DNA from: Cryobacterium flavum
GTDB taxonomy: Bacteria > Actinomycetota > Actinomycetes > Actinomycetales > Microbacteriaceae
DNA length: 64,000 bases
NCBI RefSeq assembly: GCF_900103805.1
Contig: NZ_FNIB01000006.1
Location: 1-64,000 of the forward strand
Direction: 5' to 3'
Part shown: piece after piece, positions 1-64,000 of the stretch
Layout of the letters: every line of letters starts with the position of its first letter
How positions within the stretch are numbered: position 1 is the stretch's first letter
Notes under the pieces: model-generated
Seen by the model: the letters and a program-made list of their open reading frames with translations, nothing else
The model's database searches: none
What the model was told of the DNA's origin: nothing
Made by a program: the position numbers and the translations under genes

Positions 1-138
1 CGATAATTTGATAACACTCAGTTTGAAGAAGCTGCTTTAGCGTCCACTATGTGGTTCTCGATGTACGGTCGAGAACAACGTCCTCGTCACGAGGACTCTA
101 TATAACTACATAATATAGAATCGATTCATCGCAAGATG
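1..138 (+). other. 23S-5S rRNA internal spacer with three hairpins
   Basis: This stretch precedes the 5S rRNA gene and holds no coding sequence. Three perfect hairpins follow one another: GTTCTCGA (54-61) with TCGAGAAC (69-76), GTCCTCG (80-86) with CGAGGAC (90-96), and TCTATAT (97-103) with ATATAGA (113-119). Such stems in an rRNA spacer are usual places for RNase III or RNase E/J processing of the precursor. The 23S 3' end is not visible and presumably lies just upstream of the window. Confidence 0.7.
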
Positions 139-256
139 TTTCGGCGGCTATAGCGAGAGGGAAACGCCCGGTCACATTCCGAACCCGGAAGCTAAGACTC
201 TCAGCGCCGATGGTACTGCAGGGGGGACCCTGTGGGAGAGTAGGACACCGCCGGAC
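139..256 (+). rRNA. rrf: 5S ribosomal RNA
   Basis: This is the 5S rRNA of the large ribosomal subunit. The sequence opens with GTTTCGGCGGC and closes with ACACCGCCGGAC, which pair as helix I. Between them are the conserved 5S blocks GGTCACATTCCGAACCCGG and GGGAGAGTAGGACACCGCC. The length of about 118 nt is normal for Actinobacteria. It is the last gene of the rRNA operon, followed by two terminator hairpins. The ends are set by the helix I pairing and may be off by a few nucleotides. Confidence 0.95.
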
Positions 257-272
257 TTAACGTAGAAACACC

Positions 273-304
273 AGGAAAGCCATCCCTCCGGGGATGGCTT
301 TCCT
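273..304 (+). terminator. rRNA operon terminator 1
   Basis: A perfect 14-bp stem AGGAAAGCCATCCC / GGGATGGCTTTCCT closes a TCCG tetraloop 17 nt downstream of the 5S gene. The U-tract is short, but the stem is long and lies where the rRNA transcript must end. Confidence 0.85.
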
Positions 305-309
305 GCGTT

Positions 310-341
310 AACAGGCCACCCACGCGGGTGCCCTGTTTTCG
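310..341 (+). terminator. rRNA operon terminator 2
   Basis: A second hairpin lies 6 nt after the first. AACAGG (310-315) pairs with CCTGTT (332-337), then one C-C mismatch, then CACCC with GGGTG around an ACGC loop. TTTTCG follows. Tandem terminators behind rRNA operons are common. Confidence 0.75.
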
Positions 342-668
342 TTAAGCCGCTCTCTTTCGACCGCGTTCAGTAGCGTTCTCAAGACCCCGGCCGTACGCCT
401 GCGGGGTGACGACGCCTCCGCTGCTCAGCTCAAACACTCGAACTCGGCACCCCGCGAATACCCCGACACCCCGCCCACAACGTAGACGCTGTGCGAGCGT
501 CGACGTGCTCCAGCCGCGGTAAGAGCGGGCGTCTGCGAGCCGGGAGCTTACGGGACTGTGGCTATCTAGGAGGTCGTCCATCTGCTTGCTATAGCAAGCA
601 TCCTTTGCTTTGGCTCCCCATACTTAACGGGAGGGCCACGCACCCGGTGCTTTGCCCCTGTCGGTGAA
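342..668. other. Gene-poor region between rRNA terminators and RDD gene
   Basis: I see no convincing gene here. A 79-codon minus-strand reading frame (342-581) has no recognisable domain and a low-complexity Arg-rich composition. It is notable only because a perfect palindrome (583-600) sits directly before its ATG. No tRNA cloverleaf was found. Confidence 0.5.
583..600. promoter_or_regulatory. Perfect 18-bp palindrome, operator candidate
   Basis: TGCTTGCTA is followed at once by its reverse complement TAGCAAGCA. Uninterrupted 18-bp palindromes of this type are typical operators for dimeric repressors of the MarR or PadR kind. It lies 1 nt upstream of the ATG of an unrecognised 79-codon minus-strand frame, the place for an autoregulatory operator. 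No intact regulator gene is adjacent, so it may be the relic of a lost regulator. The function is inference. Confidence 0.45.
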
Positions 669-1523
669 TCAGCGGTTGGGGAAGCCGTGGGGGAGACCGG
701 TCAGAACCGGCGCGAGCCGGGCCAGACGCTCGCGCTCGAGGATGAGGGCGGTGTACTCACGTTCGCGGCGCACGGCGGCTACGCCGACGAGGAAATACTC
801 GGCCGGAGCGTCAGGCAGCGGCCAGACGAAGGGGGCGACCTCGGCGGCGAGGGACTGAGCCAGATGTTCGCGGGTCACGGGGGTCATATGGGACGACTGG
901 CGCAGGTACTGGGCAACACGACGGGCGAGGCGGTCGGGCAGGCGCGCGATATCGACCGTCTGCGACCAGGGCAGCAAGGCGTCTGGTAGGGGGCGCGGGA
1001 CTTTTTTATTGCGCTGCACACGTTCGTGCTGGCTGTAGGTACCGGCCAGCAGGTCGCCGAGGCGCTTGGAACGCCCATTGAGCAGGGCAGTGATGGCGGC
1101 GAGACCTCCGACGGTCATGATGATCTCGAGCACGCCGGTTAGGGCGCGAATGAACGCGTGACGCAGGGAGATCGCTCCGCCGTCGTCTCGTACGATGCGG
1201 GCGCCGATGGCGAACTTGCCAAGCGAGCGGCCGTGCGTGAGGGTTTCGACCAGGACCGGCACGACCACCAGCGAGAAGACGAGGGCAACAACGTTCAGTG
1301 CCTGGGTGAGCGCGGCGTCGGTATAGGCCGCGAAACTCAGATAGAAGCCCAGAAGAATGAGCAGGTACAGGGCCAGATAGGCGATCGCGTCGATGATCGC
1401 CCCGGCGCCGCGGAGGATGACGCTGGCCGGCCGCACGTCGAGCGCGACCGCCTCACCGGTGACGAGTTCATCGTCACTGTCAAAATCAGCGGCACGGTCG
1501 GTGGGACGCGCGGTCTCCTTCAT
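669..1523 (-). CDS. RDD family membrane protein
   Basis: This 284-residue protein carries an RDD domain, a family of small multi-pass membrane proteins of mostly unknown function. Residues about 30-170 hold the domain: LRGAGAIIDAIAYLALYLL at the start, a second hydrophobic span, then GRSLGKFAIGARIV and a third hydrophobic stretch ending NGRSKRLGDLLAGT. The remaining roughly 110 residues are soluble and unassigned. The ATG at 1521-1523 gives MKETARPTD. It is divergent from the SpoIIM-like gene with only 17 nt between the two start codons. This RDD/SpoIIM pairing beside DUF58-MoxR genes recurs in Actinobacteria, suggesting a shared envelope role that is not yet defined. Confidence 0.88.
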   Translation of the reverse strand: MKETARPTDRAADFDSDDELVTGEAVALDVRPASVILRGAGAIIDAIAYLALYLLILLGFYLSFAAYTDAALTQALNVVALVFSLVVVPVLVETLTHGRSLGKFAIGARIVRDDGGAISLRHAFIRALTGVLEIIMTVGGLAAITALLNGRSKRLGDLLAGTYSQHERVQRNKKVPRPLPDALLPWSQTVDIARLPDRLARRVAQYLRQSSHMTPVTREHLAQSLAAEVAPFVWPLPDAPAEYFLVGVAAVRREREYTALILERERLARLAPVLTGLPHGFPNR

Positions 1524-1540
1524 GTCTACTATTGAACCAG

Positions 1541-2536
1541 ATGGATCTCGACGCATATACGGCCGCGCACCGCGCCGACTGGGACCGCCTGACCGAGCTC
1601 GGTGCCCGGCGGGGTCTGTCCGGTGCCCAGTCGGATGAGCTGATCGAGCGATATCAGGCCGGGGCCACTCAGCTCTCCGCGATCAAATCGACCGCCGGCT
1701 CTACCCTGGAAGGCGACCGGCTGTCGGTCGGCCTGTCCCGCGCCCGGCTGCGCTTCACCGGCGTGAGCGTCAATGTGTTGGCGCAGCTTCCCCGGTTTTT
1801 CGTTGCCCAGCTCCCCGCGGCTTTATATCGGCTCCGCTGGCTCACCCTCGCGGTCGCCGTGGTCACGGTCGTCGTCGCTGGACTGTACGCCGTGTGGGCC
1901 TACAACGATCCAAGGGTCTTGGCCAACCTGGGAACAGAGGCGCAACTCGCGCAACTGGCCAACGAGGACTTCGTGGGGTATTACTCCGCGAACCCGGCGG
2001 CCTCCTTCGCCGGATTCGTCTCGACCAACAACGCCTGGATCGCCGCGCAGTGCATCGCCTTCGGCATCACCGGGGTCTACGTGCCATTCATCATTCTGCA
2101 GAACGCCATGAACCTCGGCACCACGGCCGCCATCATGTTCGCCTACGACAAGGGCGACGTGTTCTTTCTCTACATTGCTCCGCACGGGCTGCTCGAGCTC
2201 ACGGCGATCTTCGTTGCGGCTGCCGGCGGACTGCTCATTTTCTGGGCCTGGATCGCCCCCGGCGCACGTACCCGAGGTCAGGCACTCGCCGAAGACGGCC
2301 GAGCGCTGTTCACCGTGGCGATCGGACTGGTGTTCGTGCTGTTGGTGTCGGGCATTATTGAGGGCTTCGTCACCTCGCAGCCCTGGCCGTGGCCGATCAA
2401 GATCGGCATCGGAGCGGTGGCGCTCGGCGCGTTCCTGTTCTACATGATCGTGGTCGGCGGGCGCGCAAGCAGGGCCGGAGAAACCGGCGACCTCAGTGAG
2501 TTCGAAGCGGGGAGTACGCGCATTTACAGCGCGTGA
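1541..2536 (+). CDS. Stage II sporulation protein M (SpoIIM) family membrane protein
   Basis: The 331-residue protein belongs to the SpoIIM/DUF95 family. The N-terminal 90 residues are soluble and helical (MDLDAYTAAHRADWDRL, typical of actinobacterial members). About five membrane segments follow, with family motifs HGLLELTAIF near residue 215 and GIIEGFVT near 275. Sporulation itself is not implied; non-sporulating Actinobacteria keep this gene next to MoxR/DUF58 genes. I prefer the ATG at 1541 over a TTG three codons upstream because homologues begin MDLDAY. No ribosome site is visible in the 17-nt gap to the divergent RDD gene, so translation may be leaderless. The stop is 1 nt from the convergent DUF58 gene's stop. 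Confidence 0.9.
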   Translation: MDLDAYTAAHRADWDRLTELGARRGLSGAQSDELIERYQAGATQLSAIKSTAGSTLEGDRLSVGLSRARLRFTGVSVNVLAQLPRFFVAQLPAALYRLRWLTLAVAVVTVVVAGLYAVWAYNDPRVLANLGTEAQLAQLANEDFVGYYSANPAASFAGFVSTNNAWIAAQCIAFGITGVYVPFIILQNAMNLGTTAAIMFAYDKGDVFFLYIAPHGLLELTAIFVAAAGGLLIFWAWIAPGARTRGQALAEDGRALFTVAIGLVFVLLVSGIIEGFVTSQPWPWPIKIGIGAVALGAFLFYMIVVGGRASRAGETGDLSEFEAGSTRIYSA

Positions 2537-2537
2537 G

Positions 2538-3845
2538 TCAGAGCCGCCCGGCCGCCTTCAGCGCGATGTAGCGGTCAGCCAGGGCGGGCGGAAGCTGCGC
2601 GGGGGAGGCGGTGACGACATCCGCTCCCAGCTGGCGGATGGCGGCCGACACGCGCGCCACGTCGAGCAGGGCCCGCTCAGCGGCCGCCGCGCGGTAGATC
2701 TCGTCGCGTCCGCCGCGGGTGGCCGCCGCGAGCACGGTAGCTGGGTCGAGCACGGAGGCCACGACCACCGTGTGCCGCTTGGTGAGCTGCGGCAGCACCG
2801 ACAGCAGCCCGGTCGACGCTCCCGCAGCGTCGATGGAGGTGAGGAGCACGACCAGGGCATGCTGGCTCGTGACCGCGCGCACCTGGCCGGGAACGGCCGC
2901 CCAGTCCATTTCGATGAGCTCCGGGTCGATCAGCGCCATGGAATCGACCATCTGCGACAGCAGGGCCGCGCCGGTCGCTCCCTGCACCCGGCCGCGCACC
3001 CGGCGGTCGAAGGCGAGAAAGTCCACCCGGTCGCCGGCCACCGAGGTGAGGGCTGCGAGCAGCAGGGCCGCTTCGAAGGCGGTGTCCAGCCGGGGCTCGT
3101 TGTCGACGCGGGCTGCGGACGTGCGGCCGGTGTCGAGCAGAATCACGACCCGACGGTCGCGCTCCGGCCGCCAGGTGCGCACCATGACGTCGCCCCGCCG
3201 GGCCGTGGCCCGCCAGTCGATCGAGCGCACATCGTCACCGCGCACATATTCGCGCAGCGAGTCGAACTCGGTGCCCTGCCCGCGCACCATCACGCTCGTG
3301 CGTCCGTCGAGCTCCTTGAGTCGTGCGATACGGGAGGGCAGGTGTTTGCGGGCGTGAAACGGCGGCAGAACCCGGATGCGCCCCGGCGCGTTCAGTGAGG
3401 CCTGACGGTTCCACAAACCCAGCGGCCCCAGGGAGCGCACCGTCACCTGTTCGACCCGGCGCTCCCCCCGCCGAAACGGAGTGAGCGTCAGCGAGACCAG
3501 CCGCCGTTCGCCGCGCACAATCACCACCCGGCCGCGCACGAGGCCGGCACCCGCCGACGGCTGCCAGGCATCCCGCACCACGGCGTTCAGGCGCCGACGA
3601 CCGGTATTCGTCAGGTACAACTCGCTCGTGGCCGATTCGCCGAGGCGAACGCGGGCGGGCAGCATCCGTTCGACCGAAACGGCGCGCGGCGACGCGGCTA
3701 GCGCCAGGTCGAGACTGCCGAGCAGAAGCACGAAGACCAGCCAGAGGGCGAGCACGCCGGCCGCCGCCTCCACGGAGGGCCCGAACAGCACGATGGGCAC
3801 CGCGCCGAGGGCGAGGAGAAGAACGAACCGTCCGCTGAGCGTCAT
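2538..3845 (-). CDS. DUF58 domain protein (VWA-like MoxR partner)
   Basis: This 435-residue protein has two N-terminal membrane segments (about 5-25 and 30-50), a beta-rich region, then the DUF58 core. The core shows the hallmark GTEFDSLREYVRGDDVRSIDW near residue 210 followed by a von Willebrand A-like fold with LLDTGRTS as a MIDAS-type metal site. DUF58 proteins are regularly encoded beside MoxR AAA ATPases and are thought to be remodelled by them. It starts 2 nt after the moxR stop, so the two are surely cotranscribed in the five-gene minus-strand operon running from 8038 to 2538. Confidence 0.9.
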   Translation of the reverse strand: MTLSGRFVLLLALGAVPIVLFGPSVEAAAGVLALWLVFVLLLGSLDLALAASPRAVSVERMLPARVRLGESATSELYLTNTGRRRLNAVVRDAWQPSAGAGLVRGRVVIVRGERRLVSLTLTPFRRGERRVEQVTVRSLGPLGLWNRQASLNAPGRIRVLPPFHARKHLPSRIARLKELDGRTSVMVRGQGTEFDSLREYVRGDDVRSIDWRATARRGDVMVRTWRPERDRRVVILLDTGRTSAARVDNEPRLDTAFEAALLLAALTSVAGDRVDFLAFDRRVRGRVQGATGAALLSQMVDSMALIDPELIEMDWAAVPGQVRAVTSQHALVVLLTSIDAAGASTGLLSVLPQLTKRHTVVVASVLDPATVLAAATRGGRDEIYRAAAAERALLDVARVSAAIRQLGADVVTASPAQLPPALADRYIALKAAGRL

Positions 3846-3847
3846 CG

Positions 3848-4849
3848 TTAGATCGGAACCTGAACCTGCTGCAGCACTCCGCGCAGAATCGCATCGACCG
3901 AGACGCCTTCGAGTTCGGCTTCGGGGCGCAGCTGCACACGGTGCCGCCAGACCGGCAGCGCCATGGCCTGCACGTGGTCGGGGGTGATCGAGTCGTAGCC
4001 GCTCAGCCAGGCCCACGCCTTGGTAGCGGCGAGCAGGGCGGTCGTGCCGCGAGGGCTGACCCCGAGCTTGACCGAGGGGCTCGTGCGGGTGGCGCGGGCC
4101 AGGTCCACGATGTAGGCGAGCACATCGGCGCTCGACCCGACCCGAGCGACGGCATCCTGCGCCGCGGCGAGTTCGGCCGCGCCGAGAACCGCGCTCACAC
4201 CGGCACCGGCCAGATCGCGCGGATTGAAGCCGGCCGCGTGGCGGCGCAGCACCTCGATCTCATCGACCCGCTGAGGCACTTCGAGCACGAGCTTGAGCAG
4301 AAACCGGTCGAGCTGTGCCTCGGGCAGCGTATAAGTGCCCTCGTATTCGATCGGGTTCATGGTCGCCGCCACGATGAACGGCTCTGGCAGCTTCAGCGAC
4401 TCGCCGTCGACGCTGACCTGACGCTCCTCCATCGCCTCGAGCAGCGCGGACTGCGTCTTCGGCGGCGTGCGGTTGATCTCGTCGGCGAGGCAGATGTTCG
4501 TGAATACCGGCCCCTGCCGAAACTCGAATTCGCCGGCCTTGGCGTCGTAAATGAGCGACCCGGTCACGTCGCCGGGCATCAGGTCGGGCGTGAACTGGAT
4601 TCGTTTGGTGTCGAGACTGAGTGCGTGGCTGAGGGTGCGCACGAGCAGGGTTTTCGCTACGCCCGGCACGCCCTCGAGCAGCACGTGGCCGCGCGCGAGC
4701 AGCGCGATGATCAGCCCGGTAACCGCGCCGTCCTGCCCGACGACGGCCTTGCCGACCTCGGTGCGCACCCGGTTGAGGGCGGCCCGCAGCGCGGCGGCAT
4801 CCGCTGCGTTGGTCGGCGCGGTGTCGATCTGATCAGTGGGAGTCGTCAT
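3848..4849 (-). CDS. moxR: MoxR family AAA+ ATPase
   Basis: MoxR ATPases act as chaperone-like remodellers of VWA-domain proteins. The 333-residue protein has Walker A GVPGVAKT near residue 61, Walker B with LADEINRTPPKTQSALLEAME near 125, sensor 1 ATMNP, and arginine-finger region PEAQLDRF. The length is normal. The ATG overlaps the stop of the upstream DUF4350 gene by 4 nt (ATGA), and the DUF58 gene follows after 2 nt. The pairing with DUF58 is the usual MoxR arrangement. The substrate in the envelope is unknown. Confidence 0.95.
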   Translation of the reverse strand: MTTPTDQIDTAPTNAADAAALRAALNRVRTEVGKAVVGQDGAVTGLIIALLARGHVLLEGVPGVAKTLLVRTLSHALSLDTKRIQFTPDLMPGDVTGSLIYDAKAGEFEFRQGPVFTNICLADEINRTPPKTQSALLEAMEERQVSVDGESLKLPEPFIVAATMNPIEYEGTYTLPEAQLDRFLLKLVLEVPQRVDEIEVLRRHAAGFNPRDLAGAGVSAVLGAAELAAAQDAVARVGSSADVLAYIVDLARATRTSPSVKLGVSPRGTTALLAATKAWAWLSGYDSITPDHVQAMALPVWRHRVQLRPEAELEGVSVDAILRGVLQQVQVPI

Positions 4850-6153
4850 GGGTCCATTCTCTCGGCTGGAGGGGGGAAGATTTCAGAAGAAGCGGATGCC
4901 GGCGCCCCGGCCCGCACGGCCTGGCTGGTCGCCGTTTCGAGGGCCTGCAGGGCGACTCCGAGCTCCATCAGCTGGGCATCGGAGACGGGGATGGCACCCA
5001 CGAGAACCCGGCGAACCTCGTCGGGGGCGCGGCCGGTGATAAGCGCCACCGTGGCGATGACCTCGTCCAGGTGGGCGAGCCGGCCGAGGCCGACGGTTCG
5101 GGCGAGGCGTTGCACGGCGCCCACGCGCAGGGCGTCGATCGCCCGCAGGCGGGCGTTACTGCGCGCATAGAGTCGGGCTCGACCCTCCAAAGTCTCGCTC
5201 GCCTTCACCGTGACCGGCAGATTCTCGGCTACGAGCGGCCCGAAGCGCCGGCCGCGCCAGACTGCGGCGGCGACGCCGACGAGCGCGAGCAGCATGAGCA
5301 CCGGGGTGACCCAGCCGGGCGTCAGGTCAGCGAGTGAGGGTGGCCCCGTGCGGGGCAGGTCGGCCAGGGTCGGCAGGTACCAGACCAGCGAGTCGCTCGG
5401 CCCGAGCAGGCCGAGGGCGAACGCCGCATTGCCGTAGCCGGTCACGTTCTCGTTGTTGAACACGCGCGGGTCGGGCACAAGCGAGACGAGGTCGCCGGTT
5501 AGTTCGTTCTGCACCTGCACCAGCGAGAAGGTGTCGGTGCCGCTCGGAAAGCAGCCGGTGACCAGCGGATGCTCGCCCTGCGGAATCGACAGGGTGTCGC
5601 CGCCCGGCACCAGCTCCCCGGCCCGGCTTGCGGCCGGAACCGAGCAGTCGGCCGTCAGCGTCTCCGCATCGGAGACACCGCCGAAGCCCACGGTGGGCGC
5701 CAGCGCCTGCAACGCCAAGAAATCCGGTGCAACGACCACCGTGCGCGCGGCGAGGTCGCCGAGTTCGCTCAGCTGCGACTGGTCGAGGTAGCTGTTCTCG
5801 TCATAGAGCAGCACGGTGGAATCCGCGCCGACCGCCCCGCGCACCTCGGCCAGGGAACCGGCCAGAGTCACGGTGACGCCCTGCTGGCGAAGCACTTCGA
5901 CCAGGGCCATCGACCCGGCCGGAGCCGCGTTGTCCCCGGCCAGTGCCCGGCCGGCAGCCTGGCTGCCACCCGAGACGAGCACGGCGATGATGGCGATGGC
6001 CAGTATGCAGGCAGCGGCGATCACCCAGAACGAGGAGCGGCGAAGCAGCGCGCGCAGGGTCGGCGTTGCCACGGTCGTGGCGCTCGCAGGGCCACCACCG
6101 GCGCGGGCGCCGGGCGCAGCGGCATCCTCTGGAGACGTCAGCGTCGCGCTCAT
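4846..6153 (-). CDS. DUF4350 domain membrane protein
   Basis: The 435-residue protein has one membrane span near residues 37-60 and another near 280-300. Between them lies an extracytoplasmic DUF4350 region (about residues 70-260), a fold related to type 1 glutamine amidotransferase-like domains of unknown activity. The C-terminal 130 residues are cytoplasmic and helical. It overlaps both operon neighbours by 4 nt: ATGA with DUF4129 upstream and with moxR downstream. The start at 6153 is fixed by this coupling. A role in delivering a signal to the MoxR-DUF58 pair is only inferred from the operon. Confidence 0.85.
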   Translation of the reverse strand: MSATLTSPEDAAAPGARAGGGPASATTVATPTLRALLRRSSFWVIAAACILAIAIIAVLVSGGSQAAGRALAGDNAAPAGSMALVEVLRQQGVTVTLAGSLAEVRGAVGADSTVLLYDENSYLDQSQLSELGDLAARTVVVAPDFLALQALAPTVGFGGVSDAETLTADCSVPAASRAGELVPGGDTLSIPQGEHPLVTGCFPSGTDTFSLVQVQNELTGDLVSLVPDPRVFNNENVTGYGNAAFALGLLGPSDSLVWYLPTLADLPRTGPPSLADLTPGWVTPVLMLLALVGVAAAVWRGRRFGPLVAENLPVTVKASETLEGRARLYARSNARLRAIDALRVGAVQRLARTVGLGRLAHLDEVIATVALITGRAPDEVRRVLVGAIPVSDAQLMELGVALQALETATSQAVRAGAPASASSEIFPPPAERMDP

Positions 6154-6857
6154 GACCGACCCGCCTCGGCCAGCGGGGTCAGCACGACGGGCATCGCAGA
6201 GCGCAACTCGGCCTCGAGCGCGGCCAGAGCGCGATAGTCGGGCTCGGTGCCGGCCTGCTCCAGATAGCGCACCCGGTCGAAGGTATCGGCGGCGAGAGCC
6301 AGGGCCGGGCCATGCGCCGGAAAGACCTGCCGGGCTCGGGTGGCGAAATCGTGCGCGGTCGTGCCGGGCGAGACAGCGAGCACCGTGCGTTCGGCGAGGC
6401 CGCGGGCCAGGGCGCGAAAAATTTCCTCGCAGGCCAGGCTCCAGTCGCCCGCGCTCGCCGCTGCCTCGGCGGCCGTGCGCATCTCGGCGCTGCTGCGCTG
6501 GTCGATCGTGCCGAACAGGTCGAGAGCGGCGCGGCGTCGCCTGGCCAACCTGGGGGCGCCGAACAGCAGCCAGCCGGCCACAAGCGCCGCGAGCACCAGC
6601 ACGACCGCGACAATCGGCAGCCAGTCTTTCAAATTGCCGTCGCCGCTGATGGTCAGGGACTGGAGCCAGTCCAAAAAGGCCTGGGACGCCCGGTCGAACC
6701 AGGTGGGCCGGGCGGCGGCGTACGGGGCTTTGGCGAGTTCCTCGCGAAGCCACTGGCGGGCCTCTGCCGCGTCGGGAACCACCGGTACATCACGCGGCAC
6801 GCCGAACGTGATGCGGTCAACCAGCGATCCGAGCTGCGCCAGGCTCAGAGCCGTCAT
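6150..6857 (-). CDS. DUF4129 domain membrane protein
   Basis: The 235-residue protein has a short periplasmic-side segment, one strong membrane span near residues 80-105, and a C-terminal cytoplasmic DUF4129 domain (about 110-220). The conserved sequence CEEIFRALARGLAER followed by PGTTAHDFATRA matches the family, which is found beside transglutaminase-like or DUF4350/MoxR genes. It overlaps the downstream DUF4350 gene and the upstream membrane gene by 4 nt each, so the five genes are tightly translationally coupled. The function is unknown. Confidence 0.85.
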   Translation of the reverse strand: MTALSLAQLGSLVDRITFGVPRDVPVVPDAAEARQWLREELAKAPYAAARPTWFDRASQAFLDWLQSLTISGDGNLKDWLPIVAVVLVLAALVAGWLLFGAPRLARRRRAALDLFGTIDQRSSAEMRTAAEAAASAGDWSLACEEIFRALARGLAERTVLAVSPGTTAHDFATRARQVFPAHGPALALAADTFDRVRYLEQAGTEPDYRALAALEAELRSAMPVVLTPLAEAGRS

Positions 6858-8038
6858 GCCGCCGGATACCCCGTGCCGGGAGCGGTCGGTACCAGATACG
6901 GGTCGGGAACATTGCCGCCCTGCGCCGCCGATTCCACGTAGCGCGCCAGCTCGAGGTCGAGCCCCTCCTTGCGCATGCGCAGGTCGAGGTAGATCAGCGC
7001 TATGGCCGCCGACTGCACGACGGCCGCCACTGCGGCCACCGGAATAGCGATGATCAGGCTGAGGGCGGTGATGATGTAGGTCGTCTCGTCGGTGAATGCC
7101 CCGTTCGGGTCGATCAGCGACGCGCCGATTCCCATGAGCAGTGATACGGGCGTGGTGATGATCTGGGTGATCACCTGCACGATCAGGCCGATTAGCAGCA
7201 GTACGCCCAGGGTGCGCCAGAAGTAGCCGCGAGTGAGTGACCAGGATCGAACAACGGATGCCCGCACGCCCAGTTTCTCCAGCACGATCAGGCTCGGCAC
7301 GACACTGGTTTTGGCGTACAAGAACGCGCTCACGGCCGCGAGCAGCAGGCCGCCGAAGATGCCGACCAGAACGCCGGCCACGAATCCGGCGGTACCGCCG
7401 ACGCTGATCAGCGCCACGACAATGCCGGCGATCACGGCCACACCGATGAAGAGTGCCACGGTCAACAGCACGGTCCACAGCACCAGCGGCCAGAGACGGG
7501 TCGCCGCTGTGCGCCACAGCGCGCCGAGCCGTAGTTTCTCGCCGAGGGTCGCGCGGGCCACTTCGAGCACGATGACGGCCTGCAGCAGGGCCGAAGCGAT
7601 GAGTGACAGGGCGATCGGGATAATGGCGGACAGCGCGCCGGCCAGTAACGAGCCGGCGGTGACGGCATCCTTTTGGTCGAGCGGGGCGCTGTCGATGCGG
7701 TCGATGGCCCAGAACGTGACGAGCCCGACAATGACCACGGTGATGAGCATGATCGCGGCCTGCACGATCAGACCGCTGCCGAAGGTTGCCTTCGGATTGC
7801 GGCGCAAGACCTGGAACGACGCGCCAAGCAGCGTACCGAATCCGATCGGTCTCAGTGGAATCAGCCCCGGCTTGGGCGGGGGCGCCCAGCCCTGCCCGGG
7901 GGCGCCGCCCGGGTACGGGCCGCCCGGGTACGAACCGTACGGATGCGGTGCGCTCTGATCGGGCGAGACGGGCGGCGCGAACTCCCCGTAGCGCGGTGCA
8001 ACGGGGGCGTCGGGGGCTTGCCAGGGGTCTGTCACCAT
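6854..8038 (-). CDS. Multi-pass membrane protein, GDPD-type membrane domain
   Basis: This 394-residue protein is first in the five-gene operon. Residues 1-65 are Pro/Gly-rich and cytoplasmic. After this come about six long membrane segments resembling the glycerophosphoryl diester phosphodiesterase membrane domain (LRPIGFGTLLGASFQVLRRN at its start is typical). No phosphodiesterase catalytic domain is present, so it is not an enzyme by itself. It starts with ATG at 8036-8038, head to head with mtrA across a 153-nt gap. Its stop overlaps the DUF4129 start by 4 nt. Confidence 0.82.
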   Translation of the reverse strand: MVTDPWQAPDAPVAPRYGEFAPPVSPDQSAPHPYGSYPGGPYPGGAPGQGWAPPPKPGLIPLRPIGFGTLLGASFQVLRRNPKATFGSGLIVQAAIMLITVVIVGLVTFWAIDRIDSAPLDQKDAVTAGSLLAGALSAIIPIALSLIASALLQAVIVLEVARATLGEKLRLGALWRTAATRLWPLVLWTVLLTVALFIGVAVIAGIVVALISVGGTAGFVAGVLVGIFGGLLLAAVSAFLYAKTSVVPSLIVLEKLGVRASVVRSWSLTRGYFWRTLGVLLLIGLIVQVITQIITTPVSLLMGIGASLIDPNGAFTDETTYIITALSLIIAIPVAAVAAVVQSAAIALIYLDLRMRKEGLDLELARYVESAAQGGNVPDPYLVPTAPGTGYPAA

Positions 8039-8191
8039 TCAATGCTGGCACAGGTCGATCAAGAAATGCGCTCAGAGGCACTCTGTCAGCGCGCTCAGCT
8101 ACTCTTATGCCAGACTTTGCCCTACTCATCGGGCAATCTGCTGAGCGAACCACATCAGAACACACGTGACTGACGTTCTGGAAAGAGACCC

Positions 8192-8872
8192 ATGACTGCA
8201 CGAATTTTGGTTATCGATGACGATACCGCCCTGTCCGAGATGATCGGCATCGTTTTGCACGGCGAAGGCTTCAATCCGGGGTTCTGCGCCGATGGGTCCC
8301 TCGCCCTCGAGACGTTTCGCACCGAGAAGCCCGACCTGGTATTGCTCGACCTCATGCTGCCCGGCCTCGACGGGATCGAAGTGTGTCGGCTGATCCGCGC
8401 AGAATCGGGGGTCCCGATCATCATGCTCACCGCGCGGTCCGACACCACCGACGTGGTCAAGGGTCTCGAGTCCGGCGCCGACGACTACATGGTGAAGCCG
8501 TTCAACCCCAAGGAATTGGTCGCCCGCATTCGCACGCGCCTGCGCCCGCCCGCCGCCGACGGTGCCCTCGCCCTGCACATCGGTGACCTCGTTGTGAACG
8601 CGGTCGGCCACGAAGTCACCCGCGGAACGGCCGCGATCAATCTGACCCCGCTCGAATTCGACCTGCTGCTCGCCCTGGCGTCCAAACCCCAGCAGGTTTT
8701 CACCCGCGAGATGCTGCTGGAACAGGTCTGGGGCTACCACTACAAGGCGGACACCCGGCTGGTGAACGTGCACGTGCAGCGGCTGCGCGCCAAAGTCGAG
8801 CATGACCCCGACAATCCGAAGATCGTCATGACGGTGCGCGGTGTCGGCTATCGCGCCGGCACGGTCAGCTAG
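8192..8872 (+). CDS. mtrA: Response regulator MtrA
   Basis: MtrA is the OmpR-type regulator of the MtrAB two-component system, which controls cell wall hydrolases, division and osmotic responses in Actinobacteria and is essential in several. The 226-residue protein has a receiver domain with acidic pocket D10/D11, phosphoacceptor D53 (LLDLMLPG) and K102 (VKPFNP), then a winged-helix DNA-binding domain ending in VHVQRLRAKVE and VMTVRGVGYRAG. The ATG at 8192 follows GAAAGAGAC. mtrB starts 18 nt downstream. Confidence 0.97.
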   Translation: MTARILVIDDDTALSEMIGIVLHGEGFNPGFCADGSLALETFRTEKPDLVLLDLMLPGLDGIEVCRLIRAESGVPIIMLTARSDTTDVVKGLESGADDYMVKPFNPKELVARIRTRLRPPAADGALALHIGDLVVNAVGHEVTRGTAAINLTPLEFDLLLALASKPQQVFTREMLLEQVWGYHYKADTRLVNVHVQRLRAKVEHDPDNPKIVMTVRGVGYRAGTVS

Positions 8873-8890
8873 AGAACTACGACCGCCCAT

Positions 8891-10570
8891 GTGCGCCCGG
8901 CGATTCCCGCAGAAACGGTTTCTCAAACCGTGCCCCAGCTGACCTATTGGAGCAGGCCGCGTAACTGGCCGAGGCTGGTGCGCGCGTCGTGGCGTTCCTC
9001 CCTGCAATTTCGTACGGTGACGATCTCGGTCGCGCTGTCCGGGCTGGCGATTCTGGTGGTGGGCGTCTACATGTCGGTCAGCATCGGCAACGACCTGTTT
9101 CAATCACGACTCAGCCAGGTGCTGCTCGAATCCGACCGTGCCACCAGCTCCGCGCAGAGCCTGTTCGATTCCTCCGATGCCACCGACCGGGTGCAGGTGC
9201 AGAACCTGCTCAGCTCGGCCCGCACCTCGATCTCGGCCGCCTCCTCGAGCCGGCTGGTCGCCGTGTTGCGGGTGCCTGGGCAGGATCCGTCGACCGTCGC
9301 GCCGCTCGACTCCTCGACGTTCGGGCAATCCACCGGTGTGATCGGCACCGACCTGCGCACCGAGGTGCAGGCCAACGACGGCGATCAGTTCTGGCAGTCG
9401 GTCACCCTGACCGGTGAGGATGCCACGACCATTCCCGGCATCGTGGTCGGGTCGCAGATCACGGTTCCGGTGGCCGGCCGCTATGAGCTGTACATCGCGT
9501 ACAGCCTGCAGGATGCCGAAGCGACGCTCCTGTTCGTACAGCAGACCCTCGGGGTGGCCGGTGTCACCCTCGTGCTGCTGATCGGGGCCGTATCGTGGGT
9601 CGTCGTGCGCTTCGTCGTCACGCCGCTGCGCGTGGCCGCCGAGACGAGCCAGAAGCTGGCCTCCGGTGACCTGGAAGTACGCATTCCCGAGAAGGGTGAA
9701 GACGTCATCGCCACGCTTGCCCGTTCGTTCAACGGTATGGCCGACAGCCTGCAGAGCCAGATTCGTGAGCTCGCCGACCTGTCCGAAGTGCAGCAACGCT
9801 TTGTATCGGATGTCTCGCACGAATTGCGAACGCCGCTCACGACCATCCGCTTGGCCGGCGATGTGCTGTACGACCAGCGGGCGACTTTTCCGCCGGCCAC
9901 CAGCCGCACCGCCGAGCTGCTGCACACCCAGGTCGAACGGTTTGAGCTGCTGCTGAGCGACCTTCTCGAAATCAGCCGCTACGACGCCGGGTCGGTGGAG
10001 TTGGAAAGTGAACCGACCAATCTGGTCTACCTCGCCGAGGATGCCATCGACAGCCTCCGCTCCCTCGCCGAGACCAAGGGCAGCGACCTGCGACTTCTCG
10101 CCCCCGGCGGGTACCTGAACGCCGACGTCGATCCGCGGCGCATCCGTCGGGTGCTGCACAACCTCATCGGCAACGCCATCGAGCACGGTGAGGGCAAACC
10201 CGTCGTGGTCTCGGTCGACAGCGACGCGAACGCGGTGGCGCTCGCCGTGCGTGACTACGGGCTCGGCATGAGCCAGGCCGAGGTCGCGCACGTGTTCGAC
10301 CGGTTTTGGCGTGCTGATCCCTCACGCCAACGCACGATCGGCGGGACCGGACTGGGGCTGGCCATCTCGCGCGAAGACGCGAGCGTACACAACGGCTGGC
10401 TGCAGGTCTGGTCGAGCCCCGGCGACGGGTCGTGTTTTCGACTGACTCTGCCGCGCACGGCCGGCGCCATGCTCGAATCGTCCCCGATCCCGCTGCCGCC
10501 CGACGACGCCACGGCCGCGCTGGGCGAAATCGGGCATGTGCCCGGAATCGGCGGGGGCCAGCATGAGTAG
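8891..10570 (+). CDS. mtrB: Sensor histidine kinase MtrB
   Basis: The membrane kinase partner of MtrA has 559 residues from a GTG start. It has a membrane span near residues 45-65, an extracytoplasmic sensor of about 150 residues, a second span near 210-235, a HAMP linker, a HisKA domain with the phospho-histidine in VSHELRTPLTTIRL near residue 309, and a HATPase domain with NLIGNAIEHG (N box), RDYGLGM (G1) and GGTGLGLAI (G2). The end overlaps the lpqB start by 8 nt, so mtrA-mtrB-lpqB form one operon as in other Actinobacteria. Confidence 0.97.
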   Translation: MRPAIPAETVSQTVPQLTYWSRPRNWPRLVRASWRSSLQFRTVTISVALSGLAILVVGVYMSVSIGNDLFQSRLSQVLLESDRATSSAQSLFDSSDATDRVQVQNLLSSARTSISAASSSRLVAVLRVPGQDPSTVAPLDSSTFGQSTGVIGTDLRTEVQANDGDQFWQSVTLTGEDATTIPGIVVGSQITVPVAGRYELYIAYSLQDAEATLLFVQQTLGVAGVTLVLLIGAVSWVVVRFVVTPLRVAAETSQKLASGDLEVRIPEKGEDVIATLARSFNGMADSLQSQIRELADLSEVQQRFVSDVSHELRTPLTTIRLAGDVLYDQRATFPPATSRTAELLHTQVERFELLLSDLLEISRYDAGSVELESEPTNLVYLAEDAIDSLRSLAETKGSDLRLLAPGGYLNADVDPRRIRRVLHNLIGNAIEHGEGKPVVVSVDSDANAVALAVRDYGLGMSQAEVAHVFDRFWRADPSRQRTIGGTGLGLAISREDASVHNGWLQVWSSPGDGSCFRLTLPRTAGAMLESSPIPLPPDDATAALGEIGHVPGIGGGQHE

Positions 10571-12260
10571 TCGCAGTTCAGCCTGGCGCGTCGTTCCGGC
10601 GCTGCTCGTAGCGGTCAGTCTCGCCGTCGGTCTCGGCGGCTGCACCGGCATACCGCGCGACGGCGTGGTGCACGCCGGCAATGACATCGCGCCCGACGAC
10701 AATCCGGCGCCGGTCTTTCTGCCCGCACTACCGCAAAAGGATGCTTCGGTCGAGTCCATCCTGCGCGGATTCATCGACGCCTCCTCCAGCCCGGAGAACA
10801 ACTACGACATCGCCCGCCAGTTTCTGGCTCCGGCGTTTCAATCCAGTTGGGATCCTACTGCGGGCGTCACCGTCGACAACGGTTCAGGGCGCACCCTGAC
10901 CGTCATCGACGACGCCACCACCCTCGTGGCCGTCACGCCGATCGCCGAAGTAGACCAGTCCGGGGAATACCGCGAGGTCGACGCGAGCCCGGTACCGTTG
11001 CGCTATGAATTTGCGCAGATCGGCGGCCAGTGGCGCATCAGCGCGGCCCCAAACGGCACCGTGATCGATGAGAACACCTTCAATGACGTGTTCAGCGCCC
11101 AGCCGGTCTACTTCTACGACCCGGGATTTCGGTTTCTGGTGCCGGACCTGCGCTGGTTTCCGCGCGGGGCATCCGCTCCGACCAAACTGGTCAATGCCGT
11201 CCTGAACGGACCGAGCGCCTGGCTGACCGGCGCCGTGGCCACGGCGTTTCCGGAAGGCTCCAAGCTCACCGCCGACGCCGTGCAGGTCGTCGGGCGGCAG
11301 GCCATGGTCGACCTGAACAGCGAAGCCCTCAACGCCGATCGGCAGACCCTGCAGCGTATGAAGGCCCAACTGGCGGCGAGCCTGCCGACGGGCCTGACCG
11401 TCGAAATCACCATCGACCAGAACTCCCAGGCCATCACTGATCTGGAGTCCGGCGCTCCGCTCGTGGATCCGCGCGTGGATGCCAGGGCGCTCGTGCTGCG
11501 CGGCGACGAGTTCGGTTTTCTCGCCGCGACCGGGCAGAGCGTCACTCCGCTCGACGGTTTGTCTGACGCCATCGCCCAGCTGGCCCCGACCGCCGTGACG
11601 CTCGCTTCGGGGCAGGGATCGGCTGCTGTACTGGCCAGCGACGGCGTATACCTCGTGCGGGCCGGCGACGACCCTCAACTGCTCGATACGCGTGCCGGAC
11701 TGCTCGCACCCTCGATCGACAACGACCGCTTCGTCTGGTCAGTGCCGGCCAACGATCCGAGCGCACTGGTCGTCTATGGCCCGTCGGGGGAGGCGACCGT
11801 ACTGCCGACGCCGTGGCCGGAGGCCACGTCTATCTCGTCGCTGAAGGTGTCCAGAGACGGCGCCCGACTGATCGCGCTGCTCGGCACCGGTTCCGAGACC
11901 CGATTCGTGGTCGCCTCCATCATTCGCACCGGCGTTGTGCCGACCGGCATCGGCGCGCCCGTGCTGCTGGCATCGGGCGGCGGGGTCGGCCAGGGCGCCA
12001 CCTGGATCAACGAGTTGACCGTCGCATCGCTCAGCCTGCTGCCCAGTGGCGAGGCCCGCATCGTCGCCCAACAGATCGGCGGCGTCAGTACCGTTTTGGA
12101 ATCCCCGGTCAGCAGCCGGTTCATCGTCGGCAGCAACTCGGTGCGCGACCTGCGAGCCCTCACCGACACCGGCAGCCTCGAGGTGCAACGCGGAGCGGGC
12201 TGGCAGGCCCGCATCGGAGACGTGACCCTGCTCGCCACCCAGCAAGGCCTCGGCGGCTAG
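10563..12260 (+). CDS. lpqB: Lipoprotein LpqB, MtrB accessory protein
   Basis: LpqB is an exported lipoprotein that interacts with the MtrB sensor domain and modulates MtrA signalling (known from Mycobacterium). The 565-residue protein begins with a signal peptide and lipobox LGGC, with the lipidated Cys at residue 27. It has a GerMN domain around residues 160-280 (VNAVLNGPSAWLTG, TVEITIDQ) followed by the LpqB beta-propeller-like region. The ATG at 10563 overlaps mtrB by 8 nt, supporting this start over an in-frame ATG nine codons earlier that would spoil the signal peptide. Confidence 0.95.
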   Translation: MSSRSSAWRVVPALLVAVSLAVGLGGCTGIPRDGVVHAGNDIAPDDNPAPVFLPALPQKDASVESILRGFIDASSSPENNYDIARQFLAPAFQSSWDPTAGVTVDNGSGRTLTVIDDATTLVAVTPIAEVDQSGEYREVDASPVPLRYEFAQIGGQWRISAAPNGTVIDENTFNDVFSAQPVYFYDPGFRFLVPDLRWFPRGASAPTKLVNAVLNGPSAWLTGAVATAFPEGSKLTADAVQVVGRQAMVDLNSEALNADRQTLQRMKAQLAASLPTGLTVEITIDQNSQAITDLESGAPLVDPRVDARALVLRGDEFGFLAATGQSVTPLDGLSDAIAQLAPTAVTLASGQGSAAVLASDGVYLVRAGDDPQLLDTRAGLLAPSIDNDRFVWSVPANDPSALVVYGPSGEATVLPTPWPEATSISSLKVSRDGARLIALLGTGSETRFVVASIIRTGVVPTGIGAPVLLASGGGVGQGATWINELTVASLSLLPSGEARIVAQQIGGVSTVLESPVSSRFIVGSNSVRDLRALTDTGSLEVQRGAGWQARIGDVTLLATQQGLGG

Positions 12261-12350
12261 CTTCTCCTCCCCAGCGGGCGTCCAGGTCCGTTTGTGCACC
12301 GCTGGCGAAGTCGCACAGTCCCCACCGGCATCCCGCGGCACACTGAGGCC

Positions 12351-13052
12351 ATGAGTAGACAGCTGCGCGATCGACTGGCCGCCGCCGGCCGCGACGCCTG
12401 GGCCACGCTGCTGCCGACCGAGTGCAGCGGCTGCGGTGCCGTCGACCGTGCCCTGTGCGCGAGCTGCCGGCTGGCGCTGGCGCCCGCCGTGCACGCGGTC
12501 ACCCGCGACGACGCCCTCATCTGGGCCGCTCTGACTTATGCGGGTTCTGCCCGCCACGTGATCGCCGCCTACAAAGACGGCGGTCGAACGGATGCCGCCG
12601 CCGCGCTCGCCGCGCCGCTGCGAGCGGCCATCGTGGCCGCGCTCGTCGCCGTGCCAAACCTGACCGAGCCGAATCAGCCCGGGAGCCCGCGCGACATCCA
12701 CCTGGTCACCATTCCGTCGTCCCGCCTGGCCTGGCGCGTACGCGGCTACCACCCGGTCGACGCCCTGCTGCGCCGGGCCGGCCTGCACTCATCCCCGGTG
12801 CTCGTGCAGCGCACCGAGGCCCTCGACCAGGTGGGTCTCGGCCGGGCGGCGAGGGCCTCGAACAAGAACAACAGTCTTGTCGCCCGGCATCCGCTCGACG
12901 GGGTGTCGGTGATCCTCGTCGACGACATTGTGACGACCGGCGCGACCCTGCTCGAGGCGCGGCGTGCCGTGTTCGCTGCGGGCGGTATCGTCGTCGGTCT
13001 GGCCGCACTGGCGGAAACACGGCGTCTGCTCCCCGCGCACAACCCTCCTTAG
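12351..13052 (+). CDS. ComF family phosphoribosyltransferase-like protein
   Basis: The 233-residue protein has an N-terminal zinc-ribbon of ComFC type (CSGCG ... CASC, residues about 24-41) and a C-terminal phosphoribosyltransferase fold with the PRPP-binding motif VILVDDIVTTGATLLEA near residue 185. ComFC homologues take part in DNA uptake or repair in other bacteria; the actual substrate is unknown here. The same gene follows lpqB and precedes hpf in mycobacteria. The ATG at 12351 has a weak GAGG upstream. Confidence 0.88.
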   Translation: MSRQLRDRLAAAGRDAWATLLPTECSGCGAVDRALCASCRLALAPAVHAVTRDDALIWAALTYAGSARHVIAAYKDGGRTDAAAALAAPLRAAIVAALVAVPNLTEPNQPGSPRDIHLVTIPSSRLAWRVRGYHPVDALLRRAGLHSSPVLVQRTEALDQVGLGRAARASNKNNSLVARHPLDGVSVILVDDIVTTGATLLEARRAVFAAGGIVVGLAALAETRRLLPAHNPP

Positions 13053-13163
13053 GCAAACTGATGGATAAATACTGTGACTTATCTGACCGTCACGGCTACG
13101 GTGGAGACAAAGGCGCGTAATGATCGCCCAGTTGTCGGGCGGTCCGCCAAACTGGAGGTCGTC

Positions 13164-13868
13164 ATGGAAACTAACATCGTCGGACGCAACCTTGGGATCA
13201 CTGATCGCTTCCGGGATTACGCGACGGAGAAGGCCGAGAAAATTGCCCTCCTCGCCGAGAAGGCCGTCGCGCTCGAGATTAAGGTCAGCCGCCACCACGA
13301 GAAGAACGGCGCTGCCGTCGGCAACGACCGGGTCGAACTCACCCTGATCGGCAAAGGTCCGCTGGTGCGGGCCGAAGCAGACGGATCCGACAAGTACGCC
13401 GCCTTCGACGTGGCGCTGGGTCGTCTGCTCGAACGCGTTCGTCGCGCCAAAGACCGCAAGAAGGTGCACCGCGGCGGGGCCCACCGTCCTACCTCGCTGC
13501 ACGAGGCATCCGCTGTGGGATTCAGCGTCATCGACATCACCCCCGCCAACCCCGAAACGCTCGAGCGGGTGCGCACCGGCGCGATCCCGATTGTGCAAGC
13601 GGATGCCCCAGAAGCCTCCGCCGAGGAGGACTACTGCCCCGTCGTCATCCGTCGCAAGGTGTTCGCGGCTGCTCCCATGTCCGTCGACGATGCCCTCTAC
13701 TTCATGGAGCTCGTCGGCCATGACTTCTACCTGTTCCAGGACATCGAGACGAAGCGTCCCAGCGTGGTCTACCGCCGCAAGGGCTGGGACTATGGGGTCA
13801 TTGAGCTCGACGGTTCGTCGAGCGAGTTGCAGGAGGCTGTGCCCGTTGCCAGCGGGCGTGCCAACTGA
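13164..13868 (+). CDS. hpf: Ribosome hibernation promoting factor, long form
   Basis: Long HPF binds the 30S decoding region and dimerises ribosomes into inactive 100S particles in stationary phase or stress. The 234-residue protein has the N-terminal RaiA/HPF domain (residues 1-105, starting METNIVGRNLGITDRFRDY) and the C-terminal dimerisation domain (about 170-230: VVIRRKVFAAAPMSVDDAL, VVYRRKGWDYGVIEL). The ATG at 13164 is preceded by GGAGGTC, so I chose it over a frame extension beginning at 13074. secA follows after a folded 137-nt gap. Confidence 0.96.
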   Translation: METNIVGRNLGITDRFRDYATEKAEKIALLAEKAVALEIKVSRHHEKNGAAVGNDRVELTLIGKGPLVRAEADGSDKYAAFDVALGRLLERVRRAKDRKKVHRGGAHRPTSLHEASAVGFSVIDITPANPETLERVRTGAIPIVQADAPEASAEEDYCPVVIRRKVFAAAPMSVDDALYFMELVGHDFYLFQDIETKRPSVVYRRKGWDYGVIELDGSSSELQEAVPVASGRAN

Positions 13869-13890
13869 CCAACTAGCATTGCCTTAGCCG

Positions 13891-13982
13891 CCGACCAGGT
13901 CGGTGCTCTGGCATCTGCCAGACGAGAGGTGCAGGCTTGTGCTGCAGAAGTCCGATTGGGCTGCCGCAGTGCGAGCCTGCAC
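13891..13982 (+). promoter_or_regulatory. Three consecutive hairpins in the hpf-secA gap
   Basis: The 137-nt gap before secA folds into three perfect stems: CCGACC/GGTCGG (13891-13903), TCTGGCA/TGCCAGA with a 2-nt turn (13907-13922), and a 9-bp stem GTGCAGGCT (13929-13937) / AGCCTGCAC (13974-13982) enclosing 36 nt. The last stem ends 12 nt before the GGAG of secA. It could attenuate hpf read-through or regulate secA translation. No U-tract follows, so plain termination is not the obvious reading. Confidence 0.5.
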
Positions 13983-14005
13983 CGTTTGACTAGTGGAGTA
14001 CATTC

Positions 14006-16813
<2,808 letters not shown>

Positions 16814-16906
16814 ACCCCACGCCAGCACATCGATGTGCGCCCGTCCGGCGGCGCGCGGCGATGCGCGTGGGTGGGGCATCCGTCTGCTGGCCGGGCGGTT
16901 CTGGCC

Positions 16907-17362
16907 TCATAGGACGACGAGTACAGTAGCTCTCCAGCGCTGGTCCAGGGCTTCCAGCTGCAAGGAGACGACGTGCGCGCGGCGTTTGTCGTACACCACG
17001 ATCACCGCGTTGAAACCGCCGGTCTCGGTCGGCCAGGTTTTGACCTGATCGATCCACAGTCTCGGCCGCTCCGCGACGATTCCCGTGATGGCTCTGGCAC
17101 GAGAGGCGATCGTCACACGGATGTGAAGATGGGCGTAGACGTCGTCGGTGACCCATCGCGCGAGCTGCTCCAGGTCTCTGGCTCCGGCGATGGCCTCGAT
17201 GGCCCGCAGTGCGAGGGCGCGCAGGAGCTGTTCTATTTCGTGCCCGTGCGCTGCTCCGATTGGTCTCGGGCCGGCACCGCGCGGGCTGACTGCGCGCTGG
17301 TCGACGCGGGGCTCCAACGGGTTGACCTGCAGACGGGCAGACCCGGAACCAGATGACGTCAT
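16907..17362 (-). CDS. Rv3235 family protein
   Basis: The 151-residue soluble protein matches the Rv3235 family of small conserved actinobacterial proteins of unknown function. The core is residues 40-150, with LARWVTDDVYAHLHIR and a terminal beta-rich GGFNAVIVVYDKRRAHVVSL. The same gene lies near secA in mycobacteria. A clear ribosome site, AGGAGG, precedes the ATG (17360-17362). It converges on secA, with a GC-rich 93-nt gap containing the 14-bp palindrome GCACATCGATGTGC (16824-16837) inside a CCCACGC/GCGTGGG stem that may serve as a terminator. Confidence 0.8.
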   Translation of the reverse strand: MTSSGSGSARLQVNPLEPRVDQRAVSPRGAGPRPIGAAHGHEIEQLLRALALRAIEAIAGARDLEQLARWVTDDVYAHLHIRVTIASRARAITGIVAERPRLWIDQVKTWPTETGGFNAVIVVYDKRRAHVVSLQLEALDQRWRATVLVVL

Positions 17363-17494
17363 TGTTCCTCCTGATATCGAACGTGCAACTCTTGTGGCGC
17401 AAAACCTAAGCAGTTTGATCGCTGCACTGTCGAGCGCTTAAAGAGCCTGTGCACAACCCGAGCGAGAACGCTCGGCGTCGGCTACTTTCAACGT

Positions 17495-18094
17495 GTGCGC
17501 TGGGATGATCTGTTTGACGACCTCGAAGGGCAACTCGAACGCGAGCTGCACGCCGAGGCCACTGACCTGCGCCTGCAGGAGGAACGTACGCGGTTGGAAA
17601 AGCTCTCCCTGCGCACCCGGTTGAGTAACGTGGTGCGATCGGCCGGCCTCGGAGGCACACTGCAACTGCGAATCGTACTGGTGTCCGGTGAGACCCTCTC
17701 GGTTCGACCGACGACGCTGGGCCGGGACTGGCTCGCGGCGGACCTGCCCGGCACCGCCAATGGGCGGGCTCAGTGCGTGATCCCGCTTTCGGCCGTCGCC
17801 GGGGTAGTGCTCAGCGCGGAGCAGAGCCTGGTCTCGCTCGCGGTCGAGTCAGAATCCACCGGAAAGCTCATCGAACGCGTCGGTTTTCCCTTTGTGCTGC
17901 GGGACCTGTGCCGGCGGCGGCGCTTCGTGGAACTCGACACTCGCGGTGGTGTCCTGGCCGGAAGCATCGACCGGGTGGCGCGTGACCATCTCGATCTGGC
18001 GGTGCATCCGCTCGGAACGCTGCGCCGCGCGCCGGAGATTCTGCACTACCGTCTCGTGCCGTTCTGGCAGATTCACGTTATTCGGCTCTGCTAG
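17495..18094 (+). CDS. Conserved hypothetical protein with N-terminal coiled coil
   Basis: I do not recognise this 199-residue protein. Residues about 5-45 are charged and helical (DDLFDDLEGQLERELHAEA), fit for a short coiled coil. The rest is beta-rich with no membrane span and no signal peptide. The GTG at 17495 is the best start. It is divergent from the Rv3235-like gene and precedes the SAF/ParA-like pair by 88 nt. That gap contains a perfect DnaA-box sequence (18096-18104). A link to the following pair is possible but only from proximity. Confidence 0.7.
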   Translation: MRWDDLFDDLEGQLERELHAEATDLRLQEERTRLEKLSLRTRLSNVVRSAGLGGTLQLRIVLVSGETLSVRPTTLGRDWLAADLPGTANGRAQCVIPLSAVAGVVLSAEQSLVSLAVESESTGKLIERVGFPFVLRDLCRRRRFVELDTRGGVLAGSIDRVARDHLDLAVHPLGTLRRAPEILHYRLVPFWQIHVIRLC

Positions 18095-18182
18095 TTGTGG
18101 ATAACTTTTTCACGACTTAGCGAAGTCGGGCACGATAGGGCCAATGCACCATCGGAATCGATTCAGAGAAGCGAGGTAACGG

Positions 18183-18818
18183 ATGAAAACACCCCGTCCC
18201 ACACGCACGCGCCGCCGCTTCTGGGTTGACCCCCGATTCATCATCGGGCTGGTGCTGGTCGCTGCTTCGATAGCGGGGGTCGGCGCGATTGTCGCCGGCA
18301 CTGATCGCACTACGGCGGTCTATACCGCACGGCACACACTGACCGTCGGTGACCAGCTGAGGGCGGCCGACCTCGTTGAAACTCGGGTGCAGCTCGGCGG
18401 CGCGGCCGACCTGTATCTGGTTCCGTCGACTGGCTTGAAGGGTGGGCTGCTCGTCACGCAGACGATCCTGACCGGTGAACTGGTGGCCCGGTCAGCGGTC
18501 GGGGAATCGTCGGGGAGCGATGTGACCAGTGTCGTCGTCGACGTTCCCGGTCGACTGGCCGCCTCGATCGCGGCCGGTTCGGTCGTCGACATCTGGTCGG
18601 CGCGGGCGACCGGGCCGAGTGAGTACGCGCCGCCGACGATTCTCGTGGGGCAGGCTGTCGTCGTGCGGATCGTCGAACCGACCGGCATCATTGCCGCCTC
18701 CAGTGGGCAATCCGTGGAAATGCTCGTGCCGAAGGCCAACGTGGGCGCGGTGCTGGAGGCCATCATGAACGGCGATGCCCTCGCGATCGTTCCCGTGAAC
18801 ACCCCGGTGGTGCCCTGA
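18183..18818 (+). CDS. SAF domain protein, CpaB/RcpC-like
   Basis: The 211-residue protein has an arginine-rich N-terminus, a single membrane anchor near residues 19-40, and an extracytoplasmic SAF domain (about 48-110: LTVGDQLRAADLVETRVQL), as in the Flp-pilus assembly protein CpaB and flagellar FlgA. Behind it is a beta region (VVVDVPGRLAASIAAGSVVDIW) typical of the RcpC/CpaB family. No other pilus genes are in the window. Its stop overlaps the ParA-like gene start (TGATG), so the two are coupled. GAGG lies just upstream of the ATG. Confidence 0.82.
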   Translation: MKTPRPTRTRRRFWVDPRFIIGLVLVAASIAGVGAIVAGTDRTTAVYTARHTLTVGDQLRAADLVETRVQLGGAADLYLVPSTGLKGGLLVTQTILTGELVARSAVGESSGSDVTSVVVDVPGRLAASIAAGSVVDIWSARATGPSEYAPPTILVGQAVVVRIVEPTGIIAASSGQSVEMLVPKANVGAVLEAIMNGDALAIVPVNTPVVP

Positions 18819-20080
18819 TGGCCCGGCTCGCGCTCGTGCTCGACCGAGCGACCGAGCAGCGCATGCTGGCCGACATCATTGATTGTGGGCACAGCGTGGT
18901 CACTCGCGTGGATACCGCCCGGGAGTTCCTTGAGACGCTGTCCCATGGGCAACCCCACGTCGTGGTCGTCAGTGGTCGCCGGGAATCCCTGACCGGCCAG
19001 TTGATCGCCGCCTGCGACGAGCGCGGCATTCGCGTTGTCGCCCTGACCGCGACGGAATTGGAGCGGCGGCACGCCGGCACCCTGGGCCTCTACGAAACTG
19101 TCGCGATACCCTGCGATTGGTCGGAGATTGAAGATTTGCTGGTGTCGGGGGTTGTCGTTCCGTTGCGGGTGGGGGAGCGGCACTTCACCGGCGGTGCACT
19201 CAATACCGGCTCGGTGATCGCGGTGTGGGGCCCGGCCGGCGCGCCGGGGCGCACGACACTGGCCATCAACATCGCGGCCGAAATCGCAGCGGCCGGTCAC
19301 ACCGTCGTGTTGGCCGACGTCGATACCTACAGCGCCTCGATCGCTCCGAGCCTGGGCATGCTCGACGAAGCGCCCGGCTTTGCCGCTGCCTGCCGTTTGG
19401 CCGGCAGCGACAGTTTGAACCAATCAGAGCTTGAACGTATCGCGCAACGCTACAACTCGCCCAAGGGTGCCTTCTGGGTGCTCACCGGCCTCGGCCGACC
19501 GTCGCGCTGGCCGGAACTGTCGACCGAACGGGTCACCCGCACCATCGACGCCTTGCGGCACTGGGTGGACTACGTCGTGCTGGACACCGGGTTCAGTCTG
19601 GAAAGCGATGAAGAGCTGACCAGCGACATGTTGGCACCCCGGCGCAACGCGGCCACCGTCACGGCCCTGCGGGTGGCCGACCATGTCGTGGCCTGTGGGC
19701 TGGCCGACCCGGTCGGTATGGCCCGGTTTCTGCGCGCTTGGAGTGACCTCACCGAGGTGATCGGCAGCAGCACGGTCAGCGTCGTGATGAACCAGGTGCG
19801 GGCGAGCGCGGTCGGGCTGAATCCGCGCGGGCAGGTCGCGGCAATGCTGCTGCGCTTTGGCGGCATCGAATCGCCCATTCTGGTGCCGCACGATCAGGGC
19901 GCCCTCGACGCTGCGGTCTTGACCGGCCGCAGCCTGCGGGACGCGAGCCCGAAGTCGTCAGCTCGAGCGAGCATCCGTCGGTTTGTACTGGAGGACCTCA
20001 TCGTGGTTCCAGCCCGGGAATCAGAACGGATGCCGCGGCGGGTCAGGTGGCGCGGCCGTAAGGCCGCCCCGGCCACGTAA
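18818..20080 (+). CDS. ParA/MinD-like ATPase, CpaE type, with altered P-loop
   Basis: This 420-residue protein has an N-terminal receiver-like region (1-120) lacking a clear phosphoacceptor and a ParA/MinD fold from about residue 132, as in CpaE. The P-loop is GPAGAPGRTT (138-147): the usual GKT lysine is arginine (R145) and the deviant Walker A first lysine is also absent. A Walker A'-like VLADVDTYS follows near 165. ATP binding may be weak or different. It is coupled by 1 nt to the SAF gene. The pair resembles an orphan CpaB-CpaE module; the target is unknown. Confidence 0.8.
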   Translation: MARLALVLDRATEQRMLADIIDCGHSVVTRVDTAREFLETLSHGQPHVVVVSGRRESLTGQLIAACDERGIRVVALTATELERRHAGTLGLYETVAIPCDWSEIEDLLVSGVVVPLRVGERHFTGGALNTGSVIAVWGPAGAPGRTTLAINIAAEIAAAGHTVVLADVDTYSASIAPSLGMLDEAPGFAAACRLAGSDSLNQSELERIAQRYNSPKGAFWVLTGLGRPSRWPELSTERVTRTIDALRHWVDYVVLDTGFSLESDEELTSDMLAPRRNAATVTALRVADHVVACGLADPVGMARFLRAWSDLTEVIGSSTVSVVMNQVRASAVGLNPRGQVAAMLLRFGGIESPILVPHDQGALDAAVLTGRSLRDASPKSSARASIRRFVLEDLIVVPARESERMPRRVRWRGRKAAPAT

Positions 20081-20108
20081 CCCGCCGGATACACCTAGGC
20101 TATGGAGA

Positions 20109-21602
20109 GTGTCGACGCTCAGTGATCTCGTACTTGCCCAGGGCCGCAGCAGCGCGGAAGATGTGGACTGGCTCCACATGCTGGTCGCGGATGGCCAGCT
20201 GCTGGCCGACCTCGCCTTCGCGGATATCGTCGTGTGGGTTCCGACAACGTCTGAGAGTTTCGTCGCGGTCGCACACGCGCGCCCGTCGAGTGCCGCCACG
20301 CTGTTCTACCGGGACTTCGTCGGCCAGCACATCAAAGCGGAGTGGCGCAACCAGGTCACCGAAGCCTTTGAGACGGCGAAGATCGTCGACCGCGACGCTC
20401 CGGACTGGTACGAGGAGACTCCCACCCGGGTGCGGGCCATCCCGGTGTTGCGCCGGCTGAGCACGACCGGTGCTGAAGTGACCGCTGCTCCGGTTGCGGT
20501 GCTCACCCGCCACACCAACCTGAGTGAAGCGCGCACGCCGAGCCGTCAGGAGCTCACCTTCAACGACTGCGCGAACGACCTGTTCGCCATGATCGCCTCT
20601 GGCGATTTTCCCGACCTCGGTGCCCCGACCGGGCCGCGCCGTGGCGCGCCGCGCGCGTCGGACGGCCTGCTCCGACTCGATGTCGACGGCCTCACCACCT
20701 TTGCCAGCCCGAACGCGCTCTCCGCATTCAACCGGATGGGTTTCGCGGAGGAACTCGAGGGAGAGTCGCTCGCCGAGGTCACTACGAGCCTGCTCACCGG
20801 CACCGCCGTGGTCGACGAGTCCCTGCCGCTCGTCGTGACCGGGCGGGCGCCCTGGCGCACCGACATCGAGGCGCGCGGGGTCACCGTGTCGCTCCGAGCC
20901 ATTCCCATTCGCAACCGGGGCGAACGCATCGGCGCGATCATTTTGTCCAGGGACGTGACCGAGCTGCGGCACCAGGAACGTGAGCTCATCACCAAGGATG
21001 CCACCATCCGGGAGATCCACCACCGGGTGAAGAACAACCTGCAGACCGTGGCCTCGCTGCTGCGCATCCAGGCCCGGCGTACCCAATCCGACCGGGCACG
21101 CGAGGCGCTGACCCAGGCGATGCGGCGGGTTGCGGCCATCGCCGTGGTGCACGACACCCTGTCGGAGGGGCTCAGCCAGATCGTCGACTTCGACGCCGTC
21201 TTTGAACGGGTGCTGCTGTTGACGGTGGAGGTGGCATCCGCTCACAACACCACGGTGCACCCGAAGTCGTTCGGCAGCTTCGGAACCCTGCCGAGCGCGT
21301 ACGCGACGCCGCTCGCGCTCGTGCTCACCGAACTCGTCACGAACGCGGTCGAGCACGGCCTCGCCGGGCGGGAGGGCGAGGTCTCGATCGAGGCGCAGCG
21401 CAGCGACGAGACCCTCACGGTGATGGTGCGCGACACCGGTGCCGGGCTTCCGGAGGGCAAGGTCGGCTCCGGGCTCGGCACGCAGATCGTGCGCACCCTC
21501 ATTCAGGGCGAGCTGGGCGGCACCATCGACTGGCACACCATGATGGGCAGCGGCACCGAGGTCACGATCGAGATCCCCCTGCGCTTCATGCAGGAGGGCT
21601 AG
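20109..21602 (+). CDS. pdtaS: Sensor histidine kinase PdtaS
   Basis: PdtaS is a cytosolic kinase that phosphorylates the RNA-binding antiterminator PdtaR. The 497-residue protein has an N-terminal GAF-like domain (1-150), a PAS-like domain (180-300), a HisKA_2 motif with EIHHRVKNNLQTVASLLR near residue 302, and a HWE/HisKA_2-type HATPase (LVTNAVEHG, RDTGAGLP, GSGLGTQIV). The GTG at 20109 gives VSTLSDLVLAQG, matching the start of the mycobacterial protein (Rv3220c). A GGAG lies almost on the start, so leaderless translation is possible. No pdtaR is in the window. Confidence 0.92.
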   Translation: MSTLSDLVLAQGRSSAEDVDWLHMLVADGQLLADLAFADIVVWVPTTSESFVAVAHARPSSAATLFYRDFVGQHIKAEWRNQVTEAFETAKIVDRDAPDWYEETPTRVRAIPVLRRLSTTGAEVTAAPVAVLTRHTNLSEARTPSRQELTFNDCANDLFAMIASGDFPDLGAPTGPRRGAPRASDGLLRLDVDGLTTFASPNALSAFNRMGFAEELEGESLAEVTTSLLTGTAVVDESLPLVVTGRAPWRTDIEARGVTVSLRAIPIRNRGERIGAIILSRDVTELRHQERELITKDATIREIHHRVKNNLQTVASLLRIQARRTQSDRAREALTQAMRRVAAIAVVHDTLSEGLSQIVDFDAVFERVLLLTVEVASAHNTTVHPKSFGSFGTLPSAYATPLALVLTELVTNAVEHGLAGREGEVSIEAQRSDETLTVMVRDTGAGLPEGKVGSGLGTQIVRTLIQGELGGTIDWHTMMGSGTEVTIEIPLRFMQEG

Positions 21603-21638
21603 CTCCCTCCTGTCGCGCGGGTTTCTGCGCGAATTTCG

Positions 21639-21688
21639 GGACGGGGCCCAGGCCCCGTCCATGGGCCCAGTTTATAAACTGGGCCCAT
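21639..21688. terminator. Back-to-back perfect palindromes between pdtaS and whiB1
   Basis: Two perfect inverted repeats abut. GGACGGGGCC / GGCCCCGTCC with a 2-nt centre occupies 21639-21660. The arm ATGGGCCCAGTTTA and its exact complement with no loop occupy 21661-21688 (28 bp). They lie 36 nt past the pdtaS stop and most simply act as its terminator, although no U-tract follows. The 28-bp repeat would also be a good protein-binding site. Confidence 0.6.
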
Positions 21689-21735
21689 GTTCATAAGGTG
21701 GGCGCGGCGCGCGACGGCTCGCCGGGCACAAAAAA

Positions 21736-21780
21736 GCGAGCCCTCGGCCTTCCGGGAGTACCGGATGGCCGCAGGCTCGC
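21736..21780 (-). terminator. whiB1 terminator
   Basis: Read on the minus strand, GCGAGCC (complement of 21774-21780) pairs with GGCTCGC (complement of 21736-21742), with GGCC/GGCC and CCGG/CCGG pairing inside, and a run of six T follows at once. This is a classical intrinsic terminator 22 nt past the whiB1 stop. Confidence 0.85.
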
Positions 21781-21802
21781 GTTCTGTAGTTGTGCTGGCT
21801 CG

Positions 21803-22051
21803 CTAGGAAGCGCGGCGGGCGCGTGCGGCGCGACGCTTGAGTGCGCGGCGCTCGTCTTCGCTCAGGCCGCCCCAGACTCCCGAGTCCTGGCCGGTCTCGA
21901 GTGCGTACTGAAGGCACACCTCGGTGACGTTGCATCGGGCGCACACCGACTTTGCCTTCTCGATCTGGTCCACAGCGGGTCCAGTGTTGCCGACCGGAAA
22001 GAAAAGTTCCGGGTCAGCGGTGAGGCAGGCAGCTTTATCGCGCCAGTCCAT
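21803..22051 (-). CDS. whiB1: WhiB1 iron-sulfur regulatory protein
   Basis: WhiB1 is a small [4Fe-4S] protein that binds the primary sigma factor and reacts with nitric oxide; it is essential in mycobacteria. The 82-residue protein has the four cluster cysteines C9, C37, C40 and C46, the GVWGGL turn (58-63), and the basic C-terminal tail KRRAARARRA for DNA contact. The ATG at 22049-22051 gives MDWRDKAACLTADPELFFP, the usual start. AGCATCCCTAT-like sequence upstream lacks a long purine tract, but GGAGCATCCCT on the minus strand offers GGAG at good spacing. It has its own terminator. Confidence 0.96.
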   Translation of the reverse strand: MDWRDKAACLTADPELFFPVGNTGPAVDQIEKAKSVCARCNVTEVCLQYALETGQDSGVWGGLSEDERRALKRRAARARRAS

Positions 22052-22157
22052 AGGGATGCTCCTTTTATTACATGGGTGCACGGCCGATTGGCCAGAGTTG
22101 CAGGGGTGATAGCCGGTTGCAGGAAAGTGGGATCTGCGCGATAACCGCGTTGAAACA

Positions 22158-22175
22158 GCTCACGTCCCTGTGAGC
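22158..22175. promoter_or_regulatory. Inverted repeat in whiB1 upstream region
   Basis: GCTCAC and GTGAGC flank a 6-nt centre (GTCCCT) about 107 nt upstream of the whiB1 ATG. On the minus strand a TTGACG hexamer (22174-22179 complement) directly precedes the repeat, so the repeat would occupy the spacer behind a -35 element. A matching -10 is poor. It could be an operator for whiB1 or for the divergent membrane protein gene. Confidence 0.35.
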
Positions 22176-22244
22176 GTCAACCGGGCCTCAAATATCGTCC
22201 CATAATAGAGGTATCAAATCAATAGTTTTGTATGGCTTTTCGCT

Positions 22245-22694
22245 GTGAACAGCGGCTCTGGTGCAGGGCGCCCAGCCTGGATTAACCTCCGGGCACTTCG
22301 ACGCGCCCCAATGTTGGGGGTGCTGATCGCGCTCCTCGCCGTGGAAGCACTCGCCCTGTGGGCCTTCAGCGCCTGGTGGGTGCTCGAACTGCTCATCGCC
22401 ACCCCGAACTCCGTCGGAGCCTCGCTGGCCCTGTTAGCCCTCACCGTGGTCGCTGCCGTATGGGTCAGCGCGATCACCGTCGGGGCGCTCCGCCGCCGTC
22501 CGTGGATTCGCGGCGCCGCCGTGACCTGGCAGCTCGTGCAGGTCATGATCGCTATCGGCTGTTTTCAGGGCATCTACGCCCGACCCGACGTCGGCTGGGC
22601 GCTGCTGGCCCCCTCGATCGTCGTGCTCGTGCTGGTTTTCAATCCGCGTGTGGTCGCCGCCACCAGTCACGAACCCGAGCCCGAAGCCGACTGA
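22245..22694 (+). CDS. Small four-span membrane protein of unknown function
   Basis: The 149-residue protein has four hydrophobic segments (about 24-46, 55-78, 88-108 and 112-132) and a charged tail ending HEPEPEAD. It resembles many small actinobacterial integral membrane proteins without assigned role. The GTG at 22245 is the first good start; CATAAT about 40 nt upstream may be its -10 element. It is divergent from whiB1 and converges on the peroxiredoxin gene, 41 nt away. Confidence 0.75.
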
Positions 22695-22735
22695 CGCCGC
22701 TCAAGCTGCAGCAGCCTCGGGCCGTGACGACCAGA

Positions 22736-23215
22736 TCAGGCGTCGATGCCGAGCTTCTTGCGCAGGCTCGCGACGTGGCCGGTGGCCTTGACGTTGTACA
22801 GAGCGTGGGTGATGATTCCGGCCTCATCGAGCACGAAGGTAGACCGCAGCACGCCGGTCACGAGCTTGCCGTAGAGGTTCTTCTCTCCCCAGGCACCGTA
22901 GGCGCGGTGAACCTCAAGGTCGGTGTCACTTAGCAGCGGAAAATTCACCGCGTCGTGCTCCTGAAACTTCTTGAGCTTGGCCGGAGCATCCTTCGACAGG
23001 CCGAGCACCTGGTAGCCGGCTGATTTGAGCGACCCGAGGTTATCGCGAAAGTCGCAGGCCTGGGTGGTGCAGCCGGGGGTCATGGCGGCCGGATAAAAAT
23101 ACACGACGACCTTGCTGCCGGCGAAGACCGCCAGCGAAACGGATGCCCCGTCCTGGTCGGTCAGGGTGAACTGGGGGGCTGTGTCGCCGACTGCAAGGCG
23201 TGCTGAATCCGTCAT
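22736..23215 (-). CDS. bcp: Thioredoxin-dependent peroxiredoxin, BCP/PrxQ type
   Basis: BCP peroxiredoxins reduce hydrogen peroxide and organic hydroperoxides using thioredoxin. The 159-residue protein carries the peroxidatic Cys C49 in TPGCTTQAC and the resolving Cys C54 five residues later, the atypical 2-Cys PrxQ arrangement. GLSKDAPAKLKKF and the R in LRSTFVLDEAG match the family. The sequence YPAAMTPGC replaces the more usual YPxDFTPGC. The ATG at 23213-23215 opens MTDSARLAVGDTAPQF. rsgA lies 25 nt upstream in the same direction. Confidence 0.95.
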   Translation of the reverse strand: MTDSARLAVGDTAPQFTLTDQDGASVSLAVFAGSKVVVYFYPAAMTPGCTTQACDFRDNLGSLKSAGYQVLGLSKDAPAKLKKFQEHDAVNFPLLSDTDLEVHRAYGAWGEKNLYGKLVTGVLRSTFVLDEAGIITHALYNVKATGHVASLRKKLGIDA

Positions 23216-23240
23216 GCCTCCATCGTATCGATGTCGTATC

Positions 23241-24383
23241 TCAGCGGGCGGGGGCGAAGGTGGCGAGCAGGCGTTGCAGGGAATCCAGGCGCACTCGGCC
23301 GGTGTCGCCGAGCTCGCCAGCTTCAACGGCTTCGATGATGGCGCAATCCGGCGACCCGGGTAGGTGCGTGCAGCCGCGCGGGCAACGCTCGGCGATGGTG
23401 GCAAGGTCGGTGAACGCCTTCAAAATGTTGTCGGTGTTGATATGGCCCAGGCCAAAGGACCGCACGCCGGGGGTGTCGATAACCCACCCGCGGCCGGCAT
23501 CCGTTTGTAGGCGCAGCGACACGGTCGACGACGACGTGTGGCGGCCGCGACCGGTGACGGTGTTGACGACGCCGATGGCCCGGTTGGTGCCGGGAACGAG
23601 CGCGTTCACCAGGGTGGACTTGCCCACGCCGGAGTGTCCGACGAAGACGGTGTCGTGGCCGACCAGCGCCGCCGAGATCTCCTCGATCGGCATGCCGCCC
23701 TCGCCGCTTTGGAACACCGGCAGGTCGAGTCCGGCGAAGTTGGCCAGAAAGGCTGACGGGTCGGCGAGGTCGGTCTTGGTGATACACAGGATGGGCTTCA
23801 CGCCGGCGTCGTAGGCCGCGACCAGATAGCGATCCACCAAGCGGATGCGCGGCTCCGGGTTGGCCGCAGCGACCACGATCAGCATCTGGTCGGCGTTGGC
23901 CACGATCACACGCTCGACGGCGTCGGTGTCGTCGGCGCTGCGCCGCAGCAGGGTGTCCCGCGGCACGATGCGCACGATGCGGGCCAGGCTGCCCTCGGCA
24001 CCGGTGGTGTCGCCGACGATGTCGACCCGGTCGCCGTTGACGACGGCGTTCTTGCGCAGCTCGCTGGCCCTGGCGGTCGTGATGCGCCGCTCGGTGGGCA
24101 GGTTCTCGTCGAGCATGACCGTGTAGCGTCCGCGATCGACAGAGAGGATGCGTCCGGTCAAGGCGTTCTCGTGGCTCGGGCGGGTCTTGGAGCGCGGTTT
24201 AGAGCCCTTGCGGCCGGGACGCACGCGCACGCTCGACTCGTCGAATTCGGGCTCGTCGTCGTCGGCGGAAGCCCACCAGGTGTCGCCGGGGTCGCCGGAG
24301 AGCTCGCCGGAATCGGCCAAGTCGTGAGGCCGGCCACGATCGTCATCCCAGGTGGGGTCGCCGGCGGGCGGCTCCACTGCCAT
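23241..24383 (-). CDS. rsgA: Ribosome small subunit-dependent GTPase RsgA
   Basis: RsgA is a circularly permuted GTPase that checks late 30S assembly. The 380-residue protein has an acidic N-terminal extension (1-75), an OB-fold (about 78-135), then G motifs in permuted order: TKTD (G4), GHSGVGKST (G1) near 250, and DTPGVRSF (G3). The C-terminal zinc finger is CPRGCTHLPGSPDC. The start codon directly abuts the aroA stop with no gap, so aroA-rsgA are cotranscribed. The same order aroA-rsgA is found in mycobacteria. Confidence 0.95.
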   Translation of the reverse strand: MAVEPPAGDPTWDDDRGRPHDLADSGELSGDPGDTWWASADDDEPEFDESSVRVRPGRKGSKPRSKTRPSHENALTGRILSVDRGRYTVMLDENLPTERRITTARASELRKNAVVNGDRVDIVGDTTGAEGSLARIVRIVPRDTLLRRSADDTDAVERVIVANADQMLIVVAAANPEPRIRLVDRYLVAAYDAGVKPILCITKTDLADPSAFLANFAGLDLPVFQSGEGGMPIEEISAALVGHDTVFVGHSGVGKSTLVNALVPGTNRAIGVVNTVTGRGRHTSSSTVSLRLQTDAGRGWVIDTPGVRSFGLGHINTDNILKAFTDLATIAERCPRGCTHLPGSPDCAIIEAVEAGELGDTGRVRLDSLQRLLATFAPAR

Positions 24384-25745
24384 CTACAGCGCCGCTTCGG
24401 TGAGCATCGCGTGCCACAGCTCGGGAAACTGGGGGAGGGTCTTGGCGGTCGTGCCGATGTTCTCGACGTCGACGCCCTCAATGCGCAGGCCGATCAGCGC
24501 TCCGGCGGTGGCCATGCGGTGGTCGTCGTAGCTGAGCCACTGGCCGCCGTGCAGGGGAGCGGGCTCAATCCTGAGGCCGTCGGGCAGCTCGGTGACCTTC
24601 CCGCCGAGCCGGTTGATCTCCGTGGCCAGCGCAGTGAGGCGGTCGGTCTCGTGGTTGCGAATGTGCCCGATGCCGGTGATCGTGCTGGGCGACTCGGCGA
24701 GGGCTGCCAGGGCCACGAGGGTGCAGGCGAGTTCACCGCCGGTGGACAGATCGAGCTCGACGCCGACAATACGCTCGCCGCCGGTGACGGTGAGGCGGTC
24801 GCCGGTGCGGGTGACGCTCGCACCGAATAGGGGAAGCAGCTGTTCGAGGTCGGCGCCGACCTGGGTGGTCTCGGCCGGCCAGCCGGTGATCGTGACGCTG
24901 CCGCCGGCCACAAGCGCGGCGCAGAGGAACGGCGCGGCGTTGGAGAGATCGGGTTCGACGTCGACCGTGCGGCCCGCGATCGGCCCGGGCGGGATGATCC
25001 ACTCGCCGACGGCAGGAGTGGCCACGTCGACTCCGCGGGCGCGCAGCACCTCGATGGTCATCTCGATGTGCGGCAGACTGGGCAGTCGTTCGCCCGAGTG
25101 AGTCAGGTGCAGCCCCTGGTCGAACCGGGCGCCGGCCAGCAGCAGCCCGGAGACGAACTGGCTGGAGCTGCCAGCATCGATGGTCACCGCGCCGCCGGTG
25201 ACCGCTCCACGGCCGTGCACGGTGAACGGCAGGGCGCGCTTGCCATCGTCGTTGATATCGCCGCCGAGGTCGCGCAACGCGCCGATGATGGGGCCCATCG
25301 GGCGGCGGCGTGCACCGGCATCCCCGTCGAATGTGGTCGGGCCGAGGGCGAGGGCGGCCAGCGGCGGCAGGAAACGCATCACCGTGCCGGCCAGCCCGCA
25401 GTCGATCGTGGTCGAGCCGAGCAGCTCGGACGGCGGGGTCACACGCAGGTCCGTGCCGAAGGCGCCGGTGCCGGGAACAGCCTCAATGGTGGCGCCGAGC
25501 TGACGCAGCGCGTCGACCATAAGGTCGCTGTCCCGTGAGTGCAGTGGCGAACGCAGCAGGGACGGTTCGCTGGCCAGAGCGGATGCGACCAGCTCCCGGT
25601 TGGTCAGCGACTTCGAGCCCGGCAGGGCCAGCACCGCCTGCAGCGGTGCGTCCGTGGTCGGCGCGGGCCACCAGGCATCCTCTTCGGTCGGCGAATTATC
25701 GCCGTACGGATCGAACTCCGGCTTGGAATATCTCGAGATCAACAT
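24384..25745 (-). CDS. aroA: 3-phosphoshikimate 1-carboxyvinyltransferase (EPSP synthase)
   Basis: This enzyme joins phosphoenolpyruvate and shikimate 3-phosphate, the sixth step of the shikimate pathway to aromatic amino acids. The 453-residue protein shows LPGSKSLTNRELV near residue 42, the LAGTVMRFLPPLAAL phosphate/PEP region near 113, DGDAGARRRPMGPI, DAGSSSQFVSGLL, and the terminal SYDDHRMATAGAL. The ATG at 25743-25745 is next to an inverted repeat at 25748-25771. It is divergent from sigH and coupled to rsgA. Confidence 0.96.
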   Translation of the reverse strand: MLISRYSKPEFDPYGDNSPTEEDAWWPAPTTDAPLQAVLALPGSKSLTNRELVASALASEPSLLRSPLHSRDSDLMVDALRQLGATIEAVPGTGAFGTDLRVTPPSELLGSTTIDCGLAGTVMRFLPPLAALALGPTTFDGDAGARRRPMGPIIGALRDLGGDINDDGKRALPFTVHGRGAVTGGAVTIDAGSSSQFVSGLLLAGARFDQGLHLTHSGERLPSLPHIEMTIEVLRARGVDVATPAVGEWIIPPGPIAGRTVDVEPDLSNAAPFLCAALVAGGSVTITGWPAETTQVGADLEQLLPLFGASVTRTGDRLTVTGGERIVGVELDLSTGGELACTLVALAALAESPSTITGIGHIRNHETDRLTALATEINRLGGKVTELPDGLRIEPAPLHGGQWLSYDDHRMATAGALIGLRIEGVDVENIGTTAKTLPQFPELWHAMLTEAAL

Positions 25746-25747
25746 CG

Positions 25748-25771
25748 GTTATCAGAATAGTCGGTGATAAC
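25748..25771. promoter_or_regulatory. Inverted repeat in the aroA-sigH divergent promoter region
   Basis: GTTATCA (25748-25754) and its complement TGATAAC (25765-25771) are 10 nt apart, giving half-sites 17 bp centre to centre, an operator-like arrangement. It starts 2 nt upstream of the aroA start codon and about 80 nt upstream of sigH. A regulator bound here would block aroA directly. A GGAAC at 25808-25812 resembles a SigH-type -35, but no GTT lies at the right distance. Confidence 0.4.
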
Positions 25772-25850
25772 AATCTGAGGGAGATCCGTAACGGTGTCAA
25801 TGTTGTTGGAACGACCCCTGGCTGTGGGTAACAGCTTAGAATTGCGCGTG

Positions 25851-26531
25851 ATGACTTCAGACACGCCCGTTTCCGCGGAAGACCTTTCCAGCAGCGACCC
25901 AGAACTCACAACCCTTGCCCCGACCAAGGCCGAACTGCGCGAGCAGACCCGCGGACTGTTCGAAGACCAGGCGTTGCCTTTTCTCGACCAGTTGTACGCG
26001 GCGGCCATGCGCATGACCCGCAACCCCTCCGATGCGCAGGACCTCGTGCAGGAAACCTTCGTGAAGGCGTTCGCCGCGTTCGCGCAGTACGAGCAGGGCA
26101 CCAACCTCAAGGCGTGGTTGTACCGCATTCTCACCAACACCTTCATCAACCAATACCGCAAGAAGCAGCGCGAGCCCTACCAGGGCACCATCGACGAGCT
26201 TGAAGACTGGCAGCTCGGCGGCGCCGAATCGACCACCGCCATGTCGGGGCGTTCGGCCGAGGCCGAGGCCATCGACCACCTGCCGGACAGCGCTGTCAAA
26301 GACGCCCTGCAGTCCATTCCCGAAGACTTCCGACTCGCCGTGTACTTCGCCGACGTCGAAGGGTTCTCCTACCAGGAGATCGCCGAAATCATGAAAACCC
26401 CCATTGGCACCGTAATGAGCCGCCTGCACCGAGGCCGGCGACTCCTGCGCGAGCTCTTGGCCGGCTATGCGGTTGAGCGCGGGCTGGGCATGGGCCAGGG
26501 CCAGAAGACATCCAGGAGCGCAGACAAATGA
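25851..26531 (+). CDS. sigH: ECF sigma factor SigH/SigR (thiol-oxidative stress)
   Basis: SigH/SigR redirects RNA polymerase to thioredoxin and other disulfide-stress genes. The 226-residue protein has sigma region 2 (about 45-115: [38 protein letters not shown]) and region 4 (about 150-210: [38 protein letters not shown]). The ATG at 25851 gives [21 protein letters not shown]; a GTG at 25794 would add 19 residues and cannot be excluded. The end overlaps the anti-sigma gene by 4 nt (ATGA). Adjacent anti-sigma confirms the identity. Confidence 0.95.
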
Positions 26532-26770
26532 CCGATTGTGGTTGCGAGAAGGCCAAGGCCGAACTCGAGGAATACCTGCACAACGAACTTCGCAAGAATG
26601 ATGCGGCCGATATTCGGGAGCACCTCGCGAGTTGCACCGACTGCAGCAGCGAGCACCTGGTTGGGCGCACGCTGACCGAGGTCATGCAGCGCGCCTGCAA
26701 GGAGACCGCGCCGGAAGACCTGCGCGACCAGGTTCTGCTGAAGCTCCGCGCGCTGCAGGCCTCGCACTAG
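26528..26770 (+). CDS. rsrA: Zinc-binding anti-sigma factor RsrA/RshA
   Basis: The partner of SigH binds zinc and holds the sigma factor until disulfide formation releases it. The 80-residue protein has the ZAS signature H32-x3-C36-x2-C39 and further cysteines C4 and C6 near the N-terminus, one of which should complete the redox site. Length is normal for RsrA/RshA. Translation is coupled to sigH through ATGA, as expected for a sigma/anti-sigma pair. Confidence 0.93.
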
Positions 26771-26789
26771 AGCACCTGAGGCGCGCGTC

Positions 26790-27575
26790 TCAGGCACGCG
26801 GTGACGGTTCCACCTGCCCGAGCAGGAAGACGGCACCTGTCGCATCCGCTATCTGGGCGAAGGTTCCGAAGTCGGAATCCCACGGCTCCCGCAGCACGGC
26901 GCCACCGAGCTCCGTCGCCCGTGCCGCGGATGCCCGCACATCGGCGACGCCGAGATAGACCTGCCAGTTCGACGGTACTCCCGGGGGCAGCATGGCGTCG
27001 GCGTCGTACACCCCGCCGGTCATCGATTCGTCGTGGCCGAAGGTGCTGTACCGAAAGTCGGTTGTGTCGCTGAGCGGAATCGGCGTCCAGCCGAAAACCT
27101 CCTCGTAGAAGGCGATCGCGGCCGTGAAATCGCGGGTGATCAGCTCGTGCCAGACCGGCGTTCCAATCTCATTGTCGGCACCGAAGCCCCGGTGGCCGGC
27201 GGCCTCCCAGACTCCGACGGCCGCGCCGGCCGGGTCGGTCAGCACCGCCAGGCGTCCCTGGTCACCGACCGTCTGCGGCGGGGCGAGCACGGCAGCTCCC
27301 GCAGCCCGCGCGGCCCGAACCGTTTCGTCGACGCTGTCGGTCGCGAGGTACGTGGTCCAGAAATCCCGGTTGCCGCTCGAGGGGTCCTGGGCGGTCAAAC
27401 CGGCGATGGCGGCATCGCCGTGAAAGAACATCGTGTACCGGCCGCTCCCAGCGCCGGTCTCGACAGCCCGCCAGTCGAGCAGCGCGGCGTAGAACGCAAT
27501 CGACTTGGCCGGGTTGCGCGTCACAAGGTCGATCCAGCACGGCTCCCCGAGCCGGTTTTCGGTGCGAAGGGGCAT
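26790..27575 (-). CDS. Two-domain VOC family protein (glyoxalase-like)
   Basis: The 261-residue protein contains two vicinal oxygen chelate domains, about residues 8-125 (GEPCWIDLVTRNPAKSIAFY) and 140-258 (GTPVWHELITRDFTAAIAFY). Each repeat gives paired beta-alpha-beta-beta-beta units forming a metal-site half. Such proteins are seldom assigned a substrate; hydroxylase-like annotations are common but unproven. The ATG at 27573-27575 has GGAGAG upstream. It faces away from kgd and converges on the sigH-rsrA pair. Confidence 0.88.
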   Translation of the reverse strand: MPLRTENRLGEPCWIDLVTRNPAKSIAFYAALLDWRAVETGAGSGRYTMFFHGDAAIAGLTAQDPSSGNRDFWTTYLATDSVDETVRAARAAGAAVLAPPQTVGDQGRLAVLTDPAGAAVGVWEAAGHRGFGADNEIGTPVWHELITRDFTAAIAFYEEVFGWTPIPLSDTTDFRYSTFGHDESMTGGVYDADAMLPPGVPSNWQVYLGVADVRASAARATELGGAVLREPWDSDFGTFAQIADATGAVFLLGQVEPSPRA

Positions 27576-27701
27576 GATCTCTCCTCGGGTTGCCTGCGAG
27601 CCTAGAACCGTCGGCGGACAATCGCAACGCCAGCCGACCCGCATCCGCTCAAACGCGGCAAGCGGATGCTGCCATCTGCGACCACAGACAGCCGCGCAGA
27701 C

Positions 27702-27736
27702 AGCAATGGAGGGTGACAACGTCACCCTCCATTGCT
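27702..27736 (-). terminator. kgd terminator hairpin
   Basis: A perfect 16-bp stem, AGCAATGGAGGGTGAC with its exact complement around a 3-nt loop, sits 19 nt beyond the kgd stop codon. No U-tract follows on the minus strand, but the strength and position favour transcription termination or 3'-end protection. Confidence 0.75.
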
Positions 27737-27755
27737 ACCTAAGTTGCTGTGACCG

Positions 27756-30700
27756 TTACAGCGTCAGGGCGTCGCGCTGCAGCTTGGCCTGCTCGATCGC
27801 GTGACGCTTGGCCGACCCGGCAGCCGGCGAGGCCGACGCGGGGCGGGAGAACAGCCGCATGGCGCGCGGGCCGAGCTTGTTGGTCTCGAGGTAGAAGAAC
27901 GGCCAGGCTCCCTGGTTCTCCGGCTCGTCCTGCACCCAGGCGAGTTCGGCGTTCGGGTACTGGGCGGCCACGCTCTTCAGTTCAACGGCGGGCAGCGGGT
28001 AGTACTGCTCGACGCGCACGAGGGCGATCTCGGGGTTCGGGTTCTTCTCGAGTTCGTTCAGCAGGTCGTAGTAGATCTTGCCGGCCATGAACAAGACGCG
28101 CTTCACGGCGTTCTTGTCCTGGATGCGGGCATCGTCGATGACCGTCTCGAACTTGCCGCTGGTGAGCTCGGCCACGGCGCTGGTCGCTCCACGCAGGCGC
28201 AGCATCGACTTGGGCGTGAACACGATCAGCGGGCGGCGCGGGCGCATGTACGCCTGGCGGCGCAGCAGGTGGAAGTACGATGCGGGCGTCGACGGGCGCG
28301 CCACGGTCATGTTCTCTTCGGCACACAGCTGCAGGAACCGCTCGATCCGGGCCGACGAGTGGTCGGGGCCCTGACCCTCGTAACCGTGCGGAAGCAGCAG
28401 CACAACGGATGACCGCTGGCCCCACTTCTGCTCGGCGGAGGAGACGAACTGGTCGATGATGGTCTGCGCGCCGTTGGCGAAGTCACCGAACTGCGCCTCC
28501 CAGAGCACGAGGGCGTCGGCGCGTTCCACCGAGTAGCCGTACTCGAAGCCCATGGCGGCGTATTCGCTCAGCAGCGAGTCGTAGATCCAGAACCGGGCCT
28601 GGTTGTCCTTGAGGTTGGCCAGCGGCAGCCATTCCTGGCCGTTCACCCGGTCGTGCAGAACGGCGTGACGCTGCACGAACGTGCCGCGTCGGGCATCCTG
28701 TCCGGCGAAGCGCACCGGGGTGCCCTCGACCAGCAGTGAGCCGAGAGCGAGCAGTTCGCCGAAGCTCCAATCGATGTTGCCGTTGCGGCTCATGTCGAGG
28801 CGCTTCTGCAGAAGCTGCTGCAGCTTGTTGTGCACGGTGAAACCGGCCGGCTTGTTGTTGAACGCGTCGCCAATGAGCTGGATGACGCTTTCGGGAACAC
28901 CGGTCGTCTCCGGCTCGCCGGCAGCGTCCTCGCGGGCCTGTGCGTCGGCGTCGGCCTTGGCTGTGGCGGCCATTTCCGGGGTGATGATCGGAATCGAAGC
29001 GGTCTGCGCGGCGTGCGTCTCCATGAAGGCGCGCTCGAGGCGGTCCTGGAAGTCGCGGTGGGCGGCTTCGTATTCTTCCTCTGTAATGTCACCACGGCCG
29101 ACAAGCGCTTCGGTGTAGAGCTTGCGCACGCTGCGCTTGGCTTCGACCAGGTTGTACATCAGCGGCTGGGTCATCGAGGGATCGTCGCCCTCGTTGTGGC
29201 CACGACGGCGGTAGCAGATGAGGTCGACGACGACATCCTTCTTGAACTCCTGGCGGTAGGCGAACGCGAGCTCGCCGGCCCGAACCACGGCCTCCGGGTC
29301 ATCCCCGTTGACGTGAAAGATCGGCGCCTGGATGGTCTTGGCGACGTCGGTCGCGTAGACGCTGGTGCGGGCATCCTGCGGCAGGGTCGTGAAACCGAGC
29401 TGGTTGTTGACCACGATGTGCACGGTGCCGCCGGTGCGGTAGCCGCGCAGCTGGCTCATCTGCAGGGTTTCGAGCACAACGCCCTGGCCCGCCATCGCGG
29501 CGTCGCCGTGAATGAGGATGGGTAGGGTGGAGAAGGTGCCGATCGGCTTGCGGTCCTGCTTGGCCCGCACGATGCCCTCGAGCACGCCGTCGCCGGCCTC
29601 GAGGTGCGAGGGGTTCGCGGCGAGCGACACCGGAATCTCGGCGCCGTCTTCACCGCGGAAGGTTCCCATGGTGCCGAGGTGGTACTTCACGTCACCGGAA
29701 CCGTGCACGGTGCGCGGATCCTGCGTGCCCTCGAACTCGCGGAAGATCTCACCGTAGGTCTTGCCGGCGATGTTGGTGAGCACGTTCAGGCGGCCACGGT
29801 GGGCCATGCCGATCGCGACCTCGTCGAGGCCCTGCTCTGCGGCGCCCTGCAAAATGGTGTCGAGCAGCGGAATGGTGCACTCGCCGCCCTCGAGGCTGAA
29901 CCGCTTCTGACCGACGTACTTGGTCTGCAGGAACGTCTCGAAGGCTTCGGCCTCGTTGAGCTTGGCGAGAATGCGCATCTGCTCGTGGTGTGTGGGCTTG
30001 ACGTAGGACTTCTCGATCTTCTCCTGCACCCACTTGCGCTGGGCCGGGTCCTGAATGTGCATGTACTCGATGCCCGTGGTGCGACAGTAGGAGTCGCGGA
30101 GCACACCGAGGATGTCGCGCAGCAGCATCTGGCGCTGGGATCCGAAACCGCCGGTCACGAAGGACCGGTCGAGGTCCCAGAAAGTGAGGCCGTGGGTGGC
30201 GATGTCGAGGTCGGGGTGACTGCGCTGCGAGTACTCGAGCGGGTCGATGTCGGCCATCAGGTGGCCGCGCACGCGGAACGAGTTGATCAGTTCCTGCACG
30301 CGTGCGGTCTTGTCGACGGCGCTGGCGAGGTCGACGCTGATGTCCGGTGCCCAGTGGATCGGGTCGTACGGGATGCGCAGGGCCGAGAAGATCTCTTCGT
30401 AGAAGTTGTGCTGGCCGATGAGCAGCTCGTGCACGATCTTGAGGAACTCGCCCGAACCGGCACCCTGGATGACGCGGTGGTCGTAGGTGCTGGTCAGGGT
30501 GATGGTCTTGGAGATGGCCAGGCCGGTGAGCGTCTTCACACTCGAACCCTGGAACTCGGCCGGGTAGTCGAGGGCGCCGGCGCCGATGATGCAGCCCTGG
30601 CCCTTCATGAGGCGGGGCACCGAGTGCACGGTGCCGATGCCGCCCGGGTTGGTCAGCGACAGGGTCGCGCCGGCGAAGTCGTCGGCGGTGAGCTTGTTCT

Positions 30701-31529
30701 GGCGTGCGCGCGTGACGAGGTCTTCGTAGGCGGCGAGGTACTCGCCGAACGTCATCGTGTCAGCGCGCTTGATGGCCGGAACCAGCAGGGCGCGGGTGCC
30801 GTCGGGCTTGGGCATGTCGATGGCCAGCCCCATGCCGACGTGGGCGGGGGCGACGACGGAGGGCTTGCCGTCGACCTCGTTGTAGTAGACGTTCTGGCTG
30901 GGGAACATCTTGAGCGCGCGAATCAGCGCCCAACCGATCAGGTGGGTGAAGGAGACCTTGCCGCCGCGAGCTCGCTTCATGTGGTTGTTCATGACGATGC
31001 GGTTGTCGATGAGCAGCTTGGCCGGAATGGTACGCACGCTCGTGGCGGTCGGCACGGTGAGGCTGGTGACCATGTTGGTCGCGAGCGACTTCGCCATGCC
31101 GCGCAGCGGAACGACCTTGTCCTGCTTGACCGGCTCCGAGTCGTCGACGACGACGGCCTGCGGGCTGGTCACGGGAGCGTCGGCGGGAACCGGGGCCGGC
31201 TTGGGCGCACTCGAGGTGGTGCGGGCCGTCGGCTGGTTCTCGGTGACGGGTACGGGGGCTGCGGTCGGCGTTGCAGCGGGCGCCGCTGCAACGGGTGCGA
31301 CCGGTGCCGGTGTGGCCGGGGGAGCGGATGCTGCCGGCGCCGCCGACTGCGCTGCCGCCGGAGCGTTCGCGGTTTGGTGGTAGCTCTCGAGCACCGGCCA
31401 CCACGATTCATCCACCGACTGCTTGTCGATTAAATATCGTTCGTACAATTCGTCAACGAGCCACTCGTTTGCTCCGAATTCGCCTGACGTTGTCTCGTCA
31501 GAAGCTCCACCGGTTACCTGGCCTGACAC
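27756..31529 (-). CDS. kgd: Multifunctional 2-oxoglutarate decarboxylase/dehydrogenase Kgd
   Basis: Kgd (SucA-type) fuses an E2o-like acyltransferase core to the thiamine-diphosphate E1o component and feeds 2-oxoglutarate into the TCA cycle. The roughly 1257-residue protein starts with the E1o N-terminal segment (GANEWLVDELYERYLIDKQ), then an Ala/Pro-rich linker, the acyltransferase-like domain (TSTYDHRVIQGAGSGEFL, active His), and E1 motifs DPIHWAPD, AHRGRLNVL, GDAAMAGQGVV and YRRRGHNEGDDPS. I chose the GTG at 31527-31529 (VSGQVTGG); in-frame starts at 31544 and 31592 are possible and no ribosome site settles it. It is divergent from guaB1. Confidence 0.95.
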   Translation of the reverse strand: MSGQVTGGASDETTSGEFGANEWLVDELYERYLIDKQSVDESWWPVLESYHQTANAPAAAQSAAPAASAPPATPAPVAPVAAAPAATPTAAPVPVTENQPTARTTSSAPKPAPVPADAPVTSPQAVVVDDSEPVKQDKVVPLRGMAKSLATNMVTSLTVPTATSVRTIPAKLLIDNRIVMNNHMKRARGGKVSFTHLIGWALIRALKMFPSQNVYYNEVDGKPSVVAPAHVGMGLAIDMPKPDGTRALLVPAIKRADTMTFGEYLAAYEDLVTRARQNKLTADDFAGATLSLTNPGGIGTVHSVPRLMKGQGCIIGAGALDYPAEFQGSSVKTLTGLAISKTITLTSTYDHRVIQGAGSGEFLKIVHELLIGQHNFYEEIFSALRIPYDPIHWAPDISVDLASAVDKTARVQELINSFRVRGHLMADIDPLEYSQRSHPDLDIATHGLTFWDLDRSFVTGGFGSQRQMLLRDILGVLRDSYCRTTGIEYMHIQDPAQRKWVQEKIEKSYVKPTHHEQMRILAKLNEAEAFETFLQTKYVGQKRFSLEGGECTIPLLDTILQGAAEQGLDEVAIGMAHRGRLNVLTNIAGKTYGEIFREFEGTQDPRTVHGSGDVKYHLGTMGTFRGEDGAEIPVSLAANPSHLEAGDGVLEGIVRAKQDRKPIGTFSTLPILIHGDAAMAGQGVVLETLQMSQLRGYRTGGTVHIVVNNQLGFTTLPQDARTSVYATDVAKTIQAPIFHVNGDDPEAVVRAGELAFAYRQEFKKDVVVDLICYRRRGHNEGDDPSMTQPLMYNLVEAKRSVRKLYTEALVGRGDITEEEYEAAHRDFQDRLERAFMETHAAQTASIPIITPEMAATAKADADAQAREDAAGEPETTGVPESVIQLIGDAFNNKPAGFTVHNKLQQLLQKRLDMSRNGNIDWSFGELLALGSLLVEGTPVRFAGQDARRGTFVQRHAVLHDRVNGQEWLPLANLKDNQARFWIYDSLLSEYAAMGFEYGYSVERADALVLWEAQFGDFANGAQTIIDQFVSSAEQKWGQRSSVVLLLPHGYEGQGPDHSSARIERFLQLCAEENMTVARPSTPASYFHLLRRQAYMRPRRPLIVFTPKSMLRLRGATSAVAELTSGKFETVIDDARIQDKNAVKRVLFMAGKIYYDLLNELEKNPNPEIALVRVEQYYPLPAVELKSVAAQYPNAELAWVQDEPENQGAWPFFYLETNKLGPRAMRLFSRPASASPAAGSAKRHAIEQAKLQRDALTL

Positions 31530-31710
31530 CGTGGGATCGCCCACTCTCTGCTTTGAATTTGGATGCCCTCGGCGGGTCAATCGCCGGGTCAATCTGCGTT
31601 TTCAGTGAGTCTGTCGCTGACGATGTCGACCGCCAGGTCAGTCTGCCCATCTAGCCTAATCCCATCCCGCCGGGCCATAAACACCCCACTGAGCGGCTAG
31701 CGTTCTTGGT

Positions 31711-33150
31711 ATGCAGTTCTATGGAACGACGCCCAGCCACGATTTGACCTACTCTGACGTGTTCCTGGTGCCCGGCCAATCGGCCGTCACCAGCCGTTTA
31801 GATGTCTCGCTGGCCCCGGATGACGGCACAGGCGCCACGATACCTATCGTCTCGGCCAATATGAACTCGGTCACCGGGCCGCGTCTGGCGGCCTCTCTGG
31901 CGCGGCGTGGCGGGCTCGGGGTGCTGCCGCAGGACATGCACCTGCAGGACCTGGATGCGGCCATCCGCTGGGTAAAAGACCAATCGGTTCGTTTCGACAC
32001 GCCGTTCGTGTTCGCGCCCGACGACACCGTCGAGCGGGCGTTGCGGCAGGTTCCGGCCGTTCCCGGGCAGGGAATCGTGATCCACTCCGGTACCGGTGAC
32101 TACCTCGGCTGCATCGCCGCCAGCCGACTGGCCACCGCACTGCCCGACGCTCGCCTGGGCGATCTGCTGCACGGTGAACTAACCGCGCTCGACGCCGATG
32201 ACGTCGACGGGCCGCGTCGCGCGTTCGACCTGATGACCGAGGCCGACATCGACTTCGCCCCGGTACTGCACCACGGCGTCGTGGTCGGAACCCTCAGTCG
32301 CAAGAGCGCGCTGCGCTCCACGCTCTACCAGAGCACCCTCGATGGCCACGGACGGCTCAAGGTGGCTGCGGCGATCGGGATCAACGGTGACGTCGCGGCG
32401 AAAGCCCGCGCGCTCGCCGCGGCCGGCGTCGACATTCTGGTGATCGACACCGCCCACGGCCACCAGGACGGCATGCTGCGCGCGCTCGGCATCGTCGCCG
32501 ACCTGAACCTCGGACTGCCGATCGTAGCCGGCAACGTCGTGACCAAGGACGCCGTGCGCGACCTGGTCGGCGCCGGCGCCACCATCGTCAAGGTCGGTGT
32601 CGGCCCCGGCGCCATGTGCACCACCCGCATGATGACGGCCGTCGGTCGGCCCCAGTTCTCGGCCGTGCTCGAAACGGCCACCGCCGCCCGCGAACTCGGC
32701 GCTCACGTCTGGGCCGACGGTGGGGTGCGCTACCCGCGGGACGTGGCGCTGGCACTCGCCGCCGGCGCGGCATCCGTCATGATCGGTTCCTGGTTCGCCG
32801 GAACCGCCGAAGCGCCAGGCACACTCAATACGGATGCCCATGGCGCGCTCTACAAGGAAAGCTGGGGAATGGCCTCGACCAAGGCCGTACAGGCCCGGTT
32901 CGAACGCCTCGACGCGTACGACCTCGCCCGCAAGACCCTGTTCGCCGAGGGAATCTCGAGCTCGAAGATTTACCTTGATCCGCTGCGGCCGTCGATCGAG
33001 GACCTGCTCGACATGATTACTTCGGGCGTGCGCTCCTCGTTCACCTACGCCGGGGCTACCACCGTGGCCGAATTTCACGAGAAGGCTCTCGTGGGCATTC
33101 AGTCGGCGGCCGGCTACGAAGAGGGCAAGGCGCTTCCCGTTTCCTGGTAG
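31711..33150 (+). CDS. guaB1: GuaB1 family IMP dehydrogenase-related protein (probable GMP reductase)
   Basis: The 479-residue protein has the IMPDH/GMPR barrel with a CBS pair inserted (about 95-215). The catalytic Cys lies in GVGPGAMCTTRMM near residue 298, and the phosphate loop is ADGGVRYPRDVALALAAGA. Mycobacterial GuaB1 was shown to act as a GMP reductase rather than IMP dehydrogenase, so the same is likely here. The C-terminal part (YLDPLRPSIEDLLDMITSGVRSSFTYAGA) matches this subfamily. The ATG at 31711 stands alone, divergent from kgd. Confidence 0.94.
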   Translation: MQFYGTTPSHDLTYSDVFLVPGQSAVTSRLDVSLAPDDGTGATIPIVSANMNSVTGPRLAASLARRGGLGVLPQDMHLQDLDAAIRWVKDQSVRFDTPFVFAPDDTVERALRQVPAVPGQGIVIHSGTGDYLGCIAASRLATALPDARLGDLLHGELTALDADDVDGPRRAFDLMTEADIDFAPVLHHGVVVGTLSRKSALRSTLYQSTLDGHGRLKVAAAIGINGDVAAKARALAAAGVDILVIDTAHGHQDGMLRALGIVADLNLGLPIVAGNVVTKDAVRDLVGAGATIVKVGVGPGAMCTTRMMTAVGRPQFSAVLETATAARELGAHVWADGGVRYPRDVALALAAGAASVMIGSWFAGTAEAPGTLNTDAHGALYKESWGMASTKAVQARFERLDAYDLARKTLFAEGISSSKIYLDPLRPSIEDLLDMITSGVRSSFTYAGATTVAEFHEKALVGIQSAAGYEEGKALPVSW

Positions 33151-33309
33151 GGCTGCGATCGCGCTGTTGGGGCGCCGGTATTTCGCGGGGGCAGCATCCG
33201 CTGGTCGCCGGGCGAGTGTCAGATGCGCCCGGTATACTCGGATGAATAATGGATGACCCTCCCACCGCTGAACCGTCTTCTCATAAACCCTCGCCGCTAG
33301 GAGCTGGCG

Positions 33310-34671
33310 GTGTTGCCTGTGTCTGAGCTGATCATGCTCGGGTTCGGCCTCATCCTCACCGTCGGAACGGGCCTTTTCGTCGCCAGTGAGTTCGCCCTGG
33401 TGAATCTCGACCGCGCCGACCTCGAAGCGCGACAGGGTCGCGGGGAGACCCGCCTCGCACTGACCATCTCCGCGCTGAAAATCACCTCGACGCACCTTTC
33501 GAGCGCGCAACTGGGGATCACCCTCACCACCCTGCTCACCGGGTACACCATCGAGCCGGCCCTGTCGTCGCTGCTGCGCGCCCCGCTCATCACGATCGGG
33601 CTTCCCGGCGATGTGGTTCCGCTGTTCGGCACCACGATCGCCATTGTCACCGCGACCCTGGTGTCGATGGTCATCGGCGAGTTGGTTCCCAAGAACTTCG
33701 CGCTCGCCCTGCCCATCCAGACCGCGCGCCTGGTGATCCCGTTCCAGACCGTATTCACGACAGTGTTCAAACCGGCCGTGCTGGTGCTGAACAACAGCGC
33801 CAACGGTCTGCTGCGCGCCATCGGCATTGAACCCAAGGAAGAACTCTCCGGCGCCCGCACCGCCGAGGAACTCTCCTCGCTGGTGCGCCGCTCGGCCAGC
33901 GCCGGACTGCTCGAAAAGGACACCGCGACCCTGCTGCACCGCACGCTGCTGTTCTCCGGACACGATGCTTCCGACGTTATGTCGCCGCGGCCGCGGGTGG
34001 CGAGCATCCACCGCACCGATTCGGCGCAGGCCGTCATCGACCTCGCCCGCTCCACCGGTTACTCGCGGTTTCCGGTCGTCGACGAAAGCGTCGATGACGT
34101 CGTGGGCATCGTGCACGTCAAGCAGGCGGTAGCCGTGCCGCGCGCCCGGCGAGCGGATGTCCCGGTGTCGGCCCTGCAGACCGACCCGGTTCGCGTGCCG
34201 GAGACCATGAAGCTCGACGACCTGCTCAGCGAACTCCGAGGCCGCAGCTACCAGATGGCGATCGTTGTCGACGAGTACGGCGGAACGGCCGGTGTCGTCA
34301 CCCTCGAAGACCTGGTCGAGGAACTGGTCGGCGAGGTGGCCGACGAGCACGACCGGGCTCGCGCCGGCGTGGTGCGCTCGCCCGATTCCCTGACCTTTCC
34401 CGGCATGCTCCGGCCAGACGAACTGCTCGAACGCACGAACGTCGTCGTGCCGGAGCAGGGCCCGTACGAGACCGTCGCCGGTTTCGTCATGAGCGAGCTG
34501 GGCCGGCTGCCGGTGATCGGTGATCGGGTTCCGGTCAACGGCGGCTTCCTCACCGTTGAGCGACTGGAGGGGCGCCGCATCGACCGGCTGCGCTTCACGC
34601 CGGAGGCTGTGCCGGAACCCGCATTGGCCGTTGACACCAAATCCGATCGAAAGAAGGTGAGCGACAAATGA
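33310..34671 (+). CDS. CNNM/CBS-domain membrane protein (hemolysin-C family), first of pair
   Basis: The 453-residue protein has a CNNM transmembrane domain (about 1-200, three to four spans; LTVGTGLFVASEFALVNLDRA, IGELVPKNFALA), two CBS domains (about 215-340; VMSPRPRVASI, VDEYGGTAGVVTLEDLVEELVGEV split over two motifs) and a C-terminal CorC/HlyC domain (345-440). CNNM proteins act in magnesium or cobalt transport; most are misnamed hemolysins. The GTG at 33310 follows TAGGAG. A TATACT at 33233-33238 may be its -10. The stop overlaps the second paralogue by 4 nt. Confidence 0.9.
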   Translation: MLPVSELIMLGFGLILTVGTGLFVASEFALVNLDRADLEARQGRGETRLALTISALKITSTHLSSAQLGITLTTLLTGYTIEPALSSLLRAPLITIGLPGDVVPLFGTTIAIVTATLVSMVIGELVPKNFALALPIQTARLVIPFQTVFTTVFKPAVLVLNNSANGLLRAIGIEPKEELSGARTAEELSSLVRRSASAGLLEKDTATLLHRTLLFSGHDASDVMSPRPRVASIHRTDSAQAVIDLARSTGYSRFPVVDESVDDVVGIVHVKQAVAVPRARRADVPVSALQTDPVRVPETMKLDDLLSELRGRSYQMAIVVDEYGGTAGVVTLEDLVEELVGEVADEHDRARAGVVRSPDSLTFPGMLRPDELLERTNVVVPEQGPYETVAGFVMSELGRLPVIGDRVPVNGGFLTVERLEGRRIDRLRFTPEAVPEPALAVDTKSDRKKVSDK

Positions 34672-35744
34672 GCGACGGGGCCGGACTTGCCTGGTTGGTC
34701 GTGCTCCTCGCAGCCAATGCCTTCTTCGTCGGGGCGGAATTCGCCGTCATCTCGGCCCGCCGCTCGCAGATCGAACCGCTCGCCGAAGCCGGCAAGCGCA
34801 GCGCGAAGACCGCGCTGTGGGCGATGGAACACGCGACACTGATGCTCGCAACCTCGCAGCTGGGCATCACCGTGTGCTCGCTGCTCATTTTGAACGTGTC
34901 CGAACCCGCGATCCACCATCTGCTCGAGGTGCCGCTGGGCCTGACCGGTCTGCCGGACGGCGCAATCGGCACCATCGCGTTCGTCGTTGCGCTGCTGCTG
35001 GTCTCCTACCTGCACGTCGTGTTCGGTGAGATGGTGCCGAAGAACCTGTCCTTCTCGGTGCCGGACCGCGCCGTGCTGCTGCTCGCGCCGCCGCTGGTGT
35101 TCGTGGCCCGGGTATTCAAGCCCCTGATCGTGACACTCAACGCCTGTGCCAACGGTGTGTTGCGTCTGTTCGGAGTGCAGCCGAAGAACGAGGCGACGAG
35201 CGCGTACACCCTCGACGAGGTTGCCACGATCGTCACCCAGTCCACCCGCGAGGGCGTGCTGAGCGATGGAACCGGAGCGCTCAGCGCCGCGTTCGAGTTC
35301 ACCAACCTCAAGGTGCGCGATGTGGCGGTCTCTCTCGGCAAGCTGGTTAGCTTGCCGGAATCGGCCACGCCGGCCGACGTCGAGAAGGCCGTGACGCGCC
35401 ACGGATTCTCCCGCTACGTGCTCGCCGATACTGAGGGCTATCTCACCGGCTACGTGCACTTAAAGGACGTGCTCGACCTCGATGTTGCCGCGGCTTCGGC
35501 CTATGCCGCAACGCTGGCCGTGCCAGACAGTTACGCGGGAAGGATCCCGGCCAAGCGCATCCGTGCCCTGATCTCGATCTTCGAAGACACCGACCTTGAA
35601 GACGCCCTCGCCACCATGCGGCGTTCGGGCGCGCACCTCGCGCGGTCCTTCACCGCCGAGGGCGAGACCACCGGGGTGCTCTTTCTGGAGGACATCATCG
35701 AGGAGCTGGTCGGCGAAGTGCAGGACGCCACGCGTCGCGACTAG
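34668..35744 (+). CDS. CNNM/CBS-domain membrane protein, second of pair
   Basis: The 358-residue paralogue has the CNNM domain (ANAFFVGAEFAVISARRSQIE, FGEMVPKNLSFS) and two CBS domains ending LFLEDIIEELVGEVQDATRRD. It lacks the CorC_HlyC C-terminal domain present in its upstream partner. The ATGA overlap makes equal or coupled synthesis likely, and the two may form a heterodimer, as CNNM proteins work as dimers. Tandem CNNM genes of this long-plus-short type are common in Actinobacteria. Ion specificity cannot be read from the sequence. Confidence 0.9.
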   Translation: MSDGAGLAWLVVLLAANAFFVGAEFAVISARRSQIEPLAEAGKRSAKTALWAMEHATLMLATSQLGITVCSLLILNVSEPAIHHLLEVPLGLTGLPDGAIGTIAFVVALLLVSYLHVVFGEMVPKNLSFSVPDRAVLLLAPPLVFVARVFKPLIVTLNACANGVLRLFGVQPKNEATSAYTLDEVATIVTQSTREGVLSDGTGALSAAFEFTNLKVRDVAVSLGKLVSLPESATPADVEKAVTRHGFSRYVLADTEGYLTGYVHLKDVLDLDVAAASAYAATLAVPDSYAGRIPAKRIRALISIFEDTDLEDALATMRRSGAHLARSFTAEGETTGVLFLEDIIEELVGEVQDATRRD

Positions 35745-35885
35745 CCCCGCAGCTTCTGACCGCCTAGACGTGCTCGCGTCAACGGCAAGCGGATGCTGCT
35801 CCCGCCTTGCCAAGACGTCGACGCGGGCGTAAATGTTCCCTGAAAAATGCACATTCACCTATGAAAGTGCAGAAAGGGAAAGCTC

Positions 35886-36137
35886 ATGTTAAACCAATTG
35901 GAAACCTACTCGGTGCTTCCCGCGCGCGATCTGGCGCGTGCCCGGCGCTTCTACAGAGACGTGCTCGGCATGGAACCCGATGAGGAACGCGTGGAAGGGT
36001 TGCTCTACCGCACCCCGAAGGGCGCCGCTATCGTGGTGTACGAAACCGAGAACGGCATCGCCACGACCAGCGCGGATCGCGCGGCCTGGTTCAAGGACAC
36101 CGAGGGCAACATCATCTGCGTGTCGCAGACCGTCGCC
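35886..36137 (+). pseudogene. VOC family gene with internal deletion, frame open into nnrD
   Basis: The start is a normal VOC protein: LETYSVLPARDLARARRFYRDVLGME. After residues VVYET (about 53) it jumps directly to ENGIATTSADRAAWFKDTEGN, the family's C-terminal strand, so roughly 45-50 residues of the middle are missing in frame (junction near 36045). The fold cannot be complete. The frame has also lost its stop after VSQTV (about 36137) and continues through a low-complexity linker into nnrD, ending at 37148 as one 420-codon frame. The RBS GGGAAAG precedes the ATG. I read it as a decayed gene rather than a designed fusion. Confidence 0.75.
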
Positions 36138-36281
36138 TTCGGCCGCAGCGAAGCCGGGAGCGGGAGGGCTCGCAGAGCTCCACGATCAGCGACTGACTCG
36201 CCATCGCCCGTGCCGGGGCGAACGAGCGGACGACCGGGCGGTGGGCCCGCGAGCAGACCGAAAACGACCTATCGTGGAGGC

Positions 36282-37148
36282 ATGGTGAAACCGCGCGGCT
36301 GGCTTGAATGGGAGGCCGAACAGGCCCGCGACTGGGTCTACCGGCCCCAGGCCGGCGACGACAAGTATTCGCGCGGCGTCCTCGGCGTGCGCACCGGCTC
36401 CAAGGACTACCCGGGCGCCGCGGTGCTCGGCGTCGACGCGGCCGTGCGCACCGGCCTTGGCATGGTGCGCTACCTCGGGCCGCGCCGCGCCGCCACCCTC
36501 GTGCTGCAGCGCCGCCCCGAGATCGTGACCGTGCCCGGTCGGGTGCAGGCCTGGCTGCTCGGCTCCGGTATCAACGCCAGCACCAGAACGGATGCCGTCA
36601 CCACAGCCCTGACGGAAGCCCTTGCGGAGGGCCTGCCCACCGTTCTCGACGCCGGCGCCCTCGATCTGGTCTCCCGGGCGATCGGTCCGACCGTGATCAC
36701 CCCGCACGCTGGGGAGCTGGCCGCTATGCTCGCGCACGAGGCCAAGCCCGGTTCGGCCTCCCAGATCGCCGCCAACCCGGGGGAGTGGGCCATTCGCGCC
36801 GCGCGCCTGTTCGACGTGACGGTGCTGCTCAAGGGTGCCGTCACCCACGTAGCGTCGCCGTCGGGCGCCCGCCTGACCGTGTCGACCGGGCCGGCCTGGC
36901 TGGCTACGGCCGGCTCCGGCGATGTCCTCGGCGGCATTCTCGGTGCGCTCCTGGCCACCCACTCCGACCAGCTCGAAACTGATGCCGCCTCCCTCGCCCC
37001 GCTCGCCGCCACCGCCGCGCTCCTGCACGCCGAAGCGGCGATGCTCGCCTCCGCCGGCGGCCCGATTGCAGCCCTCGACATCGCCGATGCCGTGCCGCGT
37101 GCCGTCGCCGCGCTGCTCGATCACTGGGCCGACCCCGGCGCGCGCTAG
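36282..37148 (+). CDS. nnrD: ADP-dependent NAD(P)H-hydrate dehydratase
   Basis: NnrD repairs damaged NADHX/NADPHX using ADP. The 288-residue protein has the ribokinase-like dehydratase fold with DKYSRGVLGVRTGSKDYPGA at the N-terminus, LDAGALDLV, TPHAGELAAML, LLKGAVTHVASP and the nucleotide motif ATAGSGDVLGGILGALLA near residue 210. It lacks the NnrE epimerase domain, so epimerase is separate. GGAGG (36276-36280) is 1 nt from the ATG at 36282 and 4 nt from a GTG at 36285; either may be used. The same frame is open upstream through a broken VOC gene to 35886. Confidence 0.92.
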   Translation: MVKPRGWLEWEAEQARDWVYRPQAGDDKYSRGVLGVRTGSKDYPGAAVLGVDAAVRTGLGMVRYLGPRRAATLVLQRRPEIVTVPGRVQAWLLGSGINASTRTDAVTTALTEALAEGLPTVLDAGALDLVSRAIGPTVITPHAGELAAMLAHEAKPGSASQIAANPGEWAIRAARLFDVTVLLKGAVTHVASPSGARLTVSTGPAWLATAGSGDVLGGILGALLATHSDQLETDAASLAPLAATAALLHAEAAMLASAGGPIAALDIADAVPRAVAALLDHWADPGAR

Positions 37149-37382
37149 GCGACCCGCAGCCTCAGTCGCTAAAGCGGAATGCGGGCGAGAAAGTCCCGGG
37201 TGCGGCACTGGGGTGTGGCCGCCCTGGCCAACCGCTGTTCGGCATGAACCGCTAACCTGCAGTCGGACCGCAGGGCGTCGAGCGTCGCAGCGACCTTTTA
37301 GGCCGACTGACCGCCAATTCGACGAAATATGACGGATGCGCCGGCTGGTCCCGCACGACGGCCGGCTGTGCGAAAGTAAAGC

Positions 37383-38615
37383 GTGCGAATTCACGACGAG
37401 ACCGGTAGCGGTCAGCGACCCCGGCGGCATCCCCTCGCCGCACTGTGGTCGGCCTTCGCTCTCGTGCACCTGCTGCTGATTCTTCTGGCCGTGTTCGGGC
37501 CGGGGTATCCGCTCGGTGACGTCGAGGTGGTCTACCGCGGCTGGGCCGAGAACGCGGCCGCCGGCAGCATCGTGGGAATCACCGAAAACTTCGTCTACCC
37601 GCTGCTCGCCCTCCTGCCGATCTTCGCCGCGTTCGCGTTCGGCGGCCCGGCCTACCTCGCCACCTGGTTCGCGCTGGTGACGGCGCTGAACGCGGGGGCG
37701 TTTGTCGTGCTCGTGCGCGAACACCGCAGCGCGGCCTGGTGGTGGCTGCTCTTTCTGGCGCTGCTCGGCCCCATCGCGCTCGTGCGCATCGACGCGATCA
37801 CGGTGCCCCTCGTCATCGTGGCCCTGCTCTGGCTGCGCCGGCGCCCGTTCTGGGGCACGGCCCTGCTCACGATCGCGACCTGGATCAAGATCTGGCCGGT
37901 CGCCGTGCTCGCCGCCCTGTTCGTGGCGTCGAAACAACGCTGGCGGATGCTCGGGGTCGCCGCCGCCGTCACCGCGGCGGTCGTGGCCGTGGCCGCGGCG
38001 CTCAGCCTTGCCCGCGGCAGCGGAATTCACGTGCTGAGTTTCGTGGCGGAGCAGGCCGGCCGGGGGATCCAGATCGAATCGCCCGTCGCCGTGCCCTGGC
38101 TCTGGCAGGCCGCGCTCGGCGTGCCGGGCAGTTTCGTCTACTACGACCATCAGATTCTTACCTTTCAGGTCGCCGGCACCGGCACCACCGTCCTGAGCGT
38201 TCTGATGACCCCGCTGCTGGCGGCCGCTGCCGCTGCCGTGCTGCTCCTCGGCGTACGCGCCCAACGCATGGGCGCTGGATGGCTCGCGATGCTGCCGCCG
38301 CTGACGCTCGCGCTGACGGTGACCCTGATCGCGTTCAACAAGGTGGGGTCGCCGCAGTTCATCAGCTGGCTGGCCGCACCGATCATTCTGGGACTCGCGC
38401 AGAGCGGCCGGGCCTGGCGTACACCGGCGCTGCTCGGGCTCGCGCTCGCCGCCCTCACCCAGGTCGTCTACCCCTACCTGTATGACTGGCTGCTCGTGGC
38501 CAACCCGCTTATGGTGCTCGTGTTGACCCTGCGCAACCTGCTCGAGTTCGTGCTGCTCGGCTGGGCGATCGGGGCGCTCTACCGGCCGAGGCCCGCGCGA
38601 ATCCGGCCTGGCTAA
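37383..38615 (+). CDS. GT87-type multi-pass membrane glycosyltransferase
   Basis: The 410-residue protein has about ten hydrophobic spans and the features of the DUF2029/GT87 family of polyprenyl-phosphate-mannose dependent mannosyltransferases: an extracytoplasmic acidic site early (GDVEVVYRGWAE, D near residue 47), VRIDAITVPLV, and ATWIKIWPVAVLAAL near residue 165. Members build lipomannan-type glycolipids in mycobacteria; the acceptor here is unknown. It starts with GTG at 37383 and stands alone; the 234-nt gap before it has no gene. Confidence 0.85.
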   Translation: MRIHDETGSGQRPRRHPLAALWSAFALVHLLLILLAVFGPGYPLGDVEVVYRGWAENAAAGSIVGITENFVYPLLALLPIFAAFAFGGPAYLATWFALVTALNAGAFVVLVREHRSAAWWWLLFLALLGPIALVRIDAITVPLVIVALLWLRRRPFWGTALLTIATWIKIWPVAVLAALFVASKQRWRMLGVAAAVTAAVVAVAAALSLARGSGIHVLSFVAEQAGRGIQIESPVAVPWLWQAALGVPGSFVYYDHQILTFQVAGTGTTVLSVLMTPLLAAAAAAVLLLGVRAQRMGAGWLAMLPPLTLALTVTLIAFNKVGSPQFISWLAAPIILGLAQSGRAWRTPALLGLALAALTQVVYPYLYDWLLVANPLMVLVLTLRNLLEFVLLGWAIGALYRPRPARIRPG

Positions 38616-38665
38616 CCACCCCGACTCCAGGTGCACCCCTCGAAGCCGGATCAGGCGTCGATCAG

Positions 38666-38749
38666 GCGAGGAGCCTCATAGACCTCTGACGAGACGCTCG
38701 TATACTCGTTGTTGGATTCCACGGTCGTGGTGGCTTGCGGGGCTGCTGA
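38666..38749 (+). pseudogene. Fragment of a universal stress protein gene
   Basis: This stretch is a degenerate copy of the 3' part of the usp gene at 42560-43060. 38689-38717 matches 42910-42938 at 28 of 29 bases. In frame it reads ARSLID-L, stop, RDARILVVGFHGRGGLRG, then a stop at 38747; the intact gene reads AKSLIAVSRDARILVVGSRGRGGLTG. Two stop codons and the lack of the rest of the gene show it is dead. It lies 59 nt upstream of the P-type ATPase start and shows that a usp copy once preceded the ATPase. Confidence 0.85.
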
Positions 38750-38808
38750 TCTCAATGGCGCACCCGCAGTGCTGCTATCGACCTCCACCGGTATTCAGGA
38801 GCATTCTT

Positions 38809-41643
38809 GTGAGTTCTCGATCCCGCCCGTCACCGGCCGTTGGTGTCAGTGCTGAGCCCGCAGTGAAGCCCGTGGCGTGGCATACCCTCTCTGCCACGGT
38901 CGTCGCCACGATGTTGGACGTTGATCCCGGTGCCGGTCTGCAGGACGGCTCGGTTGAGGCGCGACAGGAAGAGTACGCACCCAATGTCCTGGCCGAGCCC
39001 AGAAGGGTACCGGCCTGGCGCAAAATCATCCGTTTATTGGCGGAGAAAATGACGCTCGTGCTGGTGATCGCCGCGGTGGTGAGCGCCGTCGTCTCACGCG
39101 AATGGGAGACGCCTGTCGTTATCCTCGCGGTGATCATCCTGAACACGGCATTGAATTATCTGCAGGAACGACGGGCCGAAAACAGCCTCCAGGCGTTGCG
39201 AACTATGTCTGCGGGAACGGCGGTGGTTCGCCGTAACGGCACCGAGCTGGAGGTTCCTCGGTCCGCACTGGTGCCCGGAGATATTGTTCTGCTCGATGCC
39301 GGGGACTCCATTCCGGCCGACGGCCGCATCGTTGAAGAATCGCGGTTGCAGGTGGCCGAGGCCACACTGACCGGAGAATCCGAACCCGTCGGCAAGACGA
39401 CGCGTGCCCTCACGGTTGCGAGCCTGCCGCCTGGCGACCGCGACAACATGGTCTTCATGAACACCGAGGTCACCCGTGGCCGGGCCACCATGGTCGTCAC
39501 CGCTACCGGTATGCGCACAGAGGTCGGTGCAATTGCGGCTTTGCTCAGCGAGGTGAAGGGCGAACGTACCCCCCTCCAAAAGAGGATCGACCAGTTGGCA
39601 CAGATGCTGACCGTGGTGGCCCTGCTCGTGGTATCCGTTGTCTTTGTGCTGGGTCTCATCCGTGGGCAGTCGTGGTCCGACCTGCTGATCACCGCGGTGT
39701 CGCTGGCCGTGGCGACAATTCCAGAGGGACTCACGGCGGTCGTCGCCTTCACTCTGGCGATGGGAGCCGCTCGGCTAGCGGGCCGTGGGGCCATTCTCAA
39801 GCAGCTCTCGGCGGTGGAAACCCTGGGCAGCGTCACCCATATCGCCACGGACAAGACCGGCACGCTGACCATGAACGAGATGACGGCACACCGCCTACAC
39901 ATTCACGGACACGATTTTCTGGTTACCGGCGAGGGCTATGCGACGGACGGAAAAATTTTGACCCCGGAGGACCTGCCGGTGCCCGACCTGACCGAGGCGT
40001 TACTGGCGATGGCGCTGTGCAACGATGCCGTCATCCGTGACGGCAGGCTGGTGGGAGATCCGACGGAAGGTGCGTTGCTCGTGTTGGCCGAAAAGGGCGG
40101 TCTCGATGTTGAAGCAGCCCGGCAAGCTCACCCGCGCGTGGCGGAGGTCCCGTTCGATTCTGAGTACAAATACATGGCCACCTTCCACCGGCTGGCGTCG
40201 ACAACGCCCAACTCGAACCCGTCCGCGCCGCTGACCGTCGACCAGTGTCTGGCAAAGGGGGCCCCGGTCGCGCTGATGCAGCTGGCCGATTCGGTACTCA
40301 CCGCGCAAGGAATCCGGCCGATCACCGAGGAACATCGCCGACGGATCCACGCTGCCGTCCAGAAACTGGCCGGGGAGGGCCTGCGCACACTCATGATCGC
40401 CGGGCGGCGGCTTGACGCCGTTCTCCCAGACGACGAGAAATCGTTGCAAGCCATGGTCACCGGTTTGACGATCTACGCAATCGTGGGAATTGTCGATCCT
40501 GCCCGTGCCGAGGCTGCCGAGGCCATCGCCGTGGCGCGGAGAGCTGGCATCCAAGTCCACATGATCACGGGTGATCACCTGATCACGGCTTCGGCCATCG
40601 CCAAGAATTTGGGCATTCCCGGCGACGCCGCGTCCGGTCCGGACCTGGACAAACTGGACGACGGCGAGCTTGGCCGACGTGCTGCCGGTTACGGCGTGTT
40701 GGCGCGGGTCACCCCGGCACACAAGATTCGAATGGTCAAGGCTCTGCAGCAGGGGGGCAATATCGTGGCGATGACCGGGGACGGTGTCAACGATGCCCCG
40801 GCCCTGAAGCAGGCCGACATCGGTATCGCAATGGGCATCACCGGGACGGATGTGTCCAAAGGCGCAGCAAATATGATCCTCACCGATGACAACTTCGCCA
40901 CCATCGTGGCGGCGGTCAGAGAAGGCCGCGGCATCTATGCCAACATCCTGAAGTTCGTGAGATTCCAGCTCACCACAGCGTGGGGGTTCGTGCTCATCTT
41001 TTTGATCGCGGGCGTCACCGGGCTGGCCGGCGGTGCGCCGTTCACCGCCCTGCAGATCCTCTGGGTCAATATCATCATGGACGGCCCGCCCGCGCTCGCC
41101 CTCGGCGTGGATGCGGCGGAGCCGGGCACGATGCTGGAACAGCCTCGCCCGGCCAATGAACGGCTGCTGACCCGAGGTCGGCTCGTCCGAATCCTCGGGT
41201 TGGGGATTGTCATGGCCGCTGGCACCATCGCCGTCCTGACCCTTGCGCCGGTCGTGTTCCCGGACAGGGCCGATGATGCGGCATTCGCCGGCACCCTGGC
41301 GTTTACCACGTTCGTGTTTTACCAGGTGTTCAATCTGCTTAACGTGCGTTCGGACACGCACTCCGTATTCTCGATCCAGACCTTGACGAACCGGAGCATC
41401 TGGGTCGCCCTGGCGGCCGTGATCATCCTGCAGATCTGTGTGGTGCAGCTCCAGGTTCTGCAGGGGCTCTTCGACACCACAGAACTCACTGCATCCCACT
41501 GGGGCCTGGCCGTGCTGGTGGGGTCTTCCGCGCTCTGGGTCGAGGAAATCGGTAAGTTCCTGGTGCGGTCGCGGGTCCGCCATCGGCGCGGCCCGGCCCC
41601 GAGTAGCAGTGCGCGCAATCCCAGCTCAGACCATCACATCTAA
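38809..41643 (+). CDS. P2-type cation-transporting ATPase (CtpF-like)
   Basis: The 944-residue ATPase has all P-type motifs: TLTGES (actuator) near residue 185, DKTGTLT with the phospho-Asp near 348, a nucleotide domain, TGDGVNDAPALKQADIGIAMG near 655, and about ten membrane spans. M4 has ATIPEGLTA (the P2A glutamate) and M6 WVNIIMDGPPALALG, which keep the site-II Asn and Asp of calcium pumps, so Ca2+ or Mn2+ is the likely ion. Mycobacterial CtpF is the nearest named relative. The GTG at 38809 has AGGAG 7 nt upstream. The thiamine-binding gene follows after 9 nt. Confidence 0.92.
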   Translation: MSSRSRPSPAVGVSAEPAVKPVAWHTLSATVVATMLDVDPGAGLQDGSVEARQEEYAPNVLAEPRRVPAWRKIIRLLAEKMTLVLVIAAVVSAVVSREWETPVVILAVIILNTALNYLQERRAENSLQALRTMSAGTAVVRRNGTELEVPRSALVPGDIVLLDAGDSIPADGRIVEESRLQVAEATLTGESEPVGKTTRALTVASLPPGDRDNMVFMNTEVTRGRATMVVTATGMRTEVGAIAALLSEVKGERTPLQKRIDQLAQMLTVVALLVVSVVFVLGLIRGQSWSDLLITAVSLAVATIPEGLTAVVAFTLAMGAARLAGRGAILKQLSAVETLGSVTHIATDKTGTLTMNEMTAHRLHIHGHDFLVTGEGYATDGKILTPEDLPVPDLTEALLAMALCNDAVIRDGRLVGDPTEGALLVLAEKGGLDVEAARQAHPRVAEVPFDSEYKYMATFHRLASTTPNSNPSAPLTVDQCLAKGAPVALMQLADSVLTAQGIRPITEEHRRRIHAAVQKLAGEGLRTLMIAGRRLDAVLPDDEKSLQAMVTGLTIYAIVGIVDPARAEAAEAIAVARRAGIQVHMITGDHLITASAIAKNLGIPGDAASGPDLDKLDDGELGRRAAGYGVLARVTPAHKIRMVKALQQGGNIVAMTGDGVNDAPALKQADIGIAMGITGTDVSKGAANMILTDDNFATIVAAVREGRGIYANILKFVRFQLTTAWGFVLIFLIAGVTGLAGGAPFTALQILWVNIIMDGPPALALGVDAAEPGTMLEQPRPANERLLTRGRLVRILGLGIVMAAGTIAVLTLAPVVFPDRADDAAFAGTLAFTTFVFYQVFNLLNVRSDTHSVFSIQTLTNRSIWVALAAVIILQICVVQLQVLQGLFDTTELTASHWGLAVLVGSSALWVEEIGKFLVRSRVRHRRGPAPSSSARNPSSDHHI

Positions 41644-41652
41644 GGAGTCACA

Positions 41653-41967
41653 ATGCTTGTAGCTTTTTCCGTCGCACCGTCCGTCGCCGCCGACTCGCAG
41701 GGGTCGGTGCACGACGCGGTCGCCGCCGCCGTGCGCATCGTGCGCGACTCCGGGCTGCCCAACCACACCGATTCCATGTTCACCACCATCGAGGGCGACT
41801 GGGACGAAGTCTTTGCCGTGATCAAGGCGGCGACCGAGGCAGTGGGAGCCTTCGGGCCGCGCGTTTCCCTCGTGCTGAAGGCCGACATCCGCCCAGGTCA
41901 CACGGGCGAGTTGACCGGCAAGCTCCAGCGACTCGAGAGTGCGTTAGGGCAAGGGAAATCCGACTGA
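41653..41967 (+). CDS. Thiamine-binding protein, MTH1187/YqgV family
   Basis: The 104-residue protein matches the small MTH1187/YkoF-like thiamine-binding family: MLVAFSVAPSV at the start, VRIVRDSGLPNHTDSMFTTIEGDWDEVFAVIK in the middle, and VSLVLKADIRPGHTGEL near the end. It forms a ferredoxin-like fold that usually assembles as a tetramer. AAGGAG precedes the ATG at the correct spacing. It is 9 nt behind the ATPase and cotranscribed with it; no thiamine enzyme is nearby, so its job with the pump is unclear. Confidence 0.88.
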   Translation: MLVAFSVAPSVAADSQGSVHDAVAAAVRIVRDSGLPNHTDSMFTTIEGDWDEVFAVIKAATEAVGAFGPRVSLVLKADIRPGHTGELTGKLQRLESALGQGKSD

Positions 41968-42005
41968 GCGAACCGCCACACGGGCTTCACGTCCTGATTG
42001 GGCGG

Positions 42006-42365
42006 TTAGCTTGTCCGTTCGGAGTCGGGCGGATCATCGGCAGTCAGTGAGCCGGCGTGGGCGCGTATGGTCGGGTTCAGACGAACCTTGATCAGGCTGG
42101 CGATTGTGGTCACCGTCAAGACGACAGCGATGACGACAAGGCTCAGGTTGGTGCTGATCTCCGGCACGCGGTCGTCGATACCGTGTCCCCAGTGCAGAAC
42201 GAGTTTCACGCCGATGAAAGCGAGGATGAGCGCCAGACCGGTGGAGAGGTACACCAACCGGTCCAGGAGTCCCTTGACGAGAAAGAAAAGCGCACGCAGC
42301 CCGAGCAAGGCGAAGGCGTTGGCGGTGAAGACGATGTACGGTTCCTCGGTGATACCGAAGATCGC
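42006..42365 (-). pseudogene. 5'-truncated TerC family membrane protein gene
   Basis: Only the C-terminal 115 or so residues of a TerC/Alx protein remain: AIFGITEEPYIVFTANAFALLGLR, then LVYLSTGLALILAFIGVKLV and GHGIDDRVPEIST with three spans. An intact TerC has about 200 more residues with the acidic metal-binding spans before this point. Homology starts abruptly at about 42365; the frame upstream (to 42749) encodes an unrelated Cys/Arg-rich sequence with no likely start. It is a broken gene, opposite in strand to the flanking thiamine-binding and usp genes. Confidence 0.85.
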
Positions 42366-42559
42366 CTGTCGTCGTGAGCGAGTGCATCCGGGGTTCTTCC
42401 ACCAAGGATAGACACATGAAGCATAATTCGGTAATCTGAGAGCGTATTTTAGAACTGTTATTTCACAGGATTTGCCCCTAGCAAGGCCAACTGGGTGCCA
42501 CCCATCGGCCTGCGGGCCGGCATCGCTGTCACCCCCGTTACCGATAAGGAGAACTACCA

Positions 42560-43060
42560 ATGAGCGTTGACGGCGCGATCGACACCGTTGAACTGGTGCC
42601 AGCCCCGAGCAATAGCATCGTGGTCGGACACGATGGCTCAGACTGTGCCGATTACGCACTAGCCATGGCCCTTGAACTCGCCGACCAGTTGCACGTTCCC
42701 GTTGTTGTTGTGCGGGCGTGGTCCATCGCGACAGCTCCGCGGCCATCAAGTTGGGAGTTCGGATATGTCTCTTCGTTCGAGGAGTACCTCTCAGCGGTCC
42801 ACGATGAACTGGTGCGGGACGCGCGGACCAGCGTCGAGAATCATCTCGCGGTCGTGGTGAGTTACCGGGCGGTTCATGCCAGCCCTGCGAAGAGCCTCAT
42901 TGCCGTCTCACGAGACGCTCGTATTCTCGTTGTTGGATCTCGCGGTCGTGGCGGCCTCACGGGGATGCTGCTCGGTTCCGTGAGTGAGCAGTGCGTGCGG
43001 CACGCGACATGCCCCGTCCTGGTCGTGCGGCAGCGGGGACGCAAGGTGGAACACGAGTGA
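42560..43060 (+). CDS. Universal stress protein (UspA family)
   Basis: The 166-residue protein has the USP fold: NSIVVGHDGSDCADYALAMAL at the start with the D for ATP, and the ATP-binding pattern GSRGRGGLTGMLLGSVSEQ (G-x2-G-x9-G-S) near residue 130, so it belongs to the ATP-binding class. AAGGAG precedes the ATG at 42560. Its last 150 nt are overlapped on the other strand by the run-off end of the truncated sbtA frame. A dead fragment of a close copy lies at 38666. In mycobacteria such proteins work in hypoxia and dormancy. Confidence 0.93.
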   Translation: MSVDGAIDTVELVPAPSNSIVVGHDGSDCADYALAMALELADQLHVPVVVVRAWSIATAPRPSSWEFGYVSSFEEYLSAVHDELVRDARTSVENHLAVVVSYRAVHASPAKSLIAVSRDARILVVGSRGRGGLTGMLLGSVSEQCVRHATCPVLVVRQRGRKVEHE

Positions 43061-43699
43061 ACGTGACCGACACCAGATTTTAATCAAGCCCATCTCCAGC
43101 AGAAAAAGAGCGAGAATTCCCTTGAATAGATCCACGATCAGCGCTTCGATGGACGACAACCCGTCCGGGCCAGCTACCCCGCCGATGAGGAGTCCGGCCA
43201 GGAGCAGCACGATGCCTTTCCTCAGAAACACTTCATGGGCGATCGACTTCCACCGCGTCTTGCGCGAGATGCCTCGCGCAAGAACAATTCCCACCAGAAT
43301 TGCGGGCACTTCCAGCAAGACCAGAAGCAGCGGCATGTGTTCTTCGAACGAGATCTGCTGGCTGCCGAGGTAGGCGACGGCCACGGCGTAGGTGCCCACG
43401 CTCACGGATCCGTAATGGGCGGCGATAGAGGCCGCATCCGCTCGCTTGAACCGGCCCAGATAGCGCAGCACGGGGAACGCGAGCAGGGTGAGGCCAAAAC
43501 CCATGGTCACCACGGCCAGCATCTGCGGCAACAGGTTGGCGAAGGGCTGCTTAGCGAGTTCCACGCCGTCTTTGAGGCCAATGGCCAGCAACAGCACGAT
43601 GCTCACAAACTCGTACATCGCCGCCGGAAGACGCAACTCTGAACGCAGAAGACCGGCCACTGCTCCGAGCAGAAAGAAAAGAATGATGGGATCGATCAC
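42908..43699 (-). pseudogene. 3'-truncated SbtA-type sodium/bicarbonate transporter gene
   Basis: Residues 1-206 match the SbtA family (MIDPIILFFLLGAVAGLLRSEL, AAHYGSVSVGTYAVAVAYL, then SSIEALIVDLFKGILALFLLEMGLI), giving the first six or so spans. At about 43082 homology stops; the last 57 residues (KIWCRSRS and onward) are the antisense of the usp gene. A complete SbtA needs about 110 more residues with the second membrane half, including the second Na+ and bicarbonate site. The frame is open but the transporter is surely broken. The start region is normal. Confidence 0.85.
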
Positions 43700-43839
43700 A
43701 TTGTGGCTCTCTGATTTACTCTGCTCGAAGTTCGAAGAAGCGGCGCGACTCCATGGTGACCAACCCCGTCAATGCACGCTGAGCAAAACGTGCTAACACT
43801 AGCGTGTATTGCGGAGCGTGTGTCGTCTATGATCAGACG

Positions 43840-44118
43840 ATGGCCGCCTGGACCTTTCTTACTAATCACGCACACGTGCTGCTCTGCGTTTCTCAAGACC
43901 CCGGGATGCGATTGCGCGATATCGCAGTAGAAGTGGGAATCACCGAACGCGCCGCCCAACGCATCATCGCCGAACTCGTCGCAGATGGCTATCTCACGCG
44001 TCACCGCGACGGACGGCGCAACAGCTATCAGCTCTACCCCGAGCTTCCTCTTCGGCATCCCCTGGAACGACACCACAAAATTGGTGAGCTTCTTGGAGCG
44101 CTTGGATTGGATCCATAG
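43840..44118 (+). CDS. Small winged-helix transcriptional regulator
   Basis: The 92-residue protein is a single winged helix-turn-helix of MarR/ArsR-like type: WTFLTNHAHVLLCVSQDP, LRDIAVEVGITERAAQRIIAELVADGYLTRHRDGRRNSYQL, then PLRHPLERHHKIGELLGAL. It has no metal cysteines and no ligand domain. The ATG at 43840 sits at the last base of an inverted repeat, TCGTCT-N6-AGACGA (43823-43840), suggesting self-regulation. It is divergent from sbtA and likely governed the island's transport genes. Confidence 0.85.
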   Translation: MAAWTFLTNHAHVLLCVSQDPGMRLRDIAVEVGITERAAQRIIAELVADGYLTRHRDGRRNSYQLYPELPLRHPLERHHKIGELLGALGLDP

Positions 44119-44324
44119 ATCGTGAGTAGCCACCGCAGTCGACCCTGCCAGTCGCCGTTGCCCGCATCGCTGCACTCGTGAGTTCACCGACCGAAGCTAC
44201 GCCGACCCACTAATTTGCGATAACTCAAATGGTGACGCTGCTCACACCGCGACACGCTGGTCGCGCAGATGATGTGCGGCGGGCAGACGGGCCACGAGAG
44301 CGCCATGGGGCTTAGGCTTGACGC

Positions 44325-45602
44325 ATGCCCCTCACTCCTGACGGGTCGACGCAGCTGTCGTCGACCCGTATTCGTCTTGCCCTGTTAGCCCTGGCCCTGG
44401 GCGGATTCGGCATCGGCGCGACCGAATTCGTCGCCATGGGTCTGCTGCCAAACCTCGCCGCCGACCTGCTGCCCGGCCTGTACGCCAACGCACCGGATGC
44501 CGCCAACGCGCAGGCCGGCTGGCTCATCTCGGCCTACGCCCTCGGAGTCGTCGTCGGTGCGCCCACGATCGCTGCGGCCGCCGCGCGCTGGCCGCGCAAG
44601 CAGTTGCTGCTCGCGCTGCTCACCGCATTCACCCTCGGAACCATCGCCTCGGCCCTACTGCCGACCTTTGAGACCGTACTCGCGGCACGCTTTGTGGCCG
44701 GACTGCCGCACGGCGCCTACTTCGGCATCGCCTCGCTCGTCGCCGCCCACCTGATGGGCCCGGGCAAGCGGGCCCGCGGCATCGCGATCGTGCTCAGCGG
44801 CCTCACCATCTCCAACGTGATCGGGGTGCCGACCATCACCTGGATCGGCCAGATGAGCGGATGGCGCGTCGCCTACCTCGTCGTCGCCGCCATTTTCGCG
44901 CTCACCTTCGCGGCCGTCGCCGTGTTCGTACCGTTCCAGAACGGCAACCCGAAAGCCACCATGCGGGCCGAACTTCAGGCGTTTGGCAAACTGCAGGTGT
45001 GGATCACCCTGTCGATCGGTGCGATCGGCTTCGGCGGGCTGTTCGCCGTGTACACCTACGTCGCCCCGCTGGTGACCCTGATCACCGGGCTGAAAGCCGC
45101 GGCGGTGCCGCTCATTCTGGTGGTCGTCGGTCTCGGCATGACGGTCGGCAACTTCGCCGGGGGAGCGCTGGCCGATTGGAGCGTGCGCCGCACCATGTAC
45201 ATCTCGTTCGGCGTGCTCATCATCGCGCTCGTCACGCTCGGCCTGTCGGCGCAGGTCCTGGCCGGGCTGCTGGTGGGCATGTTCCTGGTGGGGGCGGCAG
45301 CATCCGCTTTGTCACCGACCATTCAGGCCCGGCTGATGGACGTCGCGCACGAGAGCCAGTCGCTCGCCGCGGCGCTCAACCACTCCTCGCTCAACGTAGG
45401 CAACGCGCTCGGCGCGGCCCTCGGCGGTGTGGCCATCGCGGCGGGGCTCGGCTATCTCGCCCCGGTGTGGATCGGCGTGGGGCTGAGCGGGCTCGGCGTG
45501 CTGCTGACCCTGCTCACCTTCAGCATCGACCGTCGGCGTCGTCGGCGCGGCCACCATGTGCCCTACGGGACGCAGCTGATCCCGGTCGTGCGCGAGCACT
45601 GA
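44325..45602 (+). CDS. MFS transporter, DHA1 (AraJ/PbuE-like) family
   Basis: The 425-residue protein has twelve membrane spans and the DHA1 features: LALGGFGIGATEFVAMGLLP in span 1, RWPRKQLLLALL after span 2, ARFVAGLPHGAYFGIASL in span 4 and ADWSVRRTMYISFG mid-protein. Such transporters export drugs, sugars or purine analogues; the substrate cannot be told. The ATG at 44325 lacks a ribosome site, so the message may be leaderless. A 206-nt gap upstream separates it from the island regulator, with no gene in it. Confidence 0.9.
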   Translation: MPLTPDGSTQLSSTRIRLALLALALGGFGIGATEFVAMGLLPNLAADLLPGLYANAPDAANAQAGWLISAYALGVVVGAPTIAAAAARWPRKQLLLALLTAFTLGTIASALLPTFETVLAARFVAGLPHGAYFGIASLVAAHLMGPGKRARGIAIVLSGLTISNVIGVPTITWIGQMSGWRVAYLVVAAIFALTFAAVAVFVPFQNGNPKATMRAELQAFGKLQVWITLSIGAIGFGGLFAVYTYVAPLVTLITGLKAAAVPLILVVVGLGMTVGNFAGGALADWSVRRTMYISFGVLIIALVTLGLSAQVLAGLLVGMFLVGAAASALSPTIQARLMDVAHESQSLAAALNHSSLNVGNALGAALGGVAIAAGLGYLAPVWIGVGLSGLGVLLTLLTFSIDRRRRRRGHHVPYGTQLIPVVREH

Positions 45603-45634
45603 CGCCGTCTGACCGTGCCCGCCTTAAACGACAC

Positions 45635-45663
45635 TGACCGGCCCTCATCGAGAAGGCCGGTCA
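45635..45663. terminator. Bidirectional terminator between MFS gene and response regulator
   Basis: TGACCGGCC (45635-45643) pairs with GGCCGGTCA (45655-45663) around an 11-nt loop, placed between two convergent genes. It can end both transcripts; there is no strong U-tract on either side. Confidence 0.7.
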
Positions 45664-45678
45664 AGTTCAGACGAACAA

Positions 45679-46335
45679 TCAGTCGGTCTGCAGCAGGATG
45701 CCGTCGTGGATGGCACGCTTGCGCAGCGCGACCTTGGTTCCCACGTCGTATCCGGCGAGGCGGTACTTTTCGCGAATGCGTTTGAGGTAGCTCTTGGCGG
45801 TCTCCTCGGAGATGCCGAGCTGGTAGGCGACGGCCTTGACCGGCTCGCCGGCACCGTAGAGCGCCATGACCCGGCGTTCCTGGGCGCTGAGGCGGGGACC
45901 TTCGACGTTCTCGGTGGAGTTGAGCGCGTAGTCGAGCTCGGCCGAGATGTACGACTTGCCATTGTAGGCGGCGCGAATGGCGTCGACGATCATGCTGGCT
46001 TCCTCGCTCTTCACGAGGTAGCCGAGCGCGCCTGCCGCGAGGGCTTCGCGCACCAGTGCCGGTTCGGAATAGGTGCTCATGAGTACCGTCTTCACACCGG
46101 TCGTCTTGAGTGTGGAGATCTTCAGCGACACCGGAATGTTGTCCTTGAGATCGAGGTCGAGCAGCACGACATCCACCGGAAACTCGGGATGCGTCAGCAG
46201 CTCGGGCCAGGTGGTCACCGCCGCTACCATCTCGATGTCATCAGCGGCGCTGCGGATCCACTCGGTGAGGGCACCCAGGAGCATCCTGTGGTCATCGACC
46301 AGGGCTAAACGGATGGGACGGTCTGTTGTCGTCAT
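45679..46335 (-). CDS. NarL/FixJ-type response regulator
   Basis: The 218-residue regulator has a receiver domain with acidic pocket D14/D15, phosphoacceptor D60 (VVLLDLDL), T/S near 87 and K109 (YLVKSEE), and a LuxR-type helix-turn-helix (150-215: LSAQERRVMALYGAGEPVKAV, EETAKSYLKRIREKY). It is the last of three same-strand genes: kinase, kinase-like membrane protein, regulator. The gap to the membrane gene is 45 nt. Targets are unknown. Confidence 0.93.
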   Translation of the reverse strand: MTTTDRPIRLALVDDHRMLLGALTEWIRSAADDIEMVAAVTTWPELLTHPEFPVDVVLLDLDLKDNIPVSLKISTLKTTGVKTVLMSTYSEPALVREALAAGALGYLVKSEEASMIVDAIRAAYNGKSYISAELDYALNSTENVEGPRLSAQERRVMALYGAGEPVKAVAYQLGISEETAKSYLKRIREKYRLAGYDVGTKVALRKRAIHDGILLQTD

Positions 46336-46380
46336 TTTCTGCCTCCTACTGGTTGCACCCTATCGCCTAAATCCCCAATA

Positions 46381-47718
46381 CTAGGCATCCGCTGGATTGT
46401 CGACACTGCACTCGATGTCTACCCGCAGGCTCCCGGCCCGATTTGAGTCCACATGCGGGCCAACCGCACGAATCGCCTGCCAGGTTTCGGGATCGACACG
46501 CCGCCGGGCGACCCCCGTTGTAGTCAATTCGATGGGGAAACGCACCTTGCGGTGCGGACCCGCCCCATGTGTGGGGGCAATCGGTCCAAGGCGCAGCGAA
46601 ACGGATGTCCCCGACCTGGCCGTATCCCCGATCAGCAGCCAAATTGTCAGCAGCAGCCCATCGCGTTGCGGCGGGGAGAGCAGTCCGGCCAGACCGGCCG
46701 GATCGCTGAGCGCGACGACCGGACCGAGAAATTCGCTCTCGGTGATGGCGTGGTGCAGCCAGGTTTCGGTGCGCCCCTCGATCAGGTGCAAGCGCAGTTG
46801 GGTAGCCAGGGAGGCCGCCGTGGTCGCCGTCGACGGCGTCAGTGGCAGTGCGGTGCGGCCCTGGGCAACATCGTCGAGCAGGGTCTCGGCGTCGAGGTCG
46901 AGCCGGGCCAGCTGCTCGGAGGCGAGCATCCCGACCGCGAATCGTGGCTGGGAGACCGTGCTCTGCACCAGAACGAGGTCGAGTTCGCGCTGCACCATGC
47001 GCCGGAACGCCTGCACGATGCTCGCACCGACCAGCGGTGGTGCGACAGCGAGGGCAATGGAGAGGATGTCGGGGCCGAGGGTGAGCAGGTCGGCGCGCGT
47101 TTCGAACAGTGTCGCCGCGCTCATCGCCAGACCGAGGGCCACGGTGGCCATGGTGATTTCGCCGGTCTCGCGTAAGGTCACGATCGACAGTAGAAAAGCG
47201 CCGACGGCGGGTGCCGCGGTCGAAAAGTTTCCCGCGCCGGTCGCGCCCGAGGATCCGGCCAGATCGAGCGCCACCACGACCGCACAGGCGCCCAGGGCCG
47301 CCAGGAACAACCAGAGCGGCAGGAGGGAGGCCAGTTTGTGTACCGCGAGGTGAACGGCCACCGCGGTGGCCAGCAGAATGACCCAGGCCAGAATGCTCAG
47401 CACCGGAATGTGCGCCGGGTCCCACTCAATGATCAGGCGCGCGAGCAGGAACACCGCGATGAAGGCCCCGCTGATGCTCATGCCGATACCGAGGTGACGG
47501 GCACCCAAACCGTTCTGGTCCGACCGAAAGACGGTGATGCGGCCGTCACCGCGCAGAATCGTGCGGGGAAACCGCAGCGGCAACAGGTCGGCGCGGGTGC
47601 GATGCGCGGCGGATGCCGGTGGCCAGCTGCGTTCGGATGATCCGCCGAGCAGACGCGAACCCACACCGCGGGCCCGCGGGTGGGTGGCGATGGGCGCGGT
47701 GTCGCTAAACTGGCTCAC
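46381..47718 (-). CDS. Kinase-like membrane protein of a three-gene signalling unit
   Basis: This 445-residue protein has about 80 soluble residues, then about five to six spans (80-250), then a cytoplasmic C-terminal half. That half has the order seen in small actinobacterial sensor kinases (RRMVQRELDLVLVQSTVS, a helical RLDLDAETLLDDVAQGRTAL segment, QRDGLLLTIWLLIGDTARSG where an N box would be), but I see no phospho-histidine, no Asn of an N box and no G boxes. It could be a degenerate kinase partner. It is coupled to the true kinase by ATGA and precedes the regulator. Its function is otherwise unknown. Confidence 0.75.
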   Translation of the reverse strand: MSQFSDTAPIATHPRARGVGSRLLGGSSERSWPPASAAHRTRADLLPLRFPRTILRGDGRITVFRSDQNGLGARHLGIGMSISGAFIAVFLLARLIIEWDPAHIPVLSILAWVILLATAVAVHLAVHKLASLLPLWLFLAALGACAVVVALDLAGSSGATGAGNFSTAAPAVGAFLLSIVTLRETGEITMATVALGLAMSAATLFETRADLLTLGPDILSIALAVAPPLVGASIVQAFRRMVQRELDLVLVQSTVSQPRFAVGMLASEQLARLDLDAETLLDDVAQGRTALPLTPSTATTAASLATQLRLHLIEGRTETWLHHAITESEFLGPVVALSDPAGLAGLLSPPQRDGLLLTIWLLIGDTARSGTSVSLRLGPIAPTHGAGPHRKVRFPIELTTTGVARRRVDPETWQAIRAVGPHVDSNRAGSLRVDIECSVDNPADA

Positions 47719-48941
47719 TTGGGAACCTCCAGCACAACCGTGGTTCCGGCGCCGGGCGAGGAGAACAGGCGGGCGTTGCCGCCGACATCCCGAAGCCGGG
47801 CAATCACCGATTCGGCCACACCGAGGCGCTCCGTTCCCACCTGGCCGAGGTCGAAGCCGACCCCGGTATCGGTGACCATCGCGCGAACAGTGCGGGCGTC
47901 ATCTGTTATGGTCACGTCGGCGTGGTCGACACCGGAGTGACGGCGCACGTTTTCGAGGCATTCGGAGAGGGCCAGCAGAAAGGAATCGAGTACGTTGCTG
48001 GATAGCTGCACCTGCCCGCTGCCGTGCCAGTTGACGGTGAGGCCCATGCGTTCAAAGCGTTGGCGCACGGCGTCGAGGGTATCGCCGAGGGAGAGCACCG
48101 ACGCCGGTTCCAGGCTGTAGACCCCGGAGCGACGGGGCGTCGGCAGGCCGCCGAGGCGCAGCTGGCGTAGGAGTCGTGCGTCATCACCGGCCTGCTTCTG
48201 CAGGGCGATCGGGCTCACCCCCACGCCGGAGTGGGCCAGCAGGGTGAGGGTGGCGAGCACCGTGTCGTGCAGCAGACGGGCGTCCTGACGGCGTTGCGCT
48301 TCCAGCTCGCTCGCGTACCGCTCGGCCCGGTGGGCGCGGCCGATCGCGGCGATGCGGTGCATCACCCGGGGCACGCTCTGCGCGATCCACCAGGCAGCGA
48401 GCGTGAACGCCAGCCACATGCTCACGGTCAGCGCCAGCAGCACCGTGCGGTCGGGCGCATCGACGGTCACGACGGCCACACTCGCGATGGTGACTGCGAA
48501 ACTCGCCACGAGCAGCAGTATCCGGCGGGGGCTGGTCAGCAGCACGGCCGCGACCGCGCACATCGGCGCGGTGGAAACCATGCCGATGACGCTCTCCTCG
48601 ATCAGGTTCAGGGGAACACCCGGATGGCTGGCGAAGCCCACGATGAATATGATCGCTTCTCCGCTGAGCACGGTCAGAACGGCCCAGCGCAGCGCCCCGG
48701 TGCTGCCGAGCAAGTATTGTCCAACGGCCAGAAACAGCACGAGCACGAGACACCAGAGGCGTGCGTCGGCCTCCAGCCCGCCCGGCACCAGCAGGCAGGC
48801 CAGCGTCGTGGCCGTACCCACGAGCCCGGCTGCCTGCACCGCTCTGCGCAGGAGGCGGTCGCGCTCCTTGAGGATGCGTTGCATGGGGGCCTGTCCGGTT
48901 TGGAAATGAACGTGTTCTATCAGCACCATACCGGGCGACAC
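47715..48941 (-). CDS. Sensor histidine kinase, NarL-partner class
   Basis: The 408-residue kinase has about six N-terminal spans (35-205), a HisKA_3-like helix with the phospho-His in RLLHDTVLATLTLL near 233, and a HATPase with LSECLENVRRHSG (N box), DTGVGFD (G1) and SSPGAGTTVVLEVP (G2). The frame starts at 48941; MQRILKERDRL at 48884 is a possible later start. Its stop overlaps the membrane gene by 4 nt. The start is 15 nt past metX on the same strand, so read-through from metYX is possible. Confidence 0.9.
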   Translation of the reverse strand: MSPGMVLIEHVHFQTGQAPMQRILKERDRLLRRAVQAAGLVGTATTLACLLVPGGLEADARLWCLVLVLFLAVGQYLLGSTGALRWAVLTVLSGEAIIFIVGFASHPGVPLNLIEESVIGMVSTAPMCAVAAVLLTSPRRILLLVASFAVTIASVAVVTVDAPDRTVLLALTVSMWLAFTLAAWWIAQSVPRVMHRIAAIGRAHRAERYASELEAQRRQDARLLHDTVLATLTLLAHSGVGVSPIALQKQAGDDARLLRQLRLGGLPTPRRSGVYSLEPASVLSLGDTLDAVRQRFERMGLTVNWHGSGQVQLSSNVLDSFLLALSECLENVRRHSGVDHADVTITDDARTVRAMVTDTGVGFDLGQVGTERLGVAESVIARLRDVGGNARLFSSPGAGTTVVLEVPK

Positions 48942-48956
48942 GCGCGCGGGTTCGCC

Positions 48957-50159
48957 CTAGTGCAGCACCCGTCGAATCTGGGCGCCGATTGCCTCGTTCT
49001 CAATGAGGAAACCATCGTGACCATAGCCGGATTCCAGCACGACCGCGGTGGGTCCATCAATATTGTTGGTCAGATGCGCGGCGATGGTGCGCTGGCCATC
49101 CACCGGAAAGAGACGGTCGCTGTCGATTCCGACGACGACCGAGCGGGCGCTGATCCGGCCCAGGGCGGTCGCGACGCCGCCGCGACCGCGACCGACATCG
49201 TGGGAGTTCATGGCTTCGACCAGCACGATGTAGCTGTTGGCGTCGAAGCGTCGGGTGAATTTGTTGCCGTGAAAGTCGAGGTACGACTCAACGGCGAAGC
49301 GGCCGTTGGCGCCGAGCGGACTGATGCCGCTCTGCCAGCCCCGGTCGAAGCGGGCGTTCAGCTCGGCCGGGCTTCGGTAGTTGAGCAGGGCCATTCTGCG
49401 GGCCAGGGCCAGCCCGCGGGTCGGGCCGTCGCCATCCGCTTCGTCGTAGTAGTCGCCGGCTCGAAAGGCCGGGTCGGTGCGGATGGCCTCGATCTGCACC
49501 GAGTTGAGGGCGATCTGGTCGGCGGTCGTGACGGGCGGCGCCGCCAGAATGATCAGGCGTTCGACCCGGGCGGGGGTCTCGATCGCCCATTCGAGGGCGT
49601 GCATGCCGCCCATGGAACCGCCGATGACGGCCGCCCAGCGTTCGATGCCGAGCCGGTCGCTGAACACGCGCTGGGCGCTGACCTGATCGCGAATGGTGAG
49701 ATAGGGAAAGCGGATGCCCCACTCCAGCGCGTCGGGTGCGAGCGAGGCCGGCCCGGTGCTGCCTTGGCAGCCGCCGAGCATGTTCGGCGCCACGACGAAC
49801 CACCGGTCGGTGTCGATGGCCAGTCCGGGGCCGACGATACCGTCCCACCAGCCGCCGGTCTCCTGGCCGGGTCCGGGAGCGCCGACCACGTGGCTGTCAC
49901 CGGTGAGGGCGTGCAGCACGAGTACGGCGTTGTCGGCGGCCGGGTTCAGGGTTCCCCAGGTTTCGTAAGCGAGGCGGGCTGCCGGAAGGCTGCCGCCGGC
50001 CTCGAAGCTGAGCGGGCCGAGGTTTTGAAACTGGCGGTGGCCCACTGGGTCGCCGTCACGCCAGGCTCCGGTCGCCGGAGGCTTGCCGAGTACCGAGCGC
50101 GCCTGGGCTTCGGTAATGAAGCTCGACGGGACCGTGTCTGCTGACGATTGCCATTCCAT
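48957..50159 (-). CDS. metX: Homoserine O-acetyltransferase
   Basis: MetX acetylates homoserine with acetyl-CoA, opening methionine synthesis by direct sulfhydrylation. The 400-residue alpha/beta hydrolase has the nucleophile elbow GGSMGGMHALEW (Ser near 168), acid D in GIDSDRLFP and the catalytic His in SGYGHDGFLIE. LHALTGDSHVVG is the family's early motif. It follows metY by 75 nt in the same direction, and metY uses its product. Substrate choice between acetyl and succinyl is by family only. Confidence 0.95.
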   Translation of the reverse strand: MEWQSSADTVPSSFITEAQARSVLGKPPATGAWRDGDPVGHRQFQNLGPLSFEAGGSLPAARLAYETWGTLNPAADNAVLVLHALTGDSHVVGAPGPGQETGGWWDGIVGPGLAIDTDRWFVVAPNMLGGCQGSTGPASLAPDALEWGIRFPYLTIRDQVSAQRVFSDRLGIERWAAVIGGSMGGMHALEWAIETPARVERLIILAAPPVTTADQIALNSVQIEAIRTDPAFRAGDYYDEADGDGPTRGLALARRMALLNYRSPAELNARFDRGWQSGISPLGANGRFAVESYLDFHGNKFTRRFDANSYIVLVEAMNSHDVGRGRGGVATALGRISARSVVVGIDSDRLFPVDGQRTIAAHLTNNIDGPTAVVLESGYGHDGFLIENEAIGAQIRRVLH

Positions 50160-50234
50160 ACAGGTCCATTCTGTCGGTCGAATGAACCGCCCGGGCGCAT
50201 GTTACGTCGTACGCCCGGGCTGGGCCGATTTGGT

Positions 50235-51566
50235 TTAGGCGTCGGCGCGGTCGCGCTTGACGACGGCGCGGGCGGCGGCCAGACCGGCCTCGAGGTCGGC
50301 CTTGAGGTCGACGACGTTCTCGATACCCACCGAGAGGCGCACCAGGCCGGGGGTGACGCCGGCGGTGAGCTGCTGCTCCGGGGTGAGCTGGGCGTGCGTG
50401 GTCGACGCCGGGTGGATCACCAGGGAGCGTACATCACCGATGTTGGCGAGGTGGCTGAACAGGCTCAGGTTGTCGACCAGGGCGCGGCCGGCCGAGACAC
50501 CGCCCTTGAGTTCGAACGAGAGCACAGCACCGACGCCGAGCGGGGCGTACTTGTTGGCGTTGGCATACCAGGGGCTCGACGGCAGTCCGGCGTAGTTCAC
50601 CGAGGCGATGTCGTCGTGGTTGTCGAGCCACTCGGCGATGTCCTGCGCGTTCTGCACGTGGCGTTCGATGCGCAGGCTGAGGGTCTCAATGCCCTGGATG
50701 AGCTGCCAGGCGCTCGCCGGGGCGATAGCGCTGCCGAGGTCGCGCAGCAGCTGCACACGCGCCTTGATGACGTAGGCGATGCCGTCGCCGACCGCGGTGG
50801 TGTAGCTGGCGCCGTGGTACGACGGGTCGGGTTCGGTCAGGCCTGGGAACTTCTCGACGTTCTTCGACCACTCGAACTTGCCGCCGTCGACCAGCACGCC
50901 GCCGATGATGGTGCCGTGGCCGCCGAGAAACTTCGTGGCCGAGTGCACGATGATGTCGGCGCCGTGCTCGAACGGGCGAATCAGATACGGGGTGGCGATA
51001 GTGTTATCGACGATCAGCGGAATACCGGCGGCGTGGGCGACATCCGCTACCAGGGAAATGTCAAGAACGTTGATGCGCGGGTTGCCGATGGTCTCGGCGA
51101 AGAACAGCTTGGTGTTCGGGCGCACCGCGCGCTGCCATTCGGCCGCGTCATCCTGGTCTTCGACGAAGGTGACCTCGATGCCGAGCTTGGCCAGGGTGTA
51201 CTTGAACAGGTTGTAGGTTCCGCCGTAGATCGAGCTCGACGACACGATGTGGTCACCGGCCTGCGCAATGTTCAACACCGCAAAAGTGGATGCCGACTGG
51301 CCGGAAGACAGCAGCAGCGCCGCGGTACCGCCCTCGAGCGCCGCGACGCGCTCCTCGACGACGGCCTGCGTGGGGTTCTGGATGCGAGTGTAGATGTTGC
51401 CGAACTCGGCCAGCGCGAACAGATTCTGCGCGTGCTCCGCACTGTTGAACACGTACGACGTGGTCTGGTAGATCGGGGTGGCTCGCGCGTTCGTAACCGG
51501 GTCGGGACGCGCGCCTGAATGAACCTGCTTGGTCTCAAACTTCCACGATGAAGAATTGTCGGTCAC
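50235..51566 (-). CDS. metY: O-acetylhomoserine aminocarboxypropyltransferase (sulfhydrylase)
   Basis: MetY condenses O-acetylhomoserine with sulfide to homocysteine. The 443-residue PLP enzyme has TSYVFNSAEHAQNLF near the start, the substrate loop SSSIYGGTYNLF, the PLP lysine in HSATKFLGGHGTIIGGV near 209, and SLGNxxSL-like region replaced by RSLVIHPASTTHAQL near 370, which is diagnostic for this group. The GTG at 51564-51566 has GGAGG 5 nt upstream. No SAM riboswitch was seen in the leader, which has a CCGCG/CGCGG stem (51575-51592) beside the ribosome site. Confidence 0.95.
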   Translation of the reverse strand: MTDNSSSWKFETKQVHSGARPDPVTNARATPIYQTTSYVFNSAEHAQNLFALAEFGNIYTRIQNPTQAVVEERVAALEGGTAALLLSSGQSASTFAVLNIAQAGDHIVSSSSIYGGTYNLFKYTLAKLGIEVTFVEDQDDAAEWQRAVRPNTKLFFAETIGNPRINVLDISLVADVAHAAGIPLIVDNTIATPYLIRPFEHGADIIVHSATKFLGGHGTIIGGVLVDGGKFEWSKNVEKFPGLTEPDPSYHGASYTTAVGDGIAYVIKARVQLLRDLGSAIAPASAWQLIQGIETLSLRIERHVQNAQDIAEWLDNHDDIASVNYAGLPSSPWYANANKYAPLGVGAVLSFELKGGVSAGRALVDNLSLFSHLANIGDVRSLVIHPASTTHAQLTPEQQLTAGVTPGLVRLSVGIENVVDLKADLEAGLAAARAVVKRDRADA

Positions 51567-51655
51567 GATAGCCTCCGCGTCATTCAGCGCGGACTCTCCA
51601 GCGCTCTGGCCCCGAGCCTAAAGATGCCCGAATGGCCGTGCAAGAGCCGGCGAAA

Positions 51656-51672
51656 CACAACGTCATGTTGTG
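51656..51672. promoter_or_regulatory. Inverted repeat between metY and acyltransferase gene
   Basis: CACAAC (51656-51661) and GTTGTG (51667-51672) flank GTCAT. It lies about 90 nt upstream of the metY start and 8 nt past the acyltransferase stop. It may be an operator for metY or part of a weak terminator; it does not resemble the known corynebacterial McbR site. Confidence 0.35.
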
Positions 51673-51679
51673 CGAGCGC

Positions 51680-52777
51680 TTACGTGCGATTGTCATGCGG
51701 CAACACGATCGTGCCGGTCGGCGTCGTCGCCGTCTCCCGGAACAGCCACCGTACTTTCGGCTGGACCAGGGGCTGAACCAGCCGTCGAACGACGGGCAGC
51801 GACAGCACGATGGAGGTAATCACGCTCAGCACGATCATGCCCGGCAACACCCACGCGGGCTGTGGACCGTCGAGCACACCCGTCTCCCGTAGCGGGTAGA
51901 GCACGAAGGTGTGCAGCAGGTAGATGTACATTGTCGCCGCGCCCAGCTCGGTGAACCAGGTCGTGCGCCGCGGAATCAGCATAAGGAATGCCACGATGAG
52001 CGCAAACGCGAGCAGCATGACGGCCAAACGGATGCCGCCGGCCCACCACGCGGAATAGTCAAACGTCGCGTACCCCTCGTCATAGAGCAGGAATCGGCGC
52101 ACCTGCAGGGTGCGGAGGGCGTTGATATTGAACGCGATCACCAGGTAGAGCAAGGCGAATAGCCCGATCGCGCCGGCCCGCCAGCGCCAGACCAGGCCGT
52201 TGCGGAGCTCGAGCCAGGTGTCGGTCAGCAGCCACTGGCGCAGTTTCCAGCCGAAAACAAAGAACGGCAGCAGCCCGAGGGTGCGGGACAGGGCGAACGT
52301 ACCGTCTATATTCGGCAGGTAGCCGACCCCGATCGAGATAATAATGCTGATGATGAGGGGATAGCGCAGGAACACGAGGTACGGCAGGACAATCCGCCAC
52401 ATCACCAGGGCGAGCAGAAACCACAGCGTCCAGCTCGCTGTGGAGTAATCCAGCACGAACTTACCGCCGAGGATCCAGCGCAGCACCGTCCAGATCGTCT
52501 CGAAGATGAGGTACGGAAAGACGATGTCGGTGAGCAGCCGGTGCATCTGCCGTGCGTTTGGCGGTCCCGACTTGGCGAAGTAGCCGCTCACGGCCACGAA
52601 AACCGGCACGTGGAAGGCGTAGATGAACAGATACAGCGTGTAGGCGACATCGGCTTCGCCGATGAGTTTGAGAATCGCGTGGCCGATCAGCACGAGGGTG
52701 ACGGCCACCCAGCGCGCGTTGTCCCAGAGGGGTACGCGACGCTTCTGTGGTGGAGTGGTGGTGTCCAGTGCGCTCAT
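51680..52777 (-). CDS. Acyltransferase 3 family membrane protein
   Basis: The 365-residue protein has ten or so spans and the acyltransferase 3 features: WDNARWVAVTLVLIGHAILK (catalytic-type His in span 1), FHVPVFVAVSGYFAKS, and WTLWFLLALVMWR, ending with YLLHTFVLYPL. It is close to the OpgC/fucose 4-O-acetylase-like group that O-acylates surface sugars. The ATG at 52775-52777 (MSALDTTTPP) has GGGAG 10 nt upstream; an ATG three codons earlier abuts the same purines. It is divergent from the short-chain dehydrogenase across 29 nt. Confidence 0.85.
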   Translation of the reverse strand: MSALDTTTPPQKRRVPLWDNARWVAVTLVLIGHAILKLIGEADVAYTLYLFIYAFHVPVFVAVSGYFAKSGPPNARQMHRLLTDIVFPYLIFETIWTVLRWILGGKFVLDYSTASWTLWFLLALVMWRIVLPYLVFLRYPLIISIIISIGVGYLPNIDGTFALSRTLGLLPFFVFGWKLRQWLLTDTWLELRNGLVWRWRAGAIGLFALLYLVIAFNINALRTLQVRRFLLYDEGYATFDYSAWWAGGIRLAVMLLAFALIVAFLMLIPRRTTWFTELGAATMYIYLLHTFVLYPLRETGVLDGPQPAWVLPGMIVLSVITSIVLSLPVVRRLVQPLVQPKVRWLFRETATTPTGTIVLPHDNRT

Positions 52778-52806
52778 TGACACCATTCTCCCGCCACAAT
52801 GGAGAA

Positions 52807-53589
52807 ATGAGTATTCGACGAGTGGTTGTGACCGGAGCAAGTTCAGGAATTGGAGCGGCGACGGCACGCCTGTTCCGGGAGCATGGTTGGAACGTGGTGG
52901 GGGTCGCACGGCGGGCCGACCGTCTCAAAGCGCTGCAGGCCGAAACCGGAGCGGATGTCTTCACCGCCGACCTCACGGTGCAGGCGGATGTCGACGCCTT
53001 GCGCGACTACCTCGCCGCCAGCGGCCCGGTGCACGCCCTCGTCAACAATGCCGGCGGCGCCAAGGGTCTTGACTCGGTCGAGGCCGGAAGCATCGAAGAC
53101 TGGGCCTGGATGTTCGAGATCAACGTGCTCGCCGTCAAGCGGGTCACCACGGCCATTCTGCCGCTGCTGCGCGCCGGTATGGCCTCCGGGGCCGGATCGG
53201 CCGATATCGTGAACGTCACCTCGATTGCCGGGCACGTGGCTTACCTCGGCGGTGGCGGCTACAACGCGGCGAAGTTCGCCGCGCACGCCATGACCGAGGT
53301 GCTGCGCCTCGAACTGTCGGGGGAGCCGATTCGGGTGATCGAGATCGCGCCGGGCATGGTCAGAACGGATGAGTTCGGCCTGGTTCGCTTCGACGGCGAC
53401 GCCGACAAGGCCTTCGCGGCCTACGAGAACGTTCCCGATCCGCTCTCGGCGGAGGACATCGCCGAGACGATCGTGTCGAGCGTTGAGCGCCCCGCGCACG
53501 TGAACCTCGACCTGATCGTGATCAAGCCGGTCGCCCAGGCATCGTCGACCCGCGTCGCCCGCGGCCCCCTAATGGTGCGCGAGGACTAA
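52807..53589 (+). CDS. Short-chain dehydrogenase/reductase, YdfG-like
   Basis: The 260-residue SDR has the cofactor loop TGASSGIGAATA (residues 10-17), ARRADRL after strand 2 suggesting NADP preference, NNAGG near 83, the catalytic Ser in VTSIAG and Y-x3-K in YNAAKFAAH near 160. The C-terminal motif GMVRTDEFGLVRFDGDAD and ETIVSSVERPAHVNLDLIVIKP match the YdfG/serine-3-dehydrogenase group. GGAG lies at 52801-52804, close to the ATG. The substrate is unknown; YdfG-type enzymes act on 3-hydroxy acids including malonic semialdehyde. Confidence 0.9.
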   Translation: MSIRRVVVTGASSGIGAATARLFREHGWNVVGVARRADRLKALQAETGADVFTADLTVQADVDALRDYLAASGPVHALVNNAGGAKGLDSVEAGSIEDWAWMFEINVLAVKRVTTAILPLLRAGMASGAGSADIVNVTSIAGHVAYLGGGGYNAAKFAAHAMTEVLRLELSGEPIRVIEIAPGMVRTDEFGLVRFDGDADKAFAAYENVPDPLSAEDIAETIVSSVERPAHVNLDLIVIKPVAQASSTRVARGPLMVRED

Positions 53590-53748
53590 CCGGGGGCCGC
53601 GGGTTCCGGCGCGGCCCGGCTGCGCGGGACCAGCGCCAATTCGCGCCCGGAGCGAGAGAGAGTTCTGGCCTGGCCACAACTCCCACGCGACGCGCCGCGC
53701 TGGACCTGAGCCAGTGCGCGGGAGTTCCGCCTCCCGCGGGGCACAGCA

Positions 53749-53786
53749 AACGGGCCGGACAGGATGTGCATCCTGGCCGGCCCGTT
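53749..53786. terminator. Bidirectional terminator between SDR gene and acetate symporter
   Basis: AACGGGCCGG (53749-53758) pairs with CCGGCCCGTT (53777-53786); inside, after one mismatch, CAGGAT pairs with ATCCTG around a GTGC loop. It lies between convergent genes. The 160 nt before it hold no gene and no other clear structure. Confidence 0.8.
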
Positions 53787-53802
53787 CGTTGCACTGCGGG
53801 GG

Positions 53803-55419
53803 TTAGTGCTCGACAGCCTTCTCGGCGCCATGCCCGGTGAGCGAACGCACCGACATCTCGGCGGCGAGCTTCGGGCTCTCCTTCACCGTGCTGGTGACCG
53901 ATCCGAGCCAGCCCAGGAAGAATCCGAGCGGGATCGAGACGATGCCGGGGTTGCTCAGTGGGAAGATCGCGAAGTTCACGTCAGCACCGAACATGGAGGT
54001 CTCCGTACCGGAGAACACCGGCGAGAAGATGATCAGCAGCACGGCCGAGGCGAGTCCGCCGTACATGCTCCAGACCGCGCCCCGGGTGGTGAAGCCACGC
54101 CAGAACAGGGAGTAGAGGATGGTCGGCAGGTTGGCGCTCGCCGCGACGGCGAAGGCCAGGGCCACCAGGAAGGCAATGTTCTGCCCCTGCACGCCGATAC
54201 CACCGGCGATGGCCAGGATGCCGATCACGATCACGGTGCGACGAGCGACCTTGACCTCGTCGTCGGGGTTTCCCTTGCCCTTCTTGATGACGGAGCCGTA
54301 GATGTCGTGCGCGAAGCTGGTTGCAGCCGTGATGGTGATGCCGGCCACAACGGCCAGGATCGTCGCGAACGCGATGGCCGAGATGAAGCCGAGCAGCAGC
54401 GGACCACCGAGAGCGAGCGCGAGCAGCGGGGCTGCCGAGTTCACTCCACCGGGAGCGGCGAGAACGGTGTCAGCACCAACGAGAGACGCGGCACCGAAGC
54501 CGAGCACCAGCGTGAAGATGTAGAACGCGCCGATGAGCCAGATTGCCCAGACCACCGAGCGACGAGCTTCCTTCGCGGTCGGAACCGTGTAAAAGCGCAT
54601 GAGCACGTGCGGCAGGCCGGCGGTTCCAAGAACGAGGGCCAGAGCCAGGGAGATGAAGTCCAGCGGGTTGGCGCCGTACTTCAACCCCGGAGCCAGAATG
54701 TCGGCGCCCGAGGCGGAGATTGCGACGGCGCTGTCGAGCAGGTTCGACAGGCTGAAGCCGTTGATCGCCAGCACCCAGATGGTCATGGCGAACGCACCGA
54801 TGATGAGCAGGAACGCCTTGACGATCTGCACCCAGGTGGTGCCCTTCATGCCGCCGACCAGTACGTAGACGATCATGAGCGCGCCGACGACGGTGACCAC
54901 GATGGATTGGCCGAGCTTGTCGTTGATGCCGAGAAGCAGCGACACGAGTCCGCCGGCTCCCGCCATCTGGGCGAGCAGGTAGAAGAAGCAGACGGCCAGG
55001 GTAGTCGTCGCCGCTGCCACGCGCACGGGGCCCTGGTTCAACCGGAAGGAGAGCACGTCGGCCATGGTGAACTTGCCGGTGTTGCGCATGAGCTCCGCAA
55101 CCAGCAGCAGGGCCACGAGCCAGGCGACGAGGAATCCGATCGAGTACATGAATCCGTCGTAGCCGCTGACGGCAATTGCGCCGACGATGCCCAGGAACGA
55201 TGCCGCCGACAGGTAATCGCCGGCGATGGCGAACCCGTTCTGCGGTCCGGTGAACGAGCGGCCACCCGTGTAGTAATCAGCCGCCGTCTTGTTGTTGCGG
55301 CCGGAGCGGATGACGATGATCAGGGTCACCGCCACGAAGGCCAGGAAAATCGAGATGTTCAGGACCGGGTTGTTCTCAACCGGTTTGACCGCGGTGGCCA
55401 GTAAGTGCAGTGCGTTCAT
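53803..55419 (-). CDS. Monocarboxylate sodium symporter (ActP/MctC)
   Basis: The 538-residue protein is a solute:sodium symporter with thirteen or so spans. Typical are YYTGGRSFTGPQNGFAIAGD, LSAASFLGIVGAIAVSGYDG, FFYLLAQMAGAGGLVSLLLG and LGTAGLPHVLMRFYTVPTA. ActP moves acetate and glycolate; corynebacterial MctC moves acetate, propionate and pyruvate, which fits the prp genes next door. Its start overlaps the DUF485 stop (ATGA). It is the last of prpE-DUF485-actP on the minus strand. Confidence 0.93.
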   Translation of the reverse strand: MNALHLLATAVKPVENNPVLNISIFLAFVAVTLIIVIRSGRNNKTAADYYTGGRSFTGPQNGFAIAGDYLSAASFLGIVGAIAVSGYDGFMYSIGFLVAWLVALLLVAELMRNTGKFTMADVLSFRLNQGPVRVAAATTTLAVCFFYLLAQMAGAGGLVSLLLGINDKLGQSIVVTVVGALMIVYVLVGGMKGTTWVQIVKAFLLIIGAFAMTIWVLAINGFSLSNLLDSAVAISASGADILAPGLKYGANPLDFISLALALVLGTAGLPHVLMRFYTVPTAKEARRSVVWAIWLIGAFYIFTLVLGFGAASLVGADTVLAAPGGVNSAAPLLALALGGPLLLGFISAIAFATILAVVAGITITAATSFAHDIYGSVIKKGKGNPDDEVKVARRTVIVIGILAIAGGIGVQGQNIAFLVALAFAVAASANLPTILYSLFWRGFTTRGAVWSMYGGLASAVLLIIFSPVFSGTETSMFGADVNFAIFPLSNPGIVSIPLGFFLGWLGSVTSTVKESPKLAAEMSVRSLTGHGAEKAVEH

Positions 55420-55763
55420 CGCTGTTCCATCCGCTCGAGTTCAAGGCGAAGTTCTTCGGTGCGGGGGTCGATCTTGCGGTTGGCGAAGGTCACGTACGTC
55501 ATGGTGATGGCGAAGGTCGTGACGAACTGGCCGAGGCCGAGGAGCAGACCGATGTTGATGCTGCCGAAGACCGGCGTGGCCATGAAGTCGTGCAGGTAGG
55601 CCGCTGCGAGAACGTAGGCGATGTACCAGACGAAGAAGAAGATGGCCATTGGTACGACGAACTTGTTGCGGGTGCGCTTCAACTCGAGAAAACGGGGGGT
55701 CTTCTCAAACGCCTCGTAGTCGATACGGGACTTCGGTGGGGCGTCTTTCACTGCTTCACTCAT
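55416..55763 (-). CDS. DUF485 membrane protein, symporter partner
   Basis: The 115-residue protein has two spans (about 36-58 and 72-95) and the DUF485 motif LKRTRNKFVVPMAIFFFVWY, with YVTFANRKIDP after the second span. DUF485 proteins (YjcH in E. coli, between acs and actP) are always coupled to ActP-type symporters and are probably a small subunit. Here it overlaps actP by 4 nt. prpE lies 88 nt downstream of nothing else: it converges in order prpE-DUF485-actP, all minus strand, with DUF485 starting after GGAGG. Confidence 0.92.
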   Translation of the reverse strand: MSEAVKDAPPKSRIDYEAFEKTPRFLELKRTRNKFVVPMAIFFFVWYIAYVLAAAYLHDFMATPVFGSINIGLLLGLGQFVTTFAITMTYVTFANRKIDPRTEELRLELERMEQR

Positions 55764-55851
55764 GGGGCCTCCTTGCCTCAGGGACGGAAAATTTGGGTTT
55801 TGCGGAAAAAGTGTGGGTGCGCGGTGGGGGTGGGGAGTGGTCGTGACCGGG

Positions 55852-57771
55852 TTAGGAAACGGATGCTGACAACGCTCGTTTCAGATCGTCAAGAACGGTG
55901 GGGTCTTCGATGGTGGGGGGAACGGAATATTCTTCACCATCGACGATTTGCCGAATGGTTTTGCGAAGAATCTTGCCCGACCGCGTTTTGGGCAGTCGGT
56001 CGAGTATGGTGACGTCGCGAAACGCTGCGACCGGGCCGACATGCTCCCGGACGAGGGCGACGAGTTCTGCGGCGAGTACGTCGTGTTGCACCGTACTGCC
56101 GGCTTTGAGGGTAACGAATCCAGCGGCACGCTGACCCTTGAGCGGGTCGTGCACGCCGAGCACGGCGCACTCGGCGACGGCCGGGTGCAGCGTGAGAACC
56201 TCTTCGAGAGAGCCGGTCGACAGTCGGTGCCCGGCCACGTTGATGACGTCGTCGGTGCGGCCCATCACGAACAGGTAGCCGTCCGCGTCGAAATGACCGG
56301 AGTCACCGGTGGCGTAGTAACCCGGAAAAGCGGTGAGGTAGGAACTTTCGAATCGTTCCTCACTGCCCCAGACCCCGAGCAGGGTCCCGGGTGGCAGCGG
56401 AAGGCGGATGGCGATGTTGCCGTCCTTGCCGATCTTTTCGATCGGCTTGCCCTTGGAGTCCAGAATGGCGATGTCATACCCGGGAACCGGAACGGTGGCC
56501 GAACCCGGCTTCGTGGGCAACTCCTCGATGCCGAGCAGGTTGGCGCAGATCGGCCAGCCGGTTTCGGTCTGCCACCAGTGGTCGACCACCGGGCAGTGCA
56601 GCCCGTTATTGGCCCAGTGGAAGGTTTCGGGGTCGAGGCGCTCGCCGGCCAGGAACAGGCTGGTCAGGCTGGACACGTCGTGATTCTTCAGCTCGAGCAG
56701 GTCGGGATCGACGCGGCGGATGGCCCGAATGGCGGTCGGCGCGGTGAACAGCACCTTCACCTTGTGCTCGTCGACGACGCGCCAGAACGCACCGGCGTCG
56801 GGCGTTCCGATCGGTTTGCCCTCGTAGATGACCGTGGTCGCGCCCGCCAGTAGCGGTGCGTAGACGATGTAGGAGTGCCCGACCACCCAGCCGACATCGG
56901 ACGCAGCCCAGTAGACGTCGCCGGGGCCTACGTTGTAGACATTGCGCATCGACCAGTTCAGGGCGACGGCGTGGCCGCCGTTGTCGCGGATGATGCCCTT
57001 GGGCTTGCCGGTCGTGCCGGAGGTATAGAGGATGTACAGCGGGTCGTCGGAGCGCAGGGCCACCGGGTCGGCCGGTGCCGCCGTGGCCTCTTCGTCGGCC
57101 CAGTCGAGCCAGACGGCATCCGCTTTCTGGTAGTCGGCGGCCGACCCGGGAATGCTGTCCCGGTTGCGTACGATCACCGTGTGCACCGAGCCCTGGCTGA
57201 GGGCGAGCGCTTTCTCGACCAGCGGCAGATATTCCACCCCGCGGCCGGGTTCCAGACCGCCGGATGCCGTGACGATGACACTCGGGCGGGCGTCATCAAT
57301 GCGTACGGCCAGTTCGGTCGCGGCGAAACCTCCGAACACGACCGAGTGCACAGCCCCGATGCGCGCGCAGGCGAGCATGGCGACGACGGCCTCGGGGATC
57401 ATCGGCAGGTAGATGATGACGCGGTCTCCGGTGCCGACGCCGTTGGCGCGGAGCACGCCGGCGAATCTGGCGACGCGGCCGAGCAGCTCGAGGTAGCTCA
57501 GCTGAACCCGGGTGCCGGTCATGGCGGAGTCGTAGATGAGCGCCGTGTGGGCGCCCCGGCCAGCCAGAACGTGCCGATCGAGGGCGTTGTAGCTCGTGTT
57601 GAGCATTCCCCCGGGAAACCAGCTTCCGGTAGCTTTGCCGTTGACGGCGAGTGCACGTGTCGGCTGCGTGATCCAGTCGATACCCTCGGCGGCCTCAAGC
57701 CAGAAGTCCTCCGGCGACGAAATGCTGCGTCGCCAGGCCTCCCGGTAGCCCCCACCTGATTCGCCGTTCAT
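55852..57771 (-). CDS. prpE: Propionyl-CoA synthetase (propionate-CoA ligase)
   Basis: PrpE activates propionate with ATP and CoA for the methylcitrate cycle. The 639-residue adenylate-forming enzyme shows YILYTSGTTGKPKGIIRDN near 255, the PrpE-like VYWAASDVGWVVGHSYIVYA, HWWQTETGWPI, YYATGDSGHFD and the catalytic lysine near PKTRSGKILRKTIR. RDNGGHAVALNWSMRNVY and the gene context favour PrpE over acetyl-CoA synthetase. The ATG at 57769-57771 (MNGESGGG) has GGAGAAGG 5 nt upstream; an ATG five codons earlier lacks this. Divergent from the GntR regulator. Confidence 0.9.
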   Translation of the reverse strand: MNGESGGGYREAWRRSISSPEDFWLEAAEGIDWITQPTRALAVNGKATGSWFPGGMLNTSYNALDRHVLAGRGAHTALIYDSAMTGTRVQLSYLELLGRVARFAGVLRANGVGTGDRVIIYLPMIPEAVVAMLACARIGAVHSVVFGGFAATELAVRIDDARPSVIVTASGGLEPGRGVEYLPLVEKALALSQGSVHTVIVRNRDSIPGSAADYQKADAVWLDWADEEATAAPADPVALRSDDPLYILYTSGTTGKPKGIIRDNGGHAVALNWSMRNVYNVGPGDVYWAASDVGWVVGHSYIVYAPLLAGATTVIYEGKPIGTPDAGAFWRVVDEHKVKVLFTAPTAIRAIRRVDPDLLELKNHDVSSLTSLFLAGERLDPETFHWANNGLHCPVVDHWWQTETGWPICANLLGIEELPTKPGSATVPVPGYDIAILDSKGKPIEKIGKDGNIAIRLPLPPGTLLGVWGSEERFESSYLTAFPGYYATGDSGHFDADGYLFVMGRTDDVINVAGHRLSTGSLEEVLTLHPAVAECAVLGVHDPLKGQRAAGFVTLKAGSTVQHDVLAAELVALVREHVGPVAAFRDVTILDRLPKTRSGKILRKTIRQIVDGEEYSVPPTIEDPTVLDDLKRALSASVS

Positions 57772-57797
57772 GTCTACCTTCTCCATCGAAGTGCCTC

Positions 57798-57868
57798 TGT
57801 ATACAAAGAGTGGTTGAAGTATTGCATATAACCCAGCTATGTGGAATAGGATCGCTATTGTGTATACA
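57798..57868. promoter_or_regulatory. prpE-gntR divergent promoter with two TGTATACA operator candidates
   Basis: The 8-bp palindrome TGTATACA occurs at 57798-57805 and again at 57861-57868, 63 bp apart (six DNA turns). The first is 27 nt upstream of the prpE start, the second 10 nt upstream of the gntR start. FadR-type GntR regulators often bind GTATAC-containing palindromes. Each copy includes a TATACA that could be the -10 of the gene it faces, so bound regulator would block both promoters. The assignment is inference from position. Confidence 0.65.
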
Positions 57869-57877
57869 GAAACCGCA

Positions 57878-58573
57878 ATGTTGGGGTTAGACGTACCGCT
57901 TCGAGCTAGCGAGCGGGCGTACCGTCAGCTGCGCGGGGAGATTCTCAACGGCCTCCTCGCCCCCGGCGCTGCCCTGCTCGAAGTAGAACAAGCCGAGCGC
58001 ATCGGCGTCTCCCGCACCCCGCTGCGCGAAGCGGTCGCCCGGTTGATCGCCGACGGTCTCGTTGTCGGCCGTCGCGGCCGCGGTTTCGAAGTGACCGACA
58101 TCTCCGTCGACAGCATCTCCGAACTGTACGAACTGCGCCAGGCGCTCGAGGTGCAGGCGATCCGCCTGGCCGCGACTCGGCGCGAACCCGCACCGTTCCT
58201 GAAGCTGCGCGACGCGTTTGTGACGGCGCCGGAGCTGCTGGACCAGGGCGATATCGGTGTGCACCGCTACTACGTGCTGATCGACGAACTCGAAGATGCC
58301 GTCGACGCGGCCGTTGAAAACCCCTTTCTCGTCGGCGCCCTGCGCGCCGTACGCACCCACTTGGCCCGTATCCGTCGGCTGGCCCGGAGAAATCCGATGC
58401 GGCTTCGTGCCGCAGCGTCCGAGCACCTGCTGATTATCGACGCCATCATCGCCGGCGACCCGTCGCTGGCAGCCCATGCCACCCATATTCATCTTCACCA
58501 AAGCCTCTTGAGCGTCCTCGCGACGATCGACGAGGACTCGGCAACTGGTGTCAATCCGGCTCTTGTCGATTAA
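57878..58573 (+). CDS. GntR family regulator with FCD domain (propionate genes)
   Basis: The 231-residue regulator has a winged helix of GntR type ([57 protein letters not shown]; residues 8-75) and an all-helical FCD ligand domain (80-220: [17 protein letters not shown]), with histidines ([17 protein letters not shown]) that may bind a metal as in other FCD proteins. The ATG at 57878 is 10 nt behind one TGTATACA site. It is followed 31 nt on by prpD and likely controls prpE, itself and prpDBC, with methylcitrate or propionyl-CoA as effector. Confidence 0.9.
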
Positions 58574-58604
58574 CGACTCCGGCCGACTAACGAAGGGATC
58601 CACC

Positions 58605-60140
58605 GTGCAACTGCACCACGTTCGAGTTCACAAGAGCGACGAGAATCTGGCCCGCGAGGACCAGCTGGCCTGGAAGATCGCCGAGGTCGCCGCCGACCCC
58701 GCTCTGGTCTCCGAGGAAGTGACCGAGATGGTCATCAACCGCGTCATCGACAACGCCTCCGTTGCCGCGGCCAGCCTGACCCGTCGTCCAGTGATCGCCG
58801 CTCGCTCGCAGGCACTCTCGCACCCGCGTTCCAACGGTGGCGACGGCGCGACCGTGTTCGGCCTCGCGCCGGCTCGCCGGGTGTCCCCCGAATGGGCAGC
58901 CTGGGCGAACGGCGTCGCCGTGCGTGAACTCGACTATCACGACACGTTCCTGGCCGCAGAGTACTCGCACCCGGGTGATAACATCCCCCCGATCACCGCC
59001 GTCGCCCAGCACCTCGCCGCCTCTCGCGGCCTGACCGGCGGCGACCTGATTCGCGGCATCGCCACCGGCTACGAGATTCAGATCGACCTGGTGAAGTCGA
59101 TCAGCCTGCACGCCCACAAGATCGACCACGTTGCCCACCTCGGCCCGTCCGTGGCCGCCGGCATCGGCACCCTGCTCGGCCTCGACAAGGAGATCATCTT
59201 CCAGGCCGTCGGCCAGGCGCTGCACACCACGACCGCAACCCGCCAGTCACGGAAGGGCGAGATCTCCAGCTGGAAGGCGCACGCCCCGGCATTCGCCGGC
59301 AAGATGGCCGTCGAGGCCGTTGACCGGGCCCTGCGCGGCGAGACCAGCCCAACGCCCATCTACGAGGGCGAAGACGGCGTCATCGCCTGGCTTCTCGACG
59401 GACCGGAGGGTTCCTACGACGTATCGCTGCCCAAACCCGGAAGCATCAAGCGCGCGATCCTGGACAGCTATACCAAGGAGCACTCGGCCGAGTATCAGGC
59501 GCAGGCCTGGATCGATCTCGCTCGCAAGCTACACAACGAGCACCCGGAGCTGCTCGTGGCCGGTGCGATCGAGAGCGTCGTGATCCACACCAGCCACCAC
59601 ACTCACTTCGTGATCGGCTCCGGCGCCAACGACCCGCAGAAGTATGACCCCACCGCGAGCCGCGAAACCCTCGACCACTCCATTCCGTACATCTTCACGG
59701 TGGCGCTGCAGGACGGCACCTGGAACCACGTCGATTCCTACAGCCCCGAGCGCGCGGGTCGACCCGACACCATCGCCCTCTGGAACACCGTCACCACGAC
59801 CGAAGATGCGGAGTGGACGCGTCGCTACCACTCCCTCGACCCGGCCGAGAAGGCCTTCGGCGGTCGCGTGGAGATCGAACTGGCCAATGGAACCCGCCTG
59901 GTCGACGAGATCGCCGTCGCCGACGCGCATCCACTTGGCGCTCGCCCGTTTGCCCGCGCGGAGTACATCAACAAGTTCCGCACCCTGGCCGCGCCGGTGA
60001 TGGAGGTGTCCGAGATCGAACGCTTCCTCGCGCTGGCCCAGCGCCTGCCCGAGCTTGGTGCTGCCGACCTCGGGGGCCTGACCATCGTGGCCAAGCCCGG
60101 ACTGCTCTCCGGGGTCGCCACGCCGAACGGAATCTTCTAA
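58605..60140 (+). CDS. prpD: 2-methylcitrate dehydratase PrpD
   Basis: PrpD dehydrates 2-methylcitrate in the methylcitrate cycle. The 511-residue MmgE/PrpD protein starts [20 protein letters not shown] (GTG at 58605 with GAAGGG upstream), and has [26 protein letters not shown] near 105, [27 protein letters not shown] near 210 and the end [20 protein letters not shown]. The length is normal. Its stop overlaps the prpB ATG by 1 nt (TAATG), so prpD and prpB are coupled. Confidence 0.95.
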
Positions 60141-61069
60141 TGCTGTACGCCGGCACGACCGCCGCCGACAAGCGGATTGCCCTGCGCCAGGGCCTAAAAA
60201 GCGGCAAGATTTTGCGCTACCCCGGCGCGTTCAACCCGCTGTCTGCCAAGCTCATTCAGCAGAAGGGGTTCGAGGGCGTCTACATTTCGGGCGCCGTGCT
60301 CTCGGCTGACCTCGGCCTACCCGACATCGGCCTGACCACCCTCACCGAGGTGGCCAGCCGGTCGCAGCAGATCGCCCGCATGACCGACCTGCCGGCGATC
60401 GTCGACGCCGACACCGGGTTCGGCGAACCGATGAACGTGGCCCGTACCATCCAGACCCTCGAAGACGCCGGCCTGGCCGGCATGCACATCGAGGACCAGA
60501 TCAACCCGAAACGCTGCGGTCACCTCGACGGCAAGCAGGTCGTGGATGCCGACACCGCGATCAAACGCATCCGCGCAGCGGTCGACGCGCGGCGGGACCC
60601 GAACTTTCTCGTGATGGCGCGCACGGACATCCGTGCCGTCGACGGGCTGGACGCGGCCGTCACGCGCGCCAAACAGCTGCAGGATGCCGGGGCCGACGCG
60701 ATCTTTCCCGAAGCGATGGGCAGCCTGGCCGAGTTTGAAACGATTCGCGCTGCGGTGTCGGTGCCGATCCTCGCGAACATGACCGAGTTCGGCAAGGGCG
60801 AGCTGTACACCGTGCAGCAGCTCGAAAACGTGGGCATGAACCTGGTGATCTTTCCGGTGTCGCTGCTGCGCCTCGCCATGGGGTCGGCCGCCCGCGGACT
60901 CGACGCGATCGAAGAGACCGGCTCGCTCACCACGATGCTGCCGGAAATGCAGCACCGCGCGGACCTGTACGAGTTGCTCGATTATGCGTCGTACAGTCAG
61001 TTTGATTCGGGTATCTTCGATTTCACGTTGAACCCGCACATTTCGACGCCCAGTTCGACGCAGGCCTAA
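60140..61069 (+). CDS. prpB: Methylisocitrate lyase PrpB
   Basis: PrpB splits 2-methylisocitrate to pyruvate and succinate. The 309-residue enzyme has the isocitrate lyase superfamily fold with DADTGFGEPMNVARTIQ near 85, the active-site loop KRCGHLDGK near 122, and ARTDIRAVDGLDAAVTRAK near 155. MTEFGKGELYTVQQLENVGMN near 210 is typical for PrpB rather than for isocitrate lyase. The ATG overlaps the prpD stop. prpC begins 9 nt downstream after AAAGGAG. Confidence 0.96.
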   Translation: MLYAGTTAADKRIALRQGLKSGKILRYPGAFNPLSAKLIQQKGFEGVYISGAVLSADLGLPDIGLTTLTEVASRSQQIARMTDLPAIVDADTGFGEPMNVARTIQTLEDAGLAGMHIEDQINPKRCGHLDGKQVVDADTAIKRIRAAVDARRDPNFLVMARTDIRAVDGLDAAVTRAKQLQDAGADAIFPEAMGSLAEFETIRAAVSVPILANMTEFGKGELYTVQQLENVGMNLVIFPVSLLRLAMGSAARGLDAIEETGSLTTMLPEMQHRADLYELLDYASYSQFDSGIFDFTLNPHISTPSSTQA

Positions 61070-61078
61070 AGGAGCACA

Positions 61079-62218
61079 ATGTCTGACACCCAAACTGTCG
61101 AACCACACATCTATAAGGGACTGACCGGCGTCGTCGTCGACACGACCGCGGTCTCCAAGGTCAACCCGGAGACCAACTCGCTGCTCTACCGGGGCTACCC
61201 GGTGCAGGAACTCGCGGCGAAGAAGAGCTTCGAAGAGGTCGCCTACCTGCTCTGGCATGGCGAACTGCCCACAGACCAACAGCTCGCCGACTTCGAGGCA
61301 CTCGAACGTTCGCTGCGGCACATGAGCCCGGTGGTCAAGCGCATCATCGACGAGCTGCCGCTGACCGCGCACCCGATGGATGTCGTGCGCACCGCGGTGA
61401 GCGTCATCGGTGCGAGCGACCCCGACGCCGAGAATCCGTCGACCCAATCCGACCTCGACAAATCAATTCGTCTGTTCGCCCAGCTGCCGGCGATCGTCTC
61501 CTACGACCAGCGTCGCCGGCACGGCCTCGATTTGGTCGAGCCTCGCGACGATCTCGGCTACTCGGCGAACTTTCTGCACATGGCCTTCGGCGAGGTGCCG
61601 GAACTCGTCGTGGTCAACGCCTTCGACGTGTCGATGATCCTCTACGCCGAGCACTCCTTCAACGCGTCGACCTTCACCGCTCGGGTCATCACGTCCACCC
61701 TGTCCGACCTGTACTCGGCCGTGACCGGGGCGGTCGGGGCTCTTAAGGGTGCACTGCACGGCGGCGCGAACGAGGCCGTCATGCATACGTTCGCCGAGAT
61801 CGGTCTCGAAGCCGGATCGGCGGCGCGGGCCGAACCGTGGCTGGAGAAGGCGCTCGCTGAGAAGCGCAAGATCATGGGCTTCGGGCACCGCGTCTACAAG
61901 AGCGGCGACTCGCGCGTGCCGACGATGCGGGCCTCGCTCGTCACCCTCGTGGAGCATTACCAGAAGCCGGAACTGCTCGAATTGTACGAAGCCCTCGAGA
62001 CGGCGATGACGAACCGCAAGGCGATTCTGCCGAACCTTGACTATCCCTCGGGCCCGGCGTACCACCTGATGGGGTTCGACACCCTCACCTTCACACCGAT
62101 CTTCGTGGCGGCGCGCATCACCGGGTGGACCGCGCACATTATGGAGCAGAAGAAGAGCAACGCGCTCATTCGTCCGCTGTCGGCCTATAACGGCGTCAAT
62201 CAGCGGCAGGTGCCGTAG
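61079..62218 (+). CDS. prpC: 2-methylcitrate synthase PrpC
   Basis: PrpC condenses propionyl-CoA with oxaloacetate. The 379-residue citrate synthase family enzyme has YRGYPVQELAA near 38, ALHGGANEAVM near 226 (active His), IMGFGHRVYKSGDSRVP near 265 (active His) and the catalytic Asp in YHLMGFDTLTFTPIFVAARI near 330. It is short and lacks the N-terminal strand domain of type I/II hexameric citrate synthase, and with prpDB it is clearly the methylcitrate enzyme. AAAGGAG precedes the ATG. A 40-nt hairpin ends the operon. Confidence 0.95.
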   Translation: MSDTQTVEPHIYKGLTGVVVDTTAVSKVNPETNSLLYRGYPVQELAAKKSFEEVAYLLWHGELPTDQQLADFEALERSLRHMSPVVKRIIDELPLTAHPMDVVRTAVSVIGASDPDAENPSTQSDLDKSIRLFAQLPAIVSYDQRRRHGLDLVEPRDDLGYSANFLHMAFGEVPELVVVNAFDVSMILYAEHSFNASTFTARVITSTLSDLYSAVTGAVGALKGALHGGANEAVMHTFAEIGLEAGSAARAEPWLEKALAEKRKIMGFGHRVYKSGDSRVPTMRASLVTLVEHYQKPELLELYEALETAMTNRKAILPNLDYPSGPAYHLMGFDTLTFTPIFVAARITGWTAHIMEQKKSNALIRPLSAYNGVNQRQVP

Positions 62219-62233
62219 CGCTGTTCTTTTCAG

Positions 62234-62273
62234 AGCGGATGTCGCGCTGCCAGCTGGCAGCGCGGCATCCGCT
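62234..62273 (+). terminator. prpDBC terminator, 40-nt near-perfect hairpin
   Basis: The arms AGCGGATGTCGCGCTGCCAG and its complement CTGGCAGCGCGGCATCCGCT meet with no unpaired loop except the central AGCT; the only non-Watson-Crick pair is one U-G wobble. It lies 16 nt past the prpC stop. No U-tract follows. Each end carries the GCGGATG sequence that recurs across the window. Confidence 0.8.
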
Positions 62274-62311
62274 GTGTGCGTAACGGGTCGGGATCTAGCT
62301 AGCATTGATGA

Positions 62312-62875
62312 ATGACACTTGATGCCGAGGCCGTGCCCACTTCGCCCGCTATTGACCGCGAAATTCTGCAGTGGACCGACTTCGCTGAAGCGTCGCGCGA
62401 GTTGGCGACCCGAGTGCGGGAGAGCAGTTTTCACCCGGATGTCGTGATCGCCATCGCCCGCGGCGGCCTGCTGCTGGCCGGTGCCATCTCCTACGCGCTC
62501 GGCACCAAGAACTGCGGCAGCATCAACGTGGAGTTCTACACCGGCGTCGACGAGCGCCTGCCCGAGCCGGTGCTGTCGGCGCCGATGCTCGACGCACCGG
62601 CCCTGGCCGGCAAGAGGGTGCTGCTGGTCGACGACGTCTCCGACTCCGGCCACACCCTCGCGCTCGTCATGCGCCTGCTTGGCGAGACCGCCATGGAGGT
62701 GCGCACCGCGACGCTCTACACCAAGCCGCGCACCGTGCACGTGCCCGACTTCACCTGGCGCGAAACCGACAGGTGGATCGTGTTCCCCTGGTCGGCGCTG
62801 CCGCCGGTGCCGGGTGCGCCCGAGGATATTGCGCCCGAAGCGCTCGCCGACCTGACGGATGGGGTGCCCGCATGA
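62312..62875 (+). CDS. Phosphoribosyltransferase (hypoxanthine/xanthine type)
   Basis: The 187-residue protein has a type I phosphoribosyltransferase fold: [23 protein letters not shown] near 50 and the PRPP motif [18 protein letters not shown] near 108, and [12 protein letters not shown] after it. It is close to actinobacterial xanthine/hypoxanthine phosphoribosyltransferases involved in purine salvage; exact base choice is not visible. The ATG at 62312 is 94 nt past prpC behind the terminator. The stop overlaps the next gene by 4 nt (ATGA). Confidence 0.88.
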
Positions 62876-63579
62876 GCGTGCACCTGGTCGGCGGCGGGGG
62901 AGACGCCGAGAGCGACTTTCCGGTCTTCGCGACGTTCCTGTCCGAGGTCACGGCTCAGGCTTTCACAGCCGACCGCGACGAACCGATCGTGGCGATCATC
63001 ACCGTCGGCCCGGGCTCAGCCCACGCCGAAGAACTGGCCGCTGCTCTCGGGCTTACCGCCGAGGCTCGACTGACCGTGCTCGCCCCCGGCGACGTCGCGG
63101 CCCTCACCTCCGTGTCCGCGGTCGACGGTATCATCATCGGCGGCGGCGTGACCCCCGACTATCTCGCCGCACTGCTGCCGATCGCTGGGGAGATTCGCCG
63201 CCAGGTATCGGCCGGCGTGCCCTACCTCGGTTTCTCGGCCGGCGCCATGATCGCCGCCGAACGCGCCCTGATCGGTGGCTGGCGCATCGGCGGCGTCGAG
63301 GTCACGCCCCAGGACGTGTCGGAGGGCCTCGACGAGATCACCCTCGCCCAGGGCATCGGACTGCTCGACGTGACGGTGGACGTGCACGCCGCCCAGTCCG
63401 GCAGCCTGTCCCGCCTGATCGCCGCGACCGAGGCCGGCCTCATCGACGGCGGCCTCGCCATCGACGAGAACACCGTGCTCGTGGTCGGCGAGGGGGCCCT
63501 CCGCGTGCTCGGAGCCGGCAGTGTCTGGAACGTCAGCCAGGCCGATGGCGGCGTGCTCGTGAGCACCATCGGTGCCTGA
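62872..63579 (+). CDS. S51-family peptidase (cyanophycinase/peptidase E-like)
   Basis: The 235-residue protein has the class I glutamine amidotransferase-like fold of S51 serine peptidases: VHLVGGGGD at the start, [16 protein letters not shown] near 87, the nucleophile elbow [18 protein letters not shown] (Ser near 119) and a following His in [16 protein letters not shown]. This suits cyanophycinase or alpha-aspartyl dipeptidase relatives, but no cyanophycin synthetase is nearby. It is coupled by ATGA to the phosphoribosyltransferase gene. Confidence 0.85.
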
Positions 63580-63650
63580 TCTGCCCACCTGATGGCGGTA
63601 ATTCAGCGGATACGCCCGCTTCCGCGCACGCGCCGCTGCGCAGTGCGCTC

Positions 63651-64000
63651 GTGAACCTCGACGCCCTTGCGGCCAGCGGTGAGATCGACCCGGGGTGGGC
63701 GCGAGCACTCGCGCCCGTGGCCGATGACCTGGCTCGGGTTTCCGAGTTTTTGACGAGCGAACGGGCCGCCGGCCACGAGGTGTTACCAGCGCCGGAGCAC
63801 CTGCTGCGTGCGTTCCGGCAGCCGTTCGACGCCGTGCGGGTGCTCATCGTCGGGCAGGATCCGTACCCCACTCCGGGGCATCCAATCGGTCTGGCCTTCG
63901 CCGTCAATGCCGACGTGCGGCCCGTTCCGCGCAGCCTCGGCAACGTCTTCACCGAACTCGGCACCGACCTGGGCCTGCCGCGCCCCGAGCACGGCGACCT
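63651..64000 (+). CDS. ung: Uracil-DNA glycosylase, 5' part
   Basis: Ung removes uracil from DNA. Visible are about 116 codons of the 220-230 expected; the window ends inside the gene. [20 protein letters not shown] leads to the water-activating loop [20 protein letters not shown] near residue 65, in the actinobacterial PYPTPGH version, and then [19 protein letters not shown]. The GTG at 63651 gives [16 protein letters not shown], in line with homologues; no ribosome site is clear and the frame is open further upstream. Confidence 0.9.

Follow-up and report, generated by a model that had tools for sequence, protein, structure and literature searches.

The window, the 64,000-nucleotide stretch of DNA from a cold-loving Cryobacterium analyzed here, belongs to a draft assembly of 42 contigs. 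The comparison set consisted of 57 Cryobacterium species genomes, in which the window genome is labelled G000, C. gelidum G013 and C. ruanii G026; gene neighbourhoods were read in a subset of these genomes. Typing of the window genes with Pfam profiles confirmed all genes named in a preliminary description of the locus, which had counted four intact and three broken ones (Table 1). The GC comparison suggested there revealed an island of lower GC content than its flanks: 57–62% across positions 42000–44250 and 62–66% across the ATPase and thiBP genes, against mostly 63–74% beyond the island (60% near 46200).

Table 1. Features of the island, with positions in the window.
Feature	Position	Strand	Description and basis
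Relic	38586..38808	+	Between GT87 gene and ATPase gene; thiBP piece, then usp piece, in island order and orientation
ATPase	38809..41643	+	P2-type cation ATPase, 944 aa from GTG 38809; Pfam E1-E2_ATPase, Cation_ATPase_N/C
thiBP	41653..41967	+	Thiamine-binding protein (PF01910), backbone gene; Pfam
terC/alx remnant	42006..42365	-	3' third, without stops; TerC profile 120-177 of 178 only
usp	42560..43060	+	Universal stress protein, 166 aa, intact; Pfam
sbtA remnant	43081..43699	-	Residues 1-207 of 314; Sbt_1 profile 1-208 of 308
Candidate operator	43785..43810	.	26-bp palindrome of type AATACRYGNNANNNNTNNCRYGTATT, between sbtA and wHTH
Possible -10 element	43828..43833	+	TATGAT, by eye, 6 nt before ATG 43840
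wHTH	43840..44118	+	MarR-like winged-helix regulator, 92 aa, intact; Pfam, family alignment, predicted fold

The start of the ATPase gene was corrected to GTG 38809, which is common to the relatives; ATG 38755 falls inside a scrap of usp. The ATPase is 96% identical to its C. gelidum counterpart and 83–86% identical to the copies that six other species carry at this position. In all 16 further loci read thiBP adjoined the GT87 gene without the pump, and in five species the order GT87-pump-thiBP occurred without any terC/usp/sbt module. The claim that the pump and thiBP came with the module in one acquisition is thus not supported. Judged by these gene orders, the ATPase gene is a separate insertion and not part of the sbt module.

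The relic upstream of the ATPase gene was found in G000 and C. gelidum. In C. ruanii and in G014, G053, G006 and G019 it is absent and the GT87 gene runs directly into the ATPase gene. The preliminary description was right in recognizing a broken usp fragment here (38666–38751), but the scrap also holds a piece matching the thiBP gene (~38595–38637). Rv1996-ctpF of Mycobacterium tuberculosis is a usp gene adjoining a P2 ATPase gene, and the scrap and pump had been likened to this pair. A trio of wHTH, usp and ATPase genes does occur in seven other Cryobacterium loci (L042-L048). The scrap, however, is 79–83% identical to the island usp genes over 82–87 nt (86% over 69 nt) and 72% or less to the usp genes of the trios. 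Given this higher likeness and the preceding thiBP piece, a usp-ATPase pair was rejected as its source.

An unbroken module of terC, usp, sbtB, sbtA and wHTH, the intact relative that had been called for, lies at the same place in C. gelidum and C. ruanii; the junction of thiBP and the MFS gene has no insert in G014, G053, G006, G028 and G019. The genes of the intact module gave SbtA and P-II profile matches. The closest solved structure for the cassette SbtA was 7cye, its one solved-structure match, and those for SbtB were TTHA0516 (2cz4), followed by SbtB entries. Segments of 38586–44118 were 89.8–97.5% identical to C. gelidum, and flanking segments 82.5–87.6%. Likewise, dS to C. gelidum was 0.055–0.29 inside the island versus 0.40–0.53 in the GT87, MFS and LuxR genes. 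In the backbone tree the three carriers did not form one clade; G000 had no firm place there and C. gelidum was not starred. Since the island resembles C. gelidum more closely than its flanks do, we conclude from the sequence comparison that it moved between species. A later joint transfer of the block from pump to wHTH between G000 and C. gelidum is possible.

Comparison with the relatives revealed two deletions in the window. At 42365/42366 about 655 bp are missing, which correspond to the 5' part of terC, and only the C-terminal end of a TerC/Alx protein (TIGR03718) is left. Intact terC encodes 350–351 aa in loci L029 and L030, and the C. ruanii copy reached 355 bits against the TIGR03718 cut-off of 246. 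At 43081 about 720 bp are missing, namely the 3' third of sbtA and the entire sbtB. The window therefore lacks both the full-length ten-helix (5+5) SbtA (Sbt_1, PF05982), for which the C. ruanii protein covers profile positions 1-307 of 308, and a PII-like sbtB adjoining sbtA. Neither a second sbtA copy nor any sbtB match was found in G000. Within the genus sbtA is carried by 10 of 57 genomes and sbtB by nine, the G054 copy of sbtB being a fragment. The PII-like sbtB gene had been invisible in the preliminary description, since it is deleted in the window. The truncations seen here occur in G000 only, one of the ten sbtA carriers among the 57 genomes; sbtA of G054 is also broken, but differently. 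Apparently, the arrangement is decay rather than a widely conserved one, and the breaks are real relative to the intact genes of C. gelidum and C. ruanii at the same site. From the two deletions we infer that SbtA, SbtB and TerC are dead in the window genome.

Selection was assessed by dN/dS as a simple Nei-Gojobori count, which rests on small numbers. The sbtA remnant showed more non-synonymous change on the G000 branch (p 0.015), a result weakened by a similar excess (p 0.043) in thiBP, which is not known to decay. The surviving usp was not relaxed on this branch. It carries a whole Usp domain (PF00582; 102.5 bits, profile 4-141 of 141), and a C-terminal G-x2-G-x9-G seen by eye, which we take to be a nucleotide-binding motif. 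None of the pump, usp and regulator genes showed signs of relaxed constraint, in line with the proposal that these three remain under selection. Similarly, the intact version in relatives and the low GC content agree with the proposed acquisition of a bicarbonate-linked module cut down by deletions.

For the regulator gene wHTH the start at ATG 43840 is preferred over GTG 43804, because genes not linked to sbt match the longer reading only from about residue 10–14 onwards. The protein exceeded the cut-offs of two MarR superfamily profiles (MarR_2, 28.9 over 27; HTH_24, 28.1 over 21.9). Its predicted fold is a winged helix-turn-helix, consisting of a helix-wing core and one short C-terminal helix, and the best Foldseek matches were MarR proteins (3k0l and 3tgn, AdcR) with about 19% identity for the top matches. 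An alignment of the family, from which L069 was left out, revealed the signature WTFLTNHAHVLL...VGITERAAQ...GRRN.Y...PLRHP with invariant His10, His12 and His73 and near-invariant His79. TATGAT as a -10 element would possibly give a leaderless wHTH mRNA; a consensus promoter scan found nothing. A search of phage records with wHTH found nothing.

A paralogue of wHTH lies divergent from DabB-DabA in G000 (contig C18, ~178,300) and in L051. The G000 dab locus (C18, ~174400–178700) is intact: the 860-aa frame of DabA matched profile positions 1-747 of 747 and adjoins DabB, a Proton_antipo_M ORF of 484 aa. The site at dabB-dabA in G000, at C18:178325-178350, shares 16 of 26 bases in register with the window palindrome. 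DabA is present in 16 of the 57 genomes including G000; the gaps read contained a similar palindrome and adjoined the wHTH paralogue. SbtA (10/57) and DabA (16/57) occurred together in two genomes versus 2.8 expected; mutual exclusion of the two pumps, which was considered, thus went no further than chance.

The palindromes were compared by matrices derived from one gap type and applied to the other. Identical training sites were counted once (7 dab, 10 sbt) and G039, whose contig begins at the site, was dropped from the dab set; the training sites had been anchored by eye after viewing both alignments, so that these tests are only partly blind. The sbtA-derived matrix ranked the in-register site first in 14 of 16 dab gaps; for the G000 gap it chose the same palindrome on the opposite strand. 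The dab-derived matrix ranked the in-register site first in all ten Cryobacterium sbtA gaps (p 0.001–0.015), and four Nesterenkonia gaps gave p 0.133, 0.070, 0.034 and 0.002. At E <= 1 a calibrated site model (R1) yielded 32 rows (16 places) in the 57 genomes, every one of them at sbtA/wHTH or dabB/wHTH. Fifteen were training places and the last, in G032, is identical in sequence to the G025 training site; two training places (G023 and G038) were missed at E <= 1. Under its stricter filters R1 shows no false places and is no test for new targets.

Two further sets of loci had no part in training; many of their gene starts are approximate (tblastn matches). Among 38 held-out loci, in four of which usp starts counted as module genes, the best site lay within 300 bp upstream of module-type genes in 26, versus a uniform expectation of 2.7. 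Permuted motifs gave a mean of 8.0 and a maximum of 22, and 0 of 500 reached 26; AT-rich upstream regions account for the part of the signal expressed by this mean. On the DabA side wHTH was present in 11 of 30 stretches, several of which end at contig ends. Ten of these 11 had their best site in the 400 bp preceding DabB, TerC or wHTH (permuted mean 2.9, 0 of 500), with L161 scored as a miss despite a perfect palindrome between its wHTH match and most of its DabB match. Of 17 dab loci whose stretch lacks wHTH, six likewise had the site upstream of DabB or DabA; the 17 were counted from 19 (L159 and L164 left out), taking the start of DabA in loci where it is the first gene and a guessed one in L146.

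Recurrent neighbours of the wHTH family are SbtAB, carbonic anhydrase, TerC and DabBA, a carbon pump unrelated to SbtAB. At the order level TerC adjoined wHTH in 9 of 20 loci. None of the reference genes was found in 11 of 20, a well-placed palindrome was missing in 11 of 20, and about half of the family members had neither neighbour nor site; unrelated genes were among the neighbours. From a wHTH search of plasmids, ten contexts were chosen by us among the matches listed (best 30 of 42 records). Nine held TerC, a carbon pump or carbonic anhydrase, TerC being present in six, and on one plasmid DabB-DabA-P-II-carbonic anhydrase adjoins TerC-wHTH. Two Arthrobacter U41 plasmids were added from a DNA search with the island. 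Their modules contain usp, and on one Rhodococcus plasmid usp lies ~2.8 kb from wHTH. No usp was found near wHTH in the 20 order-level loci, and a wider usp search gave none near a wHTH place among the matches listed. Outside the Cryobacterium and Arthrobacter modules usp was therefore rejected as a general partner. The stress theme earlier ascribed to the island gives way to the company that wHTH keeps elsewhere, inorganic-carbon uptake and TerC.

Three other explanations have to be weighed. That pump, thiBP, usp, terC, sbtA and regulator were acquired as one stress-and-ion unit, now decaying, would fit the contiguity, lower GC, alternating strands and broken genes, and the high-identity block common with C. 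gelidum indeed reaches from the pump as far as wHTH; yet the nested presence in relatives, with thiBP loci lacking the pump and pump loci lacking the module, speaks against a single first acquisition, which we regard as improbable. Even less credit is due to the idea that both deletions are assembly errors and that terC, sbtB and sbtA are still intact in the genome. The assembly is a draft, but the breakpoints have no long direct repeats, so that collapse at a repeat is unlikely, and the missing sbtA and sbtB matches elsewhere in G000 and the excess of non-synonymous change in the sbtA remnant are likewise against it.

More serious, though still doubtful, is the view that wHTH senses a metal (Mn or Zn) or pH for TerC/Alx, and that its vicinity to sbt and dab genes reflects cassette shuffling instead of carbon control. 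The frequent TerC neighbours at order level and on plasmids favour it, as do the conserved histidines, which could bind metal, and the zinc MarR repressor AdcR among the fold matches. On the other hand, in seven Cryobacterium loci (L050-L053, L058, L060, L061) the paralogues linked to dabBA had no TerC match nearby, and the site is in register within the sbtA and dabB gaps.

We consider it probable that 41,968–44,120 is the remnant of a mobile inorganic-carbon cassette with the transporter deleted and a putative regulator and candidate site kept. The cassette terC, usp, sbtB, sbtA, wHTH would have entered the thiBP|MFS junction of a Cryobacterium chromosome and moved between species. As the comparison shows, two deletions removed the 5' part of terC and the sbtA 3' third with sbtB, so that the Na+/bicarbonate symporter SbtA, its PII-like partner SbtB and TerC were presumably lost as functions; wHTH, usp and the sbtA-wHTH palindrome are intact. 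The wHTH protein would bind the palindrome as a dimeric repressor and switch the sbt genes and its own gene in response to inorganic-carbon or pH status; we infer an inorganic-carbon regulator whose transporter is deleted here. For this site usp is a candidate target at most. The paralogue at dabB-dabA, which is likewise divergent and has a site resembling that of the window, suggests that DabBA can keep up the uptake of carbon, and this may be the reason why the loss of sbtAB was tolerated. That DabBA made SbtAB dispensable is only plausible, because the two pumps avoid each other no more than expected by chance. The target left to the surviving wHTH may be the dab site or only its own gene.

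The window gene and the dab paralogue both combine the wHTH signature with a palindrome upstream of carbon-uptake genes. The recurrence of wHTH and site beside CO2 and bicarbonate uptake genes in other actinobacteria suggests an uptake regulator not yet described. Whether the whole family consists of undescribed inorganic-carbon (or linked pH) repressors that act through palindromes of type AATACACGAAAnnnnTTTCGTGTATT, control TerC, carbonic anhydrase and the two unrelated pumps SbtAB and DabBA throughout the actinobacteria and move with them on plasmids, the window regulator being orphaned by deletion of its pump, seems to us evenly balanced. If true, two unrelated pumps, carbonic anhydrase and TerC would stand under a simple carbon or pH switch made up of a small protein and an upstream palindrome, and TerC and DUF6671 would join inorganic-carbon physiology. 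The window would then be a natural knockout, with one pump deleted, the switch kept and a second pump present. In our literature search, which mostly lay outside subscription journals, no paper on DUF6671 came up and none on an actinobacterial regulator of sbt or dab genes.

Among known systems, MarR-family repressors (MarR_2, HTH_24; 3k0l, 3tgn AdcR) resemble the window wHTH in profile and predicted fold, but wHTH differs in its 92 aa, its own signature of WTFLTNHAHVLL and RHP and its low identity. The cyanobacterial inorganic-carbon regulators CmpR and CcmR/NdhR are LysR-type; they would share with wHTH the role of switching carbon-uptake genes, if its proposed role holds, but are unrelated to this small protein. 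Rv1996-ctpF has its likeness in the usp and P2 ATPase genes of the Cryobacterium trios; the window scrap, in contrast, has its closest matches in the usp genes of the island, and a thiBP piece precedes it. Bicarbonate is needed for carboxylation also in cells not fixing CO2, as stated for E. coli (PMC4275256). SbtA-SbtB is described as a cyanobacterial bicarbonate symporter with its PII-like regulator (Synechocystis Slr1512/Slr1513; PMC8352866). The relatives' module matches it in the full-length SbtA profile, a P-II-family sbtB directly downstream and the 7cye match; it differs in its actinobacterial host and in an SbtB end without the CGPxGC motif (by eye) and nearest to TTHA0516, and in the window sbtA is broken and sbtB gone. 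The DAB/DAC system is the inorganic-carbon pump DabA-DabB, for which homologues in heterotrophs have been named (PMC13144422). DabA of G000 and the other carriers, accompanied in the gaps examined by the wHTH paralogue and a similar palindrome, belongs here, but the transporter is unrelated to SbtA and has only the regulator and the site type in common with the window cassette.

The window forms part of contig C18 of the 4.04-Mb genome of Cryobacterium flavum (G000); the comparisons drew on 57 Cryobacterium species genomes. The nearest named copies of the locus were found in Cryobacterium ruanii, C. gelidum, C. levicorallinum and C. glaciale. All genes named for the island in the preliminary description were recovered: the ATPase, the thiamine-binding protein gene (thiBP), the terC remnant, usp, the sbtA remnant and the small winged-helix gene (wHTH). 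The GC content, which the preliminary description proposed to compare with the flanks, was 57-62% at positions 42000-44250, 62-66% in ATPase and thiBP, and mostly 63-74% further out.

Five species (G014, G053, G006, G028 and G019) have GT87, ATPase, thiBP and MFS in this order and lack a module at the thiBP-MFS junction, and in 16 further loci GT87 adjoins thiBP without any ATPase. C. gelidum and C. ruanii carry the unbroken module between thiBP and MFS, and thus the version with intact terC and sbtA sought by the preliminary description exists. Compared with this module the window terC is short of ~655 bp. A second deletion of ~720 bp took the 3' third of sbtA and the whole of sbtB, for which G000 gave no match. 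Only ~2 bases, judged by eye, are common to each deletion junction and both its flanks, and no long repeats bordering the two junctions were found. Within the 57 genomes sbtA is present in 10 (full-length and stop-free in 8) and sbtB in 9, one of them a fragment. In G054 (L037, about 3865-4715) sbtA and sbtB are broken in another way, with an internal stop and pieces only; here the same cassette decayed independently.

Features of the window locus and of the intact module in C. gelidum and C. ruanii
Feature	Window position	Strand	In the window	Intact module
thiBP	41653..41967	+		
terC	42006..42365	-	remnant	350-351 aa
usp				166 aa
sbtB				PII-like, PF00543
sbtA	43081..43699	-	remnant	PF05982, 314 aa
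Palindrome	43785-43810		candidate operator, 26 bp	
wHTH	43840..44118	+	92 aa	present

Neither the terC nor the sbtA remnant contains internal stops. The sbtA remnant accumulated 10.5 non-synonymous and 13 synonymous changes on the window branch versus 7 and 42 summed over the two remaining branches (p 0.015). For such a comparison of constraint the terC remnant offers too little sequence. An excess of non-synonymous change on the window branch was also observed for thiBP (p 0.043). No relaxation on this branch was detected in usp, wHTH or the ATPase, in agreement with the earlier view that pump, usp and regulator are still constrained.

An insert of ~200 bp between GT87 and the ATPase is present in G000 (within 38560-38820 of the window) and C. 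gelidum and absent from all five other species compared. Judged by eye, the GT87 stop of C. ruanii seems to overlap the ATPase start (ATGA). The insert is a relic that contains a piece of thiBP and, after it, a piece of usp, in the order and orientation of the island. Its usp scrap and the pump had been likened to the Rv1996-ctpF pair. The thiBP piece preceding the usp piece argues against an old usp-ATPase pair, and the relic would rather be the eroded joint left by a tandem duplication. The real parallel to Rv1996-ctpF in Cryobacterium is the wHTH-usp-ATPase trio, found in one orientation in seven loci (L042-L048, from G012, G020, G010, G007, G009, G027 and G029); L049 also holds a usp-ATPase pair.

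Segments within 38586-44118 were 89.8% (usp) to 97.5% (terC remnant) identical to C. gelidum, flanking segments 82.5-87.6%; identity was also profiled in 250-bp steps. The corresponding dS values were 0.10 for the ATPase, 0.19 for thiBP, 0.055 for the terC remnant, 0.15 each for sbtA and wHTH and 0.29 for usp, but 0.44, 0.40 and 0.53 for GT87, MFS and LuxR, which indicates that the island was exchanged between species. The window usp is nearer to that of C. ruanii (dS 0.17), which makes the high-identity block a mosaic. A tree built from five backbone genes did not unite the three module carriers in one clade: C. ruanii was placed in a starred group with G014 and G019 (which have only the ATPase) and G050 (which lacks it), C. 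gelidum groups with G045 at a node that is not starred, and G000 has no resolved placement. SbtA sequences of a Desulfuromonadales MAG (L070) and of Proteobacteria bacterium 005FR1 (L071) are 75-77% identical to the Cryobacterium protein, which points to a transfer of SbtA between phyla.

An alignment of 16 wHTH family members revealed conserved W4 T5 F6, H10, H12, G58 R59 R60 and R72 H73, among others. The predicted structure (pLDDT 82, pTM 0.74) is a winged helix extended by one C-terminal helix; a separate effector domain is absent. Its top matches among solved folds were MarR proteins (about 19% identity), and a sequence search of solved structures gave weak matches only. A paralogue in G000, 66% identical, lies divergently beside DabB and DabA, an unrelated inorganic-carbon pump, an arrangement also seen in L051. 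Across the order, 21 of 297 genomes matched wHTH, including G000 and C. gelidum. TerC was nearby in 9 of the 20 other loci, one of which (G222) combines TerC, wHTH and SbtA (45% identical); none of the reference genes was nearby in 11. On plasmids, 42 records matched; of ten contexts examined from these, 4 showed a carbon pump or carbonic anhydrase, 6 TerC and 9 either, and the Deinococcus plasmid had neither. On a Mycolicibacterium plasmid, a DUF6671 gene separates DabB, DabA, a P-II gene and carbonic anhydrase from CBS, TerC and wHTH. DUF6671 proteins were repeatedly found close to SbtA or DabA and wHTH (L112, L113, L123, L128, L130, L136, L138 and L160); no paper naming DUF6671 was found in the literature searched. 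A search starting from DabA found it in 31 of 394 genomes of the class, with wHTH in 11 of the 30 stretches outside G000, directly divergent from DabB in 6.

The sbtA-wHTH and dabB-wHTH gaps have the 26-bp palindrome in common, in identical register. With an sbtA-derived matrix the in-register site came out on top in 14 of the 16 dab gaps; in 13 of them p was 0.003, the smallest value the test could give, and in G003 it was 0.023. In the G000 dab gap the matrix picked the same place on the opposite strand, and the G039 gap failed, its contig beginning at the site. Conversely, a dab-derived matrix recovered the site in all ten Cryobacterium sbtA gaps (p 0.001-0.015) and gave p 0.133, 0.070, 0.034 and 0.002 in four Nesterenkonia gaps. 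Of 38 loci outside the training set, 26 had their best site no more than 300 bp upstream of a module gene (order loci 9/20, sbtA loci outside the genus 7/8, plasmid loci 10/10), versus a uniform expectation of 2.7 and a mean of 8.0 (maximum 22) for 500 mirror-symmetric permuted matrices. With a 400-bp limit it was placed in 10 of 11 dab loci with wHTH (permuted mean 2.9, maximum 9) and in 6 of 17 without. Over the 57 genus genomes the site model at E <= 1 hit sbtA and dabB places only, and missed two of its training places. In L161 a flawless 26-bp palindrome of this type (687-712) follows directly on a wHTH match and lies next to DabB.

The window palindrome lies shortly before the TATGAT-ATG start of wHTH itself and occupies the positions 86-111 bp ahead of where sbtA begins. 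A wHTH dimer sitting on this candidate site would repress both sbtA and its own gene, and repression might be lifted when inorganic carbon is short or the pH changes. In G000, where the SbtA pump is presumably lost and DabBA remains, the old wHTH may still bind both candidate sites. In the literature searched, nothing was found that regulates sbt or dab genes of actinobacteria. The cyanobacterial precedent (PMC8352866) is that SbtA brings in bicarbonate with sodium and that SbtB can block SbtA. Arthrobacter sp. U41 has related modules on two of its plasmids, both conjugative, which add two wHTH contexts with SbtA, one also with TerC: one plasmid carries terC, wHTH, usp, a P-II gene and sbtA, and the other a module without terC. 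In both plasmid modules wHTH is set apart from sbtA.
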